Shown: piece after piece, positions 1-38,582 of the stretch
Layout: every line of letters starts with the position of its first letter
Numbering within the stretch: position 1 is the stretch's first letter
Source of the DNA: Promicromonospora citrea
GTDB taxonomy: Bacteria > Actinomycetota > Actinomycetes > Actinomycetales > Cellulomonadaceae
Length of the DNA: 38,582 bases
Reading direction: 5' to 3'
NCBI RefSeq assembly: GCF_013004695.1
Contig: NZ_JABEMG010000032.1
Coordinates: 1-38,582, forward strand
Position numbers and translations under genes: made by a program
Notes under the pieces: generated by a model
The model's input: the letters and a program-made list of their open reading frames with translations, nothing else
Told to the model about the DNA's origin: nothing
Databases searched by the model: none

Positions 1-363
1 GCCCGGATCGCCGCCGGCCACCAGGTGCGCCATGTCGCGGACGAGCAGGGCTGGAGCCGGCGCCACCTGCAGGACCTCGTGCGCGCCGAGTGCGGGCTGG
101 TCCCCCGCGACCTGCGCCGTGTGGCCCGGCTGTCCCGGTCGCGGCGCGCGCTGGTCGTCGCCGCACGGTCGGGGCGCCCCGTCCTGGCGGACGTCGCGGC
201 GGCCGCCGGGTACGCGGACCACGCCCACATGACGCGCGAGTGGGTGACCCTCGGCGGCTGCACCCCGAGCGCGTGGCTGCGCGAGGAGCTCCCGTTCGTT
301 CAAGACGTCGCGGACCCGCCCGCGGCATCGTGGGAGGCATCCGAGCAAGGGAGGACGACATGA
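1..363 (+). CDS. AraC-family regulator, C-terminal part (5' end outside window)
   Basis: The reading frame is open from base 1 to a TGA at 361-363, so the gene starts upstream. The visible 120 residues form an AraC-type double helix-turn-helix. A first helical unit reads 'SRRHLQDLVRAECGLVPRD'; a second has 'LADVAAAAGYADHAHMTREW', the usual AraC/XylS second-HTH pattern, followed by 'GCTPSAWLREE', matching the family's 'G.SP..yR' ending. The N-terminal sensing domain is not visible, so the ligand cannot be inferred. The stop codon overlaps the start of the next gene (ATGA at 360-363), so the regulator and the VOC protein are probably translationally coupled. Such AraC-VOC pairs are common in actinobacteria. 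The internal ATG seen downstream of base 1 is not a likely start because the conserved domain continues upstream of it. Confidence 0.85.
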   Translation, partial: ARIAAGHQVRHVADEQGWSRRHLQDLVRAECGLVPRDLRRVARLSRSRRALVVAARSGRPVLADVAAAAGYADHAHMTREWVTLGGCTPSAWLREELPFVQDVADPPAASWEASEQGRTT

Positions 364-746
364 GCACCGGACTGTGGGTGACCCTGACCTATCGCGACGC
401 CGACGCAGGGCTGGCCTGGCTCCAGGCGGTGGGCTTCACCGAGCGCGCGGTCTACCGGGACGACGCCGACCCCGCCGTCGTGCAGCACGCGGAGCTGGAC
501 TGGCCGGCGGGCGGCGGCGTCATGCTGGGCACGTACCGGCCGCGGCCGGGCTGGCCGGACGAGGCGGGCACGGGCTCGGCGTACGCCGTGACCGACGACG
601 TGGACGGCACGTACCGGGCGGCCCTGGCCGCGGGCGGGTCGAGCCTGCAGGAGCCGGCCGACCAGGACTACGGCGGACGGTCGTGCACCGTGCGCGACGT
701 GGACGGCAACCTGTGGAGCTTCGGGAGCTACCGCGGCGAGGAGTGA
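360..746 (+). CDS. VOC (glyoxalase/bleomycin-resistance fold) protein
   Basis: A 128-residue single-domain protein with the beta-alpha-beta-beta-beta paired-module fold of the vicinal oxygen chelate superfamily. The N-terminal strand 'LWVTLTYRDADAGLAWLQAVGF' and the C-terminal 'SCTVRDVDGNLWSFGSY' are typical; the latter is the usual 'D.dGn.w.fg' ending. It resembles the PhnB/YdeI-like small VOC proteins, for which no single substrate is known, and a metal site cannot be assigned with confidence. The start is ATG 360 with a good ribosome binding site (gggagga) 5 nt upstream. It overlaps the preceding AraC-type gene by 4 nt, so the two are co-transcribed. A role in detoxification or resistance is possible but only inferred from the fold. 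Confidence 0.88.
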   Translation: MSTGLWVTLTYRDADAGLAWLQAVGFTERAVYRDDADPAVVQHAELDWPAGGGVMLGTYRPRPGWPDEAGTGSAYAVTDDVDGTYRAALAAGGSSLQEPADQDYGGRSCTVRDVDGNLWSFGSYRGEE

Positions 747-755
747 CGCCCAGCG

Positions 756-1391
756 ATGAGTTCGGGCGGCGCGCGCCGTCGGACGGGCATGGGAATCCTC
801 AGAGCAGACCTGTCCGTATCGCTCGACGGCTACTCCGCCGGGCACGACCAGAGCCTCGAGCACCCCTTCGGCAGCGGGACGGGCGAACGCCTGGACGGCT
901 GGATGGCCGGGTGGATGTTCGAGCACGGCGACGACCACCGCGCCGAGGTGGACGCCGTCGTGGGAGCAGGCGCCTACATCATGGGGCGCAACATGTTCTC
1001 GCCCGGGCGCGGCGCGTGGGACCCGGCCTGGACGGGCTGGTGGGGCGAGAACCCGCCGTACCACGGGCCGGTGTTCGTGCTGACCCACCACGCGCGGGAA
1101 TCCGTCCCGATGGAGGGCGGCACCACGTTCCACTTCGTCACCGACGGGATCGAGAGCGCGCTCGAGCAGGCGCGCGCCGCCGCGGGCGACCTCGACATCT
1201 CGATCGCCGGCGGCGCGACCACGCTCAACGAGTACCTCGCCGCGGGCCTCGTGGACGAGCTGCGGCTGCACGTCGGGCCGTTCACCCTCGGCCAGGGCAC
1301 CCGCGTGTTCGACGGCGTGCCGCCGCAGGAGTTCCGCACGACCTCCGTGCGGCACACACCGGAGGTCACGCACGTCACGCTGCGCCGGTGA
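756..1391 (+). CDS. Dihydrofolate reductase-like (RibD C-terminal domain) protein
   Basis: Product of up to 211 residues, related to the RibD C-terminal reductase / DHFR fold. The N-terminal strand 'LRADLSVSLDGYSAG' and the nucleotide-binding region 'DLDISIAGGATTLNEYLAAGLVDELRLHVGPFTLGQGTRVFDG' are diagnostic: GG-x-x-L for cofactor, then 'vDEl.l...P..lG.G..lF'. Stand-alone members are putative NADPH-dependent reductases of unknown substrate and usually not true folate enzymes. Two starts are possible. ATG 756 has a GAGGAG motif 12 nt upstream. ATG 789 gives the family's usual short N-terminus (200 residues) but has no well-spaced RBS. A second member of the same family lies at 10411-10992. 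Confidence 0.85.
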   Translation: MSSGGARRRTGMGILRADLSVSLDGYSAGHDQSLEHPFGSGTGERLDGWMAGWMFEHGDDHRAEVDAVVGAGAYIMGRNMFSPGRGAWDPAWTGWWGENPPYHGPVFVLTHHARESVPMEGGTTFHFVTDGIESALEQARAAAGDLDISIAGGATTLNEYLAAGLVDELRLHVGPFTLGQGTRVFDGVPPQEFRTTSVRHTPEVTHVTLRR

Positions 1392-1404
1392 CACACTGGG
1401 CCGC

Positions 1405-2253
1405 ATGACGGTCATCTGGGCAGAGGGGCGCATGGTCGCGCCCGGCGATCCCGCGCTGAGCGCGGTGGACCACGGCATCACGGTCGGCGACGGCGTCTTC
1501 GAGACCTGCGCGGTGCTCGACGGGCAGGCGTTCGCCCTCACCCGGCACCTCGCGCGGCTCGAGCGGTCGGCGGCGGGCATGGGCATGGCGGCGCTCGACC
1601 TGCGCACGGTGCGCGACGGCGTCGACGCCGTGCTGGCCGCCGCGCCCGACGCCGGTCGGCTGCGGATCACGGTGACCGACGGCATCGGCCCGCTCGGCTC
1701 GGGCCGCACCGACGGGCCGCAGACGGTGGTCGTCGCGGCGACGCCCGCCGTCGTCGTGCCGACGGGGCGGGCAGCCCGGTCGCCGTGGACGCGCAACGAG
1801 AACAGCCCGGTGGCCGGGCTGAAGACCACGTCGTACGCGGAGAACGTGGTCTCCCTGGCCGACGCGGTCGCCAAGGGCGCCGACGAGTCGGTGTTCGCCA
1901 ACACGCGCGGTGACCTCTGCGAGGGCACGGGCTCCAACGTCTTCCTCGAGCTCGACGGCGAGCTCGTCACGCCCCCGCTGTCCGTCGGGTGCCTCGCGGG
2001 CATCACGCGCGAGCTGCTGCTCGAGTGGGGCGCCGAGGCCGGCCTGCCCGTCCGCGAGGCCAAGGACGGCGAGCTGCCCTTCTCCGTGCTGGACCGGGTG
2101 TCCGCCGGCGAGGCCGGGATGCTGCTCACCGGATCCGTGCGCAACGTGCAGCCGACGGTCTGGCTGGACGGCGCGGACCTGGAGGTCGGCGAGCTGTCGG
2201 CGGCTGCGCGCGACCTGTTCGAGCGGAACATGCGGGAGCGGATCGACCCCTGA
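1405..2253 (+). CDS. pabC: Aminodeoxychorismate lyase / class IV aminotransferase
   Basis: A 282-residue fold-type IV PLP enzyme. The N-terminal 'SAVDHGITVGDGVFETCAVLDG' contains the conserved 'D.G...GdG.FEt.rv' motif. The PLP lysine is in 'VAGLKTTSYAENVVSLADA', and the phosphate-binding signature 'EGTGSNVFLELDG' follows. The family includes 4-amino-4-deoxychorismate lyase (PabC), which releases p-aminobenzoate for folate synthesis, and branched-chain or D-amino-acid aminotransferases. The 'FETCAVLDGQAFALTRHLARLERSA' region and the length fit actinobacterial PabC best. The start is ATG 1405. There is no clear Shine-Dalgarno sequence, but a CACACT box 7 nt upstream suggests a leaderless transcript. 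It stands between a reductase gene and a tRNA gene, with no pab partner in view, so the exact substrate remains inferred. Confidence 0.85.
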   Translation: MTVIWAEGRMVAPGDPALSAVDHGITVGDGVFETCAVLDGQAFALTRHLARLERSAAGMGMAALDLRTVRDGVDAVLAAAPDAGRLRITVTDGIGPLGSGRTDGPQTVVVAATPAVVVPTGRAARSPWTRNENSPVAGLKTTSYAENVVSLADAVAKGADESVFANTRGDLCEGTGSNVFLELDGELVTPPLSVGCLAGITRELLLEWGAEAGLPVREAKDGELPFSVLDRVSAGEAGMLLTGSVRNVQPTVWLDGADLEVGELSAAARDLFERNMRERIDP

Positions 2254-2296
2254 CACGGGCCGCGGTCTGGATTTCGCATCCACGCGCGAAGCAGGC

Positions 2297-2302
2297 TAAT
2301 AT
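2297..2302 (+). promoter_or_regulatory. Probable -10 box of the tRNA-Val promoter
   Basis: TAATAT lies 33 nt before the mature tRNA 5' end, where a -10 element for a short-leader tRNA transcript is expected. It is one of the few AT-rich hexamers in the region. No good -35 box is recognisable 16-18 bp upstream. Confidence 0.5.
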
Positions 2303-2335
2303 CGTCCACGCACGCCCCACCGGGGCGAGCGACAC

Positions 2336-2407
2336 GGGCGATTGGCGCAGTGGTAGCGCGCTTCGTTCACACCGAAGAGGTCACTGGTTCGAACCCAGTA
2401 TCGCCCA
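2336..2407 (+). tRNA. tRNA-Val (anticodon CAC)
   Basis: A complete cloverleaf can be folded by eye. The acceptor stem GGGCGAT (2336-2342) pairs with ATCGCCC (2400-2406), with discriminator A2407. The anticodon stem CTTCG (2361-2365) pairs with CGAAG (2373-2377) and encloses the loop TTCACAC, giving anticodon CAC, which reads GTG (Val). The T stem ACTGG/CCAGT encloses TTCGAAC. The 3' CCA is not encoded: the sequence continues CCC. A strong hairpin terminator follows directly, so this is a single-gene transcription unit. Confidence 0.96.
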
Positions 2408-2420
2408 CCCGTGAGAAGGT

Positions 2421-2458
2421 CCTCCCACCAGCGGAAACGCTGGTGGGAGGGCCTTTCG
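2421..2458 (+). terminator. Rho-independent terminator after tRNA-Val
   Basis: A perfect 13-bp stem (arms 2421-2433 and 2438-2450) closes on a GAAA tetraloop. It is followed by GCCTTTC, a short T-rich tail as is usual in high-GC genomes. Confidence 0.9.
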
Positions 2459-2635
2459 TCGTGAGGGCCGTGACCTCTCGCCGATCCCGCTGTGGCTGAC
2501 AGCGGCGGCGCCGGACCAGGCGCCCTCCTCGGAACGCCGGACCGCCCCAGCGGGCGGTCGAAGATCACCCCCGCCCGGCCGAAGTTCACCCCGCTCCACG
2601 GCTGAGAACGGCACTCGGCGGCGCGGAGCCGACCT

Positions 2636-2676
2636 TACGATCCCTCGGTGCCGTCGCCCCTGCGGCACCGAGGGAG
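2636..2676 (+). promoter_or_regulatory. -10 box and 33-bp dyad covering the start of the acyltransferase mRNA
   Basis: TACGAT (2636-2641) is a good actinobacterial -10 box. Directly after it comes a perfect 12-bp inverted repeat, CCCTCGGTGCCG (2642-2653) and CGGCACCGAGGG (2663-2674), with a 9-nt spacer. The right arm contains the AGGGAG Shine-Dalgarno motif of the start at 2684. The dyad could be a DNA operator over the transcription start, or its inner 7 bp could form an mRNA hairpin that hides the ribosome binding site. Confidence 0.55.
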
Positions 2677-2683
2677 AGATGAC

Positions 2684-4783
2684 GTGACGAAGGACCGCCC
2701 CACGCCCGTGCGGGTCGACATCCAGGCTCTGCGGGCGGTGGCCGTCGGCGCCGTCGTGCTGTTCCACCTGTGGCCCAACCGCCTGACCGGCGGGTACGTG
2801 GGTGTGGACGTGTTCTTCGTGATCTCGGGGTTCCTCATCACCTCGCACATCGCGCGCGACGTCCAGGCGCAGACCTTCTCCGTCACCCGGTTCTGGTCGC
2901 GGCGCATCCTGCGCCTGCTGCCGGCGTCGATGCTGGTCCTTGCCGTGACCGCCGTCGGCGTGTGGGTGCTGGGGCCGGCGCAGCTGTGGGGCCAGTGGTT
3001 CCGCGAGATCGGGGCCTCCACCCTCTACGCGCAGAACTGGGTCCTGGCGGCCGACGCCGTGGACTACCTCGCCGAGGAGAACGTCCCCTCGCCCGTGCAG
3101 CACTTCTGGTCGCTGTCGGTCGAGGAGCAGTTCTACCTGGTCTGGCCGCTGTTGATCGGTCTGTCGGTCCTGGTCGGCAGCCGGCTCCAGATCGGCGGTC
3201 ACGCCCGTGGCCACGCGCCCTGGCGGCCCGTCGCGGTCGGGCTGCTGAGCCTGGTCGTCGTCTCCTCCCTCGTGGCGTCGGTCGCCTGGACCGCGAGCGA
3301 CCCGGCACAGGCGTACTTCGTGACCCCGACCCGGGCGTGGGAGTTCGGGGTCGGCGCCCTCCTGGCGTTCGTGCCCGCACTCGGCCGGGGCCAGACCTCG
3401 GCCCGCACCGCACTGGTACGGGGCGTGGTCGCGTGGGCGGGCATCGCGCTGATCGTCGGGCCGGCGGTCTGGTACACCAGCGAGACGCCGTTCCCCGGGG
3501 CGTGGGCCGCCGTGCCCGTGCTGGGCACGGCCCTCGTCATCGGGGCCCGGGCCACCGACCGGTTCACCGACCGGCTGGCCGGTCTCGCACCGGTCCAGTT
3601 CGTCGGCGACGTGTCCTACGCGATCTACCTGTGGCACTGGCCGCTGGTCGTCTTCGTGCCGTACGCGACCGGCCACGACCTGCGCACCCTGGACAAGGTG
3701 GCGATCCTCGCCGTCACCGTCCTGCTGGCGTGGGGCACCCGGACCTGGATCGAGAAGCCCGTGCTGCGGCAGCGGCACCGGTTCCGGCCCGGCAGGACGT
3801 TCGCCGCCACCGCCGTCGCGGCGGCCGCCGTCGTCGGCGTGGCGTTCGCGGGCGTGCAGGCCTCGACGCACTACGCGGAGCGCGAGCTGCAGCGCGCCGC
3901 CGAGCTGCTCAGCGCACCGCCCGACTGCTTCGGTGCGGCCGCCCGCCCGATCGGTGGCCCGCCGTGCACCAACCCTGAGCTGGTCGACGGCGCGATCCCC
4001 GCGGTCGACGTCGCGCCGTCGGACGTCCCCGAGCTGTTCCGCGGCCGCTGCGCGGGCACCGGCAAGGCGGACTCCGTGCCGAAGCCCTGCGCCGTGGGCG
4101 ACCCGGACGGCGACACCCGGATCGCCCTCATCGGCGACTCGCACGCCGTCCAGTACTCGGCGGTGCTCGCCGACGTCGCCAGCCGGCACGGCTGGGCGCT
4201 CGACACCTACTCCAAGGGCGCGTGCCCGTTCTCGGACGTCCGGCGGGAGCAGGACGCCGTCCTCCACGAGGCGTGCACCGCCTGGATCGACCGGGCCAGG
4301 ACCATGCTGGCCGAGGGCGACTACGACCTGGTGATCACCTCCCAGGTGAGCGGCGTCGACTGGGCGCCGCCCGCCGGCACGACGCCGGAGGAGTTCGCCG
4401 AGGGCGGCCTCGAGACCCTCTGGTCGGGGCTCGCGGACCAGGGCGTGCGCGTGGTCGCCGTCGCCGACGTGCCGCGGCCCCGCAAGGGAGTGCTCGACTG
4501 CCTGCAGGAGCGCGGCCGGGACGTGTCGACCGACTGCCGTGTCTCCCGCGAGAAGGGGCTGCTGTACGACCCGCAGCCGGCCGCCGTCGAGCGCCTCGGC
4601 CGCCCCGACGTGAGCCTGATCGACTTCACCGACGTCTACTGCGACGCGAGCGAGTGCTTCCCGGTGATCGGCGGCGTCACGGTCTACCGCGACTCCAACC
4701 ACCTCACCAACACGTTCGCGCGCACGCTCGAGCCGTACTTCGAGTCGGAGCTGACCGCGCTGCTCGGCACCTCCTCGGGCTGA
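2684..4783 (+). CDS. Membrane O-acyltransferase with C-terminal SGNH domain
   Basis: A 699-residue integral membrane protein. Residues 9 to about 350 form an acyltransferase-3 domain. It opens with 'RVDIQALRAVAVGAVVLFHLWP' (conserved His of helix 1), then 'GGYVGVDVFFVISGFLIT', 'FWSRRILRLLPA' and 'HFWSLSVEEQFYLVWPLL', and ends with 'AIYLWHWPLVVF'. After a linker, an extracytoplasmic SGNH domain follows, with block I 'IGDSHAVQYSAVL' and the catalytic Asp/His block 'DSNHLT' near the C-terminus. This OafA/YrhL-type architecture transfers acetyl groups onto exported polysaccharide or peptidoglycan. The start GTG 2684 is chosen for AGGGAG at 7 nt. A leaderless GTG at 2648 (TACGAT then 6 nt) is a real alternative that adds 12 residues. 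The gene appears monocistronic. Confidence 0.92.
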   Translation: MTKDRPTPVRVDIQALRAVAVGAVVLFHLWPNRLTGGYVGVDVFFVISGFLITSHIARDVQAQTFSVTRFWSRRILRLLPASMLVLAVTAVGVWVLGPAQLWGQWFREIGASTLYAQNWVLAADAVDYLAEENVPSPVQHFWSLSVEEQFYLVWPLLIGLSVLVGSRLQIGGHARGHAPWRPVAVGLLSLVVVSSLVASVAWTASDPAQAYFVTPTRAWEFGVGALLAFVPALGRGQTSARTALVRGVVAWAGIALIVGPAVWYTSETPFPGAWAAVPVLGTALVIGARATDRFTDRLAGLAPVQFVGDVSYAIYLWHWPLVVFVPYATGHDLRTLDKVAILAVTVLLAWGTRTWIEKPVLRQRHRFRPGRTFAATAVAAAAVVGVAFAGVQASTHYAERELQRAAELLSAPPDCFGAAARPIGGPPCTNPELVDGAIPAVDVAPSDVPELFRGRCAGTGKADSVPKPCAVGDPDGDTRIALIGDSHAVQYSAVLADVASRHGWALDTYSKGACPFSDVRREQDAVLHEACTAWIDRARTMLAEGDYDLVITSQVSGVDWAPPAGTTPEEFAEGGLETLWSGLADQGVRVVAVADVPRPRKGVLDCLQERGRDVSTDCRVSREKGLLYDPQPAAVERLGRPDVSLIDFTDVYCDASECFPVIGGVTVYRDSNHLTNTFARTLEPYFESELTALLGTSSG

Positions 4784-4917
4784 GACGGACGCTCCCGCCG
4801 GGCGCTGTTCACCCGGGTGATCCCAGGAGCGCCGGGTTCCGGGGCCCTGCGGCCGGCACTACCGTCGCCTCAGCTCGTCTCGCACCGAGACGTTCCCACA
4901 GAGACGAAGGAAGTGCC

Positions 4918-6033
4918 GTGGCTTCCAGCTCTGGCCCGTCGGTGGCCGCACGCGTTCTCGGGATCTGCCTGCTCGTCGTCGGGACGCCGCTCGTCCTGCT
5001 CACCCTCGCGCTGCTCGTCGCCGGAGAGGTCGGCGTCGGGCTCGTCGTCGCCCTGCCGGCGGCCGCGGCCCTGTTCGGCGCCGCGCGGCTGCTGCGACGA
5101 CGACGGCCCGGCGCGCCCAGGACGGCGAGCCACGCCAAGGTCCCCGCGAGGGCGGCGGCCGTGTCCCGGCGCCCGTCGACGGACACCTCCGGCCCGGCGG
5201 AGCACGTCCCGCCCTGCCCGACCGGGGACCCGGTCGACCCGTGGACGACGGCGACCGGGTACGCCGAGGTCGTCGGCGAGACCTTTCGACAGGACGCGAT
5301 CCGCCGGGTGTTCGCCGGCACGCGCGTCCGGAGCGACGCCGGCGCCGAGCTCCTCGGCCAGGCCCTGCTCTCGGACGACTCCGGGAACCCGCACGACAGC
5401 AACGCCGTCGCCGTGTGGTTCGAGGGCGAGCACGTCGGCTACCTGAGCGCGGGCGACGCGCGGAAGTACTCGCCCGTCGTCCGCGAGCTCGCCGCCGAGG
5501 GGCGCGTCCTGCGGGTCGAGGCGCGGGCGTGGGCACGGGAGCGCCCGGCGGGTGACCCTGACGGCAGCGGCCTCGGCGCCCGCGTCACGGTCTTCCCTCC
5601 TCCTGACCTCGTCGGTATCCGGCCGGTGAACGACCTGCCCCGAACCCCGCACGTCGTCCTGCCTCCCGGGCGGACCGTCCAGGTCACCAAGGAGGACCAG
5701 CACATGGCCGTGCTCGGAGAGGTGGTGGCACACGGTTCCGGCTCGGGGATCGTCGCGACGCTGCACGCCGTCGTGGAGCAGCGCGCGCGGTCGACCGCCG
5801 AGCTGGTCGAGGTCCGCTACGACGGGCAGCGCGTCGGCGTGCTGTCCACCCCGATGAGTGCCCAGCTGCTCCCCCTCGTGCGGTACATCGAGTCCCGCGG
5901 CAAGGTCGCCGTCGCCCGTGCCACGGTAGCCGGCTCGCGCCTCCAGGCGGACATCACGCTCGACGTGGCCCGGACGACGGAGATCGACGACGCGTGGATC
6001 GCGGGCTCCGTGGACAGCGACGAGTACGCCTGA
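4918..6033 (+). CDS. Membrane-anchored HIRAN-domain protein
   Basis: A 371-residue protein of unknown role. Residues 8 to about 55 hold two closely spaced hydrophobic segments ('VLGICLLVVGTPLVLLTLALLVAG' and 'VGLVVALPAAAALFGAARLL') followed by RRRR, suggesting a hairpin anchor with a cytoplasmic C-terminal part. Around residues 115-210 there is a HIRAN-like domain with the signature 'SDDSGNPHDSNAVAVWFEGEHVGYLS'. A second, more diverged unit near residues 260-350 keeps 'VEVRYDGQRVGVLSTPMSAQLLPLV'. HIRAN domains bind DNA ends in eukaryotic HLTF; in bacteria they are often stand-alone and unexplained. The start GTG 4918 has AAGGAAG 4 nt upstream. A short hairpin, CGTCTCG/CGAGACG (4876-4892), lies in the probable leader. 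It runs convergent with a decayed minus-strand gene that ends 9 nt away. Confidence 0.75.
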   Translation: MASSSGPSVAARVLGICLLVVGTPLVLLTLALLVAGEVGVGLVVALPAAAALFGAARLLRRRRPGAPRTASHAKVPARAAAVSRRPSTDTSGPAEHVPPCPTGDPVDPWTTATGYAEVVGETFRQDAIRRVFAGTRVRSDAGAELLGQALLSDDSGNPHDSNAVAVWFEGEHVGYLSAGDARKYSPVVRELAAEGRVLRVEARAWARERPAGDPDGSGLGARVTVFPPPDLVGIRPVNDLPRTPHVVLPPGRTVQVTKEDQHMAVLGEVVAHGSGSGIVATLHAVVEQRARSTAELVEVRYDGQRVGVLSTPMSAQLLPLVRYIESRGKVAVARATVAGSRLQADITLDVARTTEIDDAWIAGSVDSDEYA

Positions 6034-6042
6034 GGTCGGTCC

Positions 6043-6455
6043 TCATCGGGTGTCGGCAGCGAGCGGCGCGACGGCCGGCACCGGGTCGACGTCGAGCTGG
6101 TCCCAGTCGCTCGCGTCGACGATGTTCGCGGTCGAGCCGCGGCACTCGAGCACGGTTCCCCGCGGGGCACCCTGCCGTACGGCATGAGCAGGCGTCCCCT
6201 CCGCGGTCGGTCGAAGGACGCCGGTCCGAGCGTGCCCGTCGTCACGAGACCTCGGTCCCCGTACGCGCCGACGAGGACGGCCGAGTCGCCGGAGACGACC
6301 ACGCCCTGGGCACCGCCGACGTCGGTCGGGTGGATGGGACGACGTCGTCACGGACACGCCGGTCACGGGGTCCGGTGTCGGTCCGCGAGGACGACCGTGA
6401 GCGCCGTCGGGGTTGCCGCGGCCACGACGACCGCCACGCGCCGCCGCCCGGCCAC
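6043..6455 (-). pseudogene. Decayed gene for a small membrane-anchored protein
   Basis: The bases between 6034 and 6567 hold no intact gene, but the minus strand keeps a protein-like track broken by three apparent frameshifts. From a GTG near 6455 it reads a basic-hydrophobic N-terminus ('VAGRRRVAVVVAAATPTALTVVLA') until a stop at 6363-6365. A -1 shift continues 'VTGVSVTTSSHPPD', a +1 shift gives 'DVGGAQGVVVSGDSAVLVGAYGDRGLVTTG', and a final shift near 6180 gives 'GTVLECRGSTANIVDASDWDQLDVDPV' ending at TGA 6045-6043. The pieces lie in order and have native-looking composition. The track ends just short of the convergent gene. I do not recognise the family. Sequencing error is an alternative explanation. 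Confidence 0.45.
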
Positions 6456-6484
6456 CCGATCCGCCGACGTCTGGTGTTCGCGGT

Positions 6485-6561
6485 GAGATCTGGCCGGGCA
6501 CGACCAGATCTCGATGCGGACACCAGATCTCAGCGGTTCACCGCTGAACCGGTCGTAGGGT
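6485..6561 (+). promoter_or_regulatory. Triple AGATCT operator-like array and -10 box of the GNAT gene
   Basis: Three copies of a 9-mer lie upstream of the GNAT gene: GAGATCTGG (6485-6493, inverted) and CCAGATCTC twice (6504-6512 and 6523-6531). Their AGATCT cores are 20 and 19 bp apart, about two helical turns. They are followed by a short palindrome, AGCGGT-TC-ACCGCT (6532-6545), and the -10 box TAGGGT (6556-6561), 6 nt before the ATG. Such phased repeats suggest cooperative repressor or activator binding. Confidence 0.45.
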
Positions 6562-6567
6562 CGTGTG

Positions 6568-7080
6568 ATGAACCTGGACCTCCGTGCACTCACGCACGAC
6601 GACGCTCCCGCGCTGGCCGCTCCGTTCCAGGAGCTCGGCTGGCCCGGGAAGACGGCGGAGCAGCTCGCGGCGTACGCCGAGCAGCAACGGTCCGGCGAAC
6701 GGGACGTCGTCGTCGCGTGGCTCGGCAAGGAGCCGGCGGGGTACGGCTGCGTCGTCCGGCGCAGCGGCTACCCGCCGTTCCGCGAGGGTGACATTCCCGA
6801 GATCCAGGACCTCACCGTGCTGCCCGCCCACCGCCGGCGCGGGGTCGGCTCCGCTCTCCTCGACCGGCTCGAGGAGCTCGTCGCGGTGCGGCACCCCGTC
6901 GTCGGGCTCGGCGTCGGCGTGTACGCGGACTACGGTCCGGCGATGCGGCTCTACGTCGCCCGCGGGTACCAGTTCGACGGGCGCGGACTCATGTCCGGCG
7001 GCCGACCGGTCGCGCCGGGCAGCCGGATACGTGTCGACGACGACGTCACGCTGATGCTCACGAAGCGCGTCCGGTCCTAG
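6568..7080 (+). CDS. GNAT-family N-acetyltransferase
   Basis: A 170-residue GNAT protein transferring an acyl group from acyl-CoA to an amine; the substrate is unknown. Motif A, 'IQDLTVLPAHRRRGVGSALLDRLEELV' (about residues 75-100), contains the pantetheine loop R-R-x-G-V-G. Motif B, 'VYADYGPAMRLYVARGYQFDGRGL', has the usual 'a..LY...Gf' ending. The start is ATG 6568. The adjacent GTG at 6565 is also in frame, but TAGGGT (6556-6561) places a probable transcription start right at the ATG, so the mRNA is likely leaderless. It is preceded by the AGATCT array and followed 20 nt later by an independent leaderless gene. Confidence 0.88.
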   Translation: MNLDLRALTHDDAPALAAPFQELGWPGKTAEQLAAYAEQQRSGERDVVVAWLGKEPAGYGCVVRRSGYPPFREGDIPEIQDLTVLPAHRRRGVGSALLDRLEELVAVRHPVVGLGVGVYADYGPAMRLYVARGYQFDGRGLMSGGRPVAPGSRIRVDDDVTLMLTKRVRS

Positions 7081-7100
7081 CTGGGTTACCGTCGGGCCCC

Positions 7101-7481
7101 ATGACCACCGACGCCATCGAGTCCCGTATCGCCAACGCCTTGTTCGACGTGCAGCCCGCCCGGGTGAGCTGGATCGCGCGGCCGTCGATCGCACTCGTGC
7201 GCGCGATGTACAAGGGGCTCTGGGTCGGTGGCCGGGCCACGATCACGCCCACCGAGTACCACTTCCACCCGAACGCGATGAACCGGGTGGCCCACGCGGG
7301 GGTCATCGACTTCGTCATCCCGCTGGTCGACATCACGCACGTCTCCACGAAGTGGGGCTTCATCAGCAGCCTCGTCATCGTCCAGGCGGGCGGGCAGGAG
7401 ATCCGGATCCGGTGCTACCGCGCCAAGAAGTTCGCCGCCCGTCTCCGGGAAGCAGTGGCGGCTGCGCGCGGTGGCGCCTGA
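7101..7481 (+). CDS. GRAM/PH-like domain protein
   Basis: A 126-residue soluble protein without signal peptide. The central section 'GLWVGGRATITPTEYHFHPNAMNRVAHAGVIDFVIPLVDITHVSTKWGFISSLVIVQAGGQEIRIRCYRAKKFAARLREAV' has the alternating strands and terminal helix of GRAM/PH-like domains: 'G.l.lT...l.F.p', 'i.l.di..v', 'i.v...g....f.....'. In other proteins these domains bind lipids or proteins, but bacterial single-domain members have no established job. The start is ATG 7101, with TACCGT 8 nt upstream and no ribosome binding site, consistent with leaderless transcription. No operon partner can be assigned with confidence. Confidence 0.65.
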   Translation: MTTDAIESRIANALFDVQPARVSWIARPSIALVRAMYKGLWVGGRATITPTEYHFHPNAMNRVAHAGVIDFVIPLVDITHVSTKWGFISSLVIVQAGGQEIRIRCYRAKKFAARLREAVAAARGGA

Positions 7482-7561
7482 CAGCTCGGCACGCACACGC
7501 TCGCCGAGATCGGGCGGCAGCACCGGACGCGAGTCGCGCCCCCCGGCCGTACGGTGACGGC

Positions 7562-7855
7562 ATGAGCCCGGCAGCCCGAGCAGTCGACCGCGCGATCGCC
7601 GTCTATCAGCACCGCGTCTCGCCACGGAAGGGCTGGCGGTGCGCCCACGGCGTCCTGCACGGCGGCGACGGGTGCTCGGCGGCCGCGCGGACCCTGCTGG
7701 CGACCCGGGGCCTCGTCGGGACCGCCCTGCCGATGGCTGCCCGCTTCCTCGCGTGCTACCAGGCGGCCCGGATGCTGACCCGCACCGACGTACAGGGCGT
7801 GTGCTGCTGCGGCCCGATCCCGATCCCGTTCGGGTGGCGGTCGCCCCGGACCTGA
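7562..7855 (+). CDS. yidD: YidD-family membrane protein insertion factor (divergent)
   Basis: A 97-residue protein. The start 'ARAVDRAIAVYQHRVSPRKGWRCAHGVLHGGDGCSAAARTLL' aligns with the YidD pattern (L-I-x-x-Y-Q-x-x-I-S-P then C...C-S-x-Y-A), but the middle reads C-A-H...C-S rather than the canonical C-R-F-x-P-T-C-S. The C-terminus keeps a CxxC-like 'GVCCCGPIPIPFG'. Canonical YidD helps YidC/Oxa1 insert membrane proteins and sits beside rpmH-rnpA-yidC. This copy is isolated, so it is probably a paralogue with unknown specificity. It starts at ATG 7562 with TACGGT exactly 6 nt upstream, so it is probably leaderless. A T6 run at 7894-7899 downstream has no obvious hairpin. Confidence 0.7.
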   Translation: MSPAARAVDRAIAVYQHRVSPRKGWRCAHGVLHGGDGCSAAARTLLATRGLVGTALPMAARFLACYQAARMLTRTDVQGVCCCGPIPIPFGWRSPRT

Positions 7856-7919
7856 TCGAGGACGCACGCCCGCGCAATCCGCACCAGCAAGCCTTTTTTC
7901 ACCCACCCTCTACACATGC

Positions 7920-7931
7920 GGAAGCGCTTCC
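7920..7931. promoter_or_regulatory. LacI-type palindromic operator upstream of the glucanase gene
   Basis: GGAAGCGCTTCC is a perfect 12-bp palindrome with the central CG typical of LacI-family sugar-responsive repressors, such as the CebR-type GGGAGCGCTCCC sites of actinobacteria. It lies just upstream of the -35 region of the GH64 gene. No LacI gene is present in this window. Confidence 0.6.
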
Positions 7932-7944
7932 ACGCCCCGAACCG

Positions 7945-7974
7945 GTGACAAAAGATAGGCGCCCTCACTAACAT
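7945..7974 (+). promoter_or_regulatory. Probable promoter of the GH64 glucanase gene
   Basis: GTGACA (7945-7950) and TAACAT (7969-7974) are separated by 18 bp, a reasonable sigma-70-type promoter. It predicts a transcript start near 7981, at the left edge of the next dyad. Confidence 0.5.
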
Positions 7975-7979
7975 CCGCG

Positions 7980-8001
7980 TCACTGACAGTGCAGTCAGTG
8001 A
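7980..8001 (+). promoter_or_regulatory. Inverted repeat at the predicted transcription start of the glucanase gene
   Basis: TCACTGAC (7980-7987) and GTCAGTGA (7994-8001) are perfect 8-bp arms around a 6-nt spacer. The dyad lies over the predicted +1 and ends 10 nt before the GAAGGAG ribosome binding site (8012-8018). It may be a second operator or a 5' mRNA hairpin. Confidence 0.5.
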
Positions 8002-8024
8002 CCACCGGATCGAAGGAGCTCCCC

Positions 8025-9719
8025 ATGTCCCGAGCCCCCCTGCCTCGAGCCCGAAGGTTCAGACTCAGGAGACTGCTGAACCTCGTCGCCGCGTTCGGCG
8101 TGCTCGCGCTCACCGCGAGCGCCCTCGTCGTCGGCCCCCAGCCGCAGACGGCGACGGCGGTCCCCGCGACGATCCCGCTGACCGTCTACAACAGCTCGGA
8201 CCGGAACGACCAGGTCTGGATCTACGTGCTGGGCACGCCCGGAGAGGGCCGCCTGGGCTGGTCGGACGCGTCGGGCACGTTCCACCAGTGGCCCACGGTC
8301 GGCGGTGTGCCGGTCGACGCGCCGGACGCCTCGATCGCGGGCCCGGCGCGTGGCCAGTCGATGACGATCCAGCTGCCGAAGCTCTCGGGTCGGATCTACT
8401 TCTCGTACGGCCAGAAGCTGTCGTTCAAGATCGTGAACAACGGGCAGCTCGTGCAGCCGGCGGTGCAGAACCCGACCGACCCGAACCGCAACAAGCTGTT
8501 CAGCTGGACCGAGTTCACCCTGAACGACGACGGGCTGTGGATCAACAGCACGCAGGTCGACTTCCTCTCGGCGCCGTACCAGACGGGTCTGCGCAGGAGC
8601 GACGGCACGGTGATCAGCACGGGCATGCTCAAGCCGAACGGGTACGCGAACGTGCGCGCGGCGCTCGACGCCACACCGGGCTGGAACAACCTGGAGCAGT
8701 TCGCGCCCGACGGCTCGCTGCTGCGCATCCTCGCGCCGAGTCACGCGATCGAGACGGGGCAGATGGCCCCCGACGCGCTGGCGCCCTACATCGACCAGGT
8801 GTGGGCCAAGTACACGAACGAGACCCTCACGGTCGCGCCCTACTCGTACGACCCCGGCAAGGTGTTCCGCGGCCGCGTGCAGAACGGCGTCATGCGGTTC
8901 ACGAACGCCGCGGGTGCGTACGTGACGGAGTTCCGCAAGCCGTCCAGCGACTCCGTGTTCGGCTGCTACCGCGACCTGGAGGCGCCGAACAACGACATCG
9001 GCGCCATCGCCCGCACGCTGTGCGCCGGGTTCCACCGCTCCACGCTGCACGCGAGCACGACGCAGCCGGGCACGGACACGTCGAACTTCTACCAGCAGCC
9101 GATCACGGACCACTACTCGAAGTTCATCCACCAGCAGATGGCCAACGGCAAGGCGTACGGCTTCGCGTTCGACGACGTGCTCGCGCAGGAGTCGCTCGTG
9201 CACGACGGCAACCCGACCGCCGCGTACATGCAGCTCGACCCGTTCCAGGGCGCGGCCTCCCCCATCCCCGGCTCGGTCGGTGACGGCGGGGGCGGCGACG
9301 GCGGGAACGGTGGCGGCGACGGCGACGCGCTGCCGCAGGGCACGGGCTCGGTGCGCGCGGCCAACGGGATGTGCGTGGACGTCCCGTGGGCCGACTCGTT
9401 CGACGGGAACCCGCTGCAGATCGTCAACTGCTCCGGGAACGCGGCGCAGACGTGGACGCGGTCGGGCTCGACGCTGAGCGCGCTGGGCCGGTGCGTCGAC
9501 GTGTCGGGCGGCGGCACCGCCGACGGCACCGCGGTGCAGCTGTGGACCTGCAACGGCACCGGGGCGCAGGGCTGGACCTACCGCTCGGCGAGCCGGGAGC
9601 TGGTGAACCCGCAGTCGGGCAAGTGCCTCACGACGGTCGGCGGCACACCGCAGCACGACGGCCAGCGCCTGGAGATCCGGACCTGCTCGGGCGCCGAGTC
9701 CCAGCGCTGGACCTTCTGA
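8025..9719 (+). CDS. Secreted GH64 beta-1,3-glucanase with CBM13 lectin domain
   Basis: A 564-residue exported enzyme. A long basic signal peptide (RARRFRLRR, then the hydrophobic 'LLNLVAAFGVLALTASALVV') probably cleaves near residue 46. Residues 48 to about 415 are a GH64 laminaripentaose-producing glucanase domain. The stretch 'WTEFTLNDDGLWINSTQVDF' carries E163 and D179, with the same 16-residue spacing as the catalytic Glu/Asp of characterised GH64 enzymes. After a Gly/Asp-rich linker (about 420-440), a ricin-B-type CBM13 follows with three repeats ending AQTW, AQGW and SQRW. The protein would bind and hydrolyse fungal or algal beta-1,3-glucan outside the cell. The start ATG 8025 has GAAGGAG at 6 nt. 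Regulation is probably sugar-linked through the palindrome at 7920 and the dyad at 7980. Confidence 0.95.
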   Translation: MSRAPLPRARRFRLRRLLNLVAAFGVLALTASALVVGPQPQTATAVPATIPLTVYNSSDRNDQVWIYVLGTPGEGRLGWSDASGTFHQWPTVGGVPVDAPDASIAGPARGQSMTIQLPKLSGRIYFSYGQKLSFKIVNNGQLVQPAVQNPTDPNRNKLFSWTEFTLNDDGLWINSTQVDFLSAPYQTGLRRSDGTVISTGMLKPNGYANVRAALDATPGWNNLEQFAPDGSLLRILAPSHAIETGQMAPDALAPYIDQVWAKYTNETLTVAPYSYDPGKVFRGRVQNGVMRFTNAAGAYVTEFRKPSSDSVFGCYRDLEAPNNDIGAIARTLCAGFHRSTLHASTTQPGTDTSNFYQQPITDHYSKFIHQQMANGKAYGFAFDDVLAQESLVHDGNPTAAYMQLDPFQGAASPIPGSVGDGGGGDGGNGGGDGDALPQGTGSVRAANGMCVDVPWADSFDGNPLQIVNCSGNAAQTWTRSGSTLSALGRCVDVSGGGTADGTAVQLWTCNGTGAQGWTYRSASRELVNPQSGKCLTTVGGTPQHDGQRLEIRTCSGAESQRWTF

Positions 9720-9751
9720 CGCCCGCCTGACCGCACGCTCCGGGCACCGAC

Positions 9752-9811
9752 GTCGGTCGGTCGTCCCGAGATCGGCTCCCGCACGGACCGCTCTCGGGAC
9801 GACCGGCCGAC
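9752..9811. terminator. Bidirectional hairpin between convergent genes
   Basis: Arms 9752-9771 and 9792-9811 pair over 20 bp with a single G.U-type mismatch; 13 bp (9759-9771 with 9792-9804) are perfect. It sits between the glucanase stop (9719) and the stop of the minus-strand gene (9813). There is no T-tract on either side. Confidence 0.7.
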
Positions 9812-9812
9812 C

Positions 9813-10394
9813 TCATGGTGCGGCCGGGGACGCGCCCGCCAGGAACCGCTCCACCACCGCGCGCCACTGCTCGCGCGCCTCCTCGTTGCGCTCGGGCGTC
9901 GCCGTGCCCAGGAGCTGGACCACGAGCGACGCCGCGCCGTCCTTCTTCGGCTCGCTGATGACCACCACCGACTCGCCGTCGTGCCCCTTGGCGCGCCAGG
10001 AGATCCGCTTGTCGGTCCCGCTGACCCGCGGGTCGGCGGACAGGAACGCGCGGACGTCGTCGTCCTCCGCCGCGAAGGCCGTCCAGGCGTCCATGAGGGG
10101 TGCCATCGCGAGCGACGTCGCCTTGCTGACGCTCGCCTGGAACGTGCCGTCGGGCCGCTGCCCGGGGATGCGCCGGCCGATGTGCTGCTCGTAGGCGACG
10201 GACGCGGACTGCGCCCACCAGGCCGGGTTCTCCAGGCCGGTGCCGTCCAGCTCGTACAGCACCGCCGTCGCGATGTCGTGGTGGCTCAGCCGCGCCGCGC
10301 CGATCGTCTCGAAGAACGCGAGCCACTCGTCCCAGCTGCGTCCGGTCGCGCGCTCGACGGCGGGGATCCGGGAGTTCGTCGCCATGCCGCTCAT
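9813..10394 (-). CDS. Uncharacterised protein, SRPBCC/DUF4287-like
   Basis: A 193-residue cytoplasmic protein that I cannot name firmly. The first half, 'GRSWDEWLAFFETIGAARLSHHDIATAVLYELDGTGLENPAWWAQSASVAYEQHIGRRIPGQRPDGTFQASVSKATSL', contains the 'G.sw..W...l...gA..l.H..IA' and 'WwaQ...v.YE...G' pattern. This pattern precedes SRPBCC (AHSA1-like) domains in many actinobacterial proteins. The second half, with strands such as 'DKRISWRAKGHDGESVVVISEPKKDGAASLVVQLLG', fits a START/SRPBCC ligand-binding barrel. No catalytic residues are evident. It starts at ATG 10394; an internal ATG (MATNSR) is possible. It runs on the same strand as the RibD-C-like gene upstream, 16 nt away, and may be co-transcribed with it. 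Confidence 0.7.
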   Translation of the reverse strand: MSGMATNSRIPAVERATGRSWDEWLAFFETIGAARLSHHDIATAVLYELDGTGLENPAWWAQSASVAYEQHIGRRIPGQRPDGTFQASVSKATSLAMAPLMDAWTAFAAEDDDVRAFLSADPRVSGTDKRISWRAKGHDGESVVVISEPKKDGAASLVVQLLGTATPERNEEAREQWRAVVERFLAGASPAAP

Positions 10395-10410
10395 CGTGGC
10401 ACGCGGCCCG

Positions 10411-10992
10411 TCAGCGTCGCACCGGGTAACGCAGGTGCACCGCCCGGCGCCCCTCGACCACCAGCGGGTCCTCGAGCAGCACCAGGGTGCCCAGGCTCGC
10501 GAAGTACGGGATGCCGGCGCCGAGCAGCACCGGCGTCAGGCTGACCGCCACCTCGTCCACGAGGCCGAGGCGCAGCGCCTGCTGGGCGATGCTCGCGCTG
10601 GCGATGGTCACGTCCTTGTCCCCCGCGATCTCCCGCGCCCGTGCGATCGACTCGGCGACGTCGCCCACGAACGTCGTCCGCGGCCACCGGCCCGGGTCGT
10701 CCGGCGGGCGGTGCGTGACCACGACGACGGGCGCGCCCACCGGGTGGTTGTCGCCCCAGCCGTCCGTGATGTCGAACAGCCGCCTGCCGGACACGAGCGC
10801 GCCCGCGCGGCCCGTCAGGTGGCGCAGCAGGTCGGCGCTCGCGACGTCGACACGCATGGAGATGTCGGGGTTGGCGGTCGACACGGGCACGTCACCCGCG
10901 TCGAACCAGTCGAAGATGTGGTCGATGCGGTCGTCCGGGTCGGCGATGAACCCGTCGAGCGACATGGTCATGTGGGTGAACACGGTCGTCAT
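10411..10992 (-). CDS. Dihydrofolate reductase-like (RibD C-terminal domain) protein
   Basis: A 193-residue member of the RibD-C/DHFR-like reductase family. The N-terminal strand 'FTHMTMSLDGFIADPDDRIDHIFDWFDAGD' and the nucleotide-binding part 'KDVTIASASIAQQALRLGLVDEVAVSLTPVLLGAGIPYFASLG' match the family. The usual G-G-x-x is replaced by 'ASAS', a divergence in the cofactor loop. Middle residues 'GALVSGRRLFDITDGWGDNHPVGAPVVVVTHRPP' are typical of the 'G..m.GR.tfd' region. Members are putative NAD(P)H reductases without known substrate. ATG 10992 is preferred over the adjacent GTG 10995 because GAGGGAG lies 7 nt upstream. It lies head to head with the phosphatase gene at 11075 and probably leads a two-gene unit with the SRPBCC-like gene. 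Confidence 0.85.
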   Translation of the reverse strand: MTTVFTHMTMSLDGFIADPDDRIDHIFDWFDAGDVPVSTANPDISMRVDVASADLLRHLTGRAGALVSGRRLFDITDGWGDNHPVGAPVVVVTHRPPDDPGRWPRTTFVGDVAESIARAREIAGDKDVTIASASIAQQALRLGLVDEVAVSLTPVLLGAGIPYFASLGTLVLLEDPLVVEGRRAVHLRYPVRR

Positions 10993-11074
10993 CACTGGCT
11001 CCCTCGGTGTGGTCGTCCCAGGGCCGACCGTGCCGGGCCGCGGTTCTCATCGGTCGGGCCGTTACGGTGTCGCC

Positions 11075-11518
11075 ATGGAACCCGACCGCACCTGGCCGGA
11101 CGGCGACGGCATCGTCGAGCTGCCCGACGGGCGGCGCGTGCGCGGCACGGGGCTGCGCCGGCCGCGCGGCCCCGCACCCGCGCCGGAGCTCGCCGTCTAC
11201 CTGCGCGGACGGGACCCGCGTGTGACGGGGTGGGAGTACCGCTGGGTGCGGTGGCCCGACTTCCGGCTGCCCGCCTCGACCGACGACGCGGTCGCCGCGC
11301 TGCGCGAGGCCCACGGCCGGGCCGCCGCCGAGCGGGTCGAGATCGCGTGCGGCGGCGGCGTCGGCCGGACGGGGACGGCGCTGGCGCTCCTCGCCGTGCT
11401 CAGCGGCGTCGCACCCGCCGACGCCGTCGGCTGGGTGCGGGCGCACTACCACCCGCGCGCCGTGGAGACGCGCGGGCAGCGGCGCTGGGTCGAGGAGACC
11501 GGTGCGGCGCTGCGCTGA
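11075..11518 (+). CDS. Protein-tyrosine / dual-specificity phosphatase family protein
   Basis: A 147-residue cysteine-dependent phosphatase. The P-loop 'ACGGGVGRTGTALA' gives C92-x5-R98 followed by T, and 'WPDFRLPAS' (residues 60-68) looks like the WPD loop with general acid D62. The order and spacing are those of a minimal PTP/DSP fold. It would hydrolyse phosphotyrosine or another phosphomonoester in the cytoplasm; no kinase partner is nearby. TACGGT (11063-11068) lies exactly 6 nt before ATG 11075 and there is no ribosome binding site, so a leaderless transcript is likely. It is divergent from the RibD-C-like gene and ends 6 nt before the convergent GAPDH stop, with no room for a separate terminator. 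Confidence 0.85.
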   Translation: MEPDRTWPDGDGIVELPDGRRVRGTGLRRPRGPAPAPELAVYLRGRDPRVTGWEYRWVRWPDFRLPASTDDAVAALREAHGRAAAERVEIACGGGVGRTGTALALLAVLSGVAPADAVGWVRAHYHPRAVETRGQRRWVEETGAALR

Positions 11519-11524
11519 GCGGGC

Positions 11525-12523
11525 TCAGCCCCGCGCCATGAGCTCCAGCGTGTCGATCACGCGGTTCGAGAAGCCCCACTCGTTGTCGTACCAGGCCACG
11601 ACCTTGACGTGCGGGCCGTCGACCCGGACCAGGGCCGCGTCGAAGATCGCCGACGCCGGCTCCCCCGTGATGTCGCTGGAGACCAGCGGCTCGTCGGAGT
11701 ACTCGAGGACACCCTTGAGGGGACCGTCGGCCGCTGCGCGGTAGGCCGCCAGCACCTCGTCCTCGGTCACCTCGCGCGCGACGGTCGTGTTGAGCTCCAC
11801 GAGGGAGCCGACCGGTACGGGCACGCGGATCGAGTCGCCCGACAGCTTGCCGTCCAGCCGCGGGAGCACCAGGCCGATGGCCTTGGCGGCGCCCGTCGTG
11901 GTCGGCGCGATGTTGACGGCCGCCGCGCGGGCGCGGCGCCAGTCACGGTGCGGGCCGTCCTGGAGGTTCTGCTCCTGGGTGTAGGCGTGCACGGTGGTCA
12001 TGAAGCCGTGCTCGATGCCCGCCAGGTCGTCCAGCACGGCAGCCAGCGGCGCGAGCGCGTTCGTCGTGCACGACGCGTTCGAGACGATCACGTGCGCGGC
12101 CGGGTCGTACTCGTCGGTGTTCACGCCGTAGGCCAGCGTGACGTCGGCGCCGGCCGACGGGGCGCTGACCAGCACGCGGCGGGCACCGGCGTCGATGTGG
12201 GCGCGCGCGGCGTCGGCGGAGGTGAAGCGGCCCGTCGACTCGAGCACGATGTCGACCTCGAGCTCGGCCCAGGGCAGCTTGGCGGGCTCGCGCTCGGCGA
12301 GCACCCGGATGCGGCGGCCGTCGACGACGAGCGTGTCGCCGTCCACCTCCACCGACCGGCGCAGGCGACCCAGCGAGCTGTCGTACTTCAGCAGGTGCGC
12401 CAGGGCGTCCGGGGCGGTGAGGTCGTTGATCGCGACGACCTCGAGCGAGCTGTCCCGCTCGAGCAGGGCCCGCAGGGAGTTGCGGCCGATGCGCCCGAAG
12501 CCGTTGATGGCGATGCGTGTCAT
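11525..12523 (-). CDS. gap: Type I glyceraldehyde-3-phosphate dehydrogenase
   Basis: A 332-residue enzyme, full length for the family. The N-terminal NAD-binding 'MTRIAINGFGRIGRNSLRALLE' is followed by 'AINDLT', whose Asp is typical of NAD preference. The active-site block 'SNASCTTNALAPLAAVL' contains the catalytic Cys. 'HAYTQEQNLQDGPHRDWRRARAAAVNIAPTTTGAAKA' and the C-terminal 'WYDNEWGFSNRVIDTLELM' complete the signature. It oxidises glyceraldehyde 3-phosphate in glycolysis. The start ATG 12523 has AAGGAG 5 nt upstream. It is not beside pgk/tpi, so it may be a secondary GAPDH. The upstream region carries AdpA-like sites, and the next gene upstream encodes an AdpA/GlxA-type regulator. Confidence 0.96.
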   Translation of the reverse strand: MTRIAINGFGRIGRNSLRALLERDSSLEVVAINDLTAPDALAHLLKYDSSLGRLRRSVEVDGDTLVVDGRRIRVLAEREPAKLPWAELEVDIVLESTGRFTSADAARAHIDAGARRVLVSAPSAGADVTLAYGVNTDEYDPAAHVIVSNASCTTNALAPLAAVLDDLAGIEHGFMTTVHAYTQEQNLQDGPHRDWRRARAAAVNIAPTTTGAAKAIGLVLPRLDGKLSGDSIRVPVPVGSLVELNTTVAREVTEDEVLAAYRAAADGPLKGVLEYSDEPLVSSDITGEPASAIFDAALVRVDGPHVKVVAWYDNEWGFSNRVIDTLELMARG

Positions 12524-12594
12524 GGGACTCCTTTCGTCGTCCCCATGCTCCGGCCCGTGCGTACGCCGCCGAAAGCGGCTGGAACGCCCCGCTG

Positions 12595-12643
12595 CGCAAG
12601 GATCCCGCCAGACATCTCGCCACCGTCCGCAAGGATCCTGCCA
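12595..12643 (-). promoter_or_regulatory. Repeated AdpA-like sites upstream of the GAPDH gene
   Basis: On the minus strand three TGGC-initiated 10-mers occur: TGGCGGGATC (12610-12601), TGGCGAGATG (12622-12613) and TGGCAGGATC (12643-12634). The first matches the Streptomyces AdpA consensus TGGCSNGWWY perfectly and the others match 9 of 10. Two of them sit in a 16-bp direct repeat (plus-strand 12595-12610 and 12628-12643, one mismatch, 33 bp apart). The rest of 12524-12768 shows nothing gene-like. Confidence 0.55.
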
Positions 12644-12768
12644 CTGCTCTCCGCGTGCTCGGTCCGTCGTCAGCACGATGTCACGGCCTGCCCCGCGAGA
12701 TCGGTCCGCACACGACGGGCACGGGACGAGGGACCGGGGACGCGCACCCCGCCACTCCGGCCCGGCCC

Positions 12769-13725
12769 TCACGCCGAGAACGTGTGCCGGTACTCCGTCG
12801 GGGACGTGCCGAGGATGCGCTGGAAGTGCAGCCGCAGGTTGGCCGCCGTGCCCAGGCCCACGCGGTGCGCGATCTGCTCGACGCCCAGGTCGCTGCGTTC
12901 CAGCAGCTCGCGCGCCAGGTCGACCCGGGCGCGCAGCACCCACTGCATCGGCGTGTACCCGGTGTCCTGCACGAACCGCCGGGAGAACGTGCGCGCCGAG
13001 ACGCGCGCGTGCCGGGCGAGGTCCTCGAGGGTGAGCGGCTCGGCGAGGTGCTCGAGCACCCACGCGCGGGTCCCGGCGAAGAGGTCGCCGAGCGGCTCCG
13101 GCACGCTGCGCGGCACGTACTGCGCCTGTCCCCCGCTGCGGTACGGCGCCGCGACCAGCCGCCGGGCGACGTGGTTGGACAGCCCGACGCCGTGGTCCCG
13201 GCGCACCAGGTGCAGGCACAGGTCGATGCCCGACGCCGCGCCCGCCGACGTGAGCACGCCGCCCTCGTCGACGAACAGCACGTTCTCGTCGACCTGGACG
13301 CGCGGGTACCGCTCGCGCAGCGCCCGCGTGTAGTGCCAGTGCGTGGTCGCCCGCCGCCCGTCGAGCAGGCCGGTGGCCGCGAGCGCGAACGCCCCGGTCG
13401 AGATCGCCGCCAGCCGCGCCCCGCGCGCGTGGGCGGCGCGGAGCGCGTCGACGACGACGGCGGGCGGGTCCGCGGTGGCGGGCGTCCGGTACCCCGGGAC
13501 GAAGACGGTGTCGGCGCGCTCGAGCGCCTCCAGCCCCTGCGCCACGTGGTAGGACAGCCCGTCACCGCCGGTGACCAGCCCGGGTGCGGGCCCGCAGACC
13601 CGCACCTCGTACGGCATGCTCGGGCGGTTCGAGAACACCTGCGCCGGGATGCCGACGTCGAGCGGCTTGGCACCCTCGAGCACGAGCACCGCGATCTGGT
13701 GGTTGCTCCGGTCGGTCGCGCTCAC
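12769..13725 (-). CDS. GlxA/AdpA-type AraC-family regulator with DJ-1/PfpI domain
   Basis: A 318-residue transcription factor. Residues 10 to about 180 form a DJ-1/PfpI-like (GATase-1) domain: 'IAVLVLEGAKPLDVGIPAQVF', 'DTVFVPGYR', 'RLAAISTGAFALAATGLLDGRRATTHW'. The nucleophile-elbow Cys of many relatives is Ser here, so it is a sensing rather than an enzymatic domain. Residues 220-318 carry two AraC helix-turn-helix units, 'LTLEDLARHARVSARTFSRRFVQDTGYTPMQW' and 'GVEQIAHRVGLGTAANLRLHFQRILGTSPTEYR'. This is the domain plan of Streptomyces AdpA. GTG 13725 is preceded by TACGAT with a 6-nt spacer and no ribosome binding site, so it is probably leaderless. The AdpA-like sites downstream, before the GAPDH gene, make that gene the likely target. 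Confidence 0.9.
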   Translation of the reverse strand: MSATDRSNHQIAVLVLEGAKPLDVGIPAQVFSNRPSMPYEVRVCGPAPGLVTGGDGLSYHVAQGLEALERADTVFVPGYRTPATADPPAVVVDALRAAHARGARLAAISTGAFALAATGLLDGRRATTHWHYTRALRERYPRVQVDENVLFVDEGGVLTSAGAASGIDLCLHLVRRDHGVGLSNHVARRLVAAPYRSGGQAQYVPRSVPEPLGDLFAGTRAWVLEHLAEPLTLEDLARHARVSARTFSRRFVQDTGYTPMQWVLRARVDLARELLERSDLGVEQIAHRVGLGTAANLRLHFQRILGTSPTEYRHTFSA

Positions 13726-13770
13726 CCACCGATCGTAGGCCCGCGCGACCGACCTGCGGCCTCCCGAGGA

Positions 13771-14826
13771 TCAGGCCCTGCCGTCCCGCAGAAGGCGCTC
13801 GCTGAGCTCCCACAGGCGGCGCGCCGACGCGGGGTCGACGGCGTGCGGCACCACGGTCGCGCGCGGGTTCTGCTCGGTGGCGAAGTCCATCTCCTGCTGG
13901 TCCTCGTCGAGCGGCGAGATGTCGTTGTCCTTGAGGTAGACACCGCCGATGTCCGCCAGCAGCGGGCTCGTCGCGGCGAACACGCTCGTGCTCGCGCCCT
14001 GCTGCACCGTCTTCTTCTCGTGCTCGGGGTCGACGACGACCTCGCCCGCCTCGTCGATCAGCCCCATGGCCTGCCGCGCCGCCACGTCGAGCCAGGGCGT
14101 GCGCTCCTCGCCCGCCGGGAGGTGCGGTCCGAGGTTGGTCGTGATCACGATGCCGGGGTGCACCGCGTAGCCGCGGATGCCGTCGGCGGCCCACCGCCGG
14201 TCCAGCTCGACGGCGAACAGCACGTTCGCCGTCTTGGACTGCCCGTAGGCCAGGATGCCCATCTCGTCGTAGCCGGACTCGAAGTGGGGGTCGTCCCAGC
14301 GGATGTCCGACGCACGGTGCCCGCCCGAGGTCAGGTTGACCACGCGCGCGCCGTGCGCGGCCTGCAACGCGGGCCGCAGGCCCAGGGTGAGCTGGAAGTG
14401 GCCGAGGTGGTTGGTCGCGAACTGCGACTCGAAGCCGCGCGCGTCGCGCACGAGCGGTCCCGCCATGATGCCCGCGTTGTTGATCAGGACGTGCAGCGGG
14501 CGCCCCGTGGCGAGATACCGCTCGACGAACGCGTCGATGCTCGCCGGGTCCAGCAGGTCGAGCTGCCAGGCCTCGACGCGCGGGATGCCCGCCAGCTTCT
14601 CGGCCGCGCGCTCCGGGTCGCGCGACGCGACCGTGACGGACGCACCGGCGGCAGCCAGCGCGCGGGTCGTCTCGTGCCCGATGCCGTTGTGGCCGCCGGT
14701 GACGACCACGTTCCTGCCGGTGAGGTCGATGCCGGCGAGCACGTCGTCGGCGGTGGAGAAGGCCGTGAAGCCGCTGCCGAGCGGGTGCTGCTTGTGCTGT
14801 GTCCGTGCCTGCGTCTGCTCTGTCAT
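13771..14826 (-). CDS. Short-chain dehydrogenase/reductase
   Basis: A 351-residue classical-type SDR with an N-terminal extension. 'NVVVTGGHNGIGHETTRALAAAGASVTVASR' is the Rossmann TGxxxGIG motif, and 'VLINNAGIMAGP' is the NNAG strand. 'VNLTSGGHRAS' provides the active-site Ser region and 'AYGQSKTANVLFAVEL' the catalytic YxxxK. The length and the 'NHLGHFQLTLGLRPAL' motif place it near retinol-dehydrogenase/protochlorophyllide-oxidoreductase-like SDRs, often annotated only as oxidoreductase. The substrate is unknown. ATG 14826 follows GGAGG with only 1 nt spacing, unusually close. The gene is divergent from a cupin-AraC regulator, a common arrangement for a regulator and its target. Confidence 0.92.
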   Translation of the reverse strand: MTEQTQARTQHKQHPLGSGFTAFSTADDVLAGIDLTGRNVVVTGGHNGIGHETTRALAAAGASVTVASRDPERAAEKLAGIPRVEAWQLDLLDPASIDAFVERYLATGRPLHVLINNAGIMAGPLVRDARGFESQFATNHLGHFQLTLGLRPALQAAHGARVVNLTSGGHRASDIRWDDPHFESGYDEMGILAYGQSKTANVLFAVELDRRWAADGIRGYAVHPGIVITTNLGPHLPAGEERTPWLDVAARQAMGLIDEAGEVVVDPEHEKKTVQQGASTSVFAATSPLLADIGGVYLKDNDISPLDEDQQEMDFATEQNPRATVVPHAVDPASARRLWELSERLLRDGRA

Positions 14827-14899
14827 GCCTCCAGCCTGCGACGCCCCGGCCGAACTCTGAATACTTGGCGATCCGCATTTTCTGCGCGACAGTACGGGT
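14827..14899. promoter_or_regulatory. Divergent SDR / AraC promoter region
   Basis: This 73-bp spacer contains the 9-mer ACTTGGCGA (14863-14871), overlapping TATTCA, a plausible minus-strand -10 box for the SDR gene. The reverse complement of the same 9-mer recurs in the tandem array downstream of the AraC gene (15856-15911), suggesting a binding site for that regulator. Confidence 0.45.
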
Positions 14900-15835
14900 A
14901 TGGTGTCCGATCAGCTCTCCGAGGCGTTCGACCTCGTCCAGGTGCGCGGCGTGCTGTCGGGCGGGTTCGCCGCGGACGGCCCGTGGGTCACGCGCGGCGC
15001 GGTCGAGGGCCTCAAGTTCTTCGCGCTGGCAGCGGGCAGCGCGCGCCTGAGCACCGACGGCGTCGACGAGGCGGTCGAGCTGGCGGCGGGCGACGTCGTC
15101 GTCCTCAACGGCCGCACGTGGATCGAGGCACGCGGCGGGGCGGGCGACGGGCCGCCCCGGGTGGTGGTGCCCGACGCCGACTTCGCGTCGCTGCGCCTGC
15201 ACGGGCCCGACCGCGCGACGGGCGACGTCGTGATCGGCGGCCGCGTCGAGCTGGACCCGGCGGGGTTCGCGCTGCTGGGCCAGGCGCTGCCGCCGCTGGC
15301 GCACGTGCGCGGCGACGGCCCGGCGGCGACCAACCTGCGTGGCAGCCTGCACCGCCTGTACACGGAGGTGACGGCGCAGCGCATGGGCGCGGCGTACGCC
15401 GTCCGGCGCCACGGGGAGCTCCTGCTGCTGGAGGTGCTGCGGGCGTACGTCGAACAGGCCGCGGGTCCGGCCGGCGGACAGGTGACCGGCCCGCCGCCCG
15501 GGTGGCTGCGGCTGCTCGCGGACGAGCGCCTCCGCCCCGCGGTCGACCTCATGCACGCCGACCCGGCCCGGCCGTGGGGGCTGCCCGAGCTGTCCCGCGC
15601 GGCGGCGATGTCGCGCACCTCGTTCGCGGAGCGGTTCCGCACGGTCGCGGGCATGCCGCCGATCACCTATCTCAACCGGTGGCGCATGCTGCTCGCGCAG
15701 CGCGCCCTGCGCAGCACGGACACGCGCGTCGGCACGCTGGCCGCCGAGCTCGGGTACGCCTCGGAGAGCGCGTTCAGCACCGCGTTCAAGCGGGAGGTCG
15801 GGCTGTCCCCGTTGCGGTACCGCGCGAGCGTCTGA
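14900..15835 (+). CDS. AraC-family regulator with cupin sensor domain
   Basis: A 311-residue regulator. The N-terminal half (1 to about 190) resembles the cupin-type AraC_binding domain: 'LKFFALAAGSARLSTDGVDEAVELAAGDVVVLNGRTWIEA', then 'HGELLLLEVLRAYVEQA'. The C-terminal 100 residues have two helix-turn-helix motifs, 'WGLPELSRAAAMSRTSFAERFRTVAGMPPITYLNRWRM' and 'RVGTLAAELGYASESAFSTAFKREVGLSPLRYRAS', a textbook AraC ending. It lies divergently beside the SDR gene and very likely controls it. ATG 14900 has no ribosome binding site, and GTG 14903 is an in-frame alternative. The 16-bp repeats just after its stop share a 9-mer with the divergent promoter. Confidence 0.92.
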   Translation: MVSDQLSEAFDLVQVRGVLSGGFAADGPWVTRGAVEGLKFFALAAGSARLSTDGVDEAVELAAGDVVVLNGRTWIEARGGAGDGPPRVVVPDADFASLRLHGPDRATGDVVIGGRVELDPAGFALLGQALPPLAHVRGDGPAATNLRGSLHRLYTEVTAQRMGAAYAVRRHGELLLLEVLRAYVEQAAGPAGGQVTGPPPGWLRLLADERLRPAVDLMHADPARPWGLPELSRAAAMSRTSFAERFRTVAGMPPITYLNRWRMLLAQRALRSTDTRVGTLAAELGYASESAFSTAFKREVGLSPLRYRASV

Positions 15836-15855
15836 GCGGGCGGGGCCCGCTGCGC

Positions 15856-15911
15856 GACTACCTCGCCAAGTGACTACCTCGCCAAGTGACTACCTCGCCA
15901 GGTGACTACCT
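15856..15911. repeat. 16-bp tandem repeat, about 3.5 copies
   Basis: The unit GACTACCTCGCCAAGT occurs at 15856-15871 and 15872-15887, with one substitution at 15888-15903, and a partial copy follows at 15904-15911. Each full unit contains TCGCCAAGT (TCGCCAGGT in the third), the reverse complement of ACTTGGCGA in the SDR/AraC promoter. The array lies 26 bp upstream of the TTGACT box of the sialidase-like gene. Confidence 0.85.
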
Positions 15912-15936
15912 GGGCGAGCGGCGGGGTGGTGCAACG

Positions 15937-15965
15937 TTGACTCAGAATCACCCGGTCGCTAGCGT
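15937..15965 (+). promoter_or_regulatory. Promoter of the sialidase-like gene
   Basis: TTGACT (15937-15942) and TAGCGT (15960-15965) are separated by exactly 17 bp, giving a strong-looking sigma-70-type promoter. A direct repeat GATCAGAG (15974-15981 and 15984-15991) lies at the start of the predicted mRNA. Confidence 0.65.
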
Positions 15966-16002
15966 GGCGCCGAGATCAGAGCCGATCAGAGAGGTGCCAC
16001 CC

Positions 16003-17241
16003 GTGGTCCTACGTCGCGTCGCCGCCCCGTTCCTCGCCGCCGTCGCCGGCACGGCCCTCGCGGCCCTCGCCCTGCCGGGCGCGGCCGCCCCGGCCACGGC
16101 GAGCCAGAGCACCGGCACCCCACCGGCGGCCGTGAGCGCCGACCCCCCACCCGGCGGCGCCCTGAACGGCACGCGGCTCATGGACGGCACCGCGCTCTAC
16201 CCGCGCGCGATCCGCCTCGAGCACGCAGGCGCCGCGAACGGCACGATCGTCGCGAGCGTCGTCACCTTCGACGACGCCGGCGGCCACGGCGCGATCTTCA
16301 CCAGCACCGACGACGGCCGCAGCTTCGAGCGCGTCGGCACCGTCACCGACCCGGGCGCCGCTCGCGGCCTGTGCTGCTCGACCCTGTACGAGCTCCCGCA
16401 GCAGGTCGGCGACCTCGCACCCGGCACCCTGCTGTGGTCGGCGTCGGTGGGCCAGGACGAGGACGAGTCCACGCGCCGCATGACGCTGCCGGTGTGGGCC
16501 AGCACCGACCAGGGACGCACGTGGGAGCACCTCTCGACGGCGGCGGTCGCACCGACCGCGAAGGGTCTCTGGGAGCCCGAGTTCGCCGTCACCCGCGACG
16601 GACGGCTCGCGCTGTACGTGTCGGACGAGAACCAGCAGCCCGCGCACAGCCAGACGCTCGTGCAGACCACCTCTCCCGACGGGCGCACCTGGGCGCCGCT
16701 CGAGAACGTGGTCGCGGCGCAGGACCCTGACCTGCGGCCCGGCATGCCCGTGGTCCGCCGTCTCCCGAACGGCACGTACCTCATGAGCTACGAGGTCTGC
16801 GGGCCCGTCGAGGACTGCAGGCACTACGTGCGCCGCTCCCCCGACGGCACCACGTGGGGCGACCCCGCGGCCCTCGGCCACCCGGTGACCACGGCGGACG
16901 GCACGCACTTCCGCCACACCCCGAACATCTCCTGGTACGACGACGGGACGCCCGACGGCCGGCTCCTCGCCGTCGGCCAGATGCTGTACGGGGCAAACGG
17001 GGGCGTCCTGCCCGGCAGCGGCGCGACCCTGCTGGCCAACGACGCCGCACCCGAGTCGCCGTGGTCCACCGGACCGGCACCCGTCGGCGTCCTCGACCCC
17101 TGGAACAACTACTGCCCCAACTACAGCCCCACGCTCCTGCCGATGCCGGAGCGCGGCGAGGTCCTGGAGATCTCGACCGGCTACGAGGCCGAGGGCGGCG
17201 CCTGCACCGCCTACTTCGGGGTCGGCGACCTGCCGGACTGA
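16003..17241 (+). CDS. Secreted sialidase-superfamily (BNR-repeat) protein
   Basis: A 412-residue exported protein. The N-terminus 'VVLRRVAAPFLAAVAGTALAALALPGAAAPATAS' is a signal peptide. The body is a six-bladed propeller of the sialidase superfamily with Asp-box motifs 'STDDGRSFERVG', 'STDQGRTWEHL', 'SPDGRTWAPL' and 'SPDGTTWGDP'. Several Cys pairs (for example CCSTLYEL, CGPVEDC) suggest disulphides outside the cell. Sialidase-specific residues (the Arg triad, the FRIP motif) are not obvious, so it may cleave another sugar or only bind glycans. The start GTG 16003 has GAGAGG 8 nt upstream; GTG 15994 is in frame but badly spaced. It is monocistronic with its own promoter and a 3' hairpin, with the 16-bp repeat array just upstream. 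Confidence 0.8.
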   Translation: MVLRRVAAPFLAAVAGTALAALALPGAAAPATASQSTGTPPAAVSADPPPGGALNGTRLMDGTALYPRAIRLEHAGAANGTIVASVVTFDDAGGHGAIFTSTDDGRSFERVGTVTDPGAARGLCCSTLYELPQQVGDLAPGTLLWSASVGQDEDESTRRMTLPVWASTDQGRTWEHLSTAAVAPTAKGLWEPEFAVTRDGRLALYVSDENQQPAHSQTLVQTTSPDGRTWAPLENVVAAQDPDLRPGMPVVRRLPNGTYLMSYEVCGPVEDCRHYVRRSPDGTTWGDPAALGHPVTTADGTHFRHTPNISWYDDGTPDGRLLAVGQMLYGANGGVLPGSGATLLANDAAPESPWSTGPAPVGVLDPWNNYCPNYSPTLLPMPERGEVLEISTGYEAEGGACTAYFGVGDLPD

Positions 17242-17265
17242 CGGCGGGTCCGCCGGGCAGTCAGA

Positions 17266-17304
17266 GCAGCGGCCCCCGTCGTCCTGGACGGCGGGGGCCG
17301 CTGC
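17266..17304. terminator. Bidirectional hairpin terminator
   Basis: Arms 17266-17281 and 17289-17304 form a 16-bp GC-rich stem with one G.U pair and a 7-nt loop. It sits between the sialidase-like stop (17241) and the stop of the minus-strand AbgT gene (17325). Confidence 0.8.
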
Positions 17305-17324
17305 GTGCGCGGGCGGGCCGGGGG

Positions 17325-18869
17325 TCAGCGCACGGGCGCACCGGGCCCGAGCGGGATGCCGAGCCCCCACCAGGCGAAGAACAGCAGCGTCCAGGCCAGC
17401 GTCATGCAGACCGCGAGCGGCAGCGTGTACGACGCCAGCGTGCCGATGCCCGCATCCTTGCGGTAGCGCTGCAGGAACCCGAGCGCCATGACGAAGTACG
17501 GGCTCATCGGCGTCACGGACGTGGACCCGGAGTCGGCGATGCGGAACAGGGCCTGCGTCGTCTCGGCGGGCACGTCGAGCAGCAGGAGCATCGGCACGAC
17601 GATGGGCGCCGCGATGGCCCACATCGCCGAGCCGCTCGTGACCAGCACGTTGACCACGGACAGCAGCGCGAGGATCGCGAGGAACACGACCCAGATCGGC
17701 ACACCCGTCGCCTCGAGCGCCTCGGCGGAGTTGACGGCGATGACGTCGCCGATGTGCGTCCAGTCGAAGTACGCGAGGAACTGGGCGATGGCGAAGAACA
17801 GCACCAGCACGGGCGCCATCTGCCGCACGCCCTCGGCCATGAGCCGTGGCACGTCGCCCGCCGTCTCGATCGCGCCCGAGATCCGGCCGTACACGATGCC
17901 GACCACCGCGAACAGCACGGCCACGATCGCGGCGATGCCGTCGAGGAACGGTGACTCGGTGAGGCTCCCGCCCTCGCCGCGCAGCGGGGACGCCGGGACC
18001 AGCACCACGACGGCCAGCAGCACGACCGCGCCGAGCCCGGTCAGCAGCGCGGCGCGCAGGGCCCTGCGGTCGCGCGACGACAGCTCGAGGCCTGCGACGT
18101 CGTCCAGGTCCGCGTCCGGGTCCGCATCGAGGTCGGGCCGCCGGGCCAGCACCAGCCGGGTGACCAGGGTGATGACGGTGGCGAGCAGCAGCGACGACGC
18201 GATGTTGAAGAACCAGTTGCTCACCGGTGAGACGTACGCGGTCGGGTCGATGATCCGCGCGGCCTCCGTCGTGATCCCCGCGAAGATCGCGTCGTTCGGC
18301 GTCGGCACCGGGCTCGCGTCGTACCCGGACGCGATCGACGTGTACGCCACGACGACGCCGAGGATCGGCGACTTCCCGACGGCCCGGAACGCGAGCCCGC
18401 CGAGCGGCACGAGGATGATGTAGGCGGCCGCGCTGGCCACGTGCGAGACCGTGCCCGCGAACGCGACGGCGAACACGACCCACGAGACCGGCACGCGCGA
18501 CACCGAGACCTTCATGGCCGCCGCGAGGAAGCCGGTGCGCTCGGCGACGGCGACGCCCATGATCACCGCGACGATCGTGCCCATCGGCCCGAAGGTCGCG
18601 AAGTTCTCGACGGCGGTCGACACCGCCATCGCCAGACCCTCGCCGCTGAGCAGGTTCCGCACGACGACGGTCTCGCCGTCGGCCGGGGAGACGACCGAGA
18701 CACCCGCGGCCGCCAGCCCGGCGCTGGTCACGCCGAGGATCGCCGCGAGGATCCAGAACAGCCAGAACGGGTGCGGCAGCGCGTTGCCGACGCGCTCGAC
18801 GACCGCGAGCGCCCGCAGGACGGCGGGCAGCCGGTCGGCCTCGGTGCGCGGTGCGGAGGTGGTGCTCAT
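17325..18869 (-). CDS. AbgT-family transporter
   Basis: A 514-residue multi-pass membrane protein of the AbgT family. Distinctive stretches are 'LPHPFWLFWILAAILGV', 'IASGYDASPVPTPNDAIFAGITTEAARIIDP' (the re-entrant loop region) and 'ADSGSTSVTPMSPYFVMAL' near the C-terminus. About ten to twelve hydrophobic helices are visible, with a charged Asp-rich cytoplasmic loop at about residues 245-265. E. coli AbgT takes up p-aminobenzoyl-glutamate; MtrF and YdaH export sulfonamides. Its direction here cannot be read from sequence. The start ATG 18869 overlaps the stop of the esterase gene by ATGA, so the two are translationally coupled. The cluster context (GntR regulator, amidohydrolase, esterase) suggests uptake of a hydrolysis product. 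Confidence 0.93.
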   Translation of the reverse strand: MSTTSAPRTEADRLPAVLRALAVVERVGNALPHPFWLFWILAAILGVTSAGLAAAGVSVVSPADGETVVVRNLLSGEGLAMAVSTAVENFATFGPMGTIVAVIMGVAVAERTGFLAAAMKVSVSRVPVSWVVFAVAFAGTVSHVASAAAYIILVPLGGLAFRAVGKSPILGVVVAYTSIASGYDASPVPTPNDAIFAGITTEAARIIDPTAYVSPVSNWFFNIASSLLLATVITLVTRLVLARRPDLDADPDADLDDVAGLELSSRDRRALRAALLTGLGAVVLLAVVVLVPASPLRGEGGSLTESPFLDGIAAIVAVLFAVVGIVYGRISGAIETAGDVPRLMAEGVRQMAPVLVLFFAIAQFLAYFDWTHIGDVIAVNSAEALEATGVPIWVVFLAILALLSVVNVLVTSGSAMWAIAAPIVVPMLLLLDVPAETTQALFRIADSGSTSVTPMSPYFVMALGFLQRYRKDAGIGTLASYTLPLAVCMTLAWTLLFFAWWGLGIPLGPGAPVR

Positions 18870-20017
18870 GACGCGCTCCCGTGGTTCGTCGTGGCCTGCT
18901 CCGTCGCGCCCGCCACGAACCGCAGCGGCAGCCGCTCGTCGCGCAGGAACTCCCACATGACCTCGTGGGCCTCGATGCTGTGCGTGGCGTACCCGCCGCC
19001 GGAGTAGCTGTCCTCGCCGGGCCACGTGTGGCCGCCGCCGAGCACGGCGACGTGCGTGACCTCGGCACCGGCGCGGCAGCCGCGCCAGCGCGTGGTCGTC
19101 ACGTCGTGGGCGGTCTGCTCGACGCGGGGCCGCGGCCGGCAGTCGTTGCGCTCGGCCCAGCCGCCGACCCAGTCGCCGACGGCGGGCAGGCCGCGGTCGG
19201 TGTCGCCGCCGTAAGGGATGGTGGCGTCCGCGGTGCCGTGGAACTCGATGACCGGCACGGGCCGTGCGGGCTCGCACGTGGGGTGGCCGGTGCCGTACAG
19301 GGCGGCGGCGACGGGTGCGATGGCGGTGATCCGGTCGGACAGCTCGCACGCGAGGATCGCGGTGAACCCCGCACCGTTGGACTTGCCGGTCGCGTACACG
19401 CGTCGCGTGTCCACGCAGAGCTCGTCCTCGAGGGTGTCGAGCAGGTCGGTGGTGTAGGCGACGTCGTCGACGCCGGGCGCCGAGTAGGGCGCGCCCTCCC
19501 AGGCCTGGCGCTCGCCGTCGCCGGTGCCGACCACGCCGTTGCCGTACGCGACGATCGCGGGCAGGGCGTCCAGGCCGGAGAAGGCCTCGGTGCCCGCGCC
19601 GGTGTTGCCGCGGCCGTGGTAGACGAGCACGACCGGCCAGGCGCGGTCGGCGCGGTAGCCGTCGGGCAGGTGGAGCTGGACGGTGCGCTCGCGCCCGCCG
19701 CTCGTCAGCGTGCGCAGCACGCTGGTGCCGGGCTCCTGGTCGGGCGCGGTGCCGCAGCCCGCCGAGCGGCCGGGGTGGGTCGTGCTGCCCGACGGCGTCG
19801 TGGCAGCGTCGGGCAGCACGGGTGCGGGGGCCGCGGCAGCCGGTACCGCTGCGCCGGCCACTGCGCCGATCAGCACGCCGGTCAGTGCGGCGGCGGCGAG
19901 CGCGAGAGCGGCGGTGCGTCGTCGGCGGGCGGGTCGGGCAGGTGCCCGGCCGGGGGCGCGGCCGGTCGGGGTGGGGCGCGCGGAGCGCGCGGGCCGTGGT
20001 GCTGTCGTCGTTGACAT
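18866..20017 (-). CDS. Secreted CE1/PHB-depolymerase-like esterase
   Basis: A 383-residue exported alpha/beta-hydrolase. A basic N-terminus (RRRR near residue 35) is followed by a hydrophobic stretch 'TAALALAAAALTGVLIGAVAGAAVPAAAA', a signal peptide that is long before the hydrophobic core. The catalytic domain has 'VVLVYHGRGNTG' (oxyanion region), the nucleophile elbow 'GKSNGAG', 'EFHGTADATIPY' (Asp) and 'LGGGHTWPG' (His). This pattern is shared by feruloyl/acetylxylan esterases of family CE1 and by LpqC-type polyhydroxybutyrate-depolymerase-like proteins. Several Cys residues suggest disulphides. ATG 20017 follows AAAGGA. Its 3' end overlaps the AbgT gene. The 156-bp spacer upstream contains a 16-bp tandem repeat, so this pair may have its own promoter. 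Confidence 0.88.
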   Translation of the reverse strand: MSTTTAPRPARSARPTPTGRAPGRAPARPARRRRTAALALAAAALTGVLIGAVAGAAVPAAAAPAPVLPDAATTPSGSTTHPGRSAGCGTAPDQEPGTSVLRTLTSGGRERTVQLHLPDGYRADRAWPVVLVYHGRGNTGAGTEAFSGLDALPAIVAYGNGVVGTGDGERQAWEGAPYSAPGVDDVAYTTDLLDTLEDELCVDTRRVYATGKSNGAGFTAILACELSDRITAIAPVAAALYGTGHPTCEPARPVPVIEFHGTADATIPYGGDTDRGLPAVGDWVGGWAERNDCRPRPRVEQTAHDVTTTRWRGCRAGAEVTHVAVLGGGHTWPGEDSYSGGGYATHSIEAHEVMWEFLRDERLPLRFVAGATEQATTNHGSAS

Positions 20018-20055
20018 GCTGGTCCTTTCCGGGAGGCTCCGACGGGGTGGAGCAC

Positions 20056-20100
20056 GTTCTGGGCAGGTCGAGTTCTGGGGCAGTCGAGTTCTGGGCAGGG
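20056..20100. repeat. 16-bp tandem repeat, three copies
   Basis: GTTCTGGGCAGGTCGA (20056-20071), GTTCTGGGGCAGTCGA (20072-20087) and GTTCTGGGCAGGGC (from 20088) repeat with an exact 16-bp period. The array lies between the creatininase-like and esterase genes, 39 bp upstream of the esterase start on the minus strand. It may be a multi-site operator. Confidence 0.8.
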
Positions 20101-20173
20101 CGGGGCCGCACCCGGTCGGCCGGGCGCCGGTTCCGGGCGGGGTGCGTGGTACGGGGTCGGGTGCGGGTCGCGG

Positions 20174-20941
20174 TCAGGCGGCCGGCCACTCCTCGAGGAA
20201 GGCCGTGATCCGGTCGACGATCGCCGTGACGATCGCCGCGCCGTCCTCGGCGGTGGCCCGGCGGGGGTCGCCGAGCACGCCGTTGGCGCTGAGCCGGTCG
20301 TACGGGAGGGTGAGCGTGGGCTGCGCGTGGTGCCGCGCGGCCCGGGAGACGTCGTCGAGCTGGTCGGGGGTCGTGGTGCCGGGCTCGAGCCGGTCGGTGT
20401 GCACCAGGTGCGGTGCGAGGTGGAGCATCTGCGCGGTCTCCGCCTCGCCCGAGTGCCCGTGGACGGGGCTCGGGTCGAGAGCGGCCACCGCGTCGCCCGC
20501 GAGCGAGGTGAGCGGCGACCACGCCAGCTGGACGCCGGGGTGGCTGACCAGCAGGTCCTGGGCGACGGTCGTGAGGGCCGCGTTGTTGCCCCCGTGGCCC
20601 GTCACGACGAGGAACCGCGTCCAGCCGTGCCGGTGCAGGCTGGTCACGTACTCGCGCACGACGGCGGCGAACGTCGTCGTGGTCAGGGTGATCGTGCCGG
20701 GGAACACCATGTGGTGCGGTGAGACACCGACGGGGACCGACGGGCCGACCACGACGCGGCCCGCGAGCCGCTCGGCGACCCGCCCGACCACGGCCTCGGC
20801 CCGCACGAGGTCGGTGCCGAGCGCCATGCCGGGGCCGTGCTGCTCGAGCGCCCCGGCGGGCACGACCACGACCGTGCCGCGCGCCGCCGCGTCGGCCGCC
20901 TCGTGGGTCGTCATCTCGGCGAGGCGGTACGGCGCGCTCAT
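20174..20941 (-). CDS. Creatininase-family amidohydrolase
   Basis: A 255-residue cytoplasmic metal-dependent amidohydrolase. Conserved metal-site elements are visible: 'VPAGALEQHGPGMALGTD' (E-Q-H-G-P and the G-T-D), 'VTGHGGNNAAL', and 'HGHSGEAETAQML', which corresponds to the usual H-A-G-x-x-E-T-S with Ser for Ala and Ala-Gln for Ser. The family hydrolyses cyclic or linear amides such as creatinine and formylated intermediates, and includes the mycofactocin peptidase MftE; no mycofactocin genes are in view. The start ATG 20941 overlaps the GntR stop (ATGA), so the regulator and enzyme are co-translated. Being directly coupled to a GntR/FCD regulator, it probably acts on the regulator's inducer pathway. 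Confidence 0.9.
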   Translation of the reverse strand: MSAPYRLAEMTTHEAADAAARGTVVVVPAGALEQHGPGMALGTDLVRAEAVVGRVAERLAGRVVVGPSVPVGVSPHHMVFPGTITLTTTTFAAVVREYVTSLHRHGWTRFLVVTGHGGNNAALTTVAQDLLVSHPGVQLAWSPLTSLAGDAVAALDPSPVHGHSGEAETAQMLHLAPHLVHTDRLEPGTTTPDQLDDVSRAARHHAQPTLTLPYDRLSANGVLGDPRRATAEDGAAIVTAIVDRITAFLEEWPAA

Positions 20942-21648
20942 GGCGCGGCCTCCTCGTCCGTGCCGTCGACGTCCCCGAAGTCGGCGGTCTCCAGGGAGGC
21001 ACGGATCGTCGTGAGGTGCTCGCGCGTCAGGCGCTCCGCGGCCGCGGCGTCGCCGTCGCGCACGGCGGCCAGGATGTCGCGGTGCTCCGCGTGGTCGCGC
21101 TGCCGGTCGTCGTACCGGAACCGGATCTCGGTCTGCTCGTCGGCGCGCACGTGCAGCAGCGCCTCGAGCGTCTCCCGCAGGAGCCCGTTGCCCGACGCCG
21201 CGGCCAGCTCGACGTGGAAGTTCAGGGCCGGCCGGTGGCCGTGCACCGGCGGCTCGAGCGCCGTCGCCGTCGCGGCCTCGAGACGCTGCAGCGCGGCGGC
21301 GTCGCGGGCGCTCGCGGCCAGGGCGGCGATGCCGGGCTCGATGACGAGGCGGGCCTCGGCCAGCTCGATCACCGAGCGCCGCGTGATGCGCGGGCGGTGC
21401 GGGTTGGCGAGCACCGTCCGCTCGATCCCCGGGCCGATGTAGGTGCCCGAGCCGTGCCGCAGCTCGACCACACCCGTCGCCTCGAGGCGCCGCAGCGCCT
21501 CGCGGACCGTGGGCGTGGTGACGGCGAACCGCTTGGCGAGGTCGCGCGACGACTCCAGCGCGTCGCCGGGTCCGAGGCTCTCGGAACGGATGAGCCGCAC
21601 GATGTCGTCGGCGAGCTGCTCCGAGAACGATGCTCTGCTCTGAGTCAT
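20938..21648 (-). CDS. GntR-family (FadR/FCD) transcriptional regulator
   Basis: A 236-residue regulator. Residues 5-75 form a winged helix: 'FSEQLADDIVRLIRSESLGPGDALESSRDLAKRFAVTTPTVREALRRLEATGVVELRHGSGTYIG'. Residues 90-225 form an FCD ligand domain, with 'ELAEARLVIEPGIAALAA', 'DFHxEL'-like 'LNFHVELAAASGNGLLRETLEAL' and 'DHAEHRDILAAVRDGDAAAAERLTREHL' providing the metal-binding Asp/His positions. FCD regulators sense small carboxylates. The start ATG 21648 has no ribosome binding site. The overlapping palindromes right at the start (21650-21670) are the obvious autoregulatory site. It heads a four-gene minus-strand cluster with the amidohydrolase, esterase and AbgT transporter. Confidence 0.94.
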   Translation of the reverse strand: MTQSRASFSEQLADDIVRLIRSESLGPGDALESSRDLAKRFAVTTPTVREALRRLEATGVVELRHGSGTYIGPGIERTVLANPHRPRITRRSVIELAEARLVIEPGIAALAASARDAAALQRLEAATATALEPPVHGHRPALNFHVELAAASGNGLLRETLEALLHVRADEQTEIRFRYDDRQRDHAEHRDILAAVRDGDAAAAERLTREHLTTIRASLETADFGDVDGTDEEAAP

Positions 21649-21649
21649 A

Positions 21650-21670
21650 AAGTGACTAAATCACTTAGTC
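21650..21670. promoter_or_regulatory. Overlapping dyad operator at the GntR gene start
   Basis: Two dyads overlap: AAGTGA-N5-TCACTT (21650-21666) and GACTAA-N5-TTAGTC (21654-21670). The AT-rich block includes TTTAGT, a possible minus-strand -10 box 6 nt before the ATG. A dimeric GntR protein bound here would block its own promoter. It also lies 42 bp upstream of the TACCGT box of the divergent DUF2277 gene. Confidence 0.7.
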
Positions 21671-21723
21671 GCACGAGTCGTCAAGGCCGCCCGGGGCCGC
21701 GGCGGGCGGCGTACCGTCGAGGT

Positions 21724-22047
21724 ATGTGCCGGAACATCACCACGCTGCGCGGGCTCGAGCCCGCCGCCACCGACGAGGAGATCACGGCCGCCGCCCTGCA
21801 GTTCGTGCGCAAGGTGACGGGTGTGACCAAGGTCAGCGACGCGACGCGCGAGCCCGTGGAACGGGCGACCGCCGAGGTCGCCGACATCGTGACGCGCCTG
21901 CTCGACGAGCTGCCGGCGCGCCGCCGTCCGCCCACGAACGTCCCGCCGCTGCGCCGCCCCGAGGTCCAGGCGCGCATCGCGCAGCGGATGAAGGAGCGCG
22001 AGGAGCACGAGCGGATGCACGAGCTGGGCATCGCGCACTCGCACTGA
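21724..22047 (+). CDS. DUF2277 family protein
   Basis: A 107-residue protein of the DUF2277 family. It begins 'MCRNITTLRGLEPAATDEEITAAALQFVRKVTGVTKVSDATREPVERATAEVADIVTRLLDEL', where the MCRNI start and the 'QFVRKvtG.tkps' block are diagnostic. The C-terminal part is charged and ends in a His-rich tail 'HERMHELGIAHSH'. The function is unknown. ATG 21724 has TACCGT 6 nt upstream and no ribosome binding site, so it is leaderless. It is divergent from the GntR gene and precedes the Cys leader peptide by 26 nt, although that leader has its own -10 box. Confidence 0.88.
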   Translation: MCRNITTLRGLEPAATDEEITAAALQFVRKVTGVTKVSDATREPVERATAEVADIVTRLLDELPARRRPPTNVPPLRRPEVQARIAQRMKEREEHERMHELGIAHSH

Positions 22048-22061
22048 CGGGGCCGTCCGGC

Positions 22062-22067
22062 TACAGT
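22062..22067 (+). promoter_or_regulatory. -10 box of the Cys leader / cbs-metB transcript
   Basis: TACAGT lies exactly 6 nt before the GTG of the leader peptide at 22074. This is the TAnnnT spacing expected for a transcript that begins at the start codon. Confidence 0.7.
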
Positions 22068-22073
22068 GGCGCC

Positions 22074-22106
22074 GTGCTCACCACGCTCTCCTGTTGCTGT
22101 CACTGA
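22074..22106 (+). CDS. Polycysteine leader peptide (cysteine-sensing uORF)
   Basis: A ten-codon open reading frame, MLTTLSCCCH with a GTG start. It encodes three consecutive Cys (TGT TGC TGT at 22092-22100) followed by His and TGA. It is leaderless, with TACAGT 6 nt upstream. It precedes the cystathionine beta-synthase gene by 65 nt, with no other gene between. In mycobacteria, leaderless short ORFs with consecutive Cys codons are established cysteine-responsive attenuators of sulfur genes, and this one has the same layout. Cys is one of the rarest amino acids, so three in a row in a ten-residue ORF before a cysteine-metabolism operon is unlikely to be chance. No product function is expected; ribosome progress is the signal. 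Confidence 0.85.
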   Translation: MLTTLSCCCH

Positions 22107-22165
22107 CCCTTCACCAGGCCGTCAGTCCCCCCGCGCGCGCCGTCGCGCGCACAGAACAGGAAGAG
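22086..22165 (+). promoter_or_regulatory. Translation attenuator: Cys codons paired with the cbs ribosome binding site
   Basis: CTCTCCTGTT (22086-22095), which includes the first Cys codon, is complementary to AACAGGAAGAG (22155-22165) around the cbs Shine-Dalgarno AGGAAG. There are seven contiguous pairs (22089-22095 with 22155-22161) and three more after one bulged A. Between them lie hairpins ACTGAC/GTCAGT (22102-22107 with 22121-22126) and GCGCGCG/CGCGCGC (22133-22139 with 22144-22150). A ribosome stalled on the Cys codons would hold the left arm and free the ribosome binding site. Confidence 0.7.
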
Positions 22166-22171
22166 ATACAG

Positions 22172-23539
22172 GTGCAGTACGTCAACTCTGTCGTCGAGCT
22201 CGTCGGCAACACCCCCCTGGTCCGGCTCGGCCACGTCACCGAGGGCGTCACCGATGCGACGGTGCTCGTCAAGCTCGAGTACCTCAACCCCGGCGGCTCC
22301 TCCAAGGACCGCATCGCGGGCCGCATCATCGACGCGGCCGAGCGTGAGGGCAGGCTCCGGCCCGGCGGCACCATCGTCGAGCCCACCTCGGGCAACACCG
22401 GCGTCGGCCTGGCGCTGGTGGCCCAGCAGCGTGGGTACCGCTGCGTGTTCGTGCTGCCGGACAAGGTGGGCGAGGACAAGCGCAACGTCCTCACCGCGTA
22501 CGGCGCCGAGGTCGTCGTCACGCCCACGGCCGTCGCGCCCGACAGCCCCGAGTCCTACTACTCGGTGAGCGACCGCCTGGTGCGCGAGATCCCGGGCGCC
22601 TTCAAGCCCGACCAGTACTCCAACCCCAACGGGCCGCGCTCCCACTACGAGACCACCGGTCCCGAGATCTGGCGGGACACCGAGGGCCGCGTGACCCACT
22701 TCGTCGCCGGCGTCGGCACGGGCGGGACCATCACGGGCACCGGCCGGTACCTGCGCGAGGTCTCGGGCGACCGGGTGCGCATCATCGGCGCCGACCCCGA
22801 GGGCTCGGTGTACTCCGGCGGCACCGGCAGGCCCTACCTCGTCGAGGGCGTCGGCGAGGACTTCTGGCCCACCGCCTACGACCCGACCGTGCCGCACGAG
22901 ATCATCGCCGTCAGCGACGCCGAGTCGTTCGCGATGACGCGCCGCCTCGCCCGCGAGGAGGGCATCCTCGTGGGCGGCTCGAGCGGCATGGCCGTCGTCG
23001 CGGCCCTCGAGGCGGCGCGCGACCTCACCGCCGACGACGTCGTGGTGGTCCTCCTGCCCGACGGCGGCCGCGGCTACCTGGGCAAGATCTTCAACGACAC
23101 CTGGATGCGGTCCTACGGGTTCTCCCCCGCCATCGAGGACCACACCGTCGCCGACGTGCTGGCCGCCAAGGCCGACCGCACGCCGCCCGTGCTCTACGTG
23201 CACCCGACGGACACGGTGCGCGAGGCGATCGACCGCATGACCCGCAGCGGCGTGTCCCAGCTCCTCGTGCTCACGGCCGAGCCGCCCGTCGTGCTCGGCG
23301 AGGTCGCGGGCGCCGTGCACGAGAAGGACCTGCTCGACCGCGTGTTCGCCGGCACGGCGAACCTCTCCGACGAGGTCGGCGGCCTCGTCGGGCGGCCTCT
23401 GCCGCTCATCGGCGTCAACGAGCCGGTCGGCGCGCTGCGCGCCGCGCTGGCCGACGAGACCGCGCTGCTGGTCACCGACGGCGGCAAGGCCCTCGGCGTC
23501 GTCTCGCGCGCCGACCTGCTCGACTACCTCGCGGTCTGA
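22172..23539 (+). CDS. cbs: Cystathionine beta-synthase
   Basis: A 455-residue PLP enzyme of fold type II with a C-terminal CBS-domain pair. The catalytic domain (1 to about 320) has 'NPGGSSKDR' with PLP lysine K45, the substrate loop 'PTSGNTGVGLALV' and the phosphate-binding loop 'GTGGTITGTGRYL'. Two CBS motifs, 'TVADVLAAKADRTPPVLYVHPTDTVREAIDRMTRSGVSQLLVL' and 'PLPLIGVNEPVGALRAALADETALLVTDGGKALGVVSRADLLDYL', fill residues 335-455. It condenses serine (or O-acetylserine) with homocysteine, making cystathionine in reverse transsulfuration; cysteine synthase activity is a possible alternative. The start GTG 22172 has AGGAAGAG 6 nt upstream, and that site is complementary to the Cys leader. It is followed 31 nt later by metB. 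Confidence 0.94.
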   Translation: MQYVNSVVELVGNTPLVRLGHVTEGVTDATVLVKLEYLNPGGSSKDRIAGRIIDAAEREGRLRPGGTIVEPTSGNTGVGLALVAQQRGYRCVFVLPDKVGEDKRNVLTAYGAEVVVTPTAVAPDSPESYYSVSDRLVREIPGAFKPDQYSNPNGPRSHYETTGPEIWRDTEGRVTHFVAGVGTGGTITGTGRYLREVSGDRVRIIGADPEGSVYSGGTGRPYLVEGVGEDFWPTAYDPTVPHEIIAVSDAESFAMTRRLAREEGILVGGSSGMAVVAALEAARDLTADDVVVVLLPDGGRGYLGKIFNDTWMRSYGFSPAIEDHTVADVLAAKADRTPPVLYVHPTDTVREAIDRMTRSGVSQLLVLTAEPPVVLGEVAGAVHEKDLLDRVFAGTANLSDEVGGLVGRPLPLIGVNEPVGALRAALADETALLVTDGGKALGVVSRADLLDYLAV

Positions 23540-23570
23540 CGGCCGCCGGCTCCCGAAAGAGATCTCTGAC

Positions 23571-24746
23571 ATGACCACCCAGCAGAACCGGTTCGACACC
23601 CTCGCCATCCACGCCGGCCAGCACCCCGACCCGACCACCGGCGACGCCATCCCCGCCATCCACGTCACCTCCACCTACACGCAGGACGGCATCGGCGGGC
23701 TGCGCGGCGGGTACGAGTACTCGCGCGGCGGCAACCCCACGCGCACTGCGCTCGAGGAGCAGCTCGCCGCGATCGAGGGCGGGGCGGCGGGCATCTCGTT
23801 CGCCTCGGGCCTCGCCGCGGAGGACGCGCTGCTGCGCGCCGTCGTCTCCCCCGGCGACCACGTGCTGGTGCCGAACGACGTCTACGGCGGCACGCACCGC
23901 CTCGTCCGCACGATCCACGGCAAGGCGGGCGTCGCGCACAGCACCGTCGACACGGCCGACCTCGACGCCGTGCGGGCGGCCGTGCGGCCCGAGTCCAGGG
24001 TGCTCTGGGTCGAGACGCCGTCGAACCCGCTCATGAAGATCAGCGACATCCCGGCGCTCGCCCAGCTCGCGCACGAGCACGACCTCCTGCTGGTCGTGGA
24101 CAACACGTTCGCGTCGCCCGCGCTGCAGCGCCCGCTCGACCTCGGGGCCGACGTCGTGGTCCACTCCACGACCAAGTACCTCGGCGGGCACTCCGACGTC
24201 GTCGGCGGGGCGGTCGTCGTCGGGCACGGCAGGGACGGGAAGGGCGGCGAGGAGCTCGCCGAGCAGGTGCGGTACGTGCAGTTCGCGGCGGGCGCCGTCT
24301 CGAGCCCGTTCGACGCGTTCCTCACCACCCGCGGCATCAAGACGCTGGCCGTACGCATGCAGCGGCACTCCGAGAACGCGCAGGTGCTCGCCGAGCGGCT
24401 CGTGCACCACCCCGCCGTCGCGCGCGTGCTGTACCCCGGGCTGCCCGACCACCCCGGCCACAAGGTCGCGGCGCACCAGATGTCGCGGTTCGGCGGCATG
24501 ATCTCGCTCGACCTGGCCGGCGGCGAGGCCGCGGCGCGCGCGTTCGCCGAGTCGACGCACGTGTTCCTCCTCGCCGAGTCGCTCGGCGGCGTCGAGTCGC
24601 TGGTCAACTACCCCAGCGCGATGACCCACGCCTCGGTGCGCGGCACCGAGGCCGAGGTGCCGCCGTCGATCGTGCGGCTGTCCGTGGGGCTCGAGGACGT
24701 GACCGACCTCCTGGAGGACGTCGAGCAGGCGCTCGACCGGGTGTGA
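23571..24746 (+). CDS. metB: Cystathionine gamma-synthase / gamma-lyase
   Basis: A 391-residue fold-type I PLP enzyme of the Cys/Met metabolism family. It has 'YEYSRGGNPTRTALEEQLAAIEG' (phosphate-binding Tyr/Arg), 'FASGLAAEDALL', 'NDVYGGTHRL', 'WVETPSNPLMKISDI' and the PLP lysine K202 in 'VVHSTTKYLGGHSDVVGGAVV'. The length and motifs fit cystathionine gamma-synthase or gamma-lyase, and sequence alone cannot decide between them. Together with the upstream cystathionine beta-synthase it would give either the transsulfuration step to methionine or the reverse route to cysteine. The latter fits the Cys-responsive leader. ATG 23571 has AAAGAGA upstream at long spacing. It ends at 24746, and the next gene has its own leaderless promoter. 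Confidence 0.93.
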   Translation: MTTQQNRFDTLAIHAGQHPDPTTGDAIPAIHVTSTYTQDGIGGLRGGYEYSRGGNPTRTALEEQLAAIEGGAAGISFASGLAAEDALLRAVVSPGDHVLVPNDVYGGTHRLVRTIHGKAGVAHSTVDTADLDAVRAAVRPESRVLWVETPSNPLMKISDIPALAQLAHEHDLLLVVDNTFASPALQRPLDLGADVVVHSTTKYLGGHSDVVGGAVVVGHGRDGKGGEELAEQVRYVQFAAGAVSSPFDAFLTTRGIKTLAVRMQRHSENAQVLAERLVHHPAVARVLYPGLPDHPGHKVAAHQMSRFGGMISLDLAGGEAAARAFAESTHVFLLAESLGGVESLVNYPSAMTHASVRGTEAEVPPSIVRLSVGLEDVTDLLEDVEQALDRV

Positions 24747-24807
24747 GCCGGGCCGGCGGCCACCGTTGCCCTCTGGGGCCCGGCCGCGCGCGGTTAGGGT
24801 GTGGGGC

Positions 24808-25083
24808 GTGAGCGAACAGGCACCCGTCAGCGCCGCCATGCACCGGGCCAAGGCCGACGCCCGCGCCTCCCACGTCACCGTGGGACTCGTCCGGAACCTG
24901 CCGGGCGACCGCGAGGAGATCGACTGCTCGTGCGGCATGACGCTGACCAACGGGCCGCAGTGGTCGCTGGACGAGCACATCCGGCTGCACCGGGCGGAGG
25001 CGCGCTACCTCGCGCTGAGCGCCGTCGCGCCCGCGGGCATGCCACGCCTCATCGCCGTCGACCCGGAGCGCCTGCCGCGCTGA
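24808..25083 (+). CDS. Small uncharacterised protein with Cys/His cluster
   Basis: A 91-residue protein I do not recognise. It is mostly helical and contains 'EEIDCSCGMTLTNGPQWSLDEHIRLHRAEARYL', where C-S-C followed by H-x3-H could bind one zinc ion, somewhat like a short zinc ribbon or a single C2H2-like unit. No signal peptide or membrane segment is present. GTG 24808 is preceded by TAGGGT (24795-24800) with a 7-nt spacer and no ribosome binding site, a clear leaderless arrangement that makes the start convincing. It follows metB by 61 nt. A connection to sulfur metabolism cannot be shown. Confidence 0.75.
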   Translation: MSEQAPVSAAMHRAKADARASHVTVGLVRNLPGDREEIDCSCGMTLTNGPQWSLDEHIRLHRAEARYLALSAVAPAGMPRLIAVDPERLPR

Positions 25084-25170
25084 GGCGCGGGCACGCGAGA
25101 GCCGGCGCCCGTGCCTCGTCGCACGGGACGCGCACGTCCGCTCAGGGACGTGCCGTGCCCACCCGTCGGG

Positions 25171-25413
25171 TCAGAGCTCTTCCGGGTCGTCCCAGGAGAC
25201 CCCGCTGGAGGCTCCCGAGATGGGGTCGAGCTCGCAGCCGGCGAGGTTGCGGGGCGCCTTGGAGACGTCACCGCCCCCGAGCAGGCCGCGGCGGGACGCG
25301 GCGCGCCGGACGGCCGGCGGCGCGATGTGGGCGTAGGAGGCGTTGGACTCGTCGACCAGGTCGGTCGGACCGTGCTCGGCGGGTTCGGTGGACTGGGGTT
25401 CCCCCGTGATCAT
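25171..25413 (-). CDS. Small uncharacterised protein, 80 residues
   Basis: A short minus-strand gene in the otherwise empty interval between the Cys/His-cluster protein and glgX. The product starts 'MITGEPQSTEPAEHGPTDLVDES' and ends 'RRGLLGGGDVSKAPRNLAGCELDPISGASSGVSWDDPEEL'. It is polar with a disordered-looking N-terminus, a basic stretch (RRAASRR) and a conserved-looking C-terminal segment ending in acidic residues. I do not recognise a family, although similar short proteins occur beside glgX/treZ in related genomes as far as I recall. ATG 25413 is assumed; GTG 25419 is in frame and there is no clear ribosome binding site. Much longer frames on this strand extend across glgX but are shadows. 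Confidence 0.55.
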   Translation of the reverse strand: MITGEPQSTEPAEHGPTDLVDESNASYAHIAPPAVRRAASRRGLLGGGDVSKAPRNLAGCELDPISGASSGVSWDDPEEL

Positions 25414-25566
25414 GCCCACATGATCGCAGCAACGGCCGTGCGCTCGCATCCGGATCGGCGGGTGACTCGCACGTCCGCACAGATCCCCGCGAAGCCTCCA
25501 CGCGGGCGCCACGCCCATCACGCACGTCGCCCCGCACGGGAGGCGCGGGGGTGTGATGATCGTTCG

Positions 25567-27705
25567 ATGCAGACCTGGCCTGGGCACCCCTATCCCCTCG
25601 GTGCGACGTTCGACGGGACCGGCACCAACTTCGCGCTCTACTCCTCCGTCGCCGAGCGGGTCGAGCTCTGCCTGCTGGCCGACGACGACTCCGAGACCCG
25701 CGTCGAGGTCACCGAGACCGACGCCCACGTGTGGCACGTGTACCTGCCCGGCGTCGGCCCGGGGACCCGGTACGGGTACCGCGTGCACGGCCCGTACGAC
25801 CCGGCGTCGGGCCACCGGTGCAACCCGGCCAAGCTCCTGCTGGACCCCTACGCCAAGGCCGTCGACGGCGACCTGGACGGCGACCCGTCCCTGTTCTCCT
25901 ACCCGTTCGACGACACCGAGCAGGCCGTCACGGGCACGACCCCGGCCGACGGCGACTCGCGCGGCCACACGATGGTCTCCGTGGTGGTCAACCCGTACTT
26001 CGACTGGGGCCACGACCGCCCGCCGGCCACGCCGTACCACGAGTCGGTGATCTACGAGGCGCACGTCAAGGGCCTCACCATGCGCCACCCGGACGTGCCG
26101 GAGGAGCTGCGCGGCACGTACGCGGGCCTGGCCCACCCCGCGGTGATCGACCACCTGACCAGCCTCGGTGTCACGGCCATCGAGCTCATGCCGGTGCACC
26201 AGTTCGTCACCGACCCGTCGCTGGCCGCGAAGGGCCTGTCCAACTACTGGGGCTACAACACGATCGGCTTCTTCGCGCCGCACAACGGGTACGCGGGCTA
26301 CGGCCGGCGCGGCGAGCAGGTCATGGAGTTCAAGTCCATGGTGAAGACGATGCACGAGGCGGGCATCGAGGTGCTGCTCGACGTCGTCTACAACCACACC
26401 GCCGAGGGCAACCAGCTCGGCCCGACGCTGAGCTTCCGCGGCATCGACAACGCCGCCTACTACCGCCTGGTGGACGGCGACGAGGCGCACTACTTCGACA
26501 CGACCGGCACGGGCAACTCGCTGCTCATGCGCTCGCCCGCGGTGCTCCAGCTCATCATGGACTCGCTGCGGTACTGGGTGGAGGAGATGCACGTCGACGG
26601 CTTCCGCTTCGACCTCGCCGCGACGCTCGCCCGCCAGTTCCACGAGGTGGACCGGCTGAGCGCGTTCTTCGACATCGTGCACCAGGACCCGGTCATCTCC
26701 CAGGTCAAGCTCATCGCGGAGCCGTGGGACCTGGGCGACGGCGGCTACCAGGTGGGCGGTTTCCCGCCGCTGTGGACCGAGTGGAACGGCCGCTACCGCG
26801 ACACCGTGCGCGACTTCTGGCGCGGCGAGCCCGCGACGCTCCCGGAGTTCGCCTCCCGCCTGACCGGCTCGAGCGACCTCTACGAGCACACGGGCCGGTT
26901 CCCCAGCGCGTCCATCAACTTCGTCACGGCGCACGACGGGTTCACGCTCGCCGACCTGACGGCCTACAACGAGAAGCACAACGAGGCCAACGGCGAGGAC
27001 AACAACGACGGCGAGAGCTTCAACCGGTCCTGGAACTGCGGCGTCGAGGGGCCGACGGACGACCCCGAGGTGCGCGAGCTGCGCGCCCGCCAGCGCCGCA
27101 ACCTGCTCGTCACGCTCCTGCTCAGCCAGGGCGTGCCGATGATCGCGCACGGCGACGAGCTGGGCCGCACGCAGGACGGCAACAACAACGTCTACTGCCA
27201 GGACAACGAGCTGTCGTGGGTGGACTGGGACCTCGACGACGAGCGCGCCGCGCTGCTGGAGTTCGCCCGACAGGCCGTCCGCCTGCGCCGCGAGCACCCG
27301 GTGCTGCACCGGCGCCGCTTCTTCGAGGGCCGCTCCCCCGGGGACGACTCCGACCGGCCCGCCGACATCGAGTGGCTCGACCTCACCGGCGCGCGCATGG
27401 ACGACACGGACTGGAACCAGTCCTACGCGCGCACCGTCGCCGTCTACCTGGGCGGGGACGAGATCACCGAGAAGGACAGGCGGGGCGAGCCGGTCGTCGA
27501 CGACTCCTTCCTGCTGCTGCTCAACGCCCACTCCGAGAAGCTGGACTTCACGTTGCCGTCGGCCGCGTACGGGGCCGAGTGGACGGTCGTGCTCGACACC
27601 GACGGCAACGCCGAGCCCGGCACGGTGCTGCAGGCAGGCGCCGGGCTGCCGGTGACCGCGCACAGCGTGGTGGTGCTGACCCGCCCATCCGGGTCGGCGG
27701 GCTAG
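25567..27705 (+). CDS. glgX: Glycogen debranching enzyme GlgX
   Basis: A 712-residue GH13 isoamylase-type enzyme that removes alpha-1,6 branches from glycogen or its limit dextrin. Residues 1 to about 140 are a CBM48-like domain ('PLGATFDGTGTNFALYSSVAERVELCL'). The catalytic barrel has region I 'DVVYNHTAEG', region II 'GFRFDLAATL' with nucleophile D349, region III 'IAEPWDLG' with acid/base E385, and region IV 'TAHDGFTLADL' with D457. All four GH13 signatures are intact. ATG 25567 lacks a ribosome binding site; GATGAT 6 nt upstream suggests leaderless transcription. Its TAG stop at 27703-27705 forms part of the -10 box of the next gene, which encodes the TreZ-like protein. Confidence 0.97.
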   Translation: MQTWPGHPYPLGATFDGTGTNFALYSSVAERVELCLLADDDSETRVEVTETDAHVWHVYLPGVGPGTRYGYRVHGPYDPASGHRCNPAKLLLDPYAKAVDGDLDGDPSLFSYPFDDTEQAVTGTTPADGDSRGHTMVSVVVNPYFDWGHDRPPATPYHESVIYEAHVKGLTMRHPDVPEELRGTYAGLAHPAVIDHLTSLGVTAIELMPVHQFVTDPSLAAKGLSNYWGYNTIGFFAPHNGYAGYGRRGEQVMEFKSMVKTMHEAGIEVLLDVVYNHTAEGNQLGPTLSFRGIDNAAYYRLVDGDEAHYFDTTGTGNSLLMRSPAVLQLIMDSLRYWVEEMHVDGFRFDLAATLARQFHEVDRLSAFFDIVHQDPVISQVKLIAEPWDLGDGGYQVGGFPPLWTEWNGRYRDTVRDFWRGEPATLPEFASRLTGSSDLYEHTGRFPSASINFVTAHDGFTLADLTAYNEKHNEANGEDNNDGESFNRSWNCGVEGPTDDPEVRELRARQRRNLLVTLLLSQGVPMIAHGDELGRTQDGNNNVYCQDNELSWVDWDLDDERAALLEFARQAVRLRREHPVLHRRRFFEGRSPGDDSDRPADIEWLDLTGARMDDTDWNQSYARTVAVYLGGDEITEKDRRGEPVVDDSFLLLLNAHSEKLDFTLPSAAYGAEWTVVLDTDGNAEPGTVLQAGAGLPVTAHSVVVLTRPSGSAG

Positions 27706-27715
27706 GCTGTCCGCC

Positions 27716-29560
27716 GTGACCGGACCGAGGAGTGGAACCGGAGGAACCACACCACCGCCCCGACCTGGGCCTGACATGCCTGTTCCCGGGCCCAGACCGG
27801 TGGTGTGGGCCCCGCGCGCCCGCGTCATCGAGGTGCTCGTCCCGTACGACGCGTACGAGGAGCCGGAGCACATGCCGCTGCGCCTCGTGGGCGCGGGCCA
27901 GCCCGGCTACTGGGGCGCCGACACCGTGCTCGGCCACGGGACCGACTACGGCTACTCGGTGGACGGCGGGCCGCTGCTGCCCGACCCGCGCAGCGTCTGG
28001 CTCCCGCAGGGCATCCACGGTCCGACGCGCGTGTTCGACCCCGCCTTCGAGTGGACCGACGGCACGTGGTCGCCGCCCGACCTGTCGACGAGCGTGCTCA
28101 TGCACGTCGACGTCGAGACGTTCACCCCCGAGGGCACGCTCGACGCGGCCGCGCGCCTGCTCCCGGCCGTCGCGGAGCTCGGCGTCCACGGCGTCGAGCT
28201 CGCGCCCGTCGCGGCGTTCGACCCGGCGCTGGGTCCGTCGCACGGCGTGCGGCTCTACTCGGTGCACGAGCCCTACGGCGGGCCGCGCGCCCTCCAGCGC
28301 TTCGTGGACGCGGCGCACGCCGCCGGCCTCGCCGTCGTGCTCGACATCCCGTACCGCTGGGCGGTGGCCGACGAGCTCGGCCTCGAGGCGTACGGCCCCT
28401 ACCTCCAGGGCGGCGGGCGCCCGCGCCCGCCCCGACCGGACGTCGGCGACGCGGGCGAGCACGCGCTCCAGGCGATGCGGCCCCGCACCGGCCAGGTGCC
28501 GCTGGACCGCCCGCGCACGGGCCCGATCCAGATGCGCACCGGTCAGGTGCCGAGCATCGGCACGCGGGCCGGCAAGGTGCCGTCCGCACCGACCGTGCGG
28601 ACCGACTACGTGGGCGACCGCATCAACCTCGACGGCAGCGGCAGCCGCGGCCCGCGGGACTTCCTCGTGGACGACGCGCGGCACTGGCTGCGCGAGTACC
28701 ACGTCGACGGCCTGGTGCTCGACGTCGACGCGCTCGTCGACCGCTCCCCCACCCCGTTCCTCGGCGAGCTCGCCGACCACGTGGTGGCCCTGGGCGAGCA
28801 GCTCGACCGGCGGTTCAGCCTCCTCGTGGACGGCCCCGGGCGCAGCGACCGGCTCACGTCGATCCTGCTGCGCATCCTGTCCGGCCCCGGCAAGTCCGAG
28901 GACATCCAGGCGCTGCAGATGCTCGCCGACCTCGTGCACCCCTCGGTGCGGCGCGCGAGCAGGCAGAACGGCGGCGGGCGCCGCCGGATGCGCTCGGGCG
29001 CGGCCGTGGTCGAGGACATCACCCGCCTGCCCGCCACGCAGCTCACCGTCCCGTGGGCGGGCGAGGAGAGCCCGGCGACGGCGCTCCTGGCCGTGGACGA
29101 CGTCGACATCCGGGCGAGCGTGCTGGCGACCGTGGTGCTCGCGGGCAACCCGCTCGTGCTCGACACCGTGCACACCCCCGTGGCGCCCCGCAACGAGAGC
29201 GAGCAGCGCCTGGCGCGCTGGGCGCGCGAGCTCATCGCGATCCGGCACAGCGTCGCCGAGGAGCTGGACCTGCCGCTGGAGATCCGCTCGACGGCCGACC
29301 GGTCGGTGATCGTGGTGCTGCGCGGCACGCTGGCGTTCGTGCTCAACACCGGGCACGGTCTGGCGGCCCTCCGCCTCGGCAGCCTGCTGCGGCCGGCCGA
29401 CGGCGCGGTCCAGGCCCCGCTGCCGGGCTCGTTCCGCCTCGCCGCGGCGTGGGAGCCGGGCGCGACCCGCCTCGTGGGCGACACGCTCACGGTGCCGCCG
29501 CGCATGACGGCGGTGCTCCGCGCGGAGAACCCGACGCACCCCACGACGCGCCGCCGCTGA
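27716..29560 (+). CDS. TreZ-like protein lacking GH13 catalytic signatures
   Basis: A 614-residue protein clearly derived from malto-oligosyltrehalose trehalohydrolase (TreZ). It keeps 'PDPRSVWLPQGIHGPTRVFDPAFEWTDGTW', 'VETFTPEGTLDAAARLLPAVAELGVHGVELAPVAAFD', 'EPYGGPRALQRFVDAAHAAGLAVVLD' and 'DDARHWLREYHVDGLVLDVDALVDRS'. However, region I is 'DIPYRW' instead of D-V-V-Y-N-H, and region II lacks the invariant Arg (L-V-L-D instead of R-L-D). No region III Glu is seen near 'LLVDGPGR'. A Pro/Arg-rich insert at residues 231-295 carries four RTGQVP-like repeats. It is probably a pseudoenzyme, perhaps a glucan-binding or regulatory partner. GTG 27716 has TAGGCT 7 nt upstream; ATG 27776 is an alternative start. 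Confidence 0.8.
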   Translation: MTGPRSGTGGTTPPPRPGPDMPVPGPRPVVWAPRARVIEVLVPYDAYEEPEHMPLRLVGAGQPGYWGADTVLGHGTDYGYSVDGGPLLPDPRSVWLPQGIHGPTRVFDPAFEWTDGTWSPPDLSTSVLMHVDVETFTPEGTLDAAARLLPAVAELGVHGVELAPVAAFDPALGPSHGVRLYSVHEPYGGPRALQRFVDAAHAAGLAVVLDIPYRWAVADELGLEAYGPYLQGGGRPRPPRPDVGDAGEHALQAMRPRTGQVPLDRPRTGPIQMRTGQVPSIGTRAGKVPSAPTVRTDYVGDRINLDGSGSRGPRDFLVDDARHWLREYHVDGLVLDVDALVDRSPTPFLGELADHVVALGEQLDRRFSLLVDGPGRSDRLTSILLRILSGPGKSEDIQALQMLADLVHPSVRRASRQNGGGRRRMRSGAAVVEDITRLPATQLTVPWAGEESPATALLAVDDVDIRASVLATVVLAGNPLVLDTVHTPVAPRNESEQRLARWARELIAIRHSVAEELDLPLEIRSTADRSVIVVLRGTLAFVLNTGHGLAALRLGSLLRPADGAVQAPLPGSFRLAAAWEPGATRLVGDTLTVPPRMTAVLRAENPTHPTTRRR

Positions 29561-29583
29561 CCCCTCCGCCCGGCGGGTGGGTC
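29559..29583. terminator. Hairpin between convergent genes
   Basis: A GC-rich imperfect stem (about 12 bp with one mismatch, 29559-29583) begins at the TGA of the TreZ-like gene. It lies before the stop of the convergent ATPase gene at 29596. No T-tract is visible. Confidence 0.45.
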
Positions 29584-29595
29584 AGGGGTGGGCGG

Positions 29596-30657
29596 TCACG
29601 GGCGGGGCGTGAGGAGGGTGCGGCCCTCCTCGGCGAGCGCGCCCAGGCGGGACAGCGCCCGGAAGTACTTCTTGCGGTAGCCGCCCGCGAGCATCTCCGG
29701 GGTGAACAGGCCGCTGGTGTCGCCCTCGCCGCCCAGGAGCACCGGCACGTCGCGGTCGTAGAGGCGGTCGACGAGCACGACGAGGCGCAGCGCGACGGCC
29801 TGGGCCTCGACCGGGCGCACCCCGGTGAGGGCGACGAGGGTGACGCCGTCGAGCAGCGCGCCGTAGCGGCTGGGGTGCACCGTCGCGAGGTGGTCGAGCA
29901 GGTCGTCGAAGGCGTCGAGCGTGGCACCGGGGTGCGCGGCCGCCGCGGCGACGACGTCGGCCTCGGACAGCGGCTCGGAGTCGGTGACGACGTCGCGGTG
30001 CCGGTAGTCCTCGCCGTCCACGCGCAGGGTCTCGAAGCGGTCGGAGAGCGCCTTGATCTCGCGCTGGAAGTCCTGGGCGGCGAACCGGCCCTCGCCGAGC
30101 GCGTCCGGCAGCGTGTTCGACGTCGCGGCGAGCGCGACGCCGCGGTCGGCGAGCTCGCGCATGAGACGGGACATCAGCGTGGTGTCGCCGGCGTCGTCGA
30201 GCTCGAACTCGTCGATGCAGACGAGCTTCTTGGCGCCCAGGGCCTCGACCGTCTGGTGGAAGCCGAGGGCCCCCACGAGGTTGGTGTACTCGACGAAGGT
30301 GCCGTACGCGACGGCGTCGGCCCCGAGCTCCTCGGCGACGGCGTGGGCGAGCGAGGTGAGCAGGTGGGTCTTGCCGACGCCGAAGCCGCCGTCGAGGTAG
30401 ACCGCCGGTGCCGTCCTCCGGCGGCTGAACAGGCCGCGCCGCGGCGCGGCGACCTGCTGGGCGATCTCCTGCAGCCGGTCCAGCGCGCGGGCCTGGCTCG
30501 GGTGCGCGGGGTTGGCGCGGTAGGTCGCGAAGCGGGCCTGCGCGAAGTGCCGCGGGGGCACGAGGTCGGTGACGAGCCGGTCGACGGGGACCTGGGGCCG
30601 GACCGCGCTGAGGGCGGTCGTCGTGGTCGGGGTGTCGGTGGTGGAGGGGGCTGTCAC
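29596..30657 (-). CDS. zapE: AFG1/ZapE-family ATPase
   Basis: A 353-residue AAA-like ATPase of the AFG1/ZapE family. The Walker A motif 'DGGFGVGKTHLL' is at residues 89-100, and Walker B is 'KKLVCIDEFELDDAGD'. 'RLMRELADRGVALAATSNTLPDAL' resembles the sensor region, and the C-terminal 'GLFTPEMLAGGYRKKYFRALSRLGAL' completes the family profile. In E. coli ZapE associates with the division ring; in actinobacteria the role is less studied. GTG 30657 has TAATCT 8 nt upstream and no strong ribosome binding site, so a leaderless or short-leader transcript is likely. It is convergent with the TreZ-like gene, and the SDR-like gene upstream on the same strand ends 53 nt away. Confidence 0.88.
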   Translation of the reverse strand: MTAPSTTDTPTTTTALSAVRPQVPVDRLVTDLVPPRHFAQARFATYRANPAHPSQARALDRLQEIAQQVAAPRRGLFSRRRTAPAVYLDGGFGVGKTHLLTSLAHAVAEELGADAVAYGTFVEYTNLVGALGFHQTVEALGAKKLVCIDEFELDDAGDTTLMSRLMRELADRGVALAATSNTLPDALGEGRFAAQDFQREIKALSDRFETLRVDGEDYRHRDVVTDSEPLSEADVVAAAAAHPGATLDAFDDLLDHLATVHPSRYGALLDGVTLVALTGVRPVEAQAVALRLVVLVDRLYDRDVPVLLGGEGDTSGLFTPEMLAGGYRKKYFRALSRLGALAEEGRTLLTPRP

Positions 30658-30710
30658 GAGGCAGAAGATTACCGGCGGCGCGCCGCCCGGGACCCCTCAG
30701 GAGAGCAACG

Positions 30711-31373
30711 TCACACGTGCACGACGGCGGGCGCCGTCGGCTGGTCGAGCACCGCTCCCAGGGCGCTGACCACCTGTGCCGGGGTCCTGGTCTGCGCGGG
30801 GTCGGCGTTGCGGTCGTCCCCGTCGACGGCGTGGTCGACGACGACCTCGTGGAACCGGACCGACGCCGCGTCCGGGCGGGTGGCCTCGAGCCGCAGCACC
30901 TGGACGAGCATGGCGAGCCCCGCCCCCGTGACGCAGACCGCGCCGGAGCCGGCCATGGGCTCGCGCGAGGCGGCGCCGTTGAGCACGACGTACGGGTCAC
31001 CGGGAGCCAGCAGCGGCACGAGCGCCCGGGCGGCGTCGAGGTGCGCGGTGAGGTGGGAGGCCAGCGTGGCCGTCCACTCGTCGGGGTCGGAGTCGAGCAG
31101 CGGTGCGCCGAGCTGCCACCCGCCGATCGATGCGACGACCGCGCCGGGCAGCGGGACGCCCGCGCTCGCGCAGGCGTCCCGCACGGCCTGCCGCAGCGTG
31201 TCCGGTCCCGTGTAGCGCACGGGCACGACGCCGTTTTGCACCGCGGCGTGCGCGGGCAGCCCGTGGCGGGAGGCGGCGAGCACGCCGCGTCCGCCGGCAG
31301 CCAGGCCGCGCACGACCCGGCTGCCGACGAACCCGCTCGCCCCGACGACGAGGACGGGACGGTCGTCTGTCAT
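30711..31373 (-). CDS. NAD(P)-binding SDR-like protein
   Basis: A 220-residue Rossmann protein. 'VLVVGASGFVGSRVVRGLAAGGRGVLAASR' is the nucleotide-binding G-x-x-G-x-x-G motif of extended or atypical SDRs. Further on, 'LPGAVVASIGGWQLGAPLLD' and 'PYVVLNGAASREPMAGSGAVCVTGAGLAMLVQVLRLE' follow the usual SDR order, but the catalytic YxxxK is replaced by 'VCVTGAG', so enzyme activity is doubtful. It could be a reductase-like sensor or an oxidoreductase with a different mechanism. ATG 31373 has TAGCCT exactly 6 nt upstream and no ribosome binding site, so it is probably leaderless. Its transcript may run into the ATPase gene. Confidence 0.8.
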   Translation of the reverse strand: MTDDRPVLVVGASGFVGSRVVRGLAAGGRGVLAASRHGLPAHAAVQNGVVPVRYTGPDTLRQAVRDACASAGVPLPGAVVASIGGWQLGAPLLDSDPDEWTATLASHLTAHLDAARALVPLLAPGDPYVVLNGAASREPMAGSGAVCVTGAGLAMLVQVLRLEATRPDAASVRFHEVVVDHAVDGDDRNADPAQTRTPAQVVSALGAVLDQPTAPAVVHV

Positions 31374-31387
31374 GGCCTCAGGCTAGG

Positions 31388-31810
31388 TCAGCCGGCGACC
31401 GGCTGCTGCACGGCGCGGGGGTCCGGGCCGTAGCGGTTGGGGCCGGGCTCGCCCGGCAGCGCGAGCAGCACGAGGACGATGATCGAGCCCACGAACGGCA
31501 CGAGGATCAGCAGGTAGAGCCACCCCGACTTCCCCGTGTCGTGCAGGCGACGCACCGCCGCGGCGATGACCGGCACGAGCGTGCCGAACATGATGATCGC
31601 CACGAGCGCGGAGCCGATCGACCCCAGCACGCCGGGCTCCTGCGTGACGGGGTCCATCGTCGCGAGGGCCGGGACGAGGAGCGCCACGAAGATGACGGCG
31701 TTCACGATCGCGAGGCCGAGGACGAAGTACCAGTACTCGGACGCGCGGGCGCGCCCGCTGAAGGTGCCGTACTTGCGCAGGCAGGTCGTGACGGCCTCGA
31801 TCAGGGACAT
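31388..31810 (-). CDS. DUF805 membrane protein (copy 1)
   Basis: A 140-residue inner-membrane protein of the DUF805 family. It starts 'MSLIEAVTTCLRKYGTFSGRARASEYWYFVLGLAIVNAVIFVALLV', the characteristic 'Y..F.GRa.rsEyW.f' motif. 'IAAAVRRLHDTGKSGWLYLLILVPFVGSIIVLVLL' matches the 'vRRLhD.g.sGw' motif between helices 3 and 4. Four membrane helices are visible. The C-terminus 'GEPGPNRYGPDP' is a typical DUF805 tail. The function is unknown. ATG 31810 has GAGAGGG upstream. It follows a paralogue 11 nt away and is surely co-transcribed with it. Confidence 0.92.
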   Translation of the reverse strand: MSLIEAVTTCLRKYGTFSGRARASEYWYFVLGLAIVNAVIFVALLVPALATMDPVTQEPGVLGSIGSALVAIIMFGTLVPVIAAAVRRLHDTGKSGWLYLLILVPFVGSIIVLVLLALPGEPGPNRYGPDPRAVQQPVAG

Positions 31811-31821
31811 CTGCCGCCCTC

Positions 31822-32283
31822 TCAGACGGTGGCGGGCTGCTGGGCAGCCTTCGGGTCGGGGCCGTACTGGTTCGGGCCGGGCGTGCCCGCCGTGGCCTCC
31901 CAGACGATGAGGATGATCGCGCCGACGACCGGGACCAGCCCGAGGAAGACCCAGAAGCCCGAGCGGCCGGTGTCGTGCAGTCGGCGGACGGTCACGCCGA
32001 GGCTCGGCAGGAGCAGGGCCAGCGCGAAGATCGAGGTGACGGCGTAGCCGACCATCAGGGAGCCGGGCATGGCGGGCAGGGGCGCGGCCGGGTCGCCGGC
32101 CATCGACCACTCCATGGTGGCGGTGAGGTAGGCGGTGTAGCCCGGCAGGACGAGGACCGCGTAGAGGACTGCCGAGACGATCGCGTACGCCAGGGTGTAC
32201 CACCAGTACTCGGAGCGGCGCGCACGGCCGGAGAAGACCGCGTACTTCGACAGGACGGTCCGGATGGACTCGATGAACGACAT
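31822..32283 (-). CDS. DUF805 membrane protein (copy 2)
   Basis: A 153-residue paralogue of the gene downstream. It carries 'MSFIESIRTVLSKYAVFSGRARRSEYWWYTLAYAIVSAVLYAVLVL', then 'VTVRRLHDTGRSGFWVFLGLVPVVGAIILIVW' and the tail 'GTPGPNQYGPDP'. Four hydrophobic helices are visible, and the loop after helix 2 is longer than in copy 1. The pair looks like a tandem duplication. ATG 32283 is chosen because it aligns with the family start, with AGAGAGG 11 nt upstream; GTG 32304 would add seven residues. A palindrome at 32312-32327 lies in its upstream region. Confidence 0.9.
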   Translation of the reverse strand: MSFIESIRTVLSKYAVFSGRARRSEYWWYTLAYAIVSAVLYAVLVLPGYTAYLTATMEWSMAGDPAAPLPAMPGSLMVGYAVTSIFALALLLPSLGVTVRRLHDTGRSGFWVFLGLVPVVGAIILIVWEATAGTPGPNQYGPDPKAAQQPATV

Positions 32284-32311
32284 CAGGGATGAAGCCTCTC
32301 TCACGTTTTAG

Positions 32312-32327
32312 GCCGGAAATATCCGGC
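32312..32327. promoter_or_regulatory. Palindrome upstream of the DUF805 pair
   Basis: GCCGGA and TCCGGC flank AATA, a 16-bp dyad 28 bp upstream of the DUF805 copy 2 start. It is a candidate operator. The remaining bases of 32328-32397 show nothing recognisable. Confidence 0.4.
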
Positions 32328-32397
32328 AAGTGCGCACACAGTGTCCCGATGCTTCACCGTCCGCACAAGCGAGATCACGGGGTAGAGCTCCCCATGG

Positions 32398-32440
32398 GCG
32401 AAAAGCGGACGCCCGGACCGCCGAGCGGTCCGGGCGTCCG
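32398..32440 (-). terminator. Rho-independent terminator of the gnd/ATP-grasp operon
   Basis: A perfect 15-bp stem (32406-32420 with 32426-32440) and a 5-nt loop. On the minus strand the stem is followed by CTTTTCGC, giving a short U-tract, 30 nt after the ATP-grasp stop. Confidence 0.9.
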
Positions 32441-32470
32441 GTGGGAACGCGCCCCGAGATCGGTGCGGGG

Positions 32471-33766
32471 TCAGTGCCCCGTCGAGGTCGGCTCCGGGTA
32501 GTACTGCGCGTACTTGCGGCGGTAGTTCTGCGTGATCGCCTCGACGATGAGCCGGCGCTTCAGTCCGGAGTCACGGTCGTACTTCAGCGGGTTCACCACG
32601 GCGCCGCTCGCCTTGAGCGCCTTGAGCCGGGCCTTGAGCTCCGGGTCCAGCACGTACTTCGACAGCAGGCCGTACGGCACCACCGAGTACAGCACCTCGC
32701 GCACGGCGTGCACGGGGCGGATCGGGCGACGCAGCACCCAGTCCTCCACGAGCACGCGGGCCACGTTCGCCCCGCCCGCCGTCACGTAGTAGTTGTTGCG
32801 CCCGATGCGCGGGTTCACCTCGAAGTACACGTGCTCGCCCGTCCGGGGGTCGAGCTTGTAGTCGAAGTTCGCGAAACCCACGTAGCCGGTCTCGTCGAGG
32901 AACCGGGTCGCCGCGTCCATGGCGTCGTCGTACGGCTCCACCAGGATCGCGGCCGGGATGCCGAGCGTGCCCGGCGTGTGCTCCTCCAGGAGCACCCGGC
33001 CCGTGGCCAGCAGCGTGACGGCGCCCGACGTGTCGCGGTACGCGGTCAGCGAGCGCATCTGCGTCTCGTCGCCCGGGATGAACTCCTGCACCAGGAACGT
33101 GCCGGGGAAGCCCGCGTCCACGAGGTGGCCCAGCAGCTCGTCCAGCGCGGCGCGCGTGTCGAGGTGGTGGATCTTCGCCTTGCCGGGGAAGTCCACGTAG
33201 TACCACTCGGCACTGTTGGACGGCTTGCCGACCACGGGGAACTGGAGGTCGACCTCCAGCCCCGCGATCGCGGAGCGGCCGCCGTCGGCCACCAGCTTGG
33301 CGACGTCGACGGCCACCGTGCGCGGCGTCGGGATGCCGAGCCGGTCGCAGACCTCCGCGAACCCCTCCTTGCTGCTCACCTGCTCCAGCACCGGGAGCGA
33401 CGGGTACGGCGTCACGTAGCCCGCCGCCTCCAGCCGCTCCCGGTTCAGGATCACGGTGCGCACGTGCCAGTCGGCGTTCGTCAGCAGGACCAGCACCTTG
33501 TCCCGGTGCTGCTGGGCGATGCCCTCGAGGGTGGACAGGAACACGTCCACCTCGTCGATGCCCGGCACGACCACGTTCTCGGCGATCGCCGAGTCCTGCA
33601 TCGCGCGCGTCGCCACCTTGGACAGCACGATCGCGCGCGTGCCGTACTGCTCGTGGAACGCCCGCACCAGCGCGTACATGCCGACGTCGCCGCCGACCCC
33701 TACCACCAGCATCTCCGGGGCGGGCTCCCCGCCGCCGGACCCCTGCTCCGCGGGGAGACCGCTCAC
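32471..33766 (-). CDS. ATP-grasp carboxylate-amine ligase (D-aspartate-ligase-like)
   Basis: A 431-residue ATP-grasp enzyme. 'MLVVGVGGDVGMYALVRAFHEQYGTRAIVLSK' resembles the N-terminal fold of D-aspartate ligases. ATP-binding and metal parts include 'QFPVVGKPSNSAEWYYVDF', 'GTFLVQEFIPGDETQMRSLTAY', and 'GYVGFANFDYKLDPRTGEHVYFEVNPRIGRNNYYVTAGG', where F-E-V-N-P-R supplies metal ligands. Such ligases add D-Asp or D-Glu to the third residue of peptidoglycan precursors, which fits the A4-type cross-bridges known for Cellulomonas, although the substrate is not proven. The start GTG 33766 overlaps the gnd stop by 4 nt (GTGA), so it is translationally coupled to gnd. The transcript ends at the strong terminator at 32398-32440. 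Confidence 0.88.
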   Translation of the reverse strand: MSGLPAEQGSGGGEPAPEMLVVGVGGDVGMYALVRAFHEQYGTRAIVLSKVATRAMQDSAIAENVVVPGIDEVDVFLSTLEGIAQQHRDKVLVLLTNADWHVRTVILNRERLEAAGYVTPYPSLPVLEQVSSKEGFAEVCDRLGIPTPRTVAVDVAKLVADGGRSAIAGLEVDLQFPVVGKPSNSAEWYYVDFPGKAKIHHLDTRAALDELLGHLVDAGFPGTFLVQEFIPGDETQMRSLTAYRDTSGAVTLLATGRVLLEEHTPGTLGIPAAILVEPYDDAMDAATRFLDETGYVGFANFDYKLDPRTGEHVYFEVNPRIGRNNYYVTAGGANVARVLVEDWVLRRPIRPVHAVREVLYSVVPYGLLSKYVLDPELKARLKALKASGAVVNPLKYDRDSGLKRRLIVEAITQNYRRKYAQYYPEPTSTGH

Positions 33767-35199
33767 GCCTCGGCCTCCGTGCGGTCGCCGGACCACTCGG
33801 TGTGGAACGTGCCCTCGCGGTCGACCCGCTTGTAGGTGTGCGCACCGAAGAAGTCACGCTGCGCCTGCACCAGGGCGGCGGGCAGCCGCTCGGCGCGGAC
33901 GCCGTCGTAGTACGCGAGCGAGGACGAGAACGCGGGCGTCGGCACGCCGTTCTGGGCCGCACCGGCCACGACCCGGCGCCACGCGGGCAGACCGCTCGCG
34001 ACCGCGTCGGTGAAGTACTCGTCCGCGAGCAGCAGCGGCAGGTCCGCCGCGCGCTCGTAGGCCTCCGTGATCCGGTTCAGGAAGCGGGCGCGGATGATGC
34101 AGCCACCGCGCCAGATGCGGGCCATCGCACCGCGATCGATGTCCCAGCCGTACTCGGCCGCTGCCGCGGCGATCTGGTCGAAGCCCTGCGAGTACGCGAC
34201 GACCTTCGAGGCGTACAGGGCCTGGCGCACGTCCTCGATGAACGCGTCCCGGTCCTTCACCTCCCACTGCGCGGCATGGGCAGGCAGGACGGCGCGCGCG
34301 GCCTCGCGCTGCGGCACCGAGCCGGACAGCGCGCGGGCGAACGTCGCCTCCGCGATGCCCGTGATCGGCACGCCGAGGTCCAGGCCGTTCTGCACGGTCC
34401 AGCGGCCGGTGCCCTTCTGCTCCGCCTGGTCGAGGATGATGTCGACGAAGGCCTTGCCGGTGTCCGCGTCGGTGTGCTTGAGGACGTCGGCCGTGATCTC
34501 GATGAGGAACGACTCGAGGTCACCCGTGTTCCACTGCGCGAAGATCTCGCCGATCTCCGCCGCCGAGGCACCCAGCCCCTGGCGCAGCAGGTCGTACGCC
34601 TCGGCGATGAGCTGCATGTCGGCGTACTCGATGCCGTTGTGGACCATCTTCACGAAGTGGCCGGCGCCGTCGGAGCCCACGTGCGTGCAGCACGGCACAC
34701 CGTCCACCTTCGCGGAGATCTCCTCCAGGATCGGGCCCAGCGAGGCGTACGCCTCCGCGGTGCCGCCCGGCATGATGGACGGGCCGTTCAGCGCGCCCTC
34801 CTCGCCGCCCGAGACACCGGTCCCCACGAAGTGCAGGCCGCGCTCGCGCAGGGCCGCCTCACGCCGGATCGTGTCCGGGAAGTGCGCGTTGCCCGCGTCG
34901 ACGACGATGTCGCCCTCCTCGAGCAGCGGCACGAGCTCGTCGATGACGGCGTCCGTCGGGCCACCGGCCTTGACCATGATGACGACCTTGCGCGGCCGCT
35001 CGAGCGAGGCGACGAAGTCCGCCATCGACTCGCTGGGCACGAAGGTGCCCTCGTCGCCGTGCTCCTCGACGAGGGACTGCGTGCGGGCGTACGAGCGGTT
35101 GTGGACGGCCACGGTGTAGCCGTGACGTGCGAAGTTCCGCGCGAGGTTGCGACCCATCACCGCCAGCCCGGTGACGCCGATCTGTGCTGTGCCTGACAC
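33763..35199 (-). CDS. gnd: 6-phosphogluconate dehydrogenase (decarboxylating)
   Basis: A 478-residue enzyme of the oxidative pentose phosphate pathway, converting 6-phosphogluconate and NADP to ribulose 5-phosphate, CO2 and NADPH. The N-terminal 'IGVTGLAVMGRNLARNFARHGYTVAVHNRS' is the cofactor site. 'GTGVSGGEEGALNGPSIMPGG' is the signature loop, and 'GHFVKMVHNGIEYADMQ' carries the catalytic Lys. 'RIWRGGCIIRARFLNRI' and the C-terminal 'AQRDFFGAHTYKRVDREGTFHTEWSG' are conserved. GTG 35199 has AAGGAG 7 nt upstream. It overlaps the ATP-grasp ligase gene by 4 nt, an unusual pairing of central metabolism with cell-wall-type ligase. Confidence 0.97.
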   Translation of the reverse strand: MSGTAQIGVTGLAVMGRNLARNFARHGYTVAVHNRSYARTQSLVEEHGDEGTFVPSESMADFVASLERPRKVVIMVKAGGPTDAVIDELVPLLEEGDIVVDAGNAHFPDTIRREAALRERGLHFVGTGVSGGEEGALNGPSIMPGGTAEAYASLGPILEEISAKVDGVPCCTHVGSDGAGHFVKMVHNGIEYADMQLIAEAYDLLRQGLGASAAEIGEIFAQWNTGDLESFLIEITADVLKHTDADTGKAFVDIILDQAEQKGTGRWTVQNGLDLGVPITGIAEATFARALSGSVPQREAARAVLPAHAAQWEVKDRDAFIEDVRQALYASKVVAYSQGFDQIAAAAAEYGWDIDRGAMARIWRGGCIIRARFLNRITEAYERAADLPLLLADEYFTDAVASGLPAWRRVVAGAAQNGVPTPAFSSSLAYYDGVRAERLPAALVQAQRDFFGAHTYKRVDREGTFHTEWSGDRTEAEA

Positions 35200-35363
35200 G
35201 TTCTTGCTCCTTCTGCAGTGGGAACCGGGCCGGCCCACGCACGGCGCGCCGTGACCCGCAGCCAGCCTAGTCGCGCACGCGAACACGCGGCGACGCAGGT
35301 CACGATCCGGCCACCTCCGCGCGCCTGCTCCGCCCGCTCGTCCGGCGGACGTACGGTGAGAGG

Positions 35364-36050
35364 GTGACCAGCGGCCCGCCCTCCGGCGTCCCCGTCGAGT
35401 TCGCAGCGGCGCTCGCCGACCTGCGGCACCAGGCCCTGCGCACCGAGGTGCGCCTCACGGAGATCCCGGCGCCCCGCCGCGTCGCGCCGTTCAGCGCGGC
35501 GCTCGCGGGGGACGTGCTGTCGGGTGGTTCGCCGGGTGGTTCGCCGGGCGGGGCGACCGGCACGGCGGGCCTCGCCGACGAGCACGACCACGCCGACGAG
35601 CCGCTCGCGACCGGCCGGTTCGTCGTGCTGCACGACCCAGCGGGCCAGGAGGCCTGGCACGGCACGTTCCGCGTCGTGACGCTCGTGCGGGCGACGCTCG
35701 AGCCCGAGATGGCCGCCGACCCCCTGCTGGCCGACGTCGCCTGGTCCTGGGTCGGCGAGTGCCTCCGGTCGGTCGGGCTCGAGCCCGGCGCCGGCACCGT
35801 CGCGGAGGGCGGGACGGTCACGCGCGTGCTGTCGCAGAGCTACGGCGCGCTGGACGGCACGCCCGACGCCGTCGACCTGGAGGTCCGCGCGTCGTGGACG
35901 CCGCTCGACACCCACCTCGGCACGCACCTGCGCGCCTGGGCCGCCCTGCTCGGCATGGCCGCGGGCGTCCCTCCGCTGCCCGACGGCGTCGCGGCTCTCA
36001 CCAGGCGTTTTTCCGACCGTTCGAGGCAACGCCATACGGTAGGCCCATGA
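35364..36050 (+). CDS. DUF3000 family protein
   Basis: A 228-residue actinobacterial protein of the DUF3000 family. Recognisable parts are 'FAAALADLRHQALRTEVRLTEIPAPRRVAPFSAALAGDV', 'GRFVVLHDPAGQEAWHGTFRVVTLVRATLEPEMAADPLLADVAWSWVGECL' and 'TRVLSQSYGALDGTPDAVDLEVRASWTPLDTHLGTHLRAWAALL'. A flexible GGSPGGSPGG segment near residue 55 comes from a 12-bp tandem repeat. The function is unknown. It is nearly always beside the HRDC-type RNase D gene, as here. GTG 35364 has TACGGT 6 nt upstream and no ribosome binding site, so it is leaderless. The stop overlaps the next start (ATGA, 36047-36050). Confidence 0.93.
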   Translation: MTSGPPSGVPVEFAAALADLRHQALRTEVRLTEIPAPRRVAPFSAALAGDVLSGGSPGGSPGGATGTAGLADEHDHADEPLATGRFVVLHDPAGQEAWHGTFRVVTLVRATLEPEMAADPLLADVAWSWVGECLRSVGLEPGAGTVAEGGTVTRVLSQSYGALDGTPDAVDLEVRASWTPLDTHLGTHLRAWAALLGMAAGVPPLPDGVAALTRRFSDRSRQRHTVGP

Positions 36051-37375
36051 CGACGACGGAGCGAGGAGTCCCCACGGAGACATCGACGCCCGTGCCGCCA
36101 CCCGTCACACCGCTCACCGAGCCCGCCGACGGCCTGCCCGACGTCGTGGCCACCCCGAGCGCGTTCGCCCGCGTCGTCGAGGCGTTCGGCAACGGCTCGG
36201 GGCCGGTGGCCGGCGACGCCGAGCGCGCCTCCGGGTACCGGTACGGCCAGGCGACCTACCTGGTGCAGCTGCGCCGCGCCGGGGCGGGCACCGCGCTCGT
36301 CGACCCCGTCGCCGTGCCCGACCTGTCGCCCCTCGGCGAGGCGGTCGGCGACGCCGAGTTCGTGCTGCACGCCGCGTCGCAGGACCTGCCCGGCTTCGCC
36401 GCCCACGGCCTGCGCCCGGCGAAGATCTTCGACACCGAGCTCGCCGCGCGCCTGCTCGGCATGGAGCGCGTGGGACTGGCCGCCGTCGTCGCCGAGGTGC
36501 TCGGTCTGGGGCTCGCCAAGGAGCACTCGGCCGTCGACTGGTCGACGCGGCCCCTGCCCGAGGACTGGCTGCGGTACGCCGCGCTCGACGTCGAGGTCCT
36601 GGTCGAGCTGCGCGACCGGCTCGCCGAGCGGCTCGAGGCCGCGGGCAAGGCCGAGTGGGCGGCGCAGGAGTTCGAGGCGGTGCGCACGGCTCCCCCGCCG
36701 CCGCCGCGCGTCGATCCGTGGCGCCGCACCTCCGGCATGCACGTGCTGCGCAACCCGCGCCAGGTGGCCGCCGTCCGCTCGCTGTGGCTCGCGCGCGACG
36801 CGAGCGCCCGCGCCCGCGACGTGTCACCGGGCCGGGTGCTGCCCGACCGCGCGATCGTCGCGGCGGCCAAGGCCATGCCGCGCACGGCGGGTCAGCTCGT
36901 GACGCTCCAGGAGTTCGGCGGCAAGGGCATCAAGCGGCGCGCCGCCTACTGGCAGCGCGCCATCGACGAGGCGCGCGCCCTGCCGGAGTCGGAGCTGCCG
37001 TCGGTGCGCGGCCCGCGGTCCGACGGGCCTCCGCCGCCCCGCACCTGGGGCGACAGGGACCCCGAGGCCGCGCGGCGGCTCGCGCTGTCCCGCGAGCTCG
37101 TCACGGCGCTGTCGGAGGAGCTCAGCGTGCCCGTCGAGAACCTGCTGCAGCCCGACGCGCTGCGCCGCCTGTGCTGGACCCCGCCCGCGCCGGCCTCGGT
37201 CGACGCCGTCGCGGAGTTCCTGCGCGGCCGCGGGGCGCGCGAGTGGCAGATCGGGCTGCTCGCGGAGAAGCTCGCGGGCGCGTTCGCCGACGCGGCGGCC
37301 GGGCGCACGCCGACGGAGCCGTCGGCCGGGTCACCTGCTGAGTCACCCGGCGAGTCACCTGCCGACCCGGTGTGA
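36047..37375 (+). CDS. rnd: HRDC-domain ribonuclease D
   Basis: A 442-residue 3'-5' exoribonuclease. The DEDD exonuclease domain fills residues 30-205. Its motifs are 'VAGDAERASGYRYGQATYLVQLRRAG' (Exo I D-x-E), 'FVLHAASQDLPGF' (Exo II Asp), 'IFDTELAARLLG', and 'YAALDVEVLVELRDRL' (Exo III). One HRDC unit ('WLARDASARARDVSPGRVLPDRAIVAAAKAMPRTAGQL') follows, and a second, weaker helical unit lies before a low-complexity tail of SPAESPGESP repeats. RNase D trims tRNA and other small RNA 3' ends. ATG 36047 overlaps the DUF3000 stop, yet TACGGT (36035-36040) sits exactly 6 nt upstream. It may therefore be both coupled to DUF3000 and transcribed separately as a leaderless mRNA. Confidence 0.94.
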   Translation: MTTTERGVPTETSTPVPPPVTPLTEPADGLPDVVATPSAFARVVEAFGNGSGPVAGDAERASGYRYGQATYLVQLRRAGAGTALVDPVAVPDLSPLGEAVGDAEFVLHAASQDLPGFAAHGLRPAKIFDTELAARLLGMERVGLAAVVAEVLGLGLAKEHSAVDWSTRPLPEDWLRYAALDVEVLVELRDRLAERLEAAGKAEWAAQEFEAVRTAPPPPPRVDPWRRTSGMHVLRNPRQVAAVRSLWLARDASARARDVSPGRVLPDRAIVAAAKAMPRTAGQLVTLQEFGGKGIKRRAAYWQRAIDEARALPESELPSVRGPRSDGPPPPRTWGDRDPEAARRLALSRELVTALSEELSVPVENLLQPDALRRLCWTPPAPASVDAVAEFLRGRGAREWQIGLLAEKLAGAFADAAAGRTPTEPSAGSPAESPGESPADPV

Positions 37376-37408
37376 ACGCGGGGCCCGCACCCCAGTAGAG
37401 TCGTCCCC

Positions 37409-38461
37409 ATGCCAGCCCTGTCGGAGCCCATCACGCTCGCCGTCGATCTCGTCACCGATCCTTCGACCTGGGACCGTGAGGTCCTGGCCCTGGGTGGGCA
37501 CCCGCTCCAGCTCTGGGGCTGGGGCGAGGTCAAGGCGGCGGGCGCCTGGAAGGCGCACCGCCTGCGCGTGACCGAGGACGGTCAGACGGTCGGGCTCGCC
37601 CAGCTCCTGGTACGCCCGCTGCCCGCCCAGTTCCGCGCGCTGTCGTACGTGCCGCGCGGCCCGGTCGTGGCGCACCACGACGGCGAGACGGCGCAGGCCG
37701 TCTTCGGGGTGGGCGACACCGCGACCCGTAACGCGGTGACCAACACCGTGGTGCAGTGGGCGCGGGAGAACGTGGGCGGTGTCGGCATCACGATCGAGCC
37801 CGACTGGCCCGCGGGCACGCAGCTCGACCTGGCCGGGCGCCGGGTGGCGGCGAACCACGTGCTCATCCCGAGCACGCTCGTGCTGGACCTCACGAAGTCG
37901 CCCGACGAGCTGCTCGCGGACATGCGCAAGTCGACCCGCTACGAGATCCGCAAGGGGGCGCGGTCGGGGCTGGACATCCGCCGCGTGACGGACGAGGCGG
38001 AGGTGCTGCGGGTGCTCGACGTCTACAAGGAGACGGCCGAGCGCGCCGGGTTCGCGATCCACCACGACAAGTACTACCTCGACATCCACCGCGAGCTCGG
38101 CGACCGGTCGGTGCTCGTGGCGACCTACCTCGACGACGCACCGGTGACGTTCGCGTGGTGCGTGAACTCCGCCTCGACGTCGTTCCTGCTGTACGGCGGC
38201 GGCACCGACGCGGGCCGCAAGGCCACGGCCACGGCGCCGACCTACTGGCGCACGATCGAGATCGCCCAGGAGCAGGGGCTCGTGCGCTATGACATGAACG
38301 GGCTGCTCAACGACGGGATCAGCGAGTTCAAGAAGAGCTTTGCCAAGCACACCGACGAGCTGGTGGGCTCGATCGACGTCGCGTTCTCGCGCTGGTACAC
38401 GACGTGGAACACGGCGCTCCCGACGGCGAAGAAGGTCGTGCGCAAGCTCCGCCGCGGCTGA
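37409..38461 (+). CDS. FemAB-family peptidoglycan bridge aminoacyltransferase
   Basis: A 350-residue FemABX-type protein made of two GNAT-like folds. Key stretches are 'PLQLWGWGEVKAAGAWKAHRLRV', 'LSYVPRGPVV', 'LVLDLTKSPDELLADMRKSTRYEIRKGARSGLDIR' (the conserved 'stRyeIrka...G' block), 'VATYLDDAPVTFAWCVN', 'LYGGGTDAGRKATATAPTYWRTIEIAQEQGLVRYDMNGL' and 'ISEFKKSFAKHTDELVGSIDV'. Such enzymes add amino acids from aminoacyl-tRNA to the peptide side chain of lipid II or peptidoglycan. No long helical arm insertion is obvious, as in actinobacterial members. ATG 37409 has TAGAGT 7 nt upstream and is leaderless. The D-aspartate-ligase-like gene about 3.6 kb away supports a cross-bridge role. Confidence 0.93.
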   Translation: MPALSEPITLAVDLVTDPSTWDREVLALGGHPLQLWGWGEVKAAGAWKAHRLRVTEDGQTVGLAQLLVRPLPAQFRALSYVPRGPVVAHHDGETAQAVFGVGDTATRNAVTNTVVQWARENVGGVGITIEPDWPAGTQLDLAGRRVAANHVLIPSTLVLDLTKSPDELLADMRKSTRYEIRKGARSGLDIRRVTDEAEVLRVLDVYKETAERAGFAIHHDKYYLDIHRELGDRSVLVATYLDDAPVTFAWCVNSASTSFLLYGGGTDAGRKATATAPTYWRTIEIAQEQGLVRYDMNGLLNDGISEFKKSFAKHTDELVGSIDVAFSRWYTTWNTALPTAKKVVRKLRRG

Positions 38462-38582
38462 CGGTCGCCGGGACCGGTCGCGGGCCCGCACCTGATCGTT
38501 TTCGAGACCGACGTCGCTGTGCCGGATGTGCTCGACGTCGTTGCCGCCCTCGGCGAGGACGCCGCCGATGGCGGTCCCCATC
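38462..38582 (-). other. Possible remnant or edge of a Rossmann-fold gene
   Basis: At the window edge the minus strand reads 'MGTAIGGVLAEGGNDVEHI', which resembles the nucleotide-binding start of NADP/F420-dependent reductases (G-x-M-G-x-A-I-x-G-x-L). The frame then continues without a stop into the antisense of the FemAB gene and loses any family resemblance, so an intact gene cannot end here. It may be a truncated or frameshifted remnant, or chance. The upstream part lies outside the window. Confidence 0.25.

What the first reader, a model, noticed from the sequence alone, without database searches (positions are those of the whole stretch)
22062..22172. Leaderless CCC leader peptide whose Cys codons pair with the cbs ribosome binding site
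Directly visible: a ten-codon GTG ORF with TGT TGC TGT, 6 nt after TACAGT, 65 nt upstream of cystathionine beta-synthase. The segment 22086-22095 overlapping the first Cys codon is complementary to 22155-22165 around AGGAAG (7 contiguous pairs, one bulge, 3 more). Known: polycysteine leaderless short ORFs act as cysteine-responsive attenuators in mycobacteria. Inference: here it controls a cbs-metB transsulfuration operon. With enough Cys the ribosome finishes and the ribosome binding site is hidden; with little Cys it stalls and the site opens. Two further hairpins lie in between and may act as alternative folds.
Basis: partly seen in the sequence, partly recalled or inferred. Interest (0 to 1): 0.92.

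Follow-up and report, generated by a model that had tools for sequence, protein, structure and literature searches.

The report
Cysteine-sensing leader peptide before cbs-metB
A ten-codon reading frame at the start of the cbs-metB message in Promicromonospora carries three cysteine codons that fold over the ribosome binding site of cbs, so it most likely lets the cell make its cysteine-producing enzymes only when cysteine is short; the principle is known from mycobacteria, and this is a new, conserved example that may travel with its gene.

Summary
GTG 22074 to TGA 22106 (VLTTLSCCCH) starts 6 nt after TACAGT and ends 65 nt before cbs. Its Cys region pairs with the cbs ribosome binding site (fold z -4.45); forcing 22086-22100 open frees the SD. 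All 11 genus genomes that have this cbs carry the leader with three Cys codons in a row. In 110 locus rows, 32 have a promoter-adjacent Cys sORF before cbs, against 11 of 2180 shuffles. A second leaderless-looking Cys-rich leader precedes the sulfite reductase gene in 13 of 13 genus genomes but does not hide its RBS. The lock on the RBS is strong in Promicromonospora and one Leifsonia, weaker or absent elsewhere. Promicromonospora cbs nests within Microbacteriaceae, so gene and leader probably travelled together. Where the leader is missing, a -10 usually sits right before cbs itself (40 of 60 named loci). Best reading: a cysteine-responsive translational attenuator of the mycobacterial polycysteine kind; new member of a known kind. 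No expression data.

The parts
22062..22067 (+). -10 promoter element TACAGT; no -35 found by consensus scan
   Evidence: invariant in 11 of 11 Promicromonospora; one search finds no sigma-70 pair
22074..22106 (+). leader ORF GTG..TGA, VLTTLSCCCH, presumed leaderless
22092..22100 (+). three Cys codons TGT TGC TGT
   Evidence: TGT is 130 of 1908 Cys codons in 770 sampled own-genome ORFs picked by G+C at codon positions but 22 of 33 in Promicromonospora cbs leaders
22086..22100 (+). anti-RBS arm overlapping the Cys codons, pairs with 22151-22165
22102..22126 (+). inner hairpin 1, contains the leader stop codon
22133..22150 (+). inner hairpin 2 (GC-rich); two pairs with double changes in the genus alignment
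22151..22165 (+). RBS arm with AGGAAG, sequestered by the leader
22172..23539 (+). cbs, cystathionine beta-synthase (TIGR01137 over cut-off)
23571..24746 (+). metB-like PLP enzyme, cystathionine gamma-synthase family (NF005871 over cut-off), second gene of the presumed operon

Best explanation
This is a cysteine-responsive translational attenuator of the cbs-metB operon. Shown by sequence and computed fold: a -10 element 6 nt before GTG, a 10-codon ORF with three Cys codons, and a predicted stem in which those codons cover the cbs ribosome binding site, with a further helix over the start codon. Inferred: transcription starts at or next to the GTG and a 70S ribosome loads on the leaderless 5' end. 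With enough Cys-tRNA the ribosome finishes and leaves, the Cys-codon arm folds onto the RBS and cbs is little translated. When Cys-tRNA is scarce the ribosome stalls on the UGU/UGC codons, covers the arm and leaves the RBS open, so CBS and the MetB-like enzyme make cysteine from homocysteine (direction of flux is general knowledge of transsulfuration, not tested). A second Cys leader before the sulfite reductase gene probably senses the same tRNA pool but must use another read-out.
For: Leader in 11 of 11 genus genomes with this cbs, always three consecutive Cys, -10 TACAGT, spacer 6-7. 32 of 110 rows (30 of 108 without two second copies of the same records; the window itself is one of them) have such a leader upstream of cbs, against 11 of 2180 shuffles and 1 of 109 reverse strands (one row with under 200 nt upstream was left out of these controls). 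Opening energy of the RBS falls from 9.3-23.1 to 0.9-3.9 kcal/mol in the 11 Promicromonospora when the leader is masked; shuffled leaders reach this in 0-2 of 100 for 10 of 11 species and 6 of 100 for the eleventh. Forcing 22086-22100 open frees the SD bases. No intrinsic terminator in 21900-22300 and no Rfam family there at gathering score. metB lies downstream of cbs in 32 of 32 leader rows (also in 66 of 78 rows without leader, so it is not specific). Second Cys leader before sir in 13 of 13 genus genomes. Of 60 named loci without a leader, 40 have the -10 directly before cbs (no shuffle control made); none of the 20 named leader loci do. One Agromyces looks like a loss of the leader between -10 and RBS.
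Against: No transcription start, ribosome profiling or cysteine-response data. Both stem arms are nearly invariant, so covariation does not test the key stem; the RNAalifold covariation term is +0.86, and its consensus does not contain the outer helix over the start codon (that alignment included promoter bases and four rows ended at the cbs start). Across nine clades own-pairing beats swapped pairing only weakly (1893 of 20000 swaps as good). Masking beats shuffles poorly in Cryobacterium, Herbiconiux, Naasia, Occultella and G121, and in Agromyces L006 and L009. With 22086-22100 masked the cbs start codon stays paired to the leader 5' end, and with the whole ORF masked two G of the SD and the start codon find other partners in the 107-nt fold, though the RBS window then costs only about 2.5 kcal/mol to open. 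The sir leader does not hide its RBS. The TGT preference is also seen in sir leaders (43 of 61), so it is not proof of pairing.
Confidence: 0.82

Rival explanations
1. The leader senses Cys but acts on transcription: unstalled ribosomes leave, Rho or pausing ends the transcript before cbs.
For: Seliverstov et al. 2005 proposed Rho for cys leaders (section read). The sir leader of the same genome shows no RBS sequestration, so another read-out seems to exist; long spacers in Occultella (165 nt from leader stop to cbs) would suit it.
Against: Here the spacer is 65 nt and mostly paired, with no terminator, and the RBS stem is specific beyond shuffles. Rho sites themselves were not searched for.
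Confidence: 0.1
2. The short ORF is translated but unregulated: it delivers ribosomes to cbs (uORF coupling) and Cys codons are incidental.
For: Leaderless short ORFs are reported as common in mycobacteria (PMC4633059, passages).
Against: Cys clustering upstream of cbs in 32 of 110 rows against 11 of 2180 shuffles; a Cys leader also precedes sir; strong RBS occlusion in the free state.
Confidence: 0.05
3. A metabolite-binding riboswitch or T-box controls cbs and the ORF is chance.
For: A stable structured 5' region.
Against: No Rfam match at gathering score besides one tRNA in the window; ORF, -10 and Cys codons conserved while the inner hairpins vary.
Confidence: 0.02

Closest known systems
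Polycysteine leaderless sORF attenuators of mycobacteria (Canestrari et al. 2020; not held, known from recall and from passages of citing papers PMC9094748, PMC9031893, PMC13236596)
   Same: Leaderless short ORF, contiguous Cys codons, upstream of a cysteine-metabolic operon; translation attenuation in which a stalled ribosome unmasks the SD (as summarised in PMC13236596).
   Different: Other lineage (Promicromonospora and Microbacteriaceae), other gene (cbs-metB; whether cbs is among their six loci I do not know), a 10-codon ORF; no expression data; gene and leader seem to have moved together.
Predicted Cys leader peptide upstream of cbs in Bifidobacterium longum (Seliverstov et al. 2005, PMC1262725, passages and one section)
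   Same: Cys-run leader before cbs in an actinobacterium.
   Different: No RNA structure was given there (Rho suggested); here an RBS-sequestering fold and a -10 next to the start codon are seen.
uORFC-8-2 motif before cysS in Rhodobacterales (PMC8632094, passages)
   Same: Tandem Cys codons in a short ORF.
   Different: Intrinsic terminator, transcriptional attenuation, proteobacteria.

Membership tests
Leaderless polycysteine translational attenuator (mycobacterial kind) | Consecutive Cys codons near the 3' end of a short ORF | tested here: met
   TGT TGC TGT in 11 of 11 genus genomes with this cbs
Leaderless polycysteine translational attenuator (mycobacterial kind) | Leaderless transcript (start codon at the 5' end) | tested here: inconclusive
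   -10 6-7 nt before the start in 11 of 11; no start-site data
Leaderless polycysteine translational attenuator (mycobacterial kind) | Precedes a cysteine-metabolic operon | tested here: met
   cbs and metB-like gene
Leaderless polycysteine translational attenuator (mycobacterial kind) | Leader sequesters the downstream RBS; a stalled ribosome opens it | tested here: met
   In silico only, Promicromonospora; not general in other genera
Leaderless polycysteine translational attenuator (mycobacterial kind) | Downstream expression rises when cysteine is limiting, dependent on Cys codons | not testable with these tools
   needs reporter or ribosome profiling
Classical transcription attenuator | Terminator hairpin with U-run | tested here: not met
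   0 found in 21900-22300
Rho-dependent leader | Rho loading site between leader and gene | not tested
   no Rho-site search was made; spacer is 65 nt and mostly paired
Known riboswitch or T-box | Match to an Rfam family | tested here: not met
   at gathering score only a tRNA elsewhere in the window

The most novel reading that the evidence does not exclude
The Cys leader and cbs-metB form a self-regulating cassette that passed from Microbacteriaceae into Promicromonospora (and, by tree position of a long branch, perhaps a second time into another genus of the window's family, G121), and cbs switches in evolution between two 5' ends: a leaderless cbs without attenuation, and an attenuated form in which a Cys leader takes over the leaderless position. 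The read-out has diversified, with the Cys codons themselves acting as the anti-RBS in Promicromonospora.
Probability: 0.5. Interest if true: 0.58.

Novelty: new member of a known kind. Interest (0 to 1): 0.47.

Why it matters
It extends cysteine-sensing leaderless attenuation from mycobacteria to Promicromonospora and Microbacteriaceae and to the transsulfuration operon, with a compact 107-nt element in which the sensing codons are also the RBS lock. It explains why this RBS is buried, offers natural controls (relatives with an apparently leaderless cbs, one apparent leader loss), and suggests that a gene can carry its own amino-acid sensor across families without a regulator protein.

Tried and rejected
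Rejected: intrinsic terminator, Rfam riboswitch, inner hairpins as alternative folds, general Cys-codon/RBS pairing in all genera (not significant), RBS sequestration by the sir leader (the largest drop on masking in 13 loci is 3.0 kcal/mol and several rise; in L136 and L143 the start used is wrong, and in L137 and L139-L141 the match starts one codon late). No Cys leader was found in the stretches taken around the cysK-like locus, the second PAPS-reductase-family locus, the other NIR_SIR locus and the five NMT1-family loci. My first scan of these missed the sir leader because it capped length; it was seen by eye and the scan was widened. search_dna_similar on plasmids gave only distant hits (up to 64.5% identity) and was not used. 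Start offsets: L005 and L009 were not shifted to their true cbs start, L009 not, and L009 was set 3 nt too far upstream. One search aligned the Agromyces humi junction badly; the loss was read from the raw sequence, and that contig is short (7774 bases), so misassembly is possible. The AU test names a group chosen after its odd similarity was seen.

Papers: Canestrari 2020 is not held; what I say of it is recalled or from citing papers. Searches for prior print: in the open-licence library only; three of the five lists were cut at 20 (of 43, 570 and 88 papers), and apart from the six papers opened I saw titles and abstract starts only. In what I saw, only PMC1262725 names a cbs Cys leader.

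Full report
What is there. The window is contig C217 of a 4.96-Mb genome. Its nearest named relative at cbs is Promicromonospora thailandica, 97% identical. Between a DUF2277 gene (21724-22047) and cbs lies TACAGT 22062-22067, six bases, and a ten-codon ORF GTG 22074 to TGA 22106 reading VLTTLSCCCH. cbs (TIGR01137 over its cut-off) and a cystathionine gamma-synthase family gene (NF005871 over its cut-off) follow on the same strand.

Fold. The 107 bases from the leader start to just inside cbs fold at -47.5 kcal/mol against -31.8 (sd 3.5) for shuffles, 0 of 200 as good. The two inner hairpins are nested in this fold. Forcing 22086-22100 open frees the SD bases but leaves the start codon paired to the leader 5' end; forcing the whole ORF open lets two G of the SD and the start codon find other partners. 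In a model of a ribosome with the first Cys codon in the A site (5' end masked to 12 nt past that codon), the cost of opening the RBS falls from 14.2 to 2.5 kcal/mol in the window and from 9.3-23.1 to 0.9-3.9 across the 11 Promicromonospora. Shuffling only the leader ORF reaches the observed change in 0-2 of 100 for 10 of these 11 and in 6 of 100 for L085.

Conservation. The genus search holds 13 genomes; 11 have this cbs and all 11 have the leader with CCC, TACAGT and a 6-7 base spacer. RNAalifold on these 11 finds 35 pairs, 3 with a double change; two of those are in the second hairpin, one in a helix I do not claim; the covariation term is slightly unfavourable (+0.86) and the outer helix over the start codon is not in the consensus. 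The sequestering stem is nearly invariant, so it is neither supported nor refuted by covariation. Among 80 named relatives (the best 80 of 585) and 30 loci of the family search (105 of 150 genomes matched, only the 30 loci returned were examined), 32 of 110 rows have a promoter-adjacent sORF with at least two Cys upstream of cbs; two rows are second copies of the same records (judged by equal contig length and leader), and one row is the window itself. The same detector gives 11 of 2180 on shuffles and 1 of 109 on reverse strands. Genera: Promicromonospora, Agromyces, Leifsonia, Cryobacterium, Herbiconiux, Humibacter, Naasia, Occultella, one unnamed Microbacteriaceae and one unnamed genus of the window's own family (G121).

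Limits of the pairing. Own-leader against own-RBS duplexes beat duplexes swapped between nine clades only weakly: 1893 of 20000 swaps were as good. Masking beats shuffles in Leifsonia L010 (0 of 100), is borderline in Humibacter and three of five Agromyces (7-13 of 100; L006 and L009 are 63 and 59, L009 with a window set 3 bases off), gives 13-16 in L011, L016 and L019, and is not seen in Occultella, Naasia L054 and L063, two of three Herbiconiux-group loci, Cryobacterium L024 and L028, or G121 (27-60 of 100). So the leader is widespread, but the exact lock is shown only for Promicromonospora and near it.

A second Cys leader. Upstream of the sulfite reductase gene of the same genome is a 35-codon ORF ending ACDRCRSCLH, ATG 7 bases after TACCGT. 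A Cys-rich ORF of this kind is present in 13 of 13 genus genomes. Its masking does not open the sir RBS, so its read-out differs. In all, 1.80 Mb of the own genome was scanned (36%); the cbs and sir leaders are the only hits with three or more Cys, and 6 others have two, non-adjacent Cys. The sir stretch was fetched on purpose, so only the 1.67 Mb are a fair background; 64% of the genome was not scanned. TGT is 130 of 1908 Cys codons in 770 sampled ORFs chosen by codon-position G+C but 22 of 33 in Promicromonospora cbs leaders, 41 of 49 in other cbs leaders and 43 of 61 in sir leaders; since sir leaders share it, this may reflect slow decoding rather than pairing, and the rows are related.

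Evolution. In a tree of 108 CBS proteins, Promicromonospora sits inside a clade of Agromyces, Leifsonia and Cryobacterium (SH-aLRT 99 at the 23-row and 18-row nodes; 88 for the node that joins it to five Agromyces), away from 18 other loci of its own family, which have no leader; G121 groups with Humibacter, which has one (quick tree; G121 is a long branch). Holding the family together costs 156.5 log-likelihood units, p-AU 1.5e-5 (the group was chosen after its similarity was seen). The leader needs at least 8 changes of state on the tree. Of the 80 named loci, 20 have the leader; of the other 60, 40 have a -10 5-9 bases before cbs itself, 9 have one within 60 bases, 11 have none (no chance control was run for these counts). 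None of the 20 leader loci has a -10 within 60 bases of cbs. In Agromyces humi L007 the -10 is followed almost at once by the conserved RBS, as if the leader had been lost. Thus cbs seems to alternate between a leaderless form and a form whose 5' end is taken by the Cys leader. metB lies downstream in 32 of 32 leader rows and in 66 of 78 others, some of whose stretches are short.

Known work. Seliverstov et al. 2005 predicted Cys leaders before cys operons and before cbs of Bifidobacterium longum, with no structure and Rho as a guess (PMC1262725, passages and one section). PMC4633059 (passages) proposed Cys-rich uORFs in mycobacteria, and PMC9094748, PMC13236596 and PMC9031893 (passages) cite the later demonstration by Canestrari et al. 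2020, which I could not read. The mechanism proposed here is theirs; the element, the gene context, the lineage and the apparent co-transfer are what is added.

Verdict. A cysteine-responsive translational attenuator is by far the best reading; regulation itself is unproven. New member of a known kind.

Noticed in passing
L123:4629-4522 (minus strand), own genome contig C31: Leaderless-looking Cys-rich 35-codon leader before the sulfite reductase gene, in 13 of 13 genus genomes; its read-out is unknown because its masking does not open the sir RBS.
   Followed up: partly
L007 upstream of cbs: Agromyces humi looks like a natural loss of the leader between the -10 and the RBS; short contig, may be misassembled.
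   Followed up: partly
L026, L034, L057, L070 and 36 other named loci: cbs itself seems to be leaderless, with a -10 5-9 bases before its start codon.
   Followed up: partly
L068, L069, L082: Actinobacterial cbs loci in records titled Vibrio cholerae 35D and Sporosarcina (probably mislabelled or contaminated records), and a Rhodococcus record that the tree tool's lineage look-up put under Cyanobacteriota (probably a homonym).
   Followed up: no
window 21724-22047 (+): DUF2277 gene whose end lies just before the leader promoter; the same end sequence is seen in other Promicromonospora.
   Followed up: no
G087 and G123: Two of 13 genus genomes have no match to this cbs at E 1e-100 but keep the sir Cys leader.
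   Followed up: no
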